From: a virus
Reading direction: 5' to 3' (one strand)
Virus record (IMG/VR): IMGVR_UViG_3300043424_000137
Location: 1 to 38,361 of that record
DNA length: 38,361 nucleotides
In this document: piece after piece, positions 1 through 38,361 of the stretch
Numbering within the stretch: position 1 is the first letter of the stretch
Layout of the letters: the number at the start of each line of letters is the position of its first letter
Position numbers and translations under genes: made by a program
The notes under the pieces: model-generated
Told to the model about the DNA's origin: nothing
Databases searched by the model: none
Seen by the model: the letters and a program-made list of their open reading frames with translations, nothing else

Positions 1-513
1 GCGGAGCATCGCTCCAGCCAGCCCATCTCTTTTGGCTTGAGAGGGTGGCAGCGTGCTGTTCTTGCTGTCGTTGGTTGTTGGCGTTGGCAGCAGTCTTGCC
101 ATGACCGTTTCCAAGTTTCGTTGAAGTTCTAGTCGTCCTTGCTGTGTCCGCAGGTTGACGCTCATGGCACTGTTGGCGCGAGGGGTAGGCAACGAGCCAC
201 CACCGATCTCTTTGATGGCAGGCTCCCACAGCACTCGCTGGAATACATGCCCATTCTGCATCAAACCCTGTCTCGGCCAGCTCTCCAAGAACGGTGTCCA
301 GTCCGTTAGCAAGGATCGCTGAGACGTTTTCCAAGACGACGTATCGGGGTTGAACCATGCAAACGACTCGCATGAGTTCGTAAAAGAGACCAGACCGAGT
401 GCCTTTCTTGATGCCGGCTTGTTTACCTGCAAGTGAGATGTCTTGACAGGGGAATCCACCGCAAATAACGTCAGCTGTTCCCGGCTCGGGTTGGAAGGTT
501 GTGATGTCGTCAT
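1..513 (-). CDS. Nested +1-frame protein, candidate second (target-recognition) subunit of the cytosine methyltransferase
   Basis: Starting at ATG 513, the +1 frame inside the methyltransferase gene is open for all 171 codons to the window edge. It reads like a real protein. Phrases include WFNPDTSSWKTSQRSL, DWTPFLESWPRQG, GGGSLPTPRANSAM, LLPTPTTNDSKN and TLPPSQAKRDG. I recall such phrases from phage proteins that accompany or complete C5 methyltransferases. By analogy with M.EcoHK31I and M.AquI, whose chains are split with overlapping or nested frames (from memory), this would be the smaller chain supplying target recognition and the last motifs. No strong ribosome binding site precedes ATG 513, so coupling to the outer frame or a frameshift is possible. 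The alternative is that one of the two frames is a shadow. Confidence 0.55.
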   Translation of the reverse strand, partial: MTTSQPSNPSREQLTLFAVDSPVKTSHLQVNKPASRKALGLVSFTNSCESFAWFNPDTSSWKTSQRSLLTDWTPFLESWPRQGLMQNGHVFQRVLWEPAIKEIGGGSLPTPRANSAMSVNLRTQQGRLELQRNLETVMARLLPTPTTNDSKNSTLPPSQAKRDGLAGAMLR

Positions 514-664
514 AGATGGGGATGCCGGGAAAGTTTTGGGAAAGGATACTTTTGCAAAAAGGCTCACGCTCAACGAACCCGATGGTCTCAAAGCCACCTA
601 GCAGATGAGCTGCCAGCGAGAATCCACCAATGCCAGCAAAGGTGTCAAGGAGCTTGAGCGTCAT
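1..664 (-). CDS. DNA (cytosine-5) methyltransferase, N-terminal catalytic part (open at window edge)
   Basis: A C5 cytosine methyltransferase transfers a methyl group from SAM to cytosine in phage DNA, probably to evade host restriction. Visible family motifs are: the SAM-binding motif DTFAGIGGFS (residues 7-16), the catalytic GGFPCQ with Cys73, ENV (112-114), and IPASAVGACHQRDR (141-154). The start ATG at 664 overlaps the stop of the upstream helicase gene as ATGA, so the two are translationally coupled. The frame stays open to the window edge (221 codons), but the target-recognition region and motifs IX-X are not seen in this frame. A second frame nested at +1 carries conserved-looking sequence (separate entry). 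In the circularised version of the contig this frame would instead run through 38260 and stop at 38154. Confidence 0.9.
   Translation of the reverse strand, partial: MTLKLLDTFAGIGGFSLAAHLLGGFETIGFVEREPFCKSILSQNFPGIPIYDDITTFQPEPGTADVICGGFPCQDISLAGKQAGIKKGTRSGLFYELMRVVCMVQPRYVVLENVSAILANGLDTVLGELAETGFDAEWACIPASAVGACHQRDRWWLVAYPSRQQCHERQPADTARTTRTSTKLGNGHGKTAANANNQRQQEQHAATLSSQKRWAGWSDAP
109..209. repeat. 101-bp direct repeat, left copy
   Basis: Bases 109-209 are identical to 38261-38361; flanking base 108 (t) differs from 38260 (a). An exact 101-bp overlap is what an assembler leaves when a path re-enters a circle. The extra 108 bases to its left show that two sequence contexts exist before this repeat. 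Confidence 0.95.
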
Positions 665-2031
665 GGGCGGCCGGCGTTCTGCCTTGCAAAGTAAACGTGC
701 CTGGCCCAGCCCACCGGATTCTTCATGCCACGGGATTGTCCGACGGCAATGAGCTGTTGCAGGGTGCGGGCTTGGCGGCGCTCATCAGTGCGTTGTCGCA
801 CTTCCTCGCGCTTGAGCTCCCGCAGCTCACCAGCCATCTCACGTATGACCCGCGATCTGATCGGAGCACACCCTGCCCCACACACCGGACAGACCGGCGC
901 TGGCTTGAACGCGGCGTAGCACTCAGGGCATGTGCGGACCGATGGTGCTGGTGTGCCGCGGCCACCACGCACAATGCCTTCGGCTAGCGACCACTCGCGT
1001 GGATCATCCGGGAACCCATGGCGGGTGACGTTGCCCACGTGATCGAGGATGAGCGCAGCATCCTTGCCGAGCGCTGGGCGCAGCACGCGGCCCACCTGCT
1101 GCAGGTAGAGGCCGAGCGATTGGGTTGGGCGCAGCAGGATCGCGCAACTGGCGGCTGGCACATCAAAGCCCTCGCTCACCACATCCACGGTCACGAGCAC
1201 ACGCACGATGCCGGCTGCATACTGCGCCACTACCTGATCACGGTCTGGAGTATTGCCTAGCAGCAGTGCTGCGCCAATACCTGCCGTCTTAAATGCGTCG
1301 CACACTGAGACAGCATGGGCGACATTGCAGCAGAAGGCGATGGCCTGCTGCCCATCAGCCAGGCGCTGGTAATGCGCGATGGCATCACCTGTAACTGTGG
1401 GCCGATCCATGGCGGCCGCGGCCTGATCGTTGGCGTAGTCGCCAGCACGACGCCGGATGCCGGATAGATCAGCAACGACTGGTGGCGCGTAGATCCGCGC
1501 GGCAGATAGGAATCCCCAGAACACCAGATCAGCGACGCTGGGGCCCGTCACCAGATGATCAAATGCCTCGCTGAGGCCGCGGCCATCAAGTCGGCATGGT
1601 GTGGCTGTGACGCCAAGCCGATAAGCATCAGGCCAATGGTTGAGGATCTGACGCCAGCTGCCAGCTGCTGCGTGGTGCGCTTCATCGATGATCACCAACG
1701 ATGGGCTCCATGCCATGCCGGCCAACCTGCGCACGAGCGTTTGCACGGATGCCACCTGCACCTGTGCATCTGTAGCCGGATGGCCAGCGGCGATGATGCC
1801 GTGATCCAGGCCAGCCCATTGCAGCTTGCTGGCGGTCTGATGGATCAGCTCACGACGATGCACCAGGATCAGCACCTGGCGCCCGCGTGCTGCAGCTTGC
1901 GCGGCGATGGTGGCCAGGATCACGGTCTTGCCGCCACCTGTTGGCAGGCATAGCAGCGGTGCCCTGGCGCCCTGCTGCATGGCGGAGCGCAGGGCATCGA
2001 TGGCGCGATCCTGATACCCCCTCAGCTGCAT
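661..2031 (-). CDS. Superfamily II DEAD/DEAH-box helicase with C-terminal zinc ribbon
   Basis: A 456-residue SF2 helicase of the SSL2/type III restriction helicase kind, an ATP-driven DNA translocase. Visible motifs: Walker A PTGGGKT (30-36), DEAH box IIDEAHH (114-120), VTATP (141-145), and motif VI QQVGRVLRP near residues 311-319. Toward the C terminus CPECYAAFKPAPVCPVCGAGC forms a Cys-rich zinc ribbon. It overlaps the upstream helicase-methyltransferase gene by 10 bases and the downstream cytosine methyltransferase by ATGA, so the three are one leftward operon. It may serve early replication or recombination, or act with the methyltransferases. The family is certain; the role is inferred. 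Confidence 0.92.
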   Translation of the reverse strand: MQLRGYQDRAIDALRSAMQQGARAPLLCLPTGGGKTVILATIAAQAAARGRQVLILVHRRELIHQTASKLQWAGLDHGIIAAGHPATDAQVQVASVQTLVRRLAGMAWSPSLVIIDEAHHAAAGSWRQILNHWPDAYRLGVTATPCRLDGRGLSEAFDHLVTGPSVADLVFWGFLSAARIYAPPVVADLSGIRRRAGDYANDQAAAAMDRPTVTGDAIAHYQRLADGQQAIAFCCNVAHAVSVCDAFKTAGIGAALLLGNTPDRDQVVAQYAAGIVRVLVTVDVVSEGFDVPAASCAILLRPTQSLGLYLQQVGRVLRPALGKDAALILDHVGNVTRHGFPDDPREWSLAEGIVRGGRGTPAPSVRTCPECYAAFKPAPVCPVCGAGCAPIRSRVIREMAGELRELKREEVRQRTDERRQARTLQQLIAVGQSRGMKNPVGWARHVYFARQNAGRP

Positions 2032-4289
2032 GGCAGGAGCTCCGCTTGCTTAGCGGCCTGCACATTGGTGAGGTTCTTCACTGCACAGTTGAAGTAGGAG
2101 GGTTTCAGCTCAAACCCAACGAAGCGGCGGCCCATCTGCAGGCTGACGTGGCCCTCGGATCCAATACCAGCGAACGGGCTGAGCACCAGGTCGCCGGGGT
2201 TGCTCCACAGTTGCAGGCCGCGGCGGATCACCTCGAGTTGCAGCGGGCAAATGTGGCGCTCATCCTCATTGGCGCGTGCGCTGCGATATTGCAGCGTGTC
2301 CGATGGGTTGATGTCCATCCATACGGGGCTGGCGTAGCGCTGCCAGATGTTGATCGAGTCCTTGATGGCATCGCCCGTCTTGGCTGGTGGGTTCTCACCG
2401 GCAAACTCAGTGAACGGGCCGGCCACCGGCTCGGTGTTGTCGCCCAGCTTGCGCACGGTCACCAGATAGTCAGGGATGCCTTGGCGGCTGAGTGCTGAAT
2501 CCTTACGGATCTGCTTGTGCAGCAGGCCGATTGCCTTGGTGCGCTGCATGGCGGTGACTGGATCCTTCCAGATGCAGACCTCGCTATGAAAGACGAAACC
2601 AGCGGCCTGGAAGATGCGCAGCATGTCACCGCGGAAGTCCTTGACGCCGATGAAACCATCGCGCTCCTTGCTGCTGGGCAGGTTCATGCAATGGAAGCTG
2701 ATCAGCCGGCCGGGCATCATCACGCGATGCAGCTCAGCTGCAAGGAATCCGAAGTGATCAAAGAACTCCTGTTCAGTGCGGCTGTTGCCCATATCGCGGT
2801 CGCTGTTGGAGTAGGTGTAAAGCGACGCGAACGGTGGGCTAAAGATGCTGTAGTGGATGGAATCAGAGTCCAGCTGTCGGATGCTCTCCACGCAGTCGCC
2901 TAGATACAGATCCCAGTTGTCGCCGGACTTGTGCTCAGTGACGTGCGGCGCCACCTGACGCTGGATCTTCTTGAGTTGTTCCATGGTTGATTGCTTCATG
3001 ATGGTGACCATGGATTGCGCCATGGCGATACTGTCCGCTTCCTTGCGGCGGATGTTGTCGATCACGCGGCCTTCTGCCACGTCGTAGATGATGTGAGCGT
3101 TGACGGGTTGCTGTTGACCGAATCGCCAGCAGCGGCGTATGGCTTGATAGAACGCCTCATAGCTATGGCTGAGGCCAACAAATGCAACGTTGTGGCAGCG
3201 CTGGAAGTTGAGGCCAAACCCGAAGATGCTGGGCTTGCTGACCAGCACGCGGATCTTGCCGTCTTGGAAATCGATGGCGGCCTGCCGTTTGTGATCGTCT
3301 GAATCGGAGCCTGATACCTCAACAGCACCATCAATGGCTGCTGTGAGCGCTTTGGATTCATCGTTGAGATCACACCAGATCAGCCATTGCTCGGTGTTGC
3401 TGTTGGCCAGGGTGGCAGCAGCTGCAACCCGCAGATTGAGCGATGCCTTGCGCACGTGGCGTTGATCGCTGAGGGTGCGGGCCTCCATGGCGAACAAAGC
3501 CATCTGGCCGGCGTCATCAGTTGCGGCATCACGTGGCGTTTCGACCGTGCAGTCTTGGATCTGCAACTCGGGCAGGATGAAGCTGCCATCGTCGTAGCCG
3601 AGATCTGATGGCTTGCGGATGGTGACTGCCCAGCTGCAAACCCACTCCCAGAACTTGCTGACGGCATGGCCTTTGAGGCGCCATTTGCTGGTGTCGCCGC
3701 CATCGTGGACGAAGAACATGGCCAGCATCTCGGTGCGGGTCATGACGCCGATGAACTCAGCATGATTGCCGAGCTCCATATGGTCATTCGGCGCTGGTGT
3801 GGCGGAGCAGGCCAGCCGGAATGGCGTCTGCGCGAATGACTCGATGATCTGGTTGCGGATCTTGCCGGTGTATGCCTTGAGGATGCTGGACTCATCGAGC
3901 ACTACGCCAGAGAAGGCGGTGGCGTCGAAGTGGGCCAGCTTCTCGTAGTTGGTGACCGTGATGCCGGGTTGCACATCGCCCTGTGTGCTGGCGAAGTGGC
4001 AGGCAATGCCGAACTTCTGGCCCTCGCGCACGGTTTGGTGTGAGACGGCAAGCGGCGCCAGGATCAGCACGTTGCCGCCGGTGTACTTACAGACCTGAGC
4101 GGCCCATTCAAGCTGCATGGCGGTTTTACCCATGCCGCAATCGGCCCAGATGCAGAACCTGCCAACACGGCAGGCCATGGTCACGATGTCCCGCTGAAAG
4201 GGGAAGAGCGGCGCGGTGAACTGCTGCGGATCGAAACCGACTGGTAGGCAGGCGGTTGATTTGGAAGCGAGAAAGGCGGAGTAGTTCAT
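2022..4289 (-). CDS. SNF2-like helicase fused to an N4/N6 (amino) DNA methyltransferase
   Basis: A 755-residue fusion counted from the chosen start MNYSAF at 4289; an upstream ATG at 4388 would run into the divergent rightward gene. The N-terminal part is a SNF2-type helicase: CGMGKT (51-56), the Walker B variant LDESS (131-135), SATP (162-165) and GLSHSYEAFYQAIRRCWRFGQ (motifs V-VI, about 372-391). The C-terminal part is an amino-methyltransferase of the permuted type: catalytic SPPF (484-487) comes before the SAM-binding SPFAGIGSEG (704-713), with FVGFEL after it. It would modify adenine or N4-cytosine. It is the first gene of the leftward arm. Helicase-methyltransferase fusion is unusual next to a second helicase and a C5 methyltransferase. 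No cognate nuclease domain is visible in it. Confidence 0.88.
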   Translation of the reverse strand: MNYSAFLASKSTACLPVGFDPQQFTAPLFPFQRDIVTMACRVGRFCIWADCGMGKTAMQLEWAAQVCKYTGGNVLILAPLAVSHQTVREGQKFGIACHFASTQGDVQPGITVTNYEKLAHFDATAFSGVVLDESSILKAYTGKIRNQIIESFAQTPFRLACSATPAPNDHMELGNHAEFIGVMTRTEMLAMFFVHDGGDTSKWRLKGHAVSKFWEWVCSWAVTIRKPSDLGYDDGSFILPELQIQDCTVETPRDAATDDAGQMALFAMEARTLSDQRHVRKASLNLRVAAAATLANSNTEQWLIWCDLNDESKALTAAIDGAVEVSGSDSDDHKRQAAIDFQDGKIRVLVSKPSIFGFGLNFQRCHNVAFVGLSHSYEAFYQAIRRCWRFGQQQPVNAHIIYDVAEGRVIDNIRRKEADSIAMAQSMVTIMKQSTMEQLKKIQRQVAPHVTEHKSGDNWDLYLGDCVESIRQLDSDSIHYSIFSPPFASLYTYSNSDRDMGNSRTEQEFFDHFGFLAAELHRVMMPGRLISFHCMNLPSSKERDGFIGVKDFRGDMLRIFQAAGFVFHSEVCIWKDPVTAMQRTKAIGLLHKQIRKDSALSRQGIPDYLVTVRKLGDNTEPVAGPFTEFAGENPPAKTGDAIKDSINIWQRYASPVWMDINPSDTLQYRSARANEDERHICPLQLEVIRRGLQLWSNPGDLVLSPFAGIGSEGHVSLQMGRRFVGFELKPSYFNCAVKNLTNVQAAKQAELLPCS

Positions 4290-4380
4290 AGGCGGATGGA
4301 TCGGGCTGAGCGGCCCGCTGCCGCGAACCGTAGCGCATCTTGCCGCATCCGCTAGTATTTGGCCGCAACTGCACGCAAGT
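4290..4380. promoter_or_regulatory. Divergent promoter region between the two genome arms
   Basis: This 91-bp gap separates the leftward helicase-methyltransferase gene (start 4289) from the rightward RecE-like gene (start 4381). TAGTAT at 4353-4358 is a rightward -10-like hexamer about 25 bases before the ATG. Its complement lies in CCAAATACTA, usable leftward. I see no convincing -35 boxes. The location is strongly implied by the gene directions; the exact elements are weak. Confidence 0.4.
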
Positions 4381-5217
4381 ATGGACAACGCCGCGTATCA
4401 CGCACATTCGGCTGTCTCAAAGTCTCATCTGGATCTCATCGCGAGATCACCGCTTCACTACTGGGCGCGTTATCTGGACCCTGACCGTGTGGCACCAGAG
4501 CCCAGCCCACAGATGCGCCTTGGCACTGCGCTGCACACGCACGTGTTGGAGCTCAGCAGATGGGATCAGGAGATCGTTGTGGCGCCACCAATCAACCGAC
4601 TTACCAAGGCCGGGAAGGAGGAATGGGCCGCCTTTATGGCCGCATCAGCTGGCCGCACCGTCATCACCGCCGACGATGCCGCGCAAGTGATGGCCATGGG
4701 CCGTGCTGTGCTAGGTCACCCTGCTGCAGCGATGCTGCTAGGCCTACCGGGCAAGGCTGAGACCACGCACATGTGGGCCGATGCCGGCACTGGGCTTGAA
4801 TGCAAATGCCGGCCGGATTGGCTGACGGACGACGGCAGCATCGTGGTGGATCTCAAAACCACCAAGGACGCCAGCCCGCGAGGGTTCAAGCAAAGCGTGG
4901 CCAACTATCGCTATCACGTGCAGGCCGCTTGGTATCTGCACGGGCTTGAGCAGGCCACCGGACGCCGGCCGGATCAGTTCATCTTCATCTGCGTGGAATC
5001 AACCGCGCCGTATGCCGTGGCGGTCTATGCCGCCGATGCGGAGATGATCGAGCGCGGGCACGATCAGGCGATGCGCGATTTGGCGAAATTGGCGGTTTGC
5101 AAAGCCGCTGATCACTGGCCGAGCTACAGCGAGCAGATCGAAACGCTCAGCCTGCCCGCTTGGATGACGGGCCAGCCGGGCAGCACACAGACCACAGAAA
5201 CCATTCAGGAGTTTTGA
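4381..5217 (+). CDS. RecE-like exonuclease (PD-(D/E)XK, DUF3799/exodeoxyribonuclease VIII family)
   Basis: A 278-residue nuclease resembling the C-terminal domain of RecE, which resects double-stranded ends so that RecT can anneal the single strand. Visible: N-terminal SKSHLDLIARSPLHYW (about 14-29) as in the family, LGTALHTHVLE, and the catalytic core GLECKCRPDWL ... IVVDLKTTKDA. Asp and the D-x-K of VDLKTT form the PD-(D/E)XK site, followed by YRYHVQAAWYLHGL. It begins the rightward arm and is followed by a small coiled-coil gene and RecT, the normal exonuclease/annealing pair. The start ATG has no clear ribosome binding site, as is common in cyanobacterial hosts. Confidence 0.88.
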   Translation: MDNAAYHAHSAVSKSHLDLIARSPLHYWARYLDPDRVAPEPSPQMRLGTALHTHVLELSRWDQEIVVAPPINRLTKAGKEEWAAFMAASAGRTVITADDAAQVMAMGRAVLGHPAAAMLLGLPGKAETTHMWADAGTGLECKCRPDWLTDDGSIVVDLKTTKDASPRGFKQSVANYRYHVQAAWYLHGLEQATGRRPDQFIFICVESTAPYAVAVYAADAEMIERGHDQAMRDLAKLAVCKAADHWPSYSEQIETLSLPAWMTGQPGSTQTTETIQEF

Positions 5218-5219
5218 AT

Positions 5220-5405
5220 GTGGATCAAACATACGAAGATCTTAAAATGCAACTCGAAATAGCTCGCTTCGAGCTTTATCAAGCATTGGAACGCAAAAAA
5301 CGCGCTGAAAAGTCTTTGGAGCGAGCACAAATCGCTGTGTCAAAAGCCACCAAGAAACACACCAAAGCAATAGAAGCTTGCAACTTATTCACTGAGACCT
5401 ACTAA
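5220..5405 (+). CDS. Small coiled-coil protein between exonuclease and RecT
   Basis: A 61-residue protein starting at GTG 5220, chosen because AGGAG at 5207-5211 lies eight bases upstream; the nearby ATG 5218 is in another frame and gives only 14 codons. The sequence is almost entirely helical and charged (LEIARFELYQALERKKRAEKSLERAQ), a likely coiled coil. It is two bases past the RecE-like gene, and its TAA shares a base with the RecT start (TAATG). I do not recognise a family. Its position suggests an accessory of the exonuclease/annealase pair. Lower GC than its neighbours hints at separate acquisition. Confidence 0.65.
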   Translation: MDQTYEDLKMQLEIARFELYQALERKKRAEKSLERAQIAVSKATKKHTKAIEACNLFTETY

Positions 5406-6085
5406 TGGATCCACAATCGGCCATCACAACCCAGTCATCCGGCTCAGTGTTCTCTGGCATCCAAGCTTTCGAGGATGCGCAACGGATCGCCAAGGCACTG
5501 GCCAGCAGCACGTTGATTCCGCCGCAGTTCCAAGGGCAGCAGGGTTTTGCCAACTGCCTAGTGGCTCTTGAGATCGCAGGCCGGATGGGCATCAGCCCGT
5601 TCTTGGCCATGCAGCATCTGCACGTGATCCACGGCCGCCCCAGCTGGAGCAGCAGTTTCATCATTGCGATGGTGAATGGCTGCGGCCGGTTCAGCCCATT
5701 GCGGTTTGAGCTCAGCGGTGAAGGTGACTCGCTTGCCTGCTATGCCGTGGCTACCGATCTCGCCAGCGGCCAGGAGCTGAAAGGCCCCACCATCACGATG
5801 GCGATGGCCAAAAAAGAAGGATGGGCTACCAAGAGCGGCAGCAAATGGCTGACCATGCCGGAGCTCATGATCCGCTACCGCGCCGCTGCGTTCTGGGGTC
5901 GTCTCTACGCCAGTGACATGCTGCTCGGTATGCAAAGCCAGGAGGAGGTGCTCGACGTGCAGCCCGTCACGGTGACCGCAGCACCAGCGGCCAGCATTGC
6001 GGATCTGAACGCTGCCATCGCTCAGCCGGTGCCACCGGCACCCGTTGCAGCACCCGTTGAGGCGGATCAGGATGAACTCTTCTAG
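5405..6085 (+). CDS. recT: RecT-family single-strand annealing protein
   Basis: A 226-residue recombinase that coats ssDNA and promotes strand annealing in phage recombination and replication. Recognisable RecT features are: EDAQRIAKALASSTLIPPQFQG near the N terminus, NCLVALEIAGRMGISPFLAMQHLHVIHGRP, and TMPELMIRYRAAAFWGRLYASDMLLGM. It ends with a Pro/Ala-rich linker and an acidic tip DQDELF, which resembles the C-terminal tips of SSB proteins that recruit partners. It follows the RecE-like nuclease and precedes a small DNA-binding gene that overlaps its 3' end. Confidence 0.9.
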   Translation: MDPQSAITTQSSGSVFSGIQAFEDAQRIAKALASSTLIPPQFQGQQGFANCLVALEIAGRMGISPFLAMQHLHVIHGRPSWSSSFIIAMVNGCGRFSPLRFELSGEGDSLACYAVATDLASGQELKGPTITMAMAKKEGWATKSGSKWLTMPELMIRYRAAAFWGRLYASDMLLGMQSQEEVLDVQPVTVTAAPAASIADLNAAIAQPVPPAPVAAPVEADQDELF

Positions 6086-6263
6086 TTACCTCACCGCCAC
6101 GCAGGTGGCGCAGCGTTGGGGGTTACACCCTGACACGCTGAAACGATGGCGTGATGCGGGCAAGGGTCCGCCATATTTCCGCACTCCCGGTTTCGTGCTC
6201 TATCCCCTGGCCGAGGTGGAGCAATACGAACAGGCCAACACCATCAACCCCGAGAACAAATGA
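6072..6263 (+). CDS. MerR/excisionase-like helix-turn-helix protein
   Basis: A 63-residue protein. The start MNSSSY at 6072 overlaps the end of recT and has AGGA close upstream. TATQVAQRWGLHPDTLKRWR is a helix-turn-helix, followed by GKGPPYFRTPGFVLYPLAEVEQYE, the wing and helix of the HTH_17/Xis-type fold. Such proteins are small DNA-bending regulators or excisionases. No integrase is present, so a regulatory or recombination-accessory role is more likely. The next gene overlaps its stop as ATGA. Confidence 0.75.
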   Translation: MNSSSYLTATQVAQRWGLHPDTLKRWRDAGKGPPYFRTPGFVLYPLAEVEQYEQANTINPENK

Positions 6264-6589
6264 GCTTCAAGTTCAACCTAGGCATTTTCAAATCCACCAA
6301 ACCCGAGAGCAAGGTGGATTTCAGCGGAATGATGAACGTGAAGGTCGAGGAGCTCGACGCCTTCTGCGCGTTCGTGATGAGCCAGACGCCGGATCAGTAC
6401 GGCTCGGTGCAGGTGCCCATCACCGGCTGGAAGAAGACCAGCCAGAAGGGTGTGGCGTATGTGAGTGCTGTGGCGCAGCCGCCCCGTGACTGGGTGCCTC
6501 CTGCTGCTGCGCAGGCCACTCAAGCGGCGCAGAGTCTGGCTGCTGCCACTGATGGAGTGATGCTCGATATCGAGCCGGATCTGTTCTAG
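6260..6589 (+). CDS. Candidate ssDNA-binding protein with acidic C-terminal tip
   Basis: A 109-residue protein with a beta-rich, hydrophobic-patterned body (MMNVKVEELDAFCAFVMSQ, YGSVQVPITGWKKTSQKGVAYVSAVAQPP). An Ala/Gln/Pro linker and an acidic, aromatic tip DIEPDLF follow. The arrangement of compact fold, low-complexity linker and acidic tip ending in Phe is that of SSB proteins, and the gene lies right after recE/recT-like genes. I cannot see a clear OB-fold signature, so SSB function is an inference. Its TAG shares CTAG with the stop of the convergent gene at 6586. Confidence 0.6.
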   Translation: MSFKFNLGIFKSTKPESKVDFSGMMNVKVEELDAFCAFVMSQTPDQYGSVQVPITGWKKTSQKGVAYVSAVAQPPRDWVPPAAAQATQAAQSLAAATDGVMLDIEPDLF

Positions 6590-6774
6590 GGCCGACCCAT
6601 CAGCTCGCATTCAAGACGAGCGATCTCGTTGACGGCCTGCTGCAATAGCTGTTGCTGGTAGCAGGCTTGCTTCAAGAGTGCTGCTGCCATGGCGCCAGCA
6701 TCTGGACTGTTGAGCAGGCTGCGGGCCTGCTTTTCTATTTCAAACTGCTGCTCAGGTGTCAGCTGAACCGCCAT
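6586..6774 (-). CDS. Small helical protein, leftward island gene
   Basis: A 62-residue, Gln/Leu/Ala-rich helical protein (LTPEQQFEIEKQARSLLN, ALLKQACYQQQLLQQAVNEIARLE), perhaps a coiled coil. I recall similar small proteins in cyanophages, with no known function. The start at 6774 is preferred because GGTGAG lies just upstream; ATG 6792 would add six residues. It runs against its neighbours and its stop overlaps the stop of the rightward 6260-6589 gene in a single CTAG. Confidence 0.6.
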   Translation of the reverse strand: MAVQLTPEQQFEIEKQARSLLNSPDAGAMAAALLKQACYQQQLLQQAVNEIARLECELMGRP

Positions 6775-6833
6775 CCACTCACCGAAATGCATGGTGCCAT
6801 AGTGGTGGTGTACATCATCAGGCTAGCGAAGCA

Positions 6834-7067
6834 GTGAATTGCCCCCGGTGCGGCTGCGGTGAAATCCGCGCAACGCTGACCAATGGCAGGGCTGAGGATC
6901 GTGTGATCAGGCAACGGCGTTGCACGGAATGCCGCCATGTTTGGTACACCGCAGAACTACCGGTGAGCGTGGCGGTAGTGGGCTGGGAGCGCACACCAGG
7001 TACTGGCAAGAGCGTGCCAATGCTGCGCGTACCGGTGGAGCTGGCAGTTGGTACCAACGCGGTGTAA
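6834..7067 (+). CDS. NrdR-like zinc-ribbon protein
   Basis: A 77-residue protein, start taken at GTG 6834 because the motif begins there: NCPRCGCGEIRATLTNG ... DRVIRQRRCTECRHVWYTAE. The CxxC ... RQRRCxxC ... WYT pattern is that of the zinc ribbon at the N terminus of NrdR, the repressor of ribonucleotide reductase genes. The ATP-cone domain of true NrdR is absent; the rest is a short beta-rich tail (PMLRVPVELAVG). It may bind DNA as a small regulator. A perfect 12-bp palindrome lies within its last codons. The start is uncertain. Confidence 0.65.
   Translation: MNCPRCGCGEIRATLTNGRAEDRVIRQRRCTECRHVWYTAELPVSVAVVGWERTPGTGKSVPMLRVPVELAVGTNAV
7047..7058. promoter_or_regulatory. 12-bp perfect palindrome GTTGGTACCAAC
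   Basis: A perfect inverted repeat at the very end of the zinc-ribbon gene, 35 bases upstream of a second, longer palindrome and upstream of the next rightward gene block. It may be an operator; this is inference from symmetry and position only. Confidence 0.35.
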
Positions 7068-7256
7068 CGGAATGCGACACGCGCCCTACCACGTACACCG
7101 CCGGCGGTGTAGGATGACGCAACGAGGGAAGGGGACCGGCACCTCGCTAAAAACGCGGCCAAGGGGAACAGAGCACACGACCCCGCAATCGAGCTCAACA
7201 GGGCCTGACTAAGCCCGCACCGCCGGTTGGCCCGGCACACCTATCTACACCGCGCC
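7068..7256 (+). other. Gap of 189 bp before the small-gene block
   Basis: Apart from the palindrome at 7094-7111, the stretch holds one short open frame (ATG 7114 to TAA 7212, 32 codons, Thr/Ser/Arg-rich, no good ribosome binding site) that I do not support as a gene. I see no tRNA and no clear terminator. It is probably the leader and promoter of the block starting at 7257, or encodes an unrecognised RNA. Confidence 0.4.
7094..7111. promoter_or_regulatory. 18-bp perfect palindrome TACACCGCCGGCGGTGTA
   Basis: A perfect palindrome without loop in the 189-bp gap upstream of the small-gene operon that begins at 7257. Nine-base arms without spacer suit a dimeric DNA-binding protein better than an RNA hairpin. 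It is a candidate operator for the following block. Confidence 0.45.
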
Positions 7257-7451
7257 ATGCTCACCGCCACTCTCCTGGTGATCTGGAAGCTGTTCCTACC
7301 GCTGCTGCTTGTGATCGCAGTGATCGACTGGCTTACCGCCAGCGACGATCGACGCGTCCGCATCTTGCGGCGCACTGGCCTTACACAGCAGCAGATCGCT
7401 GATCGCCTCAACCTGTCCCGCTACCGCGTCCGCAAGGCGCTTGCATCATGA
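7257..7451 (+). CDS. Tiny membrane-anchored helix-turn-helix protein
   Basis: A 64-residue protein with two parts: an N-terminal transmembrane segment (about 3-27; LVIWKLFLPLLLVIAVIDWL) and a C-terminal helix-turn-helix (GLTQQQIADRLNLSRYRVRKAL, about 41-62) like those of sigma-4 or Hin-type domains. This would tether a DNA-binding domain to the inner side of a membrane. I recall similar proteins in cyanobacteria and cyanophages, without known function. The next gene overlaps its stop as ATGA. The start at 7257 avoids an N-terminal extension that fits poorly. Confidence 0.65.
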   Translation: MLTATLLVIWKLFLPLLLVIAVIDWLTASDDRRVRILRRTGLTQQQIADRLNLSRYRVRKALAS

Positions 7452-7579
7452 TCAACCACATCAACAACGCCATCTGTTGCCTGATCGCTGCGAGCGTGTT
7501 CGCCATGATCGGCATCGAGTCCGGCGCGCATCACAGCCCCACTCACTCCGGCACGCAGCAGGTGGTGCGACATGACTGA
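7448..7579 (+). CDS. 43-residue putative membrane peptide
   Basis: It starts at ATG 7448, overlapping the previous stop as ATGA. The middle is hydrophobic (AICCLIAASVFAMIGI), a possible single membrane segment or signal peptide, followed by a polar His/Ser-rich tail. Support comes from the tight coupling on both sides: the next start (7572) lies within its last codons. Function unknown. Confidence 0.45.
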   Translation: MINHINNAICCLIAASVFAMIGIESGAHHSPTHSGTQQVVRHD

Positions 7580-7736
7580 ACCACGCCGCTACTACTTCCG
7601 CATTCAGAGCGCCAACGTCTTTGAGTGCGTGACGGCCACCAGCCTCACGGAAGCAAAGCTCATCGCAGCCGATACATGGCTCAAGTGGTGGTCACAGATC
7701 GAATGGATTAACACTGAATCAAAGCACCATGGCTGA
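7572..7736 (+). CDS. 54-residue accessory protein
   Basis: It starts at ATG 7572 inside the end of the preceding gene and ends at TGA 7736, overlapping the next start. Sequence features: RRYYFRIQSANVFECVTA then EAKLIAADTWLKWWSQIEWI, a beta-strand/helix pattern that I have seen in small cyanophage proteins. Two Trp pairs suggest a compact fold. No function can be assigned. Confidence 0.5.
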   Translation: MTEPRRYYFRIQSANVFECVTATSLTEAKLIAADTWLKWWSQIEWINTESKHHG

Positions 7737-7965
7737 AATGAAAGGCGCCCTCTTCCAGTGGCGCAGTGATCCTGAACAGGTCGGCAACTATGGCGAAGGC
7801 GTCAGCCGTCCGCGTCACAATGCCCGCGTGCGTGACTTCAAGGTGACCATCCGCTTGAGGGATGCACGCCCGGTGATTTGGTACACGCGCGCCGAATCAA
7901 AGCGCGCTGCTGAGAAGTACGCGCGCAACCGCTGGCCAAATGCCTACGCAGTGGAGGTGGCATGA
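7729..7965 (+). CDS. 78-residue basic accessory protein
   Basis: Starts at ATG 7729 within the previous gene's end. It is rich in Arg and aromatic residues (SRPRHNARVRDFKVTIRLRDARPVIWYTRAESKRAAEKYARNRWP). The beta-beta-helix layout (FKVTIRL ... VIWYTRAESKRAAEKYA) resembles small nucleic-acid-associated phage proteins, but no family is recognised. Its stop overlaps the start of the RlpA-like gene (ATGA). Confidence 0.6.
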   Translation: MAEMKGALFQWRSDPEQVGNYGEGVSRPRHNARVRDFKVTIRLRDARPVIWYTRAESKRAAEKYARNRWPNAYAVEVA

Positions 7966-8285
7966 TTCGCGCTGCCTTGACCGCTGCGGCCCTGCTACTG
8001 GCCATGCCGGTGCAAGCCCGGCAGGTGACTGCCACCGTCTACGACGGCTGGTACCACGGACGCACCACGTACTGCGGGGGCACCTACCAGCACTGGGGCA
8101 TCAGCGCCGCGCACCCGTGGCTGCCGTGTGGCACGCCGGTGCGCGTCAGCCACCGCGGCCGCACGCTGACGGTGCGCGTCACTGATCGGTGTGACTGCGG
8201 CTCGATCGATCTCAGCGCCGGTGCTGCCCACCGCCTTGGTGTGCCGCTCGATGGCATCGCAACTGTTCGCATCAGCCACCCATGA
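7962..8285 (+). CDS. Secreted RlpA-like double-psi beta-barrel protein
   Basis: A 107-residue protein with a signal peptide (MIRAALTAAALLLAMPVQA, cleavage near residue 20) and a single RlpA/expansin-type barrel: ATVYDGWYHGRTTYCGG, PCGTPVRVSHRGRTLTVRVTDRCDCGSIDLSAGAA. RlpA-type proteins bind or cleave peptidoglycan; the VRVTDR Asp is the conserved one. Four Cys could form disulfides outside the cytoplasm. The SPOR domain of bacterial RlpA is absent. In a phage it could aid wall remodelling, lysis or superinfection exclusion. It lies far from the endolysin, within the early small-gene block. Confidence 0.8.
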   Translation: MIRAALTAAALLLAMPVQARQVTATVYDGWYHGRTTYCGGTYQHWGISAAHPWLPCGTPVRVSHRGRTLTVRVTDRCDCGSIDLSAGAAHRLGVPLDGIATVRISHP

Positions 8286-8476
8286 ACACCATTCGCAACC
8301 GACTCGAGCAGTTGCTCAACGACTCCGGCGCATACCAGCAGGGGCGGCAGGATGAACGCGAGCGCCTGCAGCACTTGATCGACATCAGAATCGACCAGCT
8401 GCAGATCATCGATCGCCACCACCGGCAGCAGATCTGCACCGAACTCCTACAGCTGCGACAACTCCTCGAACCATGA
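8282..8476 (+). CDS. 64-residue helical protein
   Basis: Begins at ATG 8282 (ATGA overlap with the RlpA-like gene). It is all-helical and rich in Gln, Arg and Leu (IRNRLEQLLNDSGAYQQGRQDERERLQHLIDIRIDQL), a probable coiled coil or four-helix oligomer. Unknown function; kept as a gene because of the overlapping ATGA junctions on both sides. Confidence 0.6.
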   Translation: MNTIRNRLEQLLNDSGAYQQGRQDERERLQHLIDIRIDQLQIIDRHHRQQICTELLQLRQLLEP

Positions 8477-8742
8477 TCGAATCTGTGAAACTCGACCAGA
8501 TGCGCGCCGACATGATGGACGCGCTCTACGAGCGCAGCGGCCGCACCTGCAACACCTACACCGGGCTGTGGGATGAGTTCTGCCATGACCTGGCGTCCAA
8601 CTTCCGCGACACCTACTATCCCGATCTGCTCGACCGTGTGGTGCGCGCCATGGACGCCACCGAATCGGTGATGACGCAGAAGCAGGCGCAGCAGGCGATC
8701 GAGGTCTGCCGCCAGCAGCTGCTCGGGGATAAGTGGCGATGA
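8473..8742 (+). CDS. 89-residue accessory protein of unknown function
   Basis: Begins at ATG 8473 (ATGA overlap). Mixed helical protein (MRADMMDALYERSGRTCNTYTGLWDEFCHDLASNF, MTQKQAQQAIEVCRQQLLG). Similar short proteins occur, as I recall, in cyanophage genomes. No motif gives a function. The following gene starts within its last codons (8739). Confidence 0.6.
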   Translation: MIESVKLDQMRADMMDALYERSGRTCNTYTGLWDEFCHDLASNFRDTYYPDLLDRVVRAMDATESVMTQKQAQQAIEVCRQQLLGDKWR

Positions 8743-8924
8743 GCAGGCCGTTCAAGCGCGGTGAGGAAAACTTCGCCGTGATCCTGAGCGAGGAGATGGT
8801 GCGCGAGCTGCGCCAGCTTCGCGCTGCAGGCCTTAGTTACCAGAAGCTCGCTGATCGGTATGAGATCGACAAGAAGCACGCCTGGCGCATCTGCCAACGC
8901 ATTGCATGGAGCTGGCTGGATTAG
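8739..8924 (+). CDS. Small helix-turn-helix protein
   Basis: A 61-residue protein, start MSRPFKRGEEN at 8739 (ATGA with the previous stop). VRELRQLRAAGLSYQKLADRYEIDKKHAWRICQRIAW is a helix-turn-helix of the type seen in resolvase tails and sigma-4-like domains, preceded by a basic stretch. It is probably a regulator. Its TAG stop is also the first three bases of the TAGT-N7-ACTA element at 8922. Confidence 0.65.
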   Translation: MSRPFKRGEENFAVILSEEMVRELRQLRAAGLSYQKLADRYEIDKKHAWRICQRIAWSWLD

Positions 8925-8936
8925 TTCTACACACTA
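8922..8936 (+). repeat. TAGT-N7-ACTA element, copy 1
   Basis: TAGT tctacac ACTA; the TAG is the stop of the preceding gene. First of five gene boundaries with the same layout (others start at 9294, 9574, 9840, 10134). Confidence 0.65.
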
Positions 8937-8948
8937 CGAGGTTCAACA

Positions 8949-9296
8949 ATGACTCAAGAACACCCGATTACTCCGTCTACTGAGCTGGTCAAGCAATGGA
9001 TTGGCACCTACTTTAGTACCACTATTACTGGTGAAGTGAGCGATATTGAGCTTACTCTTGCCACCCAAGCCGCCCGCTGGGGCGCTGATCAGGAGCTGGA
9101 GGCGTGCTGTGAGTGGGTGGGTGCCATCAGCGGCAAGTACGGTCCCAGGCTTCGCTTAGCCCGCCGCCCCAAGCCGCCAAGCTTGAAGGAGCAGGCGATT
9201 GCCGAGCTGGAACTGTTGAGAGGAGATGCCAATGCTCACGGTCTTGGCTTTGACGCGCCCGCCATCCGCCGCGCTCTTGAATCCCTGCCCGATTAG
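8949..9296 (+). CDS. 115-residue cyanophage-type accessory protein
   Basis: Starts at ATG 8949 with GAGG at 8938-8941. The body (ITPSTELVKQWIGTYF, ELTLATQAARWGADQELEACCEWV) and the tail (SLKEQAIAELELLRGDANAHGLGFDAPAIRRALESLPD) resemble a class of small proteins that I recall from Synechococcus and its phages, where the tail region recurs in different gene contexts. No catalytic motif is visible. It stops at the second TAGT-N7-ACTA-like element. Confidence 0.65.
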   Translation: MTQEHPITPSTELVKQWIGTYFSTTITGEVSDIELTLATQAARWGADQELEACCEWVGAISGKYGPRLRLARRPKPPSLKEQAIAELELLRGDANAHGLGFDAPAIRRALESLPD

Positions 9297-9308
9297 TCAA
9301 CATCACTT
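9294..9308 (+). repeat. TAGT-N7-ACTT element, copy 2 (one mismatch)
   Basis: TAGT caacatc ACTT at the stop of the 8949-9296 gene; the last base differs from the other copies. Confidence 0.5.
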
Positions 9309-9318
9309 GTGCTCTTCA

Positions 9319-9411
9319 ATGGATCCTCTTATCTCGATTGCTTTTATTGCAGTATGTGTCTCTGCCGTATGGGTGGTCATCAATGTCTACCTGCTAATTC
9401 GCGGACGCTGA
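9319..9411 (+). CDS. 30-residue single-pass membrane peptide
   Basis: From ATG 9319, MDPLISIAFIAVCVSAVWVV followed by INVYLLIRGR: a nearly complete transmembrane helix with a positive C-terminal end. Start and length are uncertain, and there is no ribosome binding site. Kept because it fills the gap between two supported genes and codes for a well-formed membrane helix. Confidence 0.4.
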   Translation: MDPLISIAFIAVCVSAVWVVINVYLLIRGR

Positions 9412-9417
9412 TCCTTC

Positions 9418-9576
9418 ATGACTGAATCAAAACCGGAGAAATGGGATCGTCCCACGCTGGACGAACTGCGTCAGATTTTTGACGACCACGCTGGAATTCT
9501 TGACGACACACCAACAATGTGGTGGGTTGATTTTCGCTCTGCCGCCAAGGTCTTGCTAGACCGCTGGGGTAAGTAG
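9418..9576 (+). CDS. 52-residue protein, short member of the '-RWGK' family
   Basis: From ATG 9418 to TAG 9576: TLDELRQIFDDHAGI then FRSAAKVLLDRWGK. Its C terminus matches that of the following gene (YARAVLARWGK), down to the DNA around the stop (tggggtaagtagtcc versus tggggcaagtagtcc). The two look like diverged tandem copies of a small cyanophage protein family. Function unknown. Confidence 0.6.
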   Translation: MTESKPEKWDRPTLDELRQIFDDHAGILDDTPTMWWVDFRSAAKVLLDRWGK

Positions 9577-9588
9577 TCCACCTCACTA
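9574..9588 (+). repeat. TAGT-N7-ACTA element, copy 3
   Basis: TAGT ccacctc ACTA, followed by ccaccATG of the next gene. Confidence 0.65.
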
Positions 9589-9593
9589 CCACC

Positions 9594-9842
9594 ATGAATG
9601 ATTTCAAACAATTGTGCCGTGAACTGGTCTGGCTAGATCAGGCCGAGCCTGGTGATTACGCAGACTGGAGATATGCTTGGAACGCTGCCATAAAACGCGC
9701 CCGAGCCGCCTTGGCAGAGCCCGAGCCGAAGGGGCCGACTGATGAGGCTCTTGACGAGCTGTTCACCGAGATCGACCAGAGCGGTGAGCCCGAAAGCTGG
9801 CGTGTCTATGCCCGCGCTGTTCTCGCCCGATGGGGCAAGTAG
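9594..9842 (+). CDS. 82-residue protein, long member of the '-RWGK' family
   Basis: FKQLCRELVWLDQAEP, DWRYAWNAAIKRARAALAEP, PKGPTDEALDELFTEI and SWRVYARAVLARWGK are phrases that I recall in many Synechococcus/cyanophage small proteins, often as repeated modules. Acidic and helical. No known function; the family is one reason for proposing a cyanobacterial host. Confidence 0.7.
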   Translation: MNDFKQLCRELVWLDQAEPGDYADWRYAWNAAIKRARAALAEPEPKGPTDEALDELFTEIDQSGEPESWRVYARAVLARWGK

Positions 9843-9854
9843 TCCGATCAACTA
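9840..9854 (+). repeat. TAGT-N7-ACTA element, copy 4
   Basis: TAGT ccgatca ACTA, directly abutting the next ATG (9855). Confidence 0.65.
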
Positions 9855-10136
9855 ATGAAACTTGAAATCAAGCTCACCGATGAGCGCTACAAGCAGACAA
9901 ACATTGATGAGCCCGGTGAAATGACCACCACTTGGGAAGCCGAGATGGATGACTGCTCAGTTCACGCTTGGTTCAAAGTGTTTGAGAGCGTGCTCGGTGC
10001 TGCTGGCATGACCGAAAAGCTGATCATGCGCGGCGCTTGCCAGCTCGCCTTTAACGAGTGCCGCGACTTTGAGGAGATGAAGAAGCTGAGCAGCGACTAC
10101 GACCTTGACTTCAGCGACAACGCTGCTCCCCAGTAG
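9855..10136 (+). CDS. 93-residue acidic protein of unknown function
   Basis: MKLEIKLTDERYKQTN, TTTWEAEMDDCSVHAWFKVFESVLGAAGMTEKLIMRGACQLAFNEC: a beta-strand/helix layout with an acidic C terminus. I recall similar proteins in cyanophages, unassigned. It begins immediately after repeat copy 4 and ends in repeat copy 5. Confidence 0.65.
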   Translation: MKLEIKLTDERYKQTNIDEPGEMTTTWEAEMDDCSVHAWFKVFESVLGAAGMTEKLIMRGACQLAFNECRDFEEMKKLSSDYDLDFSDNAAPQ

Positions 10137-10148
10137 TCAGACCCACTA
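10134..10148 (+). repeat. TAGT-N7-ACTA element, copy 5
   Basis: TAGT cagaccc ACTA, four bases before the ATG of the DUF3310-like gene. Confidence 0.65.
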
Positions 10149-10151
10149 CCC

Positions 10152-10373
10152 ATGTCAGACCCAATCAACCCATCCCACTACCGCTACGGCCCGGCCGAGG
10201 CGATCGACGTGATCGAGGCTGCGATCGCCCGCGCGCCCGACCCGGTGCTGGGCAACTGCCAGGGCCACATCCTGCGCTACGTGCTCAGGATGTGGGACAA
10301 GGGCGATCCTGCGGTGAATGCGGCCAAGGCGAGGTGGTATCTCGAGCGACTGCTCGGCAAACTGGAGGGATGA
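10152..10373 (+). CDS. DUF3310-family protein
   Basis: A 73-residue protein with the family's opening NPSHYRYG and the following EAIDVIEAAI ... LGNCQGHILRYVLRMWDKGDPAVNAAKARWYLERLL. DUF3310 is widespread in phages, often annotated as nucleotide kinase-like, with no proven activity. GGAGG at its end provides the ribosome binding site of the next gene, whose ATG overlaps its stop. Confidence 0.85.
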   Translation: MSDPINPSHYRYGPAEAIDVIEAAIARAPDPVLGNCQGHILRYVLRMWDKGDPAVNAAKARWYLERLLGKLEG

Positions 10374-10603
10374 TGACTCGCCTACCCGGCTTGAACCTGC
10401 TCGAGCGCCTAGCGCTGCGCATCCTCACGCGCAGTCACAACACTGGCCTCGTGGTGGTGAAACCCTACGGCTATGGCTGCATCTATGTGGCATCAAACGC
10501 CGCGGACCCAGTGGCTGCCTATGTCACCAGCGGGCCAGATGAACCTGATTCGATGGTGCTTGAACGGATCTATCACCAACCTGCTGCTGGTGAGGCGGAA
10601 TGA
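10370..10603 (+). CDS. 77-residue accessory protein
   Basis: Start at ATG 10370 (ATGATG; ATGA overlap with the previous stop, GGAGG upstream). An amphipathic N terminus (GLNLLERLALRILTRSHNTG) is followed by a beta-rich segment (LVVVKPYGYGCIYVASNAADPVAAYV). No family recognised. Confidence 0.6.
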   Translation: MMTRLPGLNLLERLALRILTRSHNTGLVVVKPYGYGCIYVASNAADPVAAYVTSGPDEPDSMVLERIYHQPAAGEAE

Positions 10604-10941
10604 TCAGCCTGCACGGCGGCCGTCTACTACTGCTGTGCAGCCGATCTGATAAGACATGGCGCGCGCGCGTGGTGCTTGGTCCAAAGCCTGAACATCAGAT
10701 CGAGATGGATACCGGCACCGTGCAGCTGCAGGCCGCACTGATCAAAGCACAACACATCTACCAGGCTGCGCGCGCCCGGTTGCGTCCTGCCGGTGAACCG
10801 CTGATGTGCTGGGATTGCCAGCATTGGCAGATGCGCCATCAGCGCTGCGGGCTGGAGTTGCCAGAATCAAAGAGAAGCGGCGGCCGTTATGCGGCCAGGT
10901 GTGAGCTGTATGTTCGGCCCGGAAGTCATCAGCCGCACTGA
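10600..10941 (+). CDS. 113-residue protein with C-terminal zinc-binding cluster
   Basis: Starts at ATG 10600 (ATGA overlap). The N-terminal half is beta-rich (LHGGRLLLLCSRSDKTWRARVVLG), then a helix. The C-terminal part has CWDCQHWQMRHQRCGLELPES and a final Cys in RCELY, a likely CxxC...C...C zinc site. It could be a nucleic-acid- or protein-binding adaptor. The last 32 bases overlap the next gene. Confidence 0.65.
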   Translation: MISLHGGRLLLLCSRSDKTWRARVVLGPKPEHQIEMDTGTVQLQAALIKAQHIYQAARARLRPAGEPLMCWDCQHWQMRHQRCGLELPESKRSGGRYAARCELYVRPGSHQPH

Positions 10942-11080
10942 TCGAGACGGCGGTTATATCGAGACGTTGATGCCCGTGCATGGTGAGGTCTACTACCGCA
11001 GCTGCGTCGGTGGCATCTGCCGCTACTCGAGTGACTTGTGGCAGGCCGAGCTCTACCTTGATCACCTGCTGGCGCGCTGA
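10910..11080 (+). CDS. 56-residue protein
   Basis: From ATG 10910 (upstream GAG as a weak ribosome binding site). ISRTDRDGGYIETLMPVHGEVYYRS then GGICRYSSDLWQAELYLDHLLA: a small beta hairpin plus helix. It overlaps the preceding gene, and its TGA shares a base with the next ATG (TGATG). Unknown function. Confidence 0.5.
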   Translation: MFGPEVISRTDRDGGYIETLMPVHGEVYYRSCVGGICRYSSDLWQAELYLDHLLAR

Positions 11081-11166
11081 TGCTGCGCGACGTGCTGGTG
11101 CTGGTGCTCGAGTATTGGGCGACGTGCCTGATCGCGCTGTGGGTGTGCAGCCGGATTTTGCCCTGA
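11080..11166 (+). CDS. 28-residue membrane peptide
   Basis: From ATG 11080 (TGATG junction): MLRDVLVLVLEYWATCLIAL followed by WVCSRILP, a single hydrophobic helix. Very short; supported only by the coupled start and membrane-like composition. Confidence 0.35.
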   Translation: MLRDVLVLVLEYWATCLIALWVCSRILP

Positions 11167-11168
11167 TT

Positions 11169-11261
11169 GTGTTGGCCGGTGGTGGGTCCTCACGCGGTGT
11201 CCACCTGGTGCCCGCAGCCGGCCGCTACGGGAACGCCCAGACTCTCCAGAAGAAGGTCTAG
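11169..11261 (+). CDS. Possible 30-residue peptide ending the rightward sub-block
   Basis: Open frame from GTG 11169 (in-frame GTGs lie further upstream, so the start is uncertain) to TAG 11261. Gly-rich start, then GRYGNAQTLQKKV. Its stop shares one CTAG with the stop of the convergent HNH gene, as at the two other convergent junctions of this genome; that is the main support. Confidence 0.3.
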   Translation: MLAGGGSSRGVHLVPAAGRYGNAQTLQKKV

Positions 11262-11575
11262 GCGCCAACGTTACCCTCTCCGGCAATCCACCGCGCGATC
11301 GCCCACTCGCCCAGTGGTGTCCAGAAGTGCTGCGCGCGGTACCAGTCAACCCATGGCTTGTGCCCCTTGGAGCTATTGCACGCCCAGCAGCAGGCAACCA
11401 TGTTGCTGCGCACCGTGAGCCCGCCGTGCGCTTTCGGGATGATGTGATCGAGCGTTGGGCTGCGGCCCAGCTGATCACCGCAATAGGCACAACGGTAGTT
11501 CCAGGCCAAGAGGATCTGATCGCGAGCTGATCGCCGTGTGACCAGTCGCGTCTCATCAATGTGGTGACGTTCCAA
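11258..11575 (-). CDS. HNH endonuclease
   Basis: A 105-residue HNH nuclease: YRCAYCGDQLGRSPTLDHIIPKAHGGLTVRSNMVACCWACNSSKG. The two CxxC pairs hold zinc, DHIIP and the Asn give the HNH metal site, and the C-terminal helix (WVDWYRAQHFW) follows. Free-standing HNH genes can be homing endonucleases or packaging nucleases; packaging ones sit beside the terminase, which this does not, so a mobile or degradative role is more likely. It runs leftward against the surrounding genes and overlaps the upstream small gene by 20 bases. Confidence 0.9.
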   Translation of the reverse strand: MERHHIDETRLVTRRSARDQILLAWNYRCAYCGDQLGRSPTLDHIIPKAHGGLTVRSNMVACCWACNSSKGHKPWVDWYRAQHFWTPLGEWAIARWIAGEGNVGA

Positions 11576-11738
11576 GGTCCGGCGGCAGGGGAACGCAGTT
11601 CACCTCGATGTCGATGATGTCGTCATCGGAGGGGATGAACTCGGCCAGGTGGCTGTAAATGTCAGCTGGCAGGTCGTCGGGTTCGGAATCGGATCGGATG
11701 ATCAGCTTGGCGGAGATCTCTAGGTAGAACGCCCGCAT
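11556..11738 (-). CDS. 60-residue acidic protein upstream of HNH nuclease
   Basis: Start ATG 11738 gives MRAFYLEISAKLIIRSDSEP ... DIYSHLAEFIPSDDDIIDIEVNCVPLPP: a beta-helix-beta pattern, very acidic. A longer frame to 11873 is unlikely. It overlaps the HNH gene, so the two probably form a small leftward transcript. No family recognised. Confidence 0.55.
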   Translation of the reverse strand: MRAFYLEISAKLIIRSDSEPDDLPADIYSHLAEFIPSDDDIIDIEVNCVPLPPDLGTSPH

Positions 11739-11830
11739 GGGCTGGCCGCCGCTTGCTGCACGGTAGCGAGGAGAACCGAATCGGGCTTGTGACGGATTGT
11801 GACTGAGCCGCAGGGTGCACCGTCTGCGGG

Positions 11831-11839
11831 GTATAGTTA
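11831..11839 (+). promoter_or_regulatory. -10-like box TATAGTTAT before the 11861 gene
   Basis: GGGTATAGTTAT lies about 25 bases before the rightward start at 11861, in the 122-bp gap that separates it from the divergent leftward island. No good -35 at 16-18 bases is visible (TTGTGA sits 29 bases away), so the call is weak. Confidence 0.35.
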
Positions 11840-11860
11840 TCTCATCAACGCACCGGACCG

Positions 11861-12088
11861 ATGCCCACCGCACTCCCCACCCTGGCCAACACCACCAGCC
11901 ACTTCCTGATTTCCTCGGATGGCATCGAGCTCCTTCGCTTTTCTGACGCCGGCGGCCATCAGATGCTGATGAACCGCTTTGCTATTGAGGCAGGCGAATG
12001 GGTAATTCAAAGCGGCGGTTTTGATTGGACTGGCAAAATGCGCCAACGCTACCAAGCCTTTACCGCCAAGGGCTACCGCAAGCCCTGA
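11861..12088 (+). CDS. 75-residue protein
   Basis: MPTALPTLANTTSHFLISSD then GIELLRFSDAGGHQMLMNRFAIEAGEWVIQSGGFDWTGKMRQRYQAFTAKGYRKP: mostly beta strands, with a basic end. Unknown function. It is followed by a strong GC hairpin and two further small genes. ATG 11861 fits the upstream promoter-like box. Confidence 0.6.
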   Translation: MPTALPTLANTTSHFLISSDGIELLRFSDAGGHQMLMNRFAIEAGEWVIQSGGFDWTGKMRQRYQAFTAKGYRKP

Positions 12089-12096
12089 CCCTCACC

Positions 12097-12114
12097 GGGC
12101 CGCTCCGGCGGCCC
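12097..12114 (+). terminator. GC-rich hairpin without U-tract
   Basis: GGGCCGC (12097-12103), loop TCCG, GCGGCCC (12108-12114): a perfect 7-bp stem with a stable tetraloop between two rightward genes. It lacks a following T-run, so it may only slow transcription, protect mRNA ends, or act on the downstream start. Confidence 0.4.
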
Positions 12115-12127
12115 CAAGCTCACCACC

Positions 12128-12292
12128 ATGACTGAACAATCAGCAGCCGCAATCCTGCGGCGCATTGCCGACGAGCTGCACATGGATAAACCGCTAGGCG
12201 ATACCGATGCAGACGCCGGCGTATTTGGTGCACACCATGCCATTCGAGTCAGAATCCTGGAAATTGCCGCCGAACTAGAGGCCGCCGAATGA
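12128..12292 (+). CDS. 54-residue helical protein
   Basis: From ATG 12128: MTEQSAAAILRRIADELHMD then VFGAHHAIRVRILEIAAELEAAE, two helices separated by an acidic loop. It overlaps the next gene as ATGA. Small acidic helical proteins of this kind are common in phage early regions; function unknown. Confidence 0.55.
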   Translation: MTEQSAAAILRRIADELHMDKPLGDTDADAGVFGAHHAIRVRILEIAAELEAAE

Positions 12293-12528
12293 CCTACATC
12301 CTCCGTATCGGCCCGTGGCACGTCGGGCCGTTTTCAACCCATCTCGCCGCCAGCCACTTCGCGGAATCGCACGGCTGCGACGACTACACGATGATCCCCA
12401 TGGATGATCCGGCCGAGGCGCCCGGCAAGATCTATCGGCTGCGGATGGGCGATCTGGCGCATCCCATGAAAAAAAGCGCCGGCTGCTTAAACCGGCGCCC
12501 TGACCTCAGCTCTCCGATTGAACGCTAG
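12289..12528 (+). CDS. 79-residue protein whose 3' end carries the opposing terminator
   Basis: MTYILRIGPWHVGPFSTHLA ... FAESHGCDDYTMIPMDDPAE ... KIYRLRMGDL is a compact alpha/beta sequence. The last 19 or so codons (from KKSAGC) are written over the rho-independent terminator of the leftward arm, so the C-terminal tail may be incidental. Its TAG overlaps the stop of dCTP deaminase in one CTAG. Confidence 0.55.
   Translation: MTYILRIGPWHVGPFSTHLAASHFAESHGCDDYTMIPMDDPAEAPGKIYRLRMGDLAHPMKKSAGCLNRRPDLSSPIER
12469..12498 (-). terminator. Rho-independent terminator of the leftward arm
   Basis: Read leftward: GCGCCGG (12498-12492), 9-base loop, CCGGCGC (12482-12476), then seven T (12475-12469). 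It lies just past the dCTP deaminase stop and is a textbook terminator for the late operon, located inside the coding sequence of the opposing gene. Confidence 0.85.
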
Positions 12529-13040
12529 CCCTTGGATGCGGTGACGCCAAGGTCTGCGTTATATCTTCCAGATTCCGCGTAGCTGCGCTCAACGCTCCCG
12601 CTCACAAGGATGAACTTGAGCTGGCCAAACTTCATACCGGGCCAGATGCCGAGCGGATGCAGGCGGCGCTGATTGCAGATCTCCATCGTGAGCCTGCTGC
12701 CATACCATCCTGGATCACACCAGCCGGCCTCAGCGTGATCCCAGCCCTCGCGTGCGCGGCTTGACTTCAGCACGAACTGAGCGCCGACGTGATTCGGCAG
12801 GTTGAAGATCTCGCGCGTTTCCGCCAGGAAGAACTCACCCGGCTGGATCAGATACGGATCATCTGCCGTGTGGCCGAGGATATCCACCACCTGCAGCTCA
12901 GGCGTCTCTGGCACCTCGATCATGATCCGGCTGCCTAGGGTCACATCCAAGCTGGCCGGGTTCAGCAGATCTTCATCGAATGGCATCACCATGGCGTGCT
13001 GTTTGCACAGCCGCCGGATCTCGTGGTCAGGAACGAGCAC
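12525..13040 (-). CDS. dcd: dCTP deaminase / dUTPase-superfamily protein
   Basis: A 171-residue trimeric nucleotide enzyme; dCTP deaminases turn dCTP into dUTP for thymidylate synthesis. Visible motifs: NPASLDVTLG (27-36), LIQPGEFFLAETRE (64-77), KSSRAREGW (92-100), AGWCDPGWYGSRLTMEICN (105-123) with the catalytic Glu120, the barrel turn WPGMKFGQLKF (133-143), and the C-terminal AESGRYNADLG (155-165) that closes over the substrate. The missing 'R-x-G' context leaves open bifunctional deaminase/dUTPase activity. It is the last gene of the leftward arm, seven bases after the endolysin. Confidence 0.88.
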   Translation of the reverse strand: MLVPDHEIRRLCKQHAMVMPFDEDLLNPASLDVTLGSRIMIEVPETPELQVVDILGHTADDPYLIQPGEFFLAETREIFNLPNHVGAQFVLKSSRAREGWDHAEAGWCDPGWYGSRLTMEICNQRRLHPLGIWPGMKFGQLKFILVSGSVERSYAESGRYNADLGVTASKG

Positions 13041-13046
13041 AGGCCC

Positions 13047-14126
13047 TCAATAATCCCAGCGCACCTTAGGTCGGCCTTGACGGATGCCTAGATGGATGAA
13101 GCCTTTATATGCGCCATAGCCCAGCGAGTGCGGCCAGTGCTTGTCGCACCAGTTCTGCACCACGTAGGTATCCTCGCCATCGATGTAGAAATCAACTGCA
13201 CCGCATCCGGGTTTGTAGAGGTGCTCGCTGTTGCTGGCACCACCGGCCTGCGCGTTGATCGCCTCTGGCCGATAGCCGGATGTGATCACGATTGGCCGCC
13301 CGCCAAACTGCACGCGCACCCGCTCCAAGAATGCCGCCAGCTCAGCAGCAATATCGAGCTGCCCCTGATTCTGGAATCTGCGGGCCTCCTGATCCAGCGC
13401 GAATTCCCCAAGCCTGATGTGAGGAGTGATCCGCGCAGAGAACGGGCTGTTGGGCCGTAGCTTTGCAGTTTCAGGTTCCGCTATGGCTTGGTGCTGTCCC
13501 CACAGCTTGCCTTCTGCACGGCGCCGCCGCAGCAGGCCAGCCTCCACATTGGTGCCAGGGTTCCTGTACAACTCAAGCGCTGCAGGCACCGCGGCCCAGT
13601 TGCGTTCACGCAGGCATTTGCTGATGGTCTCGAATCCAGCGGAACCGTAAAAGCCAGCGCCAAGGTTGTAGGCGAAGCTCACCAGCGCAGAACGCTGATC
13701 GTCATCCATCACATTCCAATGCGGCACGGTGGTGCGCAACTTGTCTGTGATGCGGTCGATCTCAAGGCGCAGCAGCATATCGGCTTCGATCACGTTGATC
13801 ATGTCGCCACGCTTCACGGGCGTGCCGTTGCTGTAGCGCGTGGTGCCATAGCCGATGGTCCACGGCTCACCACCGCTGAGCGGATCGGGGTAGGCGCTGA
13901 GGTGACAGCCCTCAAACTCCTTGATCAATGCGATGGCCGCGGCCAGATCGGTCTGCTTGCCGTCTTGGCTCCAGGTTTGGAACCAGTCCCGATCGCGCCG
14001 CATCACGGCGTCGTATGCATTGGCGGCCAGATCAGCCTCTAGCTGCTGGATTGCTGCAGCCTGATGCGGCTGGCCCTTGTAGTACTTGAACAGCTGTTGC
14101 AGTGTGATCGGCGCGTCGTTCGCCAT
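13047..14126 (-). CDS. Two-domain endolysin: GH24 lysozyme plus M15 peptidase
   Basis: A 359-residue lysis enzyme. Domain 1 (about 60-210) is a T4-lysozyme-type muramidase: IKEFEGCHLSAYPDP with Glu72 and Asp81, then WTIGYGTT with Thr95/96, then ALVSFAYNLGAG. Domain 2 (about 230-359) is an M15 (VanY/DacA-type) zinc peptidase: GYRPEAINAQAGGASNSEH with His302, GAVDFYIDG with Asp312, and FIHLGIR with His345. Cutting both the glycan and the peptide suits a thick cyanobacterial wall. There is no signal peptide; export probably depends on one of the small membrane genes just upstream (14130-14276, 14279-14530). Confidence 0.9.
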   Translation of the reverse strand: MANDAPITLQQLFKYYKGQPHQAAAIQQLEADLAANAYDAVMRRDRDWFQTWSQDGKQTDLAAAIALIKEFEGCHLSAYPDPLSGGEPWTIGYGTTRYSNGTPVKRGDMINVIEADMLLRLEIDRITDKLRTTVPHWNVMDDDQRSALVSFAYNLGAGFYGSAGFETISKCLRERNWAAVPAALELYRNPGTNVEAGLLRRRRAEGKLWGQHQAIAEPETAKLRPNSPFSARITPHIRLGEFALDQEARRFQNQGQLDIAAELAAFLERVRVQFGGRPIVITSGYRPEAINAQAGGASNSEHLYKPGCGAVDFYIDGEDTYVVQNWCDKHWPHSLGYGAYKGFIHLGIRQGRPKVRWDY

Positions 14127-14129
14127 GAT

Positions 14130-14276
14130 TCAGCGGCGTTGCTTTGGGAAGGCGATGCGGAGCGCTTGAAAGATCAGCTGCACCCAGCTGTTGGACTTCA
14201 GCGGTGAGACGGCGATGATCTCAGAACCTGCCGCCACGACGATGGCGACGATGGCGATTGTGGTTGCCTGATCCAT
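14130..14276 (-). CDS. 48-residue membrane protein (candidate holin)
   Basis: MDQATTIAIVAIVVAAGSEI then IAVSPLKSNSWVQLIFQALRIAFPKQRR: one transmembrane helix, a Pro-containing turn, a second amphipathic helix and a basic tail. It lies two bases after the 14279-14530 gene and three before the endolysin, the usual place for a holin. I recall the same small protein in cyanophages. The holin role is an inference. Confidence 0.65.
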   Translation of the reverse strand: MDQATTIAIVAIVVAAGSEIIAVSPLKSNSWVQLIFQALRIAFPKQRR

Positions 14277-14278
14277 GG

Positions 14279-14530
14279 CTAAGGAGATGGCGGTCGTGCT
14301 TCCAACCTAGAGACCCGCTGCTCTACCGTCGATAGCCGGCCGAACGTCTCTTTCCGATCTTCCTTGATGTCGGTGTGAAGCACCTCGAGCTGCGAGGCGA
14401 TGTGCTCAACAGCTGAGGTCAGGCGTATAACGGCCTCACGGGCTTCATCTGATTTGCGGCTGAAGCCAGCAGCACCCATGGCTGCGACGGAAATTGACGC
14501 GCCGGCAATGGCTGCGATGACTTCGATCAT
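14279..14530 (-). CDS. 83-residue membrane/coiled-coil protein (candidate holin or spanin-like)
   Basis: The N-terminal membrane segment IEVIAAIAGASISVAAMGAA (2-21) is followed by a long heptad-like helix (EAVIRLTSAVEHIASQLEVL ... RLSTVEQRVSRLEA). An inner-membrane anchor with an extended coiled coil resembles i-spanins or pinholin-associated proteins. It is next to the candidate holin and endolysin. Similar genes are recalled in cyanophage lysis clusters. Confidence 0.65.
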   Translation of the reverse strand: MIEVIAAIAGASISVAAMGAAGFSRKSDEAREAVIRLTSAVEHIASQLEVLHTDIKEDRKETFGRLSTVEQRVSRLEARPPSP

Positions 14531-14555
14531 GGCGCCATGGGGGTACGGGTTCAGT

Positions 14556-14693
14556 TTACCGACCCTGCCCGCGTAGGGATTTCTTACCGCGACGCCGGGG
14601 GCGGGAGTGTTGGCCGTAGCCCTGCCGTGTGGTCTTAGGCGGTCCGGGCTGATGATCGATCCGCGCGGTACCGGTCTTGGCTTTTACTGCCAT
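14556..14693 (-). CDS. 45-residue highly basic cyanophage protein
   Basis: MAVKAKTGTARIDHQPGPPK then TTRQGYGQHSRPRRRGKK and a GQGR end: Lys/Arg-rich and probably unstructured. I recall near-identical short proteins in many cyanophage structural regions. It may bind DNA or be a structural filler; function unknown. ATG at 14693 lies within the end of the 14684-14998 gene. Confidence 0.7.
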   Translation of the reverse strand: MAVKAKTGTARIDHQPGPPKTTRQGYGQHSRPRRRGKKSLRGQGR

Positions 14694-14998
14694 GGCACGC
14701 CTGCCTGCTTAGTGGGCTGCCGTTGCTCGTCGATCTGACTGTCGAGTGCGGCGTGGATTTCGAGCACCTTCTTATCGCCCAGCTTTTGCAGCACCCAGGC
14801 GACCACCACATCCTCAGTCAGTTCGGAGTAGGGGATCAGGCTGCCTTCAGGGCGCTCCAGCCCAAGGCTGCCGTAGGCGCCAGCGGAGTAGACCGCATCA
14901 TCGCTTTTGGCGTCCACGGTGTAGTGAGCAACGAAAACGTAACCGTCGCTTGTCTCTCTTTCGAGCTGAGCGATGCGCCAAGTGTAGGTGTTAGCCAT
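14684..14998 (-). CDS. Cyanophage conserved structural-region protein (MANTYTW family)
   Basis: A 104-residue protein, start MANTYTWRI at 14998; an upstream ATG at 15013 adds only five residues. Features: AQLERETSDGYVFVAHYTVDA, YSAGAYGSLGLERPEGSLIPYSELTEDVVVAWVLQKLG and a final VPWQ. I recall this family next to tail genes in many cyanophages; it may be a tail-associated or receptor-region accessory. The beta-strand start and helical end fit a small structural protein. Confidence 0.75.
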   Translation of the reverse strand: MANTYTWRIAQLERETSDGYVFVAHYTVDAKSDDAVYSAGAYGSLGLERPEGSLIPYSELTEDVVVAWVLQKLGDKKVLEIHAALDSQIDEQRQPTKQAGVPWQ

Positions 14999-15062
14999 GG
15001 ATGGGGTGGTCATGTGGTGAGGTTAGCTGGGGTGAGCAGTGACGTGGACTAGGGGCTTTGCT

Positions 15063-15102
15063 CAAAAACGTGTCTGGCTGACAAAGAATGTGCCTGCCAG
15101 AC
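15063..15102 (-). terminator. Weak terminator-like hairpin after the HNH gene
   Basis: Leftward reading: GTCTGGC (15102-15096), 17-base loop, GCCAGAC (15078-15072), then ACACG and five T (15067-15063). The large loop makes it weak. It lies in the 120-bp gap between the homing-type HNH gene and the MANTYTW gene. Confidence 0.4.
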
Positions 15103-15133
15103 TCATGCTGCGCAAAACCAGTATTGAAGGGGA

Positions 15134-15649
15134 CTACGACTGTTGGCTGGCATCAATGTAGGCAGCCACTGCCTTGAGTTCAGCAGCGGTCGCGTCTGTT
15201 TTGATCATGTTGGCTCGCAATGAGATCACAGCCACATTGCCGGGCACGTAGCCCTTGCTGTTGTCGATACGGTCAAGACTTGGCGAGCTGCCAATGTCTT
15301 CACGGTTGGAGCGCCCAGCACCAACACGAGCTTCAAGCTTGATATCAAGCGCAGGGCAAAACTCAGGAATCACAATGTCGTCCACCGTGATGCTGCACTC
15401 AAGCCCATTTTGCTTGGCACGGCTGCGGGCTGCATAAAGCAACTTGAGCCGTGGATCCATGTTGAGATACTTGTTGATCTCGCAATGGCGGCAGCGCGAC
15501 AGGCGCCCGATGCCAAGGATGTCTTTCTTGGCACTTCTGGTTGGCGCCAGCTTGTAGAAGTCAGTCTGCGGCTTGTGTTCACCGCAGACCCTGCACTTAC
15601 GTAGCACTGGACATTCAATTACCACGTGCTGATCGCTGTGCGCTTCCAT
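15134..15649 (-). CDS. Homing-type HNH endonuclease with N-terminal zinc ribbons
   Basis: A 171-residue protein from MEAHSDQHVV at 15649 (a start at 15694 would overlap the fibre gene further). CRVCGEHKPQTDFYK and CRHCEINKY form zinc knuckles. The middle CSITVDDIVIPEFCPALDIKLE and the end SPSLDRIDNSKGYVPGNVAVISLRANMIKTDATAAELKAV carry the D-R-I-D / GN-V / AN-x-x-K signature of phage HNH-like endonucleases. Its position directly after the fibre gene, overlapping its 3' end, suits a mobile gene. Lower GC and a spare neighbourhood support insertion. Confidence 0.82.
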   Translation of the reverse strand: MEAHSDQHVVIECPVLRKCRVCGEHKPQTDFYKLAPTRSAKKDILGIGRLSRCRHCEINKYLNMDPRLKLLYAARSRAKQNGLECSITVDDIVIPEFCPALDIKLEARVGAGRSNREDIGSSPSLDRIDNSKGYVPGNVAVISLRANMIKTDATAAELKAVAAYIDASQQS

Positions 15650-16962
15650 GTATTCGTAGCAGTACAAACGTAGATGTAGCTTGCATCCCAGCAAATCTCG
15701 CCGGCAGTGCCGGCGGCTGTTGCGGATGCAGGGGTCTTAGCAGTTGCAACTCTAATCCGGTCGCCGTTCACTTGAAGCAGTGCGCCACCACTGTCTGAGC
15801 TAGCTCCAACTAAGAGCCTGCCGCTGGAGTCGATGCGGGCTTTTTCGCTAGCAGAAAGTACCCCGGTCCAAAAGGAGATTGTTCCTCCGCTGCCACCGTT
15901 AGCAAAAGTCTTAAACTTCAGATCTATATTCGTGTTGCCATGCGATATGCCCGTGTAACCACTCTCCTGAATGATGCTATACCGGACTGTATTTGAAGCC
16001 TCTCCAATGGCGAGAACTGGCGTTGAATCAGAAAGTGATTGCTGCAGATGAAGCAAACCCTGAGGGGCACTGGAGCCAATCCCTACAAGCCCTGCGGAGG
16101 TGATGCGCAGGCGTTCGCCTAAGACTCCCCCAGAACGAGTTTTAAATCCTAAGTTTCCTGCCGTTGCGGAACTCTCTAGCACTCCTGTAATTGCTGCCCC
16201 AGGAGTTGGAGTTGATCCGCTTAAGGCACCAATTTGTATTTCCTGCCCCGCATCCCCAACGACTCCAACATTTAGTGCACGAAAAACACCTATGGCAGGA
16301 AAATCGGTTGAAGAGACGTGTAGAGGAAAGCTAGGCGAACTACTCCCTATGCCTACGAGCCCTGCCGAGGTGATGCGCAGGCGTTCGCTGCCGTCTGTAT
16401 AGAATGTCTGGAAATAACCAGCAGCGCTTGCGCCGCTAAACTGTCGAAATTCTCCGGTTGAATAATTAAGCGAAAAGCCAGCCCTTTCAGCATATCCCAG
16501 TACGGCCGGCCTAAATACAAGCTTGGAGGATGTGTTCAGTTCATCGTCAATATTGATGGCGGGAGTATTTCCGCGCACGCTAAACAAACTGGTAGGGCTT
16601 GCGCCAACACCAACATTCCCACTCGCATCCACGAACAACCTGCCAGTGCCATTAGTGCTGATGGCTACTTGGTCTGCGCCGGGGGAGTAAATGCCGGTGT
16701 TGGGGTCACCAGTGAAGCTCACCGATGGCGCACCAGCGCTGCCCAGTGGCATCAGCAGCTGGCTATACGGATAAACGCCGCTGCCAGGGATCAAGCCCGA
16801 ATAGCTCAGGCTTGTCCATGCCGTGCTACCCGTGCCAATCTTGATCTTGCCCGTATCGCTTTCGACGCCAATTTCACCAGCCAGTAGCGTTGGATTCTCT
16901 GCCGTCCAGTTGGCAGCAGTGTCGTACCGTTGCTTTTGAAGGGCTGAAAGCGTGATGGTCAT
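15619..16962 (-). CDS. Tail fibre / receptor-binding protein
   Basis: A 447-residue fibre. Its N terminus YDTAANWTAENPTLLAGEIGVESDTGKIKIGTGSTAWTSL is the trimeric knob domain found at the start of major-tropism-determinant-like and other phage fibres. The rest is Gly/Ser-rich beta repeats with SERLRITSAGLVGIGSS occurring twice (near 193 and 283) and a third, looser copy (ARIDSSGRLLVGASS). No S74 chaperone domain ends it. It begins four bases into the tail gene at 16959 and closes the tail module. It probably binds the host surface. Confidence 0.85.
   Translation of the reverse strand: MTITLSALQKQRYDTAANWTAENPTLLAGEIGVESDTGKIKIGTGSTAWTSLSYSGLIPGSGVYPYSQLLMPLGSAGAPSVSFTGDPNTGIYSPGADQVAISTNGTGRLFVDASGNVGVGASPTSLFSVRGNTPAINIDDELNTSSKLVFRPAVLGYAERAGFSLNYSTGEFRQFSGASAAGYFQTFYTDGSERLRITSAGLVGIGSSSPSFPLHVSSTDFPAIGVFRALNVGVVGDAGQEIQIGALSGSTPTPGAAITGVLESSATAGNLGFKTRSGGVLGERLRITSAGLVGIGSSAPQGLLHLQQSLSDSTPVLAIGEASNTVRYSIIQESGYTGISHGNTNIDLKFKTFANGGSGGTISFWTGVLSASEKARIDSSGRLLVGASSDSGGALLQVNGDRIRVATAKTPASATAAGTAGEICWDASYIYVCTATNTWKRTAISTW
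16098..16118 (-). repeat. 21-bp repeat in fibre gene, copy 1
   Basis: Encodes the ERLRIT block; identical to 16368-16388. It reflects repeat units of the fibre shaft and could recombine. Confidence 0.8.
16368..16388 (-). repeat. 21-bp repeat in fibre gene, copy 2
   Basis: Identical to 16098-16118, 270 bases (90 codons) away and in frame, so loss of one unit would keep the reading frame. Confidence 0.8.
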
Positions 16963-17459
16963 GTTGCCCCCGGCGGAAAGATTAGATAGTCTCGCGCAGG
17001 CGATGCCGCTGCGCCACCTGCGTTCAGGATATAGTCTCTTGCTGGCGTGGCATCAGCATCAGCTGCATCAAACACCAGATCGCCGGTGTTGATCGCATAG
17101 GTGGTCAGCTCAACCTCAACGCTCCATAGATCGCAGGATCCATCTGTGATGACTGGCGGGCCGCCATAGCGCCATGCGTAATCACTGAGGATCGGAATCG
17201 GCGGCGTGGCGTAGCCGTTCCATACTTCCTCCGAGAGATAGAAGATATCAAACGTGCCCTGCCGATCTATGTAGTGAGCCTTGATCAGATCAAGGTCTGC
17301 CTCGCTGATGTTGTTGAAGGCCAGCTGCAGCGTCTGCGCGATCCGGCGGTTGCCCTGCCGGTAACCGCTATTCATGCCTGACAGGCTCACCTGCTGCTGC
17401 TGCGGCACATCACCAGGGATGTAAACGCGTGCGGATGGAATCAGAGCAGGGAATGCCAT
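16959..17459 (-). CDS. Tail-tip protein, paralogue B
   Basis: A 166-residue protein: FPALIPSARVYIPGDVPQQQ, IAQTLQLAFNNISEADLDLIKAHYIDRQGTFDIFYLSEEVWNGYATPP, YAWRYGGPP. It is clearly homologous to the upstream gene (17462-17836) and adds a C-terminal extension with a repeated SPARDYL/TPARDYI phrase. It lies between the tip (J-like) protein and the fibre, so probably links fibre to tip. The exact function is not known to me. Confidence 0.75.
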   Translation of the reverse strand: MAFPALIPSARVYIPGDVPQQQQVSLSGMNSGYRQGNRRIAQTLQLAFNNISEADLDLIKAHYIDRQGTFDIFYLSEEVWNGYATPPIPILSDYAWRYGGPPVITDGSCDLWSVEVELTTYAINTGDLVFDAADADATPARDYILNAGGAAASPARDYLIFPPGAT

Positions 17460-17461
17460 GG

Positions 17462-17836
17462 CTAGAGGGGCACCGTCTCAAGCTCGATGCTGATGTTGTA
17501 TCGACGTGGCGCTGCGATGTCCACGCCAAATGGCCCGGTGTAGCGCCACTGATAACTGGCCGAGCTGACAGGCGGTGTGGTGTATCCGCCCCACACCTCA
17601 GCCGATAAATCGAATGGGATCAGGCTGCCCTCTTGGCCAGCGTAGTGATCCAACAGCTGCTGCGCTTCGGATTCCGTCAAATACTCATAGCCGATGCTCA
17701 GCGTCTGGGCGATGTAGGAGCTGCCCTGCTTGAAGCGCACCTCACCACCGCTGCTGCCGACGTATTGCTGCTGCGGTATGTCGCCCAGCGAGAGCGCCCG
17801 TGTACGCGGTGCCAGTGAGGGGAAGGTGGCCATCAC
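17462..17836 (-). CDS. Tail-tip protein, paralogue A
   Basis: A 124-residue protein: FPSLAPRTRALSLGDIPQQQ, IAQTLSIGYEYLTESEAQQLLDHYAGQEGSLIPFDLSAEVWGGYTTPP, YQWRYTGPF. It shares the GDxPQQQ, IAQTL, HY, EVW-GY-TPP and WRY-GP positions with the next gene, so the two are a tandem duplication. It starts at ATG 17836 overlapping the J-like gene's stop. Probably a minor tail protein. Confidence 0.75.
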   Translation of the reverse strand: MMATFPSLAPRTRALSLGDIPQQQYVGSSGGEVRFKQGSSYIAQTLSIGYEYLTESEAQQLLDHYAGQEGSLIPFDLSAEVWGGYTTPPVSSASYQWRYTGPFGVDIAAPRRYNISIELETVPL

Positions 17837-19956
17837 ACCACTGTAAAGGTCCCATTCAGCACATCATTGCTGATGCGAGCAATGTTGCTGCCATTCACTG
17901 GGAACTGAGATGCTTCGATGCTGGTGGTGCCATCCGTCTGATGGTTGATCGCAGTGATTTGATACCACTCGATTTCGGTGCGGTTGTCGCCAGTGCTTGT
18001 GATGCGCTGCCGTTCGATCTTGATCACATCAGTTGGGATCAGGCCAGCAGTCGAAAGTGGCGTGGCGAAGCTGATCGTATGGAGAGCAAAGCGTCGCCGC
18101 GCTAGGAAGTGCTTGGCATAGATCACAGCATGATTGCGATTGGCACAAAAGTCAGACATATCGAACTGCTCCACCGGGGCATCCAAGCTCACGCCGCTGT
18201 AACGCACCTGCACGCTTTGCTGTGTGCCGATGGAAGCCGGATCGTTCAAGCGATACAGGACAGTCGCATTCACGTCGGTTTTGTCAGCTGCCGCCACATA
18301 GGTCTTGCTGAATGACCCTGGCAGGATCTCATCCTCGGTAAACGTGGCGGCTGGCGTGAGTGCCGTCACGTCGATTTCTTGGCTGCCATTCAATGGCAGC
18401 AGCGGCTCGAAACGATATTGCCCGCCGTTGGACTGGAAGGACAGCAGGAAATAGGGTGCGGTCTCGCTGAGGAACTCCACGATATTCAGCGCATCCGAGA
18501 TCACACCATTGAAGTGGAGGCTGTACTCATCACAGAAGGCTGCCAGATCCTCCATGTTCCCTGTGTAAATCGGCGCTGCCACATCAGGATCGGTGTTGCT
18601 CGTGCGCTTATAGATCGTGAACAGATACATCGCCAAGTCAACCAGCTGATTGCTGGCACCTTGCGTGTAGACGCCGCTCACGAGGCCGACGCTATAAAGA
18701 TCAACGCTCACGCCCTGCTCGTAGTACACCGAAACCTGACGTGTAGTTGTGGGGTAGCTGCCAGACTCCGGCGGATCGTAGATATTGCCCACGACCTTCA
18801 AGAAAGTGATGTCCGCAAAGGCTGAGTTGTCAGCCGTTGGCGTGCTGGCTGGGTCAGCGTATTTGCTGACTACATATTCATACTGCACGCCTTCTAGCGT
18901 GCCACTGCTAGCCGGATAGCCAGGGTCGGCTTGGTTGTTGACGCCGCTGATGGTATAGACAGCAGAGACATTGCCAGATGATCCAATGCCGGTCCAAAAC
19001 GCAGCATCGGGCGCGTTGTAGCCAAACACAGCGACATAATCCTGCACCACACCAACAGCGCCTGCCACAGGCGCCGTGCCGTTTTGAATGTAGTGCGTTG
19101 AATAGTTAAAGGCAAATACGGTGTTTGTCGGTAAGCCGATGGCGGTGAAGTATGCAGTCGTCAGATCGTTGCCGGTTACGTTGTCGTAAACCTCAAGCGT
19201 TGCCTCAATGACCGAGTTAGTTACATCACCACTGCCGCGCGCAACGGTCCGATATTGCCAGTAGCTAGTGCTGAGATAATCTTGTCGTTCTGTCCAGTCG
19301 CCTGATGTGCTGATCGTGTCGGTCAAATAGGTGTAGGTGTCGTTGCCGCAATACAGCCCCGCGCCAAGGATCGGGCAAACGCTTGGATTGGTGGCAAGGT
19401 CTGCAGCGCTGTCATAGATCGCGCTGATCGTGATCGTTTGATCAGCCAAAAACGCCATGTTGCGCAAGCCAACCCACACGCGGTGCTTGACCGGGCTGCT
19501 GACGATCTCACCCTGGCTGACAGGAAACAGAAAGCTGCCTACAAACAACGCCGATCCAGCACGCGCCAGCGATGGTTGCACCCACACGCCGCCGTTATTG
19601 CTAACACGCTTCCCGAACACAATCGGCACCGTCTCGCCAGCTGTTGCGATGCGTTGCTGTGCGCCTAGATCAGCTTTAGGTGTCTTGCGGTTTTCCGGTG
19701 ATTTGTCTTGCTGTGTGACTGCTTGATTGGGTGCAGATCGGCGTTGAGTTGTTGCTTGAGCAACAATGAAACCAGAGCACGGCTTGCGGATTGGCACTAA
19801 CGGCGCCATTGGCTCTCGCTTGGTGATTTCCTTTTGCAGGAAATTATCTAGCAGGTTTTTTGCTGCAGCTGCATTTTGCTGCGCACCGCTAGAGCCAGAT
19901 CTATCGGATTGCGGTCTTAACGATCCAACAAAACCACTGCTAAAACTGCTTGTCAT
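17833..19956 (-). CDS. Tail tip / host-specificity (J-like) protein
   Basis: A 707-residue protein at the lambda gpJ position after the tape measure and small tail genes. After a low-complexity N-terminal stretch (Ser, Gln, Ala; 1-90) it has IATAGETVPIVFGKRVSNNGGVWV, typical of the J/TipJ family start. Later come an enzyme-tip-like region (MEDLAAFCDEYSLHFNGVISDA), FRFEP-type strands and DVIKIERQRITSTGDN. It forms the tail tip and contacts the receptor. It overlaps the downstream paralogue gene by four bases. Confidence 0.8.
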   Translation of the reverse strand: MTSSFSSGFVGSLRPQSDRSGSSGAQQNAAAAKNLLDNFLQKEITKREPMAPLVPIRKPCSGFIVAQATTQRRSAPNQAVTQQDKSPENRKTPKADLGAQQRIATAGETVPIVFGKRVSNNGGVWVQPSLARAGSALFVGSFLFPVSQGEIVSSPVKHRVWVGLRNMAFLADQTITISAIYDSAADLATNPSVCPILGAGLYCGNDTYTYLTDTISTSGDWTERQDYLSTSYWQYRTVARGSGDVTNSVIEATLEVYDNVTGNDLTTAYFTAIGLPTNTVFAFNYSTHYIQNGTAPVAGAVGVVQDYVAVFGYNAPDAAFWTGIGSSGNVSAVYTISGVNNQADPGYPASSGTLEGVQYEYVVSKYADPASTPTADNSAFADITFLKVVGNIYDPPESGSYPTTTRQVSVYYEQGVSVDLYSVGLVSGVYTQGASNQLVDLAMYLFTIYKRTSNTDPDVAAPIYTGNMEDLAAFCDEYSLHFNGVISDALNIVEFLSETAPYFLLSFQSNGGQYRFEPLLPLNGSQEIDVTALTPAATFTEDEILPGSFSKTYVAAADKTDVNATVLYRLNDPASIGTQQSVQVRYSGVSLDAPVEQFDMSDFCANRNHAVIYAKHFLARRRFALHTISFATPLSTAGLIPTDVIKIERQRITSTGDNRTEIEWYQITAINHQTDGTTSIEASQFPVNGSNIARISNDVLNGTFTVV

Positions 19957-20171
19957 TTCTCACACTCCTTGCAACGGTGCAATGCTGCAGCCAAGATAAT
20001 TGGCGGCACGATGGCAGTGCATTGGGTCACCGTCTCCACGCCGTCAATTTCGGTGCCATCAGCTGCAAGATAGATGCGGCGCGTACCATCCACAGCCAGC
20101 TTGACATCATGATGCGAGCTGCCATCACAGCATTGCACCTCAACATTCACCGCCAGTACCTGCATCGTCAT
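19953..20171 (-). CDS. 72-residue Cys-containing small tail-region protein
   Basis: MTMQVLAVNVEVQCCDGSSH, DGTRRIYLAADG, then LAAALHRCKECEK at the end. Two Cys pairs (CC and CxxC) with a His could bind metal. It is in the position of lambda K/I-type tail assembly genes and overlaps both neighbours by four bases. I recall similar small proteins in cyanophages. Function unassigned. Confidence 0.6.
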   Translation of the reverse strand: MTMQVLAVNVEVQCCDGSSHHDVKLAVDGTRRIYLAADGTEIDGVETVTQCTAIVPPIILAAALHRCKECEK

Positions 20172-20677
20172 CGCCCGACGAACCTCCCAATCAAATCAGA
20201 TGCCACCTTGCGGGTTGGGATCTGTGGCTTTGTCTTGTCGATCACTGGCGCGATTGCCCAGCTAACTGACGTGTCGTTTACCTCAGCGGCATCAATGCCG
20301 CCAATGTAGCGACTGACCAACATGGCGCTAGCTGGATCGAGCTGATCCTCTCCGGCATCCTGCAGGTAAAGCGAGGCGATCACAAGGCGATTCGCTCCAA
20401 TGGCCGTATCGGTCAGATCGATAATGTCGCCAGTGGCTGCGATTTCAACCGATAACTCACCGATGCTATTGGCTGGTCGAAGCGTAAAACCGGAAACGGT
20501 AAAAGGGATGTAAACAAACCTGCCCTGAACTGCGCTGTCAACCGTTGATAGATCCTGAGGCACTTGGTAGAAGTTCTGCCAGCGGCGTGTGGGTGCCCGC
20601 TTGCCCGTGCTCGGGTCGTAGACGCTGCTGCGATCAGCGTAATACTCAAGGAAGCAAAGCAGATCGAAATGCGCCAT
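20168..20677 (-). CDS. Minor tail protein
   Basis: A 169-residue protein directly after the tape measure. WQNFYQVPQDLSTVDSAVQG, RFVYIPFTVSGFTLRPANSIGELSVEIAATGDIIDLTDTAIGANRLVIASLYL: beta-rich, like distal-tail or L/M-type tip proteins. Its ATG shares a base with the tape-measure stop. Assignment rests mainly on position and fold pattern. Confidence 0.65.
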   Translation of the reverse strand: MAHFDLLCFLEYYADRSSVYDPSTGKRAPTRRWQNFYQVPQDLSTVDSAVQGRFVYIPFTVSGFTLRPANSIGELSVEIAATGDIIDLTDTAIGANRLVIASLYLQDAGEDQLDPASAMLVSRYIGGIDAAEVNDTSVSWAIAPVIDKTKPQIPTRKVASDLIGRFVGR

Positions 20678-22602
20678 CAGGCCATCCCCAGTTGACGGCG
20701 CACGCTGCCATCACCTGCAATCAGGGTCAGCGTTTGATTGACGCCAGCCTGAACAGCACGGCTCAAATCCTGTGTTGTCACGTAATTGGTGCCATTCATC
20801 TGAGTGACCGGGCCAGTCTGAATGCTGACGCTAGCGCTGCTCGGTACAACCACACCGCCCTCGGCAAACCGCGGAATAGCGCTGGCGCCACGCTTGCCTG
20901 CCATCCAGTTGGCAGCAAAGCCACTGGCCTTGGATTGCGGCACGATGTATTCAGGCTCTCCGCCTTCACCAACCATGGCGATAGTGGGGCCACTGACGAC
21001 GCCACCTTCGGCGAAGCGTGGCAATTTCACCGGGCTGACTGTCGGGATACTAACGCCAGGAACGCGATTGGCCGCGGCGATCAGCGCATTGATTGCGCCG
21101 ACAGCACCGTTAATGCCGCCTTCAATCGCGGTCATGATGCCATTCAGTGCGCCCTTCACCACGCCAAGCGCAGCAGTGAATGGAGCTGAGATGATCTGCT
21201 GCATCCCGGCCCATGCGTTTTGAATGAACTGCACCGACTGAGTGAACGCGCTTTGCAGTGGTGTGATGAAGTTCTCCTGAATCCATTGCCAGCCCTGCTC
21301 GAATGGCTTTTTGATGAACTCAAAGATTCCGATCCACGTCTGTGCATAGAAGTTGATCACCTGCTGGCCAAGCTGCAGGATCGGATCGATAAAGACTGTT
21401 TTGAACGCAGAGGCAGCAGTGGCGATGGCTTGGCCGATGGCCTGAAACGCGGCACCGATCTGATCGCGGAAGGCGTAGATGGCAACGCCAGCAGCAGCGG
21501 CCAATGCAACCCATCCGACGGGGCCAGTAAAAACGCCGATCAGAATCTGCCCCAATGTTGTGAGGCCAGCCACAAGCGGGCCAATGGCACCAGCCCATCC
21601 GGCGATCACAGCAGGGATGCCGACAATCGCAGCAGCAATGCCGGCGATCAGGGGGCCAAGCGTAGTGAACACCGTGATGATCGCAGTGATTGCAGGCGCC
21701 AATGCAATGAAGGCGACTGTGAGCGCAGCAGCGCCGGCCACAAATCCTTGCTGTTGTGGGGTCAACGTGGCAAACCACTCGCCGATCTGCGTCAAAACTC
21801 CCAAGAATCCGGTCAGCACAGGCACCAATGCCGCAATGGCACCAGGCAATGCTTGGCCTAGTTGCTCTGCAAGTTGGCCGATATATGGCAAAGCGGCTGT
21901 AATAGCCTGATTAAATGGCCCTGCCAGTTCACGCATGATCATGTTGATCGCGTCGTTGAACTTATCGGCAGCTTGTGCCATCTCTGTGGTGATGGTCGCT
22001 GAGTATTGGCTCATGGCCTCGCGGCCGCCATTCAACATTGGAATCAAGTTGGCGCCTGATTTGCCGAAGATCTCCATGGCCAGCGCCGTTTTCTGCGCAC
22101 CATCTGGCAGCTTGCTGAACTTGTCGGCAATGTCGAGCATCACAGCGTCAACGCTGCGGATCTTGCCTTGCGTATCTGTTGAGCTGACGCCAATCGATCT
22201 CAGGGCCTCATTAGCTTTCGATGCAGGATCAACAATGCCCTTCGATAGCTTGCCCATCGCCTTGGCGACTTCATCAATGCTGCTGCCGCTGTCTTCTGCC
22301 GCGGCGCCAAACTTGCTCAGCGTCTCAACGCCGACGCCAGTGCGTTGGCTTAGATCGTTGAGGTTATCCGCCGCATCAATCGCATTCTTGCCAAGCGCAG
22401 CAAGGCCGCCAACTGCTGCGGCACCAAGGCCAGCAATCGCGACGCCTGCAGTCTTGGCCATGCCGCCAAGCTTGCTGAATGCACCACTCAATCCAGATGC
22501 CTGATTGTTCGCCTTATCCAGCGAACGGGTCAAGCCATCGATCTGCGCCAGACCGTCAACCTTGGCCCTGATGGTCAGGGCGGTTGTCATGTCCAGCGCC
22601 AT
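20677..22602 (-). CDS. Tape measure protein
   Basis: A 641-residue protein setting tail length. It has the N-terminal coiled coil (VDGLAQIDGLTRSLDKANNQ), the classical block LNDLSQRTGVGVETLSKFGAAAEDSGSS, alternating hydrophobic segments in the middle (TPQQQGFVAGAAALTVAFIA ... PAVIAGWAGAIGPLVAGL), and the C-terminal PRFAEGGVVSGPTIAMVGEGG, with PRFAEGGVV repeated near 590. With about 1.5 Angstrom per residue the tail would be roughly 95 nm (family rule, estimate). It follows the G/GT chaperones that fold it. Confidence 0.93.
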   Translation of the reverse strand: MALDMTTALTIRAKVDGLAQIDGLTRSLDKANNQASGLSGAFSKLGGMAKTAGVAIAGLGAAAVGGLAALGKNAIDAADNLNDLSQRTGVGVETLSKFGAAAEDSGSSIDEVAKAMGKLSKGIVDPASKANEALRSIGVSSTDTQGKIRSVDAVMLDIADKFSKLPDGAQKTALAMEIFGKSGANLIPMLNGGREAMSQYSATITTEMAQAADKFNDAINMIMRELAGPFNQAITAALPYIGQLAEQLGQALPGAIAALVPVLTGFLGVLTQIGEWFATLTPQQQGFVAGAAALTVAFIALAPAITAIITVFTTLGPLIAGIAAAIVGIPAVIAGWAGAIGPLVAGLTTLGQILIGVFTGPVGWVALAAAAGVAIYAFRDQIGAAFQAIGQAIATAASAFKTVFIDPILQLGQQVINFYAQTWIGIFEFIKKPFEQGWQWIQENFITPLQSAFTQSVQFIQNAWAGMQQIISAPFTAALGVVKGALNGIMTAIEGGINGAVGAINALIAAANRVPGVSIPTVSPVKLPRFAEGGVVSGPTIAMVGEGGEPEYIVPQSKASGFAANWMAGKRGASAIPRFAEGGVVVPSSASVSIQTGPVTQMNGTNYVTTQDLSRAVQAGVNQTLTLIAGDGSVRRQLGMA

Positions 22603-22604
22603 GG

Positions 22605-22928
22605 CTACTTCTTGCGCTTGTTGACTGCTGCAACCACTGTAGCCTCGATGATCTGCAGATCACCTAAGACTTCAGCCGGATCCGCGATCTGCAGCAGATC
22701 AAACACCCAGCGCACTGCGGTGTAGTCCAGGCCGATCATCGTACCGGAATCGGTACGCCACTGCGTCTGCACCTTGAGGAACACACGCACCGCAGCCCAT
22801 GCGTCAGGCTCCACCTCATAGTTGGCGGCCGCCTTGCTTGGTGGTGGTTCGATGCCGAGCACAGCTGCATCCTTTGCTGTGTCGTCAACTTCCATGCCTC
22901 CTAGCCAGTGCTCAGCGGCCCCGATCAG
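22605..22928 (-). CDS. T part of the tail assembly chaperone, made as G-T fusion by -1 frameshift
   Basis: Continues the G gene in the -1 frame: KKLIGAAEHWLGGMEVDDTA ... AVRVFLKVQTQWRTDSGTMIGLDYTAVRWVFDLLQ ... AVNKRKK, 107 residues after the slip, giving a fusion of about 233 residues. An independent start is unlikely: ATG at MEVDD has AGGAGG only one base away. In lambda the rare GT binds the tail tube while G coats the tape measure. The bare open frame begins at 23069, but its N-terminal part is not protein-like. Confidence 0.85.
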   Translation of the reverse strand: MIGAAEHWLGGMEVDDTAKDAAVLGIEPPPSKAAANYEVEPDAWAAVRVFLKVQTQWRTDSGTMIGLDYTAVRWVFDLLQIADPAEVLGDLQIIEATVVAAVNKRKK

Positions 22929-23305
22929 TTTTTTCGCTTCTGCTCCACCAGCGACTCGAAGTAGGCGGCAACCAATGCGCCGGCCATCATCGGCACATCC
23001 AGCAGCTGCGCCTTCACTGCATTGCTGAATGGTACGGGCTCGCCATCGCCATCGATGATGCCATCCCATCCCATCAGGATCTCGTTTGCGATGCTCTGAT
23101 CGCTGATGCCCTCGCCGGTATCCTCGCCCTTCTCGTTGGCCTTAACGCGCTGCTGCACCTCGCGCTGGATTTCATTGATGCGGCTCTGGGGCAGCCGCTT
23201 GAATTCAGCATCAAAGGTTTGCCGCTCCCGCTTGCCACCGTTGGCCGGGAGCTTAATGCTCACCGGCCAAGTGTAGGAGTCCGACTGCTTGAGGACAAAA
23301 GCCAC
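22925..23305 (-). CDS. Tail assembly chaperone G
   Basis: A 126-residue protein between the tail tube and tape-measure genes. KQSDSYTWPVSIKLPANGGKRERQTFDAEFKRLPQSRINEIQREVQQR is typical of the G-type chaperone start, followed by ILMGWDGIIDGDGEPVPFSNA and VPMMAGALVAAYFESLVEQKRKN. It ends at TGA just after the slippery sequence that yields the longer G-T form. It keeps the tape measure soluble before tail assembly. Confidence 0.88.
   Translation of the reverse strand: MAFVLKQSDSYTWPVSIKLPANGGKRERQTFDAEFKRLPQSRINEIQREVQQRVKANEKGEDTGEGISDQSIANEILMGWDGIIDGDGEPVPFSNAVKAQLLDVPMMAGALVAAYFESLVEQKRKN
22928..22934 (-). promoter_or_regulatory. Slippery heptamer A AAA AAC for -1 frameshift
   Basis: In the G frame the codons are CGA AAA AAC TGA, so the heptamer A_AAA_AAC fits X_XXY_YYZ exactly, directly before the G stop (22927-22925). 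Slipping one base gives AAA AAA CTG and enters the T frame. Confidence 0.9.
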
Positions 23306-23310
23306 GCGGA

Positions 23311-24249
23311 TCAGGTGTAAATGAGCTCTATCTCATCATTGCCTGAATCGGTCGGTGTGGCAATGTATGGAAGGGTGAGCATCTGGATGCCGTCCTCATC
23401 GCTGTAGGACGGATTGCCAAGGTCAATTTGCCCTGCATAGAACGTGACGATGTTGCCGGCGGTCTGGCCATGCTGGAAGGTCAGGCTGCCGGTGCTGCTG
23501 CCGGTGGCATCGTTGAAAAAGTTGTGAGCGCTGACCGATACGGCCTCAATCATCACTTCACCAGCAGGGGCACGGTTGGTGATGATGACTTCCTTGGTGC
23601 AGCCCACCAGCTCGCGGTAGACCAGCTCATTGGCTAGTTCCATCGTGAAGCTCTGCAGGCACCCGGCATAGCTAAACACCTCGAAGTCCGTGGTGTTGCC
23701 CTGCTTGAACACCACCGGGTCAGCTTGGTTGGCATAGGTGGGGCTGCTGATGGCCGATGCAGTTGGTGCGTTGTAGATGCCGGTGAACTCAAACGCGATG
23801 GTGGGAATCTCACCCACGGCGCAGTTCAGGGAGAAAGTGCCGCGGCAGCCGGTGGCCTTGTGCAGCACGCCGTCGTTGTTGAAGTAGATCGTGACCGAGC
23901 CGGGCGCCGTGTTGCTGTTGGGTGTGTAGGTAACGCTGGTGCTGGCCGATACGGTCTCAGTGAATGAGCACGCTTTCAGCAGCGGGCCATAGGCAGGGGC
24001 AGTGCCAGCGGTGCCAGAACCTGCCAGCTCTACCTCAAAGTTGACCAGCACACGGGTCTGAGCCAGCAGCTGCTCTGATTGGCCGAGATAAGGCCGGATC
24101 AACTCACGGCTAACGGTGTCAGCCTCAAGCGGCGTTACCTCAATGTTGCGCACCAGTATGGCGTTGGAGCCAACAAGAGGCGTAGGGTCAACGCCGTAAG
24201 TGGTTTCGATTTCGGCCAGCAGCAGCTGGCGGCGGGAAAGCAGCGGCAT
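23311..24249 (-). CDS. Major tail (tube) protein
   Basis: A 312-residue beta-rich protein at the lambda V position. RRQLLLAEIETTYGVDPTPL, then VRNIEVTPLEADTVSRELIRPYLG (tube-domain strands), SVTIYFNNDGVLHKATGCRGTFSLNCAVGEIPTIAFEFTG, TMELANELVYRELVG and a C-terminal strand set. It polymerises as hexamers to form the tail tube. It is five bases upstream of the G chaperone gene and 40 bases after the tail-terminator gene. Confidence 0.85.
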   Translation of the reverse strand: MPLLSRRQLLLAEIETTYGVDPTPLVGSNAILVRNIEVTPLEADTVSRELIRPYLGQSEQLLAQTRVLVNFEVELAGSGTAGTAPAYGPLLKACSFTETVSASTSVTYTPNSNTAPGSVTIYFNNDGVLHKATGCRGTFSLNCAVGEIPTIAFEFTGIYNAPTASAISSPTYANQADPVVFKQGNTTDFEVFSYAGCLQSFTMELANELVYRELVGCTKEVIITNRAPAGEVMIEAVSVSAHNFFNDATGSSTGSLTFQHGQTAGNIVTFYAGQIDLGNPSYSDEDGIQMLTLPYIATPTDSGNDEIELIYT

Positions 24250-24289
24250 GGCTTGGCCGGATGGAATCTTTCACCCCATCGTAGCCGGG

Positions 24290-24718
24290 TCAGCTTGTAG
24301 TCAGATTCGTAACTGAAGTGCGATAACGCACAAGATATTCGCAGCCAATCACGCCGGCTGGCTGATCCGCTTCGATCATGTCGAAACTGACCGACTGCGG
24401 CTGCACATCGATGGCATAACCGCCAAGCGTGAGATCCGCCATGATCTTGCTGTGCAGGCTTTCGATGATCGGATCAGCGGTCTGATCAGGCACAGCGCCG
24501 CGCACGATCACCGCGATCCGTACCGTCAGGCTCCAATCCAGAGTGGGCAGGCTCGTGTTTTGCTGCGCCGTATCGGATACGGGCTCGATCACGATGGCCG
24601 GGCTTTCGCCGCGGCTCAGCGGTTCCACCCTGCTGCGGTAGATCCGTGTGCTCACGCCCGTGGTGCCGGTGATCGCCGTGCGGATCGCAGTCAGTACCTG
24701 TTCGCGTTTGGTGGTCAT
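24290..24718 (-). CDS. Tail terminator protein (U-like)
   Basis: A 142-residue protein: REQVLTAIRTAITGTTGVSTRIYRSR, ESPAIVIEPVSD, WSLTVRIAVIVRGAVPDQTADPIIESLHSKIMAD, ASFDMIEAD-like end VSFDMIEADQPAGVIGCEYLVRYRTS. The alpha/beta layout (helix, strand, ... helix between strands, final strands) is that of gpU-type terminators, which cap the tube. It lies just upstream of the tube gene, as in lambda. Confidence 0.75.
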   Translation of the reverse strand: MTTKREQVLTAIRTAITGTTGVSTRIYRSRVEPLSRGESPAIVIEPVSDTAQQNTSLPTLDWSLTVRIAVIVRGAVPDQTADPIIESLHSKIMADLTLGGYAIDVQPQSVSFDMIEADQPAGVIGCEYLVRYRTSVTNLTTS

Positions 24719-24720
24719 CG

Positions 24721-25359
24721 TTAGGCGGAGGCGACTTGCACCACTGTGCAGATGATGCCAGGGATGCTGGGATGTGCCGGGCTGGTTTCTGCAGCCTCAG
24801 CGTGGATGTAGGCGGCGACGTTGCTTGTCATCCACATCAGCTCGATGTAGTCATTTGCCGCTAAGCCCAGAACGAAGTTGACCGTGCCGATCACGTTGCC
24901 AGCAATGCCGCCATGGCTTGAGATGATGCTGAAGCGGCTGTCACTGTCGGGCACATTACCGGCGCTGCCGGCATTGTTCTTGCGCAGCCAGACGTTGATG
25001 TCGTGAATCGAGCTGTCGGTATTGCTGAACTGAATCGAGAACGTGAAGCTGTAAATGCCTGGATAGTCAACCGTGATGCGGCCGTCTGATATGACTTTGA
25101 TCCCGCGGCTTGCCGTGTCAACCTGCCGCAGTTTGATCGGATAGGCCGTATCGATGGCAGCCGCAATCTGCGAGGTGGTATCCCAGAACGACCCCCAGTA
25201 ACCAGGGCATCCGTGATATGGCAGCTTGGCCCAAGGCGATCTGCCATTGCCAATCTTCAGGTTCTGCGTGTCGCTCTCAAGGCCGAACTCGCCTGCCGTC
25301 AGCACAGGATTCAGCGCTACCCACTGGCTGCGTGTGTTGACCTTGATAGGACCGCTCAT
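24721..25359 (-). CDS. Fibre-like protein: tropism-knob N terminus and C1q/TNF-like C terminus
   Basis: A 212-residue protein. Residues 8-45 (TRSQWVALNPVLTAGEFGLESDTQNLKIGNGRSPWAKLPY) repeat the same knob domain as the tail fibre at 15619-16962. The remainder (RITVDYPGIYSFTFSIQFSN, INVWLRKNNA, LGLAANDYIELMWMTSN, IHAEA) looks like a trimeric C1q/TNF jelly roll. It is located in the head-tail connector cluster, not with the tail fibres, so it may decorate the head or neck. The domain calls come from pattern recognition. Confidence 0.7.
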   Translation of the reverse strand: MSGPIKVNTRSQWVALNPVLTAGEFGLESDTQNLKIGNGRSPWAKLPYHGCPGYWGSFWDTTSQIAAAIDTAYPIKLRQVDTASRGIKVISDGRITVDYPGIYSFTFSIQFSNTDSSIHDINVWLRKNNAGSAGNVPDSDSRFSIISSHGGIAGNVIGTVNFVLGLAANDYIELMWMTSNVAAYIHAEAAETSPAHPSIPGIICTVVQVASA

Positions 25360-25634
25360 GTCTTTTGCAATCCGAGTTGTACAAACTTGCCGTCATCCAT
25401 CAGCATGGTCTCTCTGACGGTATAAGCAGCCCCATCCACAGTGATCGAATCGCCGCGGATGAGACTGCCGAAGTTTGAGGTTCTGGCCGTCAGCGTGTAG
25501 TCAGTGCTAAGCACCATTCCATCGCTGACAATCTGGCTTGGCATGTCCAGGATTCCCTTTGCAGTAACGGCGCCAGCAGTGCAGCTAACGCCGAAGTCTG
25601 CGAGGAACACATCCAGATCCTCAGTGAACGCCAT
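25356..25634 (-). CDS. Head-tail connector protein (FII-like)
   Basis: A 92-residue protein: MAFTEDLDVFLADFGVSCTA, GILDMPSQIVSDG, then SLIRGDSITVDGAAYTVRETMLMDDGKFVQLGL. This is the head-tail attachment family related to lambda gpFII, and its position (after the capsid genes, before the tail terminator) agrees. Overlaps the fibre-like gene by four bases. Confidence 0.75.
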   Translation of the reverse strand: MAFTEDLDVFLADFGVSCTAGAVTAKGILDMPSQIVSDGMVLSTDYTLTARTSNFGSLIRGDSITVDGAAYTVRETMLMDDGKFVQLGLQKT

Positions 25635-25636
25635 GG

Positions 25637-26026
25637 TCAGCTGTACTTCTTAGAACCGAGAGCAACCACAGAAACGGCGCCGGTGCCGCTGCCGCCGGAG
25701 ACAGTGAAGAGCACGCGAACGTAACGACGGAGATCGTTGCTGTTCAGGTAGATCTTCTCTTGGAATGCGGTGTTAGCAGCAGCAGCAGTGAAGCCGCCAC
25801 CGGTCACGTCCACGAAATCGCCGGAAGTGGTGGTATTGCTGTGCTGAATCTTGGCGGTCAGGGTGACGCCAGAGCCGGCAGCAGCAGCATCGATGATGAA
25901 AGCAACGTCGCCCTCATAATCCACGAGATCAACGTTGGCGGGAGTGCCAGCGCCGGTGGATGCAACAACTGCATTGTTGTGCAGTTCAAGCAGATCGGTT
26001 TTGGATCCGAGGTTGTGAATGGTCAT
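25637..26026 (-). CDS. Structural protein, probably head decoration or connector
   Basis: A 129-residue beta-rich protein: DLLELHNNAVVASTGAGTPA, VDLVDYEGDVAFIIDAAAAGSGVTLTAKIQHS, FQEKIYLNSNDLRRYVRVLFTVSGGSGTG. The layout resembles small capsid-associated proteins found between capsid and connector genes in siphoviruses. No name can be given with certainty. Confidence 0.6.
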   Translation of the reverse strand: MTIHNLGSKTDLLELHNNAVVASTGAGTPANVDLVDYEGDVAFIIDAAAAGSGVTLTAKIQHSNTTTSGDFVDVTGGGFTAAAANTAFQEKIYLNSNDLRRYVRVLFTVSGGSGTGAVSVVALGSKKYS

Positions 26027-26229
26027 TGTCTTGCCCTCCGTCGGGGGGTGGTTGGTTTGGGTGCAGGCTGAGCGATAACCTCAACCGCTTCTGCCACTGA
26101 GGCAACAGCCTCAACGGCTTTGCCGATACCGATCAGGAGCTTGGCATCAGAGGGGGAAGCCTCTAGGACTTCCCCGATCTTCACCACTCGGCCCGAAAGC
26201 ATCGTCTGCCGTAGGACCTCGATCAACAT
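26023..26229 (-). CDS. Small FI-like head protein
   Basis: A 68-residue protein with a compact basic start (MLIEVLRQTMLSGRVVKIGE then VLEASPSDAKLLIGIGKAVEAV) and a Pro/Arg-rich tail. The GRVVKIGEVLE...DAKLLIGIGKA phrase is common in small phage head proteins next to the capsid gene. Two bases separate it from the capsid stop, and it overlaps the next gene by four. Confidence 0.6.
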   Translation of the reverse strand: MLIEVLRQTMLSGRVVKIGEVLEASPSDAKLLIGIGKAVEAVASVAEAVEVIAQPAPKPTTPRRRARQ

Positions 26230-26231
26230 GA

Positions 26232-28295
26232 TCAGAGGGTGTTGTTGCCGCGGCTGAAAGATTCAGGATGGCGAACAGCGATGTCCACGTCCTGCATCGC
26301 AACCACGCGGACGGTGCCGGAGGTGCTGTTGGTGTAGGGGTCCACCATCAGATCAAGGCCAGAGAAGTAGCCGATGATCAGGTCAGCGAAGTTGCCGAAC
26401 CACAGATCGCCAGAGGCAACCTGATTGGAGAGAACGCCTTGATAGCCGTTCACTTCGTTGCCTTCCATCACAAACAGGCCGGAGCCTGCATCCTTGGCCT
26501 TGGTCTTCAGGCCACCGCGCATGGCGGCGTTCATCAGGTAGACGGGGTTGCCCAGCAGCGCGTTAGCGGTAGCCACGTCGCTCTCAAGTGCCACCACCTC
26601 AGCGAAGGTAGGGGTGTCAGCAGCAAAGTCCTCGGTGCCGATGCCGGTGGTCAGCTTGAGGCCGAGGGGCTCACCGTTGGATCCAGTGCCATACAGGCCA
26701 GCCAGGTCGATCTTGAGTGCCAGCACACGTGCCAGGTCGGTGCGCACCATGTTCTCCACATCAATGGAGGACTGGATCATCAGGCGGCGGCTGTAGTCAG
26801 TGAAGGCAGCCACGGTCTTGGGAGTCAGGCTCACCTGATCCACGGTCTGCTGCGACTCGGTAGGAGCACCGGACTCAGCAACCCAGTAGGCAGTGCCAGC
26901 GCCGGACTGACGGGGGATTGCCACGTTGCCGGTGAGGCCGGTCAGCACGGTGGCGCCAGCCTGATCCAGAGCGGAGGCATTGCGCAGCAGATCAATGAAG
27001 CTGCCAGCGTCGAGCTCAGTAGCAACCAGGTTGCCGCCAGCGGTAGCAGCGCCAACGGTCAGGTCACGGCGCAGCACATCCTGAGGGATGGTGATGCCGC
27101 GGGACTGGCGGCCAAGCTTGGCAGCAGCAGCTTCCGATGCTTCGATCTCAAACGCAGCAGCCTCACGGGCCGAGCGATCGGTCGGGTTTGCCAGATAGTT
27201 GATGGCACGCATGAAGGAGAAGCTGCGGCTCTCCTGCGCGGTCAGGCCGATTTCAGCGGCGCTCATGGTTACGGGCTCCTGTTTGATGTCGAGGTTATCG
27301 AGCACAGCAGCGCGAGCATCGTCGATAGAACGACCAGACTCGATCAGCTGGCGGCCGAGGTCGGCCATGTTGTGCTTGTCGCACAGTGCAGAGATGCCAG
27401 CGATGCGGGAGCGCTCAGCCTCAGCGGCTTCGGCCCGCACCACTGCCAGATCAGGGGTGGTGGTTTCCATTGCAGGAATGGGATCAGGTGTAGGTGCTGC
27501 CGAGGCAGCTTGCTCGGTCTCCAAGCTTCGGCCGATACCGACGCCGGGATCAGCCGGCACCGATACGACGGAAACTTCATAAGGAGACCAGGCAGTAGCA
27601 ACAAAGTCGCCACTGCCGCGCTCTTCCATTTTGTCGATGGAGTAGCCAAAGGAGACATTCCGTAAAACGCCATCCTTCACATCACTCAGGATTTCCTGAG
27701 CGAAAGGATTGCGGCTGAACCGCACACGTGCATAACCGCGACGACGTTTGCCGTCGATGTATGCACGCTCCACAACGCCGATCACGCGATCAGGGTTGTG
27801 GTTGAACAGGAGCGGCGCTCCATCGTTGAGGCGGCTGAGATCAGCGGCCTCGCCTTCATGGCTCAGAATCTCATTGCCGAAATAACGGGCAACAGGAAAC
27901 TCAGAGCTAAACGGAAACTCATAGGTGCGATCCTCAACCTCATCGAAGGTTGTGAGCTCTGCACGCTGGTGGCGGCCAAGGCCAGGCATTGCCCGCTCCT
28001 CGCCCGTTGCCTCCTCAAACATGATCGGATCCATCTCGTGCTCGCTCAGCCAGGTGCGAGCCTCATCAGTGGTGAACTGCTGAGCATCAAACCGCACTGC
28101 CTGGATCTCGCTCTCGCCTTCCTTGATTCCGTAGATGAAATCGATGCCATCACCGCCGGCATCATTCTCGCGACGCAGTTCGTCGTACTGATCGGGATCA
28201 GTCAACCTGGCTGCGTGCTCATTTGGATAAGGCCGCGCCTCTTCCATTTGTCTACCCTGCAATGCCTTAATTGTATCCGGCTCAATCGGTGCCAT
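26232..28295 (-). CDS. Prohead protease fused to HK97-type major capsid protein
   Basis: A 687-residue fusion. Residues 20-100 form a domain beginning RPYPNEHAARLTDPDQYDE and containing IDFIYGIKEG, often found before phage head proteases. Residues 120-255 are an S78-type protease with His166 (LLFNHNPDR) and Ser215 (LRNVSFGYS). Residues 285-345 are helical and Ala/Glu-rich, like the HK97 delta scaffold. Residues 345-687 are the capsid: AATAGGNLVATELDAGSFID, PRQSGAGTAYWVAESGAPTE, MIQSSIDVENMVRTDLARV and the C-terminal VRVVAMQDVDIAVRHPESF. Self-cleavage probably frees the capsid protein. Its ATG shares a base with the portal stop. Confidence 0.92.
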   Translation of the reverse strand: MAPIEPDTIKALQGRQMEEARPYPNEHAARLTDPDQYDELRRENDAGGDGIDFIYGIKEGESEIQAVRFDAQQFTTDEARTWLSEHEMDPIMFEEATGEERAMPGLGRHQRAELTTFDEVEDRTYEFPFSSEFPVARYFGNEILSHEGEAADLSRLNDGAPLLFNHNPDRVIGVVERAYIDGKRRRGYARVRFSRNPFAQEILSDVKDGVLRNVSFGYSIDKMEERGSGDFVATAWSPYEVSVVSVPADPGVGIGRSLETEQAASAAPTPDPIPAMETTTPDLAVVRAEAAEAERSRIAGISALCDKHNMADLGRQLIESGRSIDDARAAVLDNLDIKQEPVTMSAAEIGLTAQESRSFSFMRAINYLANPTDRSAREAAAFEIEASEAAAAKLGRQSRGITIPQDVLRRDLTVGAATAGGNLVATELDAGSFIDLLRNASALDQAGATVLTGLTGNVAIPRQSGAGTAYWVAESGAPTESQQTVDQVSLTPKTVAAFTDYSRRLMIQSSIDVENMVRTDLARVLALKIDLAGLYGTGSNGEPLGLKLTTGIGTEDFAADTPTFAEVVALESDVATANALLGNPVYLMNAAMRGGLKTKAKDAGSGLFVMEGNEVNGYQGVLSNQVASGDLWFGNFADLIIGYFSGLDLMVDPYTNSTSGTVRVVAMQDVDIAVRHPESFSRGNNTL

Positions 28296-29878
28296 CAGTC
28301 TTCGGGCCCTTCGAGCGGATCCTCTAGCACTGACTCCTCTTCGTACTCTTCCTCCTCATCCATCGGCAGATCTGTATCCTCAAACGCCGGCTCGCCGCCC
28401 ATCGTCACAGCAGGCTGTGATCCACCGCCAGCGTTGACCTCGCTCGGATCTGTATCGAGCACAATGTCCATCTCATCGAGCATGGCCAGCTCCGCCTGAC
28501 GGGCAAGCAGCACATCATCGAGATCGCCGCCCTGCTCGCTGATTACTTGGCCCAGCGTCTTGAAGCCGCAACGCACCGCATCCTTATAGGCGTTCACCTC
28601 ACGCTGCGGATCAACCCATTCCCAGCTGCGAGGGATCCAGCGGCTGGCGCGGTAGCGGTCAGGGTTGGTTTCGTATGCAGGCAGGTTCAGCTCACCGCTC
28701 AACACCGCCATATCGAGCCAGTTCTCGTAGACGATCTGATGGAAGTTCTCAATGAAGAACCGCTGCAGCACTTTGTACGTGTCGCGCTCTTCCAGCAGGC
28801 TCAGACGGCTGCTGCTGTAGTTGCTCTCTGAGAAGTTCTTGCTGATGCTCTCGAAGCTGACGCCAACGCCAGCGGCTACAGCGCGCAGCATCGATCGCGT
28901 GAACGGTTCCAGCTGGCCGTCCGGTGCATTCAGATCTGGCACCGTCACACTCTCGCCCGGCGCCAGATACTTGAACACACCAGGAGAGAACTCACTCACG
29001 CGCTCGCCCTCATAGATCTCATCGCCGATCAGCTCACCCTCAGGCGATTGGATGAATCCCATCAGTGCGCTGCTAGCCCGAGCCCGTACCACCTCGGCCT
29101 CTTCATAGCCCTGCAGCATGTGCAGCCGCATCAGCGCCGAAGCGAACCATGTGACGCCGCGCGTCTGCCCCGGCCGCTCGGGCAGGAACAGATGAATTAC
29201 CTCATCAGCAGGCACCCGGATCCGTCGGCCATTCGTCCGCGGGTTGCCCGCATACGTATCACCCGGATGGTTGGCATAGAAGTGATAAGCCTGCGGGCGC
29301 AGGTAGCCATCCACCTCAATGCCCATCCGCACCGTGTTACCGGCCGCGGCCTGTGGGATATCGTCGTCGATCAAGTAATCAGCTTCCAGCACCTGCAGCG
29401 CAAACGGCACCCGTGACCCACCGAACGGCTGGCGAATCATCCGCACGAACACCTCGCCGCTCTCCGCCAAGCTGCGGCACAGCAGCCGCTCCATATCGTG
29501 GAATCCCAGCAGGCCGCTCACATCACAGCGGCTTTTATGCATCCACTTCTCCCATGCCTCATGGATCTGGCCATTGATCGCCTGATCCAGCCGCCCGCCA
29601 CGTTGCATCCGCACCTGTGACTGATGCTTAATGCCGTGCCCGATCACATTGTTCTGAATGCTCCGCAACGCTTGCCGCGCATAGTCGTTGTCACGGCACA
29701 GCTGCCGCGCACGATTGCGCAGCGCCTTGAAGCTGCTCTTGATTTCGCTGTCAGCACTGGTGCCGCTTGTCACCCAGTCAGCCGTCAGCCGGCTAACACG
29801 CGCACCCTGATACGCCCGCGCACGAGGCCGCACAGGCTCAAACCCCATTGCCTTGAACAACCGCGTGCGCAATCCCAT
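28295..29878 (-). CDS. Portal protein (lambda family)
   Basis: A 527-residue dodecameric ring protein for DNA entry and exit. Lambda-type portal features: NRARQLCRDNDYARQALRSI, NNVIGHGIKHQSQ, GEVFVRMIRQPFG, QVLEADYLID, GTVRMGIEVD-like block NTVRMGIEVDGYLRPQAYHF, HLFLPERPGQTRGVTWFASAL, SFESISKNFSESNYSSSRLSLLEE. It ends with a very acidic tail (DEEEEYEEESVLEDP). It lies between the gpW-like gene and the protease-capsid gene, as in lambda B. Confidence 0.93.
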   Translation of the reverse strand: MGLRTRLFKAMGFEPVRPRARAYQGARVSRLTADWVTSGTSADSEIKSSFKALRNRARQLCRDNDYARQALRSIQNNVIGHGIKHQSQVRMQRGGRLDQAINGQIHEAWEKWMHKSRCDVSGLLGFHDMERLLCRSLAESGEVFVRMIRQPFGGSRVPFALQVLEADYLIDDDIPQAAAGNTVRMGIEVDGYLRPQAYHFYANHPGDTYAGNPRTNGRRIRVPADEVIHLFLPERPGQTRGVTWFASALMRLHMLQGYEEAEVVRARASSALMGFIQSPEGELIGDEIYEGERVSEFSPGVFKYLAPGESVTVPDLNAPDGQLEPFTRSMLRAVAAGVGVSFESISKNFSESNYSSSRLSLLEERDTYKVLQRFFIENFHQIVYENWLDMAVLSGELNLPAYETNPDRYRASRWIPRSWEWVDPQREVNAYKDAVRCGFKTLGQVISEQGGDLDDVLLARQAELAMLDEMDIVLDTDPSEVNAGGGSQPAVTMGGEPAFEDTDLPMDEEEEYEEESVLEDPLEGPED

Positions 29879-30444
29879 CAGAACCTCACGAATAGGTTGT
29901 GCGGATTGCCCAAGCCGTTGGCGATTAGATCCGCCATCTGCTCACGCTTCACCTCAGCCTTAAGCCTACTTTCACGTTCCATCAGCTCGCCCAGATCCAG
30001 CTTGGTAAAGCTGCGGCTGCCGATGCTGTACTGCTTAGCGCCGCCGCTAACAATCGCGCGGATCGCAGCCTGCACTGCATCCAAATCGATCTGCGCCTGC
30101 GACCGCCCATCAAATGCACCCGGTGTGCCCGCATAGGACAGCGCCGCATCCACCGTCAGCTGGCCGGCGCCCAGCGTGATAACCGAGCCGCTCTTGCTGG
30201 CAATCGCCTGCCAGTACCACGTGCCAGCATCGAAGCCACTACTGACATTGGCCGCGATAGTGAATTCCCATCCAGTGCCGTAGGCAGTGCCGACAACTGA
30301 CGCACCCTCGCTAGCCGTATTGGTGCGCAGCCAGTAGGTCAGCGTGTAGTCGGCGCTGCTGACAATGTTTCCTAGGTTGTCGGTGCCGGCGATATCAATC
30401 CAGCGGATCGTGTCGCCTGCCCTGATTGTCGCGGGAATCTGCAC
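29878..30444 (-). CDS. gpW-like head-tail joining protein with N-terminal beta domain
   Basis: A 188-residue protein at the lambda W position between large terminase and portal. The C-terminal 70 residues (DLDAVQAAIRAIVSGGAKQYSIGSRSFTKLDLGELMERESRLKAEV) match the gpW pattern of two helices around a hairpin. The first 110 residues are an added beta-sandwich (TIRAGDTIRWIDIAGTDNLG, YTLTYWLRT, FTIAANVSSGFDAGTWYWQA). The added domain is known to me from other siphovirus genes of this kind. The stop shares one base with the portal start. Confidence 0.75.
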   Translation of the reverse strand: MQIPATIRAGDTIRWIDIAGTDNLGNIVSSADYTLTYWLRTNTASEGASVVGTAYGTGWEFTIAANVSSGFDAGTWYWQAIASKSGSVITLGAGQLTVDAALSYAGTPGAFDGRSQAQIDLDAVQAAIRAIVSGGAKQYSIGSRSFTKLDLGELMERESRLKAEVKREQMADLIANGLGNPHNLFVRF

Positions 30445-30447
30445 GGC

Positions 30448-32304
30448 CTACCAGTTGCTGACAAATCCAGGCCCAGCCGCTATCGGCTGTTGCTTCCTTG
30501 ATCTTAGCGGTGCTTTCTTCCCTTCCTCTAGCTGCACTCGCAACTGTTCCCACATCGTCGCCTTGTTCATCTTGCGCCCATAGATCAACATCGCCGCGTA
30601 GCCATAGACCGCGCAATCCAGCGCCTCGTTCCGATCGCCTGCCTTCTTCACCCATTCCCTGATCGGGAACCCGCGGTGATACCGCAAGGCCTGCCGCTCA
30701 CTGGTCAGCTGGCGGTAGTACTCATCATCGGCAGCAAGCCCGAAGTTCAAACCGCCGGTGGTCTCGTTATGACGCAGCCGCCCGAACAACGTCGTCTTGA
30801 TCGTGTCGGTGCCCAGCTGGTACAGCGTCACGCCGCGCTTGATCACCTTGCCGCGCCAGTTCACGTCAACCTTGCTGCCCTTGCCGACTGCCGGGCTGTT
30901 GCGCCTGCTGCTGCCCTTGATCGCCACCACACCGCGCGACACGCGATCACGCACGTACCTGTACACCTCATGGGTGCAGTGGCCGCCAGAGTCCACCGCC
31001 ACCTGCGCCAGCTTCAGGTGCTTGCCGCCCTCCGTCTCCCACTCAGTCGCCAGCACATGATCCAGTTGCTCCCATACATCCGTCTGCGTTGGGTCACCCA
31101 TCAGCTCCTGATGCCACACCAGCCAGCCCGTCTCACCCTCGCCCCATCCCCACACGCTCACCGCTAGCCGGTTGTCCTGCACGTCAACACCACCAGTGAG
31201 CAACACCACGCCAGCAGGGCACACGCCGGGCTTGTACTCAAGGCGCCGCGCCATCAATCCATCAGCGCTCACCTTGGCCGCGTAATCCTCCTCCCACGTC
31301 TCAGCCAGCCGCGTATTGACGAACGACTTCAACGCCGGTGCATCGCCCTTGGCCCGCAGGAAGTCATCCACCAGCTGCTCCCAGCTGCACCATCCCAGCG
31401 GGCTGTAGAGCCCACTCAGATGGAATCCAGCCGTGCGCCCATTGCTCGGTGCTGTCGCACGCCACTCACCGCCGCGCAGCATTGCCGGCTTGTGCATCTC
31501 CTCAAACCGCTCGCCGCAGTGCTCGCACTGATACCGCGCAGTCTCCGGCTTGCCATCGGCCCACTTCAGCTGCCCCCACTTGAGCCACTCCATCGCGCCA
31601 CACGCCGGGCATGGCACATAGAACCGCCGCTGATCACTCCGCTGATACTCCGCCTCGATCCGTGAGAAGTCCTTCACGGTTGGTGTGCTGGTGAGCAGGA
31701 TCTTGCGCCGCGCGAACGTCGTCGTCCGCCGCTCCGCCAAACTCACCGGATCGCCTTCACCATCCACATCAGCAGGGAAGGCATCCACTTCATCGCAGAA
31801 CAAATACCTACACGGCGCTGAGCGCAGCCCGGTGGCGCTGTTCGCCCCGGCCATCAGCATGATGCCGCCGCTGAACTCTTTGCTGAACATCGTGTTGCCA
31901 GAGTCGCGGCTCCTGGCAGGTGCGATCTTGGCCGCCAGCACCGGCGTCTCCGTGATCATGCTCTCAAGCCGTTGCTTGCTCAGACGCTTCGCCATCTCGA
32001 TCGTTGGCTGCACGCACAGCATCGGGCCCGGCGCATGGTCGATCACATAGCCCAGCCAGTTGCTGCCCGCCTCCGTCTTCCCTGTCTGCGCCGCGAACAT
32101 CATCACCACTCGTTGCACCGGGCTCTCGCTGCTCAGGCAATCCATCGGCTCGCGCAGGTAAGGCGTCCGATCCGTGCGCCACGGCCCCGGCTCCGCGCTC
32201 GCTTTGCTGCTCAGCTTTCGATATCGATCCGCCCACTCGCTCACCGTCAACGGCGTCTCAGGCCGCAGGCCCTCGAGGAACCCATCACGCCACGCATCAG
32301 CCAT
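30448..32304 (-). CDS. Terminase large subunit, GpA family
   Basis: A 618-residue motor from MADAWRDGFLEG at 32304, overlapping the small terminase end by eight bases. GpA features: PWRTDRTPYLREPMD, the ATPase loop MFAAQTGKTEAGSN (about 69-82), Walker B YLFCDEVDAFPADVDGEG, TSTPTVKDFSRIEAEYQRSDQRRFYVPCPACG ... CEHCGERFEE zinc ribbon, and the nuclease start TGGVDVQDNRLAVSVWGWG. GpA-type enzymes usually cut at a cos site, but none is identified here. Confidence 0.95.
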   Translation of the reverse strand: MADAWRDGFLEGLRPETPLTVSEWADRYRKLSSKASAEPGPWRTDRTPYLREPMDCLSSESPVQRVVMMFAAQTGKTEAGSNWLGYVIDHAPGPMLCVQPTIEMAKRLSKQRLESMITETPVLAAKIAPARSRDSGNTMFSKEFSGGIMLMAGANSATGLRSAPCRYLFCDEVDAFPADVDGEGDPVSLAERRTTTFARRKILLTSTPTVKDFSRIEAEYQRSDQRRFYVPCPACGAMEWLKWGQLKWADGKPETARYQCEHCGERFEEMHKPAMLRGGEWRATAPSNGRTAGFHLSGLYSPLGWCSWEQLVDDFLRAKGDAPALKSFVNTRLAETWEEDYAAKVSADGLMARRLEYKPGVCPAGVVLLTGGVDVQDNRLAVSVWGWGEGETGWLVWHQELMGDPTQTDVWEQLDHVLATEWETEGGKHLKLAQVAVDSGGHCTHEVYRYVRDRVSRGVVAIKGSSRRNSPAVGKGSKVDVNWRGKVIKRGVTLYQLGTDTIKTTLFGRLRHNETTGGLNFGLAADDEYYRQLTSERQALRYHRGFPIREWVKKAGDRNEALDCAVYGYAAMLIYGRKMNKATMWEQLRVQLEEGKKAPLRSRKQQPIAAGPGFVSNW

Positions 32305-32833
32305 CACACAGCTCCACAAGCGCCGCACGGTGCTCTTGCGTCAGCACCGCATGGATCACAACCGGATCCGTCTCACCGGCCAGCTGGTGGCTCAATCTGT
32401 CCGCCAAGTTCGCCAGCGCCTCACGCACACTGCGGCCCATCTTGAACGCTTCTTTCTTCACCTCATCCGCAGCCACCAACTCACCCCGCTGCTGCGTCAC
32501 CTGCAGCTTTGCTAGCTCTGCCTGATAGTGCTCACGCCGCGCCCTGCTCTCATTCAGGTCCGGGATCGCATCATCCGGCAGCCCCTCAACACGCCGCTTC
32601 AACTCCGCTGCATCACGCGGTGGTGGATCCTCCACTGGATCAGCCCGCCGGACCTTGCTGTTGTGCGTTGCCTTCGTGTTCTTGTCCCATAGCTTGATCG
32701 CAAGATCACGATCCAGCCACCGCTTGCCATCCTTCTCCACCACCGCAGCAGCGATCCGCGCCTTGCTCGCAGCCGTAACCGTGCCCTTGGCGCACCCTTT
32801 GATCGCTGCAAACTCACTAAACGTGACTAGCAA
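32297..32833 (-). CDS. Terminase small subunit (Nu1-like)
   Basis: A 178-residue DNA-recognition subunit. The start is TTG 32833 (MLVTFSEFA), with AGGAG ten bases upstream. The N-terminal FSEFAAIKGCAKGTVTAASKARI is a winged-helix DNA-binding motif. The long helical middle (LNESRARREHYQAELAKLQVTQQRGELVAADEVKKEAFKMGRSVREALANLADRL) is typical of Nu1/DUF1441 subunits. It binds the packaging site and loads the large subunit, whose gene overlaps its end. Confidence 0.85.
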   Translation of the reverse strand: MLVTFSEFAAIKGCAKGTVTAASKARIAAAVVEKDGKRWLDRDLAIKLWDKNTKATHNSKVRRADPVEDPPPRDAAELKRRVEGLPDDAIPDLNESRARREHYQAELAKLQVTQQRGELVAADEVKKEAFKMGRSVREALANLADRLSHQLAGETDPVVIHAVLTQEHRAALVELCDG

Positions 32834-32848
32834 GCCTTAATCACTCCT

Positions 32849-32885
32849 AGTTCAATTCAATACTATGCAACTATTGAACTCTCAA
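32849..32885 (-). promoter_or_regulatory. Candidate late promoter with inverted-repeat operator
   Basis: Leftward TTGAGA (32885-32880), 17-base spacer, TATTGA (32862-32857). The perfect inverted repeat AGTTCAAT / ATTGAACT (32873-32880 and 32849-32856, 16 bases apart) straddles these boxes. It precedes the terminase operon by about 16 bases. An operator for a dimeric regulator over the late promoter is the simplest reading. Confidence 0.45.
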
Positions 32886-33026
32886 ACTGGGATTGGGGTG
32901 AGATTGCCGAGATCCCTTGCGCCGCAATGGTTTGAGAGGTTTAGCGGCTGGCGCTAGACGATTCGGGTGCGAACGAACGACCCACACAGTGTTGGCGTGG
33001 AAGGACCCGCGCGCGGTCTCGCGGCA

Positions 33027-33719
33027 TCATCGAGCGGTCGCGATGGCTTTGTCGAGCGCAGCGCTGAGCAGGTCATTGAAGTTGCGAGCGACGATCTTCT
33101 CGCCGATGTCTTGAATGGGGAAGCGACCTGTGTATCGCGGTGCTGCTGATGCTGCGATGAAGTAGGGGAACAGCTGCTCGCGTGATCGGCGATAGATACC
33201 AGGCGGTCGGTTGCCTGCCCCTCGTGGTGTGCCGACAAAGAAGCCGCCCCGTTTGTTGGTGGTGCTCAGTCCCTTGCTGATGGATCGCAGGGTCGCGAGG
33301 CTGACGTTGCCTGCGTCTGTGGTCTTGACAAGGGCGGTGGGTACCAGGGCGGTGCCAGGGGAGAGGGTGCCGTCGTTGTCAGCGCCAGCGAAGTAACGCT
33401 CAAAGCCCTTGGCTACACGTGGTCCGCCTTGGATGCCATAGCGGAGATAGCGGGCACGGTTACGGCCGGGCTCGTTGTTGGCGAAGACATAGGCGGTGAG
33501 GGTCGTCTTCTTGGCCTTGTCTACCAGGAAGGCTGTCTGCGTGAACTTGACGGGCCCTTGGAAGTATTGGCGGGTTGCGCCGTTGAGGGATTGCCTGGCC
33601 TTGAAGGCCACGTCGTTCAGCGCGACGGACGTGGCGAAGGGCAGCTGCTTAGCGACAGTCGCAGACCATCGCGTGGCATCCACGAGGCCCTGCTGATCGA
33701 TCTCAAGGGTGATGGCCAT
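33027..33719 (-). CDS. Possible minor tail protein Z-like protein
   Basis: A 230-residue protein: LVDATRWSATVAKQLPFATSVALNDVAFKARQSLNGATRQYFQGPVKFTQTAFLVDKAKKTTLTAYVF ... RYLRYGIQGG. The start resembles the gpZ-type head-tail family (AINRVA/ALNDVA helix, then basic strand). It lies upstream of the small terminase, outside the usual connector block, and 193 bp separate the two genes. The identification is tentative; it could be another structural protein. Confidence 0.45.
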   Translation of the reverse strand: MAITLEIDQQGLVDATRWSATVAKQLPFATSVALNDVAFKARQSLNGATRQYFQGPVKFTQTAFLVDKAKKTTLTAYVFANNEPGRNRARYLRYGIQGGPRVAKGFERYFAGADNDGTLSPGTALVPTALVKTTDAGNVSLATLRSISKGLSTTNKRGGFFVGTPRGAGNRPPGIYRRSREQLFPYFIAASAAPRYTGRFPIQDIGEKIVARNFNDLLSAALDKAIATAR

Positions 33720-33759
33720 GCACCAAGGGTAGGGCCGTCAACGAGGCGGCCCATTGTCA

Positions 33760-34890
33760 TCAGGCGTTGATCGTTGCAGTTGAAGGATCAACCTCGTGAC
33801 GGCTGATAGGTGCAGGCGGCGTGTACGCCTCAGTGATCAGCTTGTAGATGGACTGGCAAACCACCACAGCGTCGCGCAGCTTGGCAACGTCATCACTGAC
33901 GGAGTAGATGCCCATCTCCTGCTGGCGAAGTTCCCGCAGGTAGGACTCAGAGCCTTCGCGGGCCAGGGTGTTTTTGATAAACGCCTCCAAGGATTCAGCC
34001 GATTCCTGCAGGTTGTTGAGCTTCAGCCGGTAGCTGCGCACGTCGTCCTGAATCTGAAATGCGCGGCGTTCGGCCTCCAGCTCTTCAGCGGTTTTCTTTG
34101 GCGCAGGCTTGGCCTTTGCCTTGGCCCGTGGCGGTGCGGCGGCGGCCTGTTGCTTGGCTGGATCGGCAGGCTTCTCGCCAACCGTCAGTGCATCCTGCTT
34201 GGCCTCCTCGATCTCCCGTTCTTCACGGGCCTTGAGCTGCTTCAGCCCCTCCTTCTTGCGCAGGTAATCGGTGGATTCCGTTTCCGTTGGTGGGCGGGGC
34301 TGGCCTTTGCGCTGCCGCTTGTCTGGCGGGATCGACTCATAGGCTTCCTGCCAAGCGGTCAAGACCTCGGGCTGGGATTCAGCGAATGGAGGCTCCATCT
34401 CAAATGGGACAGACGGCGCTCCTGGCTGGTTCAAAAGGGGTTTATTCCAGTCATCCACGCGCCGCATAATTGATGCGTAAGGGCGCAGCTGGCTGACGCT
34501 GGTGGGCAGCGGCAACGGCAACATGCCACGCTCTGCTCGCTGCTCGTTGACAGCAACGAAGTTGGCGTAGAGCACCGACCACATGATCAGCGTCGTAGCC
34601 GTGTTGTCACTGATCGGCTTTTCTCCGCCTTCAAGCCTGAAGTCGCGACGCTTCAGCCACTCGGCCCAGCCACGAGCCTTCTCATCCGGGCGCCACACGT
34701 CGTCGCGGCTAAAGTCACCCGACCACTTCATGCGACTGAGTTCAGAGCCCAGCAGCAGTCGCCCGCGCCAATCCAGGTCACAGAGCAGCTCGATGTTGCG
34801 GATGCCGATGGAACACCGCTGCTCGGGGCTCATGTCGGCTGATGTTGCTTGCAGGCCCAGTGGTGGGGCAACGGTCGTCAGGTCTGTCAT
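33760..34890 (-). CDS. 376-residue ParB/replication-accessory-like protein of unknown function
   Basis: The N-terminal part (SIGIRNIELLCDLDWRGRLLLGSEL ... WAEWLKRRDFRLEGG ... TTLIMWSVLYANF) and LPLPTSVSQLRPYAS resemble phrases of plasmid ParB-like and replication-accessory proteins (LPxSxxQxRPL). A long charged coiled coil and Lys/Ala/Pro-rich linker follow (KEGLKQLKAREEREIEEAKQ; PRAKAKAKPAPKKTAEEL). A helical end follows. It may bind DNA near the replication region. A hairpin lies 20 bases before its ATG. No family is certain. Confidence 0.5.
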   Translation of the reverse strand: MTDLTTVAPPLGLQATSADMSPEQRCSIGIRNIELLCDLDWRGRLLLGSELSRMKWSGDFSRDDVWRPDEKARGWAEWLKRRDFRLEGGEKPISDNTATTLIMWSVLYANFVAVNEQRAERGMLPLPLPTSVSQLRPYASIMRRVDDWNKPLLNQPGAPSVPFEMEPPFAESQPEVLTAWQEAYESIPPDKRQRKGQPRPPTETESTDYLRKKEGLKQLKAREEREIEEAKQDALTVGEKPADPAKQQAAAAPPRAKAKAKPAPKKTAEELEAERRAFQIQDDVRSYRLKLNNLQESAESLEAFIKNTLAREGSESYLRELRQQEMGIYSVSDDVAKLRDAVVVCQSIYKLITEAYTPPAPISRHEVDPSTATINA

Positions 34891-34912
34891 GGTGGTGGTG
34901 CTGTGTTGAAGT

Positions 34913-34952
34913 GTCGCCTCCGAAACATGCCCTTTTCGGAGGCGACGTTTTT
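34913..34952 (+). terminator. Strong terminator oriented rightward, against local genes
   Basis: GTCGCCTCCGAAA (34913-34925), loop of 8, TTTCGGAGGCGAC (34934-34946), then GTTTTT to 34952: a perfect 13-bp stem with U-tract only for rightward transcription. All genes here run leftward, so it would end antisense transcripts. In leftward RNA it forms a strong leader hairpin 20 bases before the 34890 start. Confidence 0.75.
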
Positions 34953-34960
34953 CTCAGTGA

Positions 34961-35521
34961 TCAGACGGCTGCCGTCTCTTCGTGAGCAGGGGCCAACACG
35001 CGGCTAAGGTCAGCCAGCTTGCGACCGGCATCGCTGGCGGCAAGCAGGCCAGCAACGTCACCACCCGTGGCGCGGTAGGCATCCATGGTGCGAACGAACT
35101 CGTCGCGCACCTTGCTGAACTTGGCGGCGAACTTCTCGGTGGCCATCAGAGCGTCGGACTCGTTGACGAGCCGGATCTCGCCGGACTCCTTCACCAGCGT
35201 TAAGCGCAGGCCGACGAGGTTGTAGAGCAGAACGTTGATCTTGCTAATGCCGGCTGTAACCGAACGCTCAGTCAGGCCGCCATCGCTGGCCGCGACAACC
35301 TCGCCCACCGTGCATCTGCGGCCCAGGTACTCGACCAACTGAAGGACGTAGCCGGTGGTGTTGTAAGCCTTGCCGCTGATCAGGTGATCGCGGTTGTTCT
35401 CCAAGATCAGATCCTGAAGTCCGGTCTTGTTTTGCAAGCGAGCCAGGAGGTCGTCGGCGGAAAGGCAGAGGGGCTCCAGAGCGGTCTTGGAGTCACCGTT
35501 AAAAAGGCGCCGTGCGGGCAT
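34961..35521 (-). CDS. Putative winged-helix DNA-binding regulator
   Basis: A 186-residue protein from MPARRLFNGD at 35521 (the longer frame to 35632 has an unlikely N terminus). The middle part, GYVLQLVEYLGRRCTVGEVV ... LTERSVTAGISKINVLLYNLVGLRLTLVKESGEIRLVNE, looks like a winged helix: helix, turn, recognition helix and a strand-loop-strand wing. The C-terminal half is helical. It is the first gene left of the iteron region and could recognise these repeats, as an initiator or autoregulator. This is inference. Confidence 0.55.
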   Translation of the reverse strand: MPARRLFNGDSKTALEPLCLSADDLLARLQNKTGLQDLILENNRDHLISGKAYNTTGYVLQLVEYLGRRCTVGEVVAASDGGLTERSVTAGISKINVLLYNLVGLRLTLVKESGEIRLVNESDALMATEKFAAKFSKVRDEFVRTMDAYRATGGDVAGLLAASDAGRKLADLSRVLAPAHEETAAV

Positions 35522-35624
35522 GGTCAAACCGCCGAATGGCGGGAACTGTGTTGAGCGCGTTGTGCGCTGCAAACACGTTACACGCAGATGAGGTGTTGCG
35601 CAATGCGATGAAGGCCTGGCCTCA

Positions 35625-35785
35625 CCTGTCAACCTGTCAACCTTGCCAACGTTGCCCCTATAGCTCCTTTTTCTACCCTCTCCCCTTTTTATTAAATCCT
35701 TTAGAAAGGTTGGGAGGTTAGTAAGGTTAGGGGAGTCGCTGCGCTGCAGTGGATCTCAGCCTGCCAACCTTTCCGCTGAGGTTGG
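35625..35785. other. Candidate replication origin with iterons and AT-rich tract
   Basis: Left cluster: CAACCT at 35630 and 35638, CAAC at 35647 (spacing 8 and 9). An AT/pyrimidine-rich tract follows (35657-35706, including ttttattaaa). The right cluster in the opposite orientation is AGGTTGG 35707, AGGTTAG 35715 and AGGTTAG 35724 (spacing 8 and 9). A further inverted pair CCAACCT 35764-35770 / AGGTTGG 35779-35785 lies in the last primase codons. Iterons beside an easily melted tract next to PrimPol-helicase suggest an origin. Confidence 0.5.
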
Positions 35786-37807
35786 AAGGAATACCCATCT
35801 GGAGCGTCCATCGACCCATTGGCGCTGTTTGACGAAGCCGAGCTCGCGCATGATCGATGCCACCTGCATCTGATCGGCGCGGCCTTGGCGCTCCACTGGT
35901 TTGCTGATCGCCTCGGTCAGTAGCAGCTCGCTGGTGATGGGTCGGCCGTCGTTGCGGGGTGCGTTGACCCATTCCTGAATGGCGGCCTTCCATGGACTGT
36001 CAACGAGATAGGACTCGTTCTCGTGATCGACCTGTGCGCTGTGCTCGCGTGATAGGTGGTTGGGTTCGCCTGCGCGGTATGCGGCGACCGCTGCGCTCCA
36101 GATGGCATCACGCTCGAGCAGCAGGCCATCCACGGGGATGTGCGGGGCGGCTGTGACGGGTATGACCCAGAAGCGGCGGTTGCCGGTGTCGTCGACCAGG
36201 AAGCCGGTGTCGCGGTTGGTGGAGCCGACGATGATGGATCGCCTGGGGTATGCCTCCGTGGTGCGTTGGTATGGCGCGCGGAACATGTCCGTTTGCTGGG
36301 TGAGGAATGCCTTCACCTGGCCAGCGTGCTTACGGCCGGTGATGTGATCCAGCTCGGCCCATTCCATGAGCCATGAGCGGTGCAGCACCATCAGGTCGTC
36401 CTTGGAGCCGATGTCACGCAGGGCATCGGAGAACCAGAGGCCGCCGAGGTTGCGCCAGAACGTGGACTTACCGCAGCCCTGGGGGCCCATGAGCACGCAG
36501 GCTGAGTCGTGCTTGCAGCCGGGCTCAAAGATGCGGCGCACAGCGGCCACGAGCGTGGCCTTAAGCATGGCGTCGTAGAGGCTGCCGGGCTGATCACCGG
36601 GGCGCAGGTAGGCGCTTGCCAGGTGATTGATGGGGATGGGTGGGATGTGATCGGCTACGTGTTCGAGGTATTCGCGGACGGGATCGTATGGGTTCTCAAG
36701 TGCGACGACATGGACGGCATCAGCTGCAAGGTCTTTGGTGACCTTGACGCCTTGCTGTGAGAGCGCGAGGTAGAAGTGTTCGATGTGCTCAAGGGGTTGC
36801 TGATCGAGCTCGATGGTCTTGGTGAAGAGGTTCCAGCGGAGGCGATCGGCCATCTGCTGACGCAGCAAGGCGAGGAGCTCATTGGATTCAAGCTTCAGGA
36901 GTTTGCCGTTATGGCTTGGCGTAGGGTTTGGTGCGCCATCTGGTGCATGGACGGATGGCCGCGCGGCTGGAGACGTGCGGCTTTTCTGATGGCCTGCTAG
37001 GTGCGCGAGGGTGCCAAGGGAGACGCCACCGGCTGCGGCTGAGAAGGTGCGCCATTTGGCTTCGCAGGCACCGGGCTCAAACTTGCCGGAGATGGTCGAC
37101 CATTGGATCCAATCGGCGAGGAGTGCATCGTCAACGCTGTGGAGTGCCATGCCAACGCGTAGCCATGCGTCGTAGTCGTCTGCATCGGCTGCTGGCACTG
37201 AGGCGAGGTAGGTGCGTGCGCGTTGGATGTCGGTATCTGGCAGCTGCAGCAGCGGTGCGGGTGCAGCTTTCTGGCGCTGCATCTGCTGCAGCAGTAGCGA
37301 TGGTGCATCTGCAATGGCAAGATCGCCGGGTGCGCGATCTTTGAGCCAGCGGTAGGCGCCAGTCATCGGGTGAGCGCCGGCTACGACGGATTGGCAGCCA
37401 GCCCAGCGGAGCTCCAGCTGTTCGCCTTTGATGCTGCTGCGCAGCTTGGTGGTCTTGATCGTTGCCCAGAAGGGTTCAGGGACCTGGTAGATGATCTGCA
37501 CACGGCCATCACGGCCTGATGTGACGGCCCAGGATTTCGGTAGGTCGCGAAGGGGTGCGCCGATCTGCTCGAGCACCTCCGATGCGCCGAGGCCATCGTG
37601 ATCGACGAATAGGAGGCCACCGGACTGCGGGCCAGCGATGACGCCGATTGCTACGGCACGGCCGGACTGGATCTCAGCTGTGAGATCGCTACGGCTGATG
37701 GGGTGCTTTTGCCATTCGGGCTGATAGGGGCGCTTGTCGTTGCCTACGGCTACCAGTGCCCAGTGATCGGGGATATTGGCGAGTTGATCGAGGAGGTCGG
37801 CTACCAC
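35756..37807 (-). CDS. PrimPol primase-polymerase fused to VirE/D5-type helicase
   Basis: A 683-residue replication protein starting at GTG 37807. Residues 1-170 form an AEP-type primase-polymerase: GVIAGPQSGGLLFVDHDG with Asp69 and Asp71, TSGRDGRVQIIYQVP, GCQSVVAGAHP. Residues 205-270 are a PriCT domain (DDYDAWLRVGMALHSVDDALL). Residues 320-600 are a VirE/SF3-like helicase: Walker A MGPQGCGKSTFW (440-451), Walker B WLMEWAELD (479-487), IIVGSTNRD (525-533) and the arginine-finger region TGNRRFWVIPV. It probably primes and unwinds phage DNA at the nearby iteron region. Confidence 0.93.
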   Translation of the reverse strand: MVADLLDQLANIPDHWALVAVGNDKRPYQPEWQKHPISRSDLTAEIQSGRAVAIGVIAGPQSGGLLFVDHDGLGASEVLEQIGAPLRDLPKSWAVTSGRDGRVQIIYQVPEPFWATIKTTKLRSSIKGEQLELRWAGCQSVVAGAHPMTGAYRWLKDRAPGDLAIADAPSLLLQQMQRQKAAPAPLLQLPDTDIQRARTYLASVPAADADDYDAWLRVGMALHSVDDALLADWIQWSTISGKFEPGACEAKWRTFSAAAGGVSLGTLAHLAGHQKSRTSPAARPSVHAPDGAPNPTPSHNGKLLKLESNELLALLRQQMADRLRWNLFTKTIELDQQPLEHIEHFYLALSQQGVKVTKDLAADAVHVVALENPYDPVREYLEHVADHIPPIPINHLASAYLRPGDQPGSLYDAMLKATLVAAVRRIFEPGCKHDSACVLMGPQGCGKSTFWRNLGGLWFSDALRDIGSKDDLMVLHRSWLMEWAELDHITGRKHAGQVKAFLTQQTDMFRAPYQRTTEAYPRRSIIVGSTNRDTGFLVDDTGNRRFWVIPVTAAPHIPVDGLLLERDAIWSAAVAAYRAGEPNHLSREHSAQVDHENESYLVDSPWKAAIQEWVNAPRNDGRPITSELLLTEAISKPVERQGRADQMQVASIMRELGFVKQRQWVDGRSRWVFLPTSAERLAG

Positions 37808-37841
37808 ATGGACGGTGAGAGGCCGGCAGAGTTTGGCAGAT

Positions 37842-37860
37842 AGGTTGGCAGGTTGCCAGG
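37842..37860. repeat. 19-bp iteron pair upstream of the primase gene
   Basis: AGGTTGGCAGGTTGCCAGG, two and a half 8-bp units, lies between the VRR-NUC stop and the primase start. It matches, with two differences in 19, the complement of 35625-35643 on the other side of the primase gene. It may be an initiator-binding site or an operator for primase expression. Confidence 0.6.
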
Positions 37861-37864
37861 TATC

Positions 37865-38215
37865 TCAGGAGATTATTTGCGTCGCATCTGCGACCGATCT
37901 AGCCACCCCTGCAATCCCACCGCACTGCTGTACGCACGCAAGCCACGCCTGCTGCTCAGAGCGGACGCGGCCTGTGGGAGTCTTGACTTCAATGCTGGTG
38001 AATACAGCGATCCGCTGCCCAACCATGTCGGGCGTGATGGTCACCGTGCGCCAACCGATCAGGTCTGCGGAGCCGCGTGCCAGGCCAAACTGCACGGGCC
38101 GGCCGGTGCGTGGGTCGGGCAGAGTCCCGCAGTTGTTTCTGTAGAGCCTGAGATCACTTCTCGTGCCCAGTGCCAGTCGTATTTGCTGTAGCAGATGCGT
38201 CTCGCCTTGAGCCAT
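37865..38215 (-). CDS. VRR-NUC domain nuclease
   Basis: A 116-residue nuclease; start MAQGET at ATG 38215 with GAGG eight bases upstream (38225-38222). VRR-NUC core: LRLYRNNCG (25-33), FGLARGSADLIGWR (with the catalytic Asp), the IEVKTPTGRVRSEQQAWLACVQQCGG strand-helix (E-x-K pair) and GVARSVADA. Stand-alone VRR-NUC proteins are Holliday-junction or structure-specific nucleases in phage replication. It is the first gene of the primase block, directly after the methyltransferase junction. Confidence 0.9.
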   Translation of the reverse strand: MAQGETHLLQQIRLALGTRSDLRLYRNNCGTLPDPRTGRPVQFGLARGSADLIGWRTVTITPDMVGQRIAVFTSIEVKTPTGRVRSEQQAWLACVQQCGGIAGVARSVADATQIIS

Positions 38216-38224
38216 CAAGATCCT

Positions 38225-38361
38225 CTAGGTGCTTTTGCACATTGTGCCTTGAAATTCCGATTCCAAGTTTCGTTGAAGTTCTAGTCGTCCTTGCTGTGTC
38301 CGCAGGTTGACGCTCATGGCACTGTTGGCGCGAGGGGTAGGCAACGAGCCACCACCGATCT
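38225..38361 (-). CDS. Short C-terminal end of the nested methyltransferase frame (junction version)
   Basis: The last 101 bases repeat 109-209, so the leftward nested methyltransferase frame re-enters here. After the repeat it reads only about 12 further codons (ending GTMCKST) and stops at TAG 38227-38225, just before the VRR-NUC gene. Compared with the tail version at 1-108, which continues with the conserved LPTPTTND block, this end is truncated. The outer methyltransferase frame would run on to TGA 38156-38154, overlapping the nuclease start. It is either a real deletion variant or an assembly branch between two related genomes. Confidence 0.5.
   Translation of the reverse strand, partial: IGGGSLPTPRANSAMSVNLRTQQGRLELQRNLESEFQGTMCKST
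38261..38361. repeat. 101-bp direct repeat, right copy (closes the circle onto 109-209)
   Basis: Exact copy of 109-209 at the contig end. Closing here gives a 38,152-bp circle and joins the leftward methyltransferase gene to the VRR-NUC/primase operon. This is circular permutation or concatemer evidence, not an attachment site: no integrase gene is visible anywhere. Confidence 0.9.

Follow-up and report, generated by a model that had tools for sequence, protein, structure and literature searches.

A nested pair of reading frames at the start of the window, by which we mean the whole 38,361-nt stretch analysed (virus record IMGVR_UViG_3300043424_000137, positions 1 to 38,361), very probably encodes both chains of a two-chain cytosine-C5 methyltransferase in the same DNA. 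Alpha, the outer chain, would be catalytic and beta, the inner one, would provide the small domain, the two jointly marking phage DNA; we put the probability of this reading at about 83%. The nested two-chain design is known, and the window is a further case of it. It is unusual for a long overlap on one strand to yield conserved, functional proteins from both frames, and here this design is seen in hundreds of loci from phages and bacteria.

Alpha matched PF00145 (E=4e-38), TIGR00675 dcm (E=2e-31) and phrog_363 (E=6.5e-66) and carries the C5 methyltransferase motifs I, IV (PCQ), VI (ENV) and VIII; the GGFPCQ, ENV and CHQRDR sequences named in an earlier note, made from the letters of the window, are all present in the outer frame (Table 1). 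As that note described, the +1 frame is open from its ATG to the contig edge, and the beta blocks quoted there appear in its translation, with SSWKTSQ at 339, ESWPRQG at 285, LPTPRAN at 192 and LPTPTTN at 90. Counted from GTG 597 the beta frame comprises 199 codons, and residues 29-182 of this longer ORF aligned to positions 25-174 of the 329 of phrog_1008 ('DNA methyltransferase', E=7.3e-19). No Pfam or NCBIfam model matched beta in the profile searches. Because the window ends before motifs IX and X in either frame, the complete pair was reconstructed from relatives: the 3' part of alpha including motif X, and the 3' part of beta with motif IX, would both lie beyond the contig edge. Alpha is complete in the relatives L141, L154 and L006, and exact-match scans found no contigs spanning the window's ends.

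In the proposed mechanism, alpha would supply the catalytic large domain with motifs I-VIII and, judging from relatives, motif X; its stretch past motif VIII would be a tolerated linker toward motif X. Beta would have its own start in the +1 frame, near ATG 513, and would contribute a small hairpin block, at least one module of 25-45 residues starting with (L/W/Y/F)PTP, and motif IX, occupying the place of the small, target-recognising domain of a one-chain enzyme. Alpha and beta would then associate into one active enzyme, which would mark the phage DNA, most likely against host restriction.

Table 1. Positions of the two chains, their motifs and modules, and the repeat at the far end of the contig
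Feature	Position	Strand	Remarks
Alpha (outer chain), C5 methyltransferase, motifs I-VIII	2..664	minus	221 codons, open at contig edge
Alpha motif IV GGFPCQ, catalytic Cys	443..460	minus	from sequence
Alpha motif VI ENV	323..331	minus	from sequence; in the beta frame this DNA falls within TSSWKTS
Alpha motif VIII region CHQRDR	203..220	minus	from sequence
Beta (nested inner chain), +1 frame of alpha	1..513	minus	ATG 513, 171 codons, open to base 1
Beta 'SSW' block (ESFAWFNPDTSSWKTSQ...ESWPRQGLMQNGHVF)	241..369	minus	overlaps alpha motifs VI-VIII
Beta module 1 (LPTPRANSAM...NLETVMARL)	91..192	minus	same type in L141, L142, L148, L154, L160
Beta module 2 (LPTPTTNDSKN...LAGAMLR)	1..90	minus	truncated at contig edge; found in many relatives too
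Second copy of bases 105-209 (module 1 region)	38257..38361	minus	near-exact repeat, 1 mismatch in 105

Openness, spread and constraint of the inner frame

Taken alone, the openness of the +1 frame in the window proves little. Shuffling the synonymous codons of alpha, with its amino acids held fixed, left the frame open in 18% of trials; drawing codons by the usage of four other ORFs of the phage did so in 2.3%. The chance of about 3 in 10,000 given in the earlier note ignored the outer gene and overstated the improbability by roughly two to three orders of magnitude. The same test applied to 125 non-redundant relatives gave a median P of 0.002, and the median open length, in a set slightly larger than the 293 loci described below, was 214 codons for the +1 frame versus 16 for the +2 frame.

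Related loci were collected with alpha and beta queries on viral contigs and bacterial genomes, to which annotated phages and plasmids were added; the first ones found with beta were 41 IMG/VR loci and Synechococcus phage S-H1. Beta overlaps alpha in the +1 frame in 292 of 293 loci and in the +2 frame in none, these being counts of non-independent events in loci that share descent. Since the beta queries guarantee a beta, the fair part of the count is the 80 loci fetched with the alpha query, and beta was present in 80/80. Beta is wholly nested within alpha in 245 of the 276 intact loci. The nested frame thus has homologues, among them the phrog_1008 family, and it is open, free of stops, in the relatives, both as the idea of a second gene in the earlier note led one to expect. 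The sole exception, L083 (about 2129-3550), in which both families lie in one frame, was rejected as a true fusion, as it is a frameshifted copy with an HNH-like insert in the overlap.

The nested pair was also seen in genomes and MAGs (L215-L294) labelled Gammaproteobacteria, Actinomycetota, Bacillota, Bacteroidetes, Planctomycetota and Patescibacteria, and in one Euryarchaeota MAG. A relative in the prophage of E. coli PCP07014 (L325, 1200-1961) is annotated as a pseudogene; its alpha and beta are interrupted at about the same place, with motif X in alpha and motif IX in beta. In the records examined of Synechococcus phage S-H1, E. coli prophages and plasmids, the inner gene is often missing from the annotation.

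Conservation of the +1 frame was measured as the mean BLOSUM62 score of pairs with less than 50% alpha identity and compared with synonymous shuffles. The observed mean was 0.55 versus −0.14 after shuffling; the +2 control gave 0.06 versus −0.28, a gap half as large, and stands above its own shuffles because of shared ancestry and shared nucleotides. Two Trp residues of the SSW block, which 96 and 99 of about 125 relatives retain, need an alpha Leu codon CTG or TTG (xTG). At the two sites xTG makes up 97% and 85% of the Leu codons versus backgrounds of 34% and 29% in the same genes, the site with 97% being the Leu before EN in motif VI. Synonymous sites are thus constrained across homologues in favour of beta, the check that the earlier note had proposed.

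The locus also shows where constraint passes between frames within one gene. From PCQ to motif VIII, substitutions peaked at the third alpha position (0.118/0.077/0.281 for first, second and third positions). After motif VIII the peak moved to the first position of alpha, which is the third of beta (0.333/0.172/0.180), and a neutral DNA alignment gave the same peak (0.280/0.128/0.165). Window bases 184..1, compared with 16 relatives, yielded 0.463/0.163/0.102, with 83% identity in beta and 47% in alpha. This beta-type constraint lies in the window's own DNA, and we therefore conclude that the inner frame is coding there and that beta is the main constrained product past motif VIII, where the DNA is kept mainly for beta.

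A separate start for beta is consistent with the relatives: of 125 loci, 111 have a beta-frame ATG close to where the start should be, versus 51 expected, and 38 have an SD-like word as well, versus 8.8 expected. No Shine-Dalgarno word was evident upstream of ATG 513 itself, and searches at this inner start for promoters, terminators and RNA structure gave no signal beyond chance.

Chain layouts and modules in complete relatives

L141 and L154 contain the two module types of the window in the same order and in a complete gene. Their alpha lacks motif IX and has motif X at its C-terminal end (LKALGNAVVPQV). Their beta closes with LNP(S/C)FVEEMMGFPxGWT, which by its position can be taken as the equivalent of motif IX. 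Module 2 is followed in relatives by LNPSFVEEMMGFPxGWT. Altogether, motif X in alpha was combined with motif IX and PTP modules in beta in 166 loci, L141 among them. The earlier note had assigned target recognition and the later motifs to the inner frame; of these, motif IX is indeed found there in complete relatives, motif X belongs to the outer chain, and the nested chain may give target recognition.

Other layouts were found as well. In the Streptomyces phages Samy and Euratis alpha stops just past motif VIII, and motifs IX and X are in the inner frame. In Gordonia phage CheeseTouch motifs IX and X are in alpha and the modules in beta, and in mycobacteriophages modules, IX and X are all in alpha, with a shorter nested beta. 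The single chain of the mycobacteriophage locus L295 matches phrog_363 over residues 1-404 and phrog_1008 over 249-405, and its model aligned with M.HhaI over 1-407 (Z 22.9, 3.6 A over 234 residues), the module stretch having a pLDDT below 50. In this fused chain the PTP modules sit between motifs VIII and IX, the location of the target-recognition region in one-chain C5 enzymes. Among the fused one-chain enzymes of mycobacteriophages and relatives (L295-L324), closely related phages have LPTP modules of different kinds and in different numbers, a natural series for relating modules to methylated motifs. One C5 methyltransferase made as two chains from the same DNA, as proposed in the earlier note, agrees with the homologues, the openness, the codon constraint, the constraint switch and these natural fusions.

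When beta was modelled alone, the model had modest confidence, with a pLDDT of 67 and a pTM of 0.36, and the SSW block formed the predicted strands of highest pLDDT. The structure search returned no PDB match for the fold of beta alone, and the beta profile found nothing among PDB sequences. Matches of the beta model among viral models were annotated members of the same family, a likeness that rests on sequence.

From 258 loci, 705 PTP modules were cut, mostly of 25-45 residues. The modules begin with (L/W/Y/F)PTP, and a locus may have from 0 to 7 of them. Single-linkage clustering chained most of the cut modules into one group; greedy clustering at 60% identity, used in its place, gave 231 module families, 79 with at least three members; these numbers are approximate because the crude cutting rule takes in some neighbouring sequence. 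In 939 locus pairs the two loci had a module of at least 75% identity in common while each also had a module without counterpart in the other. The common module stood at a different place in 575 of these pairs, and the catalytic stretch was at least 90% identical in 244. At the level of sequence comparison, this establishes that modules are swapped between loci.

Exchange of modules while the backbone stays the same is the pattern expected of swappable recognition units, although it falls short of proof, and the modules may be dual-coded, exchangeable units of target recognition. We give about even odds to a more extended proposal, in which the inner frame consists of tandem, dual-coded target-recognition modules of 25-45 residues that are shuffled among phages and bacteria and confer several specificities per gene pair, with small indels moving the modules and motifs IX and X between frames to create four chain topologies. 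If the modules are target-recognition units, phages could change their protected sequences by swapping a dual-coding block of about 100 bases. The module arrays are a ready-made natural collection from which short peptide blocks could be matched to the DNA sequences they read.

The far contig end and alternative readings

Bases 105-209 of the window recur at the far end of the contig (Table 1), and the sequence beyond the repeat differs between the two copies (1-104 versus 38256 downward). The far-end copy runs into a VRR-NUC gene (38215..37865), where the alpha and beta frames both end early, without motifs IX and X. In close relatives the gene order is helicase, methyltransferase, VRR-NUC, primase. 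Because the copies diverge, one continuing intact and the other truncated at VRR-NUC, the sample seems to contain two alleles of the 3' part of the methyltransferase, one intact to the edge and one truncated. Part of the phage population may thus carry a dead methyltransferase gene. The genome is probably circular or permuted. On the minus strand, a 788-aa ORF at 2022-4388 that adjoins the helicase and C5 methyltransferase genes joins a helicase half (ResIII/DEAD, Helicase_C) to an N6/N4 DNA methylase half (PF01555, E=2e-15).

The +1 frame could be a non-coding shadow, open and conserved merely via alpha. The openness of the window is not unusual with its own codons (P=0.18), and alpha is partly reflected in the block that covers motifs VI-VIII, where YVVLENV is read as TSSWKTS. 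A shadow, however, would not constrain synonymous codons or raise +1 conservation far above the +2 control, and past motif VIII conservation is higher in beta than in alpha, substitutions being most frequent at the third beta position, window included. A chance or shadow ORF is ruled out by the codon-constraint and codon-position tests, and we give this reading almost no weight. A programmed +1 frameshift, joining alpha motifs I-VIII to the beta-frame modules in one fused chain with no separate beta start, would find precedent in the mycobacteriophages, which have such a fused chain in one frame, and in Samy and Euratis, whose alpha ends just after motif VIII with IX and X in the other frame. 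Yet the conservation of beta reaches well upstream of any point at which a shift would be useful, and an in-frame ATG for beta occurs in 111 of 125 loci against the 51 expected. A frameshift would also cost the enzyme motif X, which in the main topology is encoded in alpha, downstream of the overlap, and we consider this mechanism improbable.

Two further readings were considered. Beta may be real and required, with the PTP modules serving as flexible spacers or as regulatory tails and the target being read elsewhere, for example by the SSW block or the alpha tail. The low predicted-structure confidence of the modules and their number of 0 to 7 would suit such a role, as would the published assignment of the target-recognition region of M.EcoHK31I to alpha (PMC3404938). 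The modules are nevertheless under purifying selection in the beta frame, their families recur in loci with distant backbones, and in the fused enzymes they lie between motifs VIII and IX, at the place of target recognition in one-chain enzymes; we regard the spacer role as possible but doubtful. Somewhat less likely still is a decayed gene in the phage of the window, whose true genome would carry the truncated allele at 38257-38361, with 1-664 being a remnant or a minority strain. Bases 105-209 do recur at the far end and lead directly into VRR-NUC, the gene that follows the methyltransferase in relatives, with motifs IX and X missing, but the head branch (1-104) continues both frames intact, and its module 2 is under beta-type constraint. 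We retain the nested two-chain enzyme as the preferred reading.

Comparison with known two-chain and multi-target methyltransferases

In M.EcoHK31I (YGGCCR) the beta chain is nested in another frame of alpha, and this nesting of the second chain inside the first is found in the window. The enzyme consists of two polypeptides, alpha with motifs I-VIII and X and beta with motif IX (PMC3404938), and the likeness, compared by the published summary, lies in the motif split of the complete relatives. That both chains are needed in vitro is stated in the title of Lee et al. 1995, cited in PMC3404938. The summary places the predicted target-recognition region of M.EcoHK31I in alpha (PMC3404938), whereas in the phage family the stretch past motif VIII is constrained in beta. 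Since alpha is much less conserved than beta there, we would place the target-recognition region of the phage family in beta. Tandem PTP modules and frame-switching, both of which the phage family has, are not described for M.EcoHK31I in the literature covered.

In Paenibacillus phage Leyra (LEYRA_61/LEYRA_62) and other P. larvae phages, a second CDS lies wholly inside the first in the +1 frame. Both are annotated as DNA-cytosine methyltransferase and have the same motif split and the same last-module type as the window family, although Leyra beta is distant, at about 25-29% identity to that of the window. The products gp61 and gp62 have been listed as two cytosine methyltransferase genes (PMC6070908). 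The nested pair is public in Leyra, and the architecture is therefore already known. For the spread of the design, the module exchange and the frame-switching layouts, we found no description in the part of the open literature covered, and phrog_1008 itself was absent from the paper texts searched, where the sole match was phrog_10089. The closest annotated phage is Synechococcus phage S-H1 (AZB50543.1), with 62% identity in alpha, 58% in beta and the same nesting; only alpha is annotated in its record, and its last module differs from that of the window.

M.AquI (CYCGRG) likewise has two chains split in the variable region, as here (PMC3404938). Its beta carries both IX and X, whereas in the close relatives of the window motif X is in alpha and a split of the M.AquI type was not found. 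It is Streptomyces phage Samy that resembles the M.AquI split.

The C5 methyltransferases of the Bacillus phages SPR and phi3T hold several short tandem target-recognition units between motifs VIII and IX of one chain. By description these enzymes resemble the phage pair studied here; they differ in that SPR and phi3T use one chain in one frame, whereas the pair consists of two chains in two frames.
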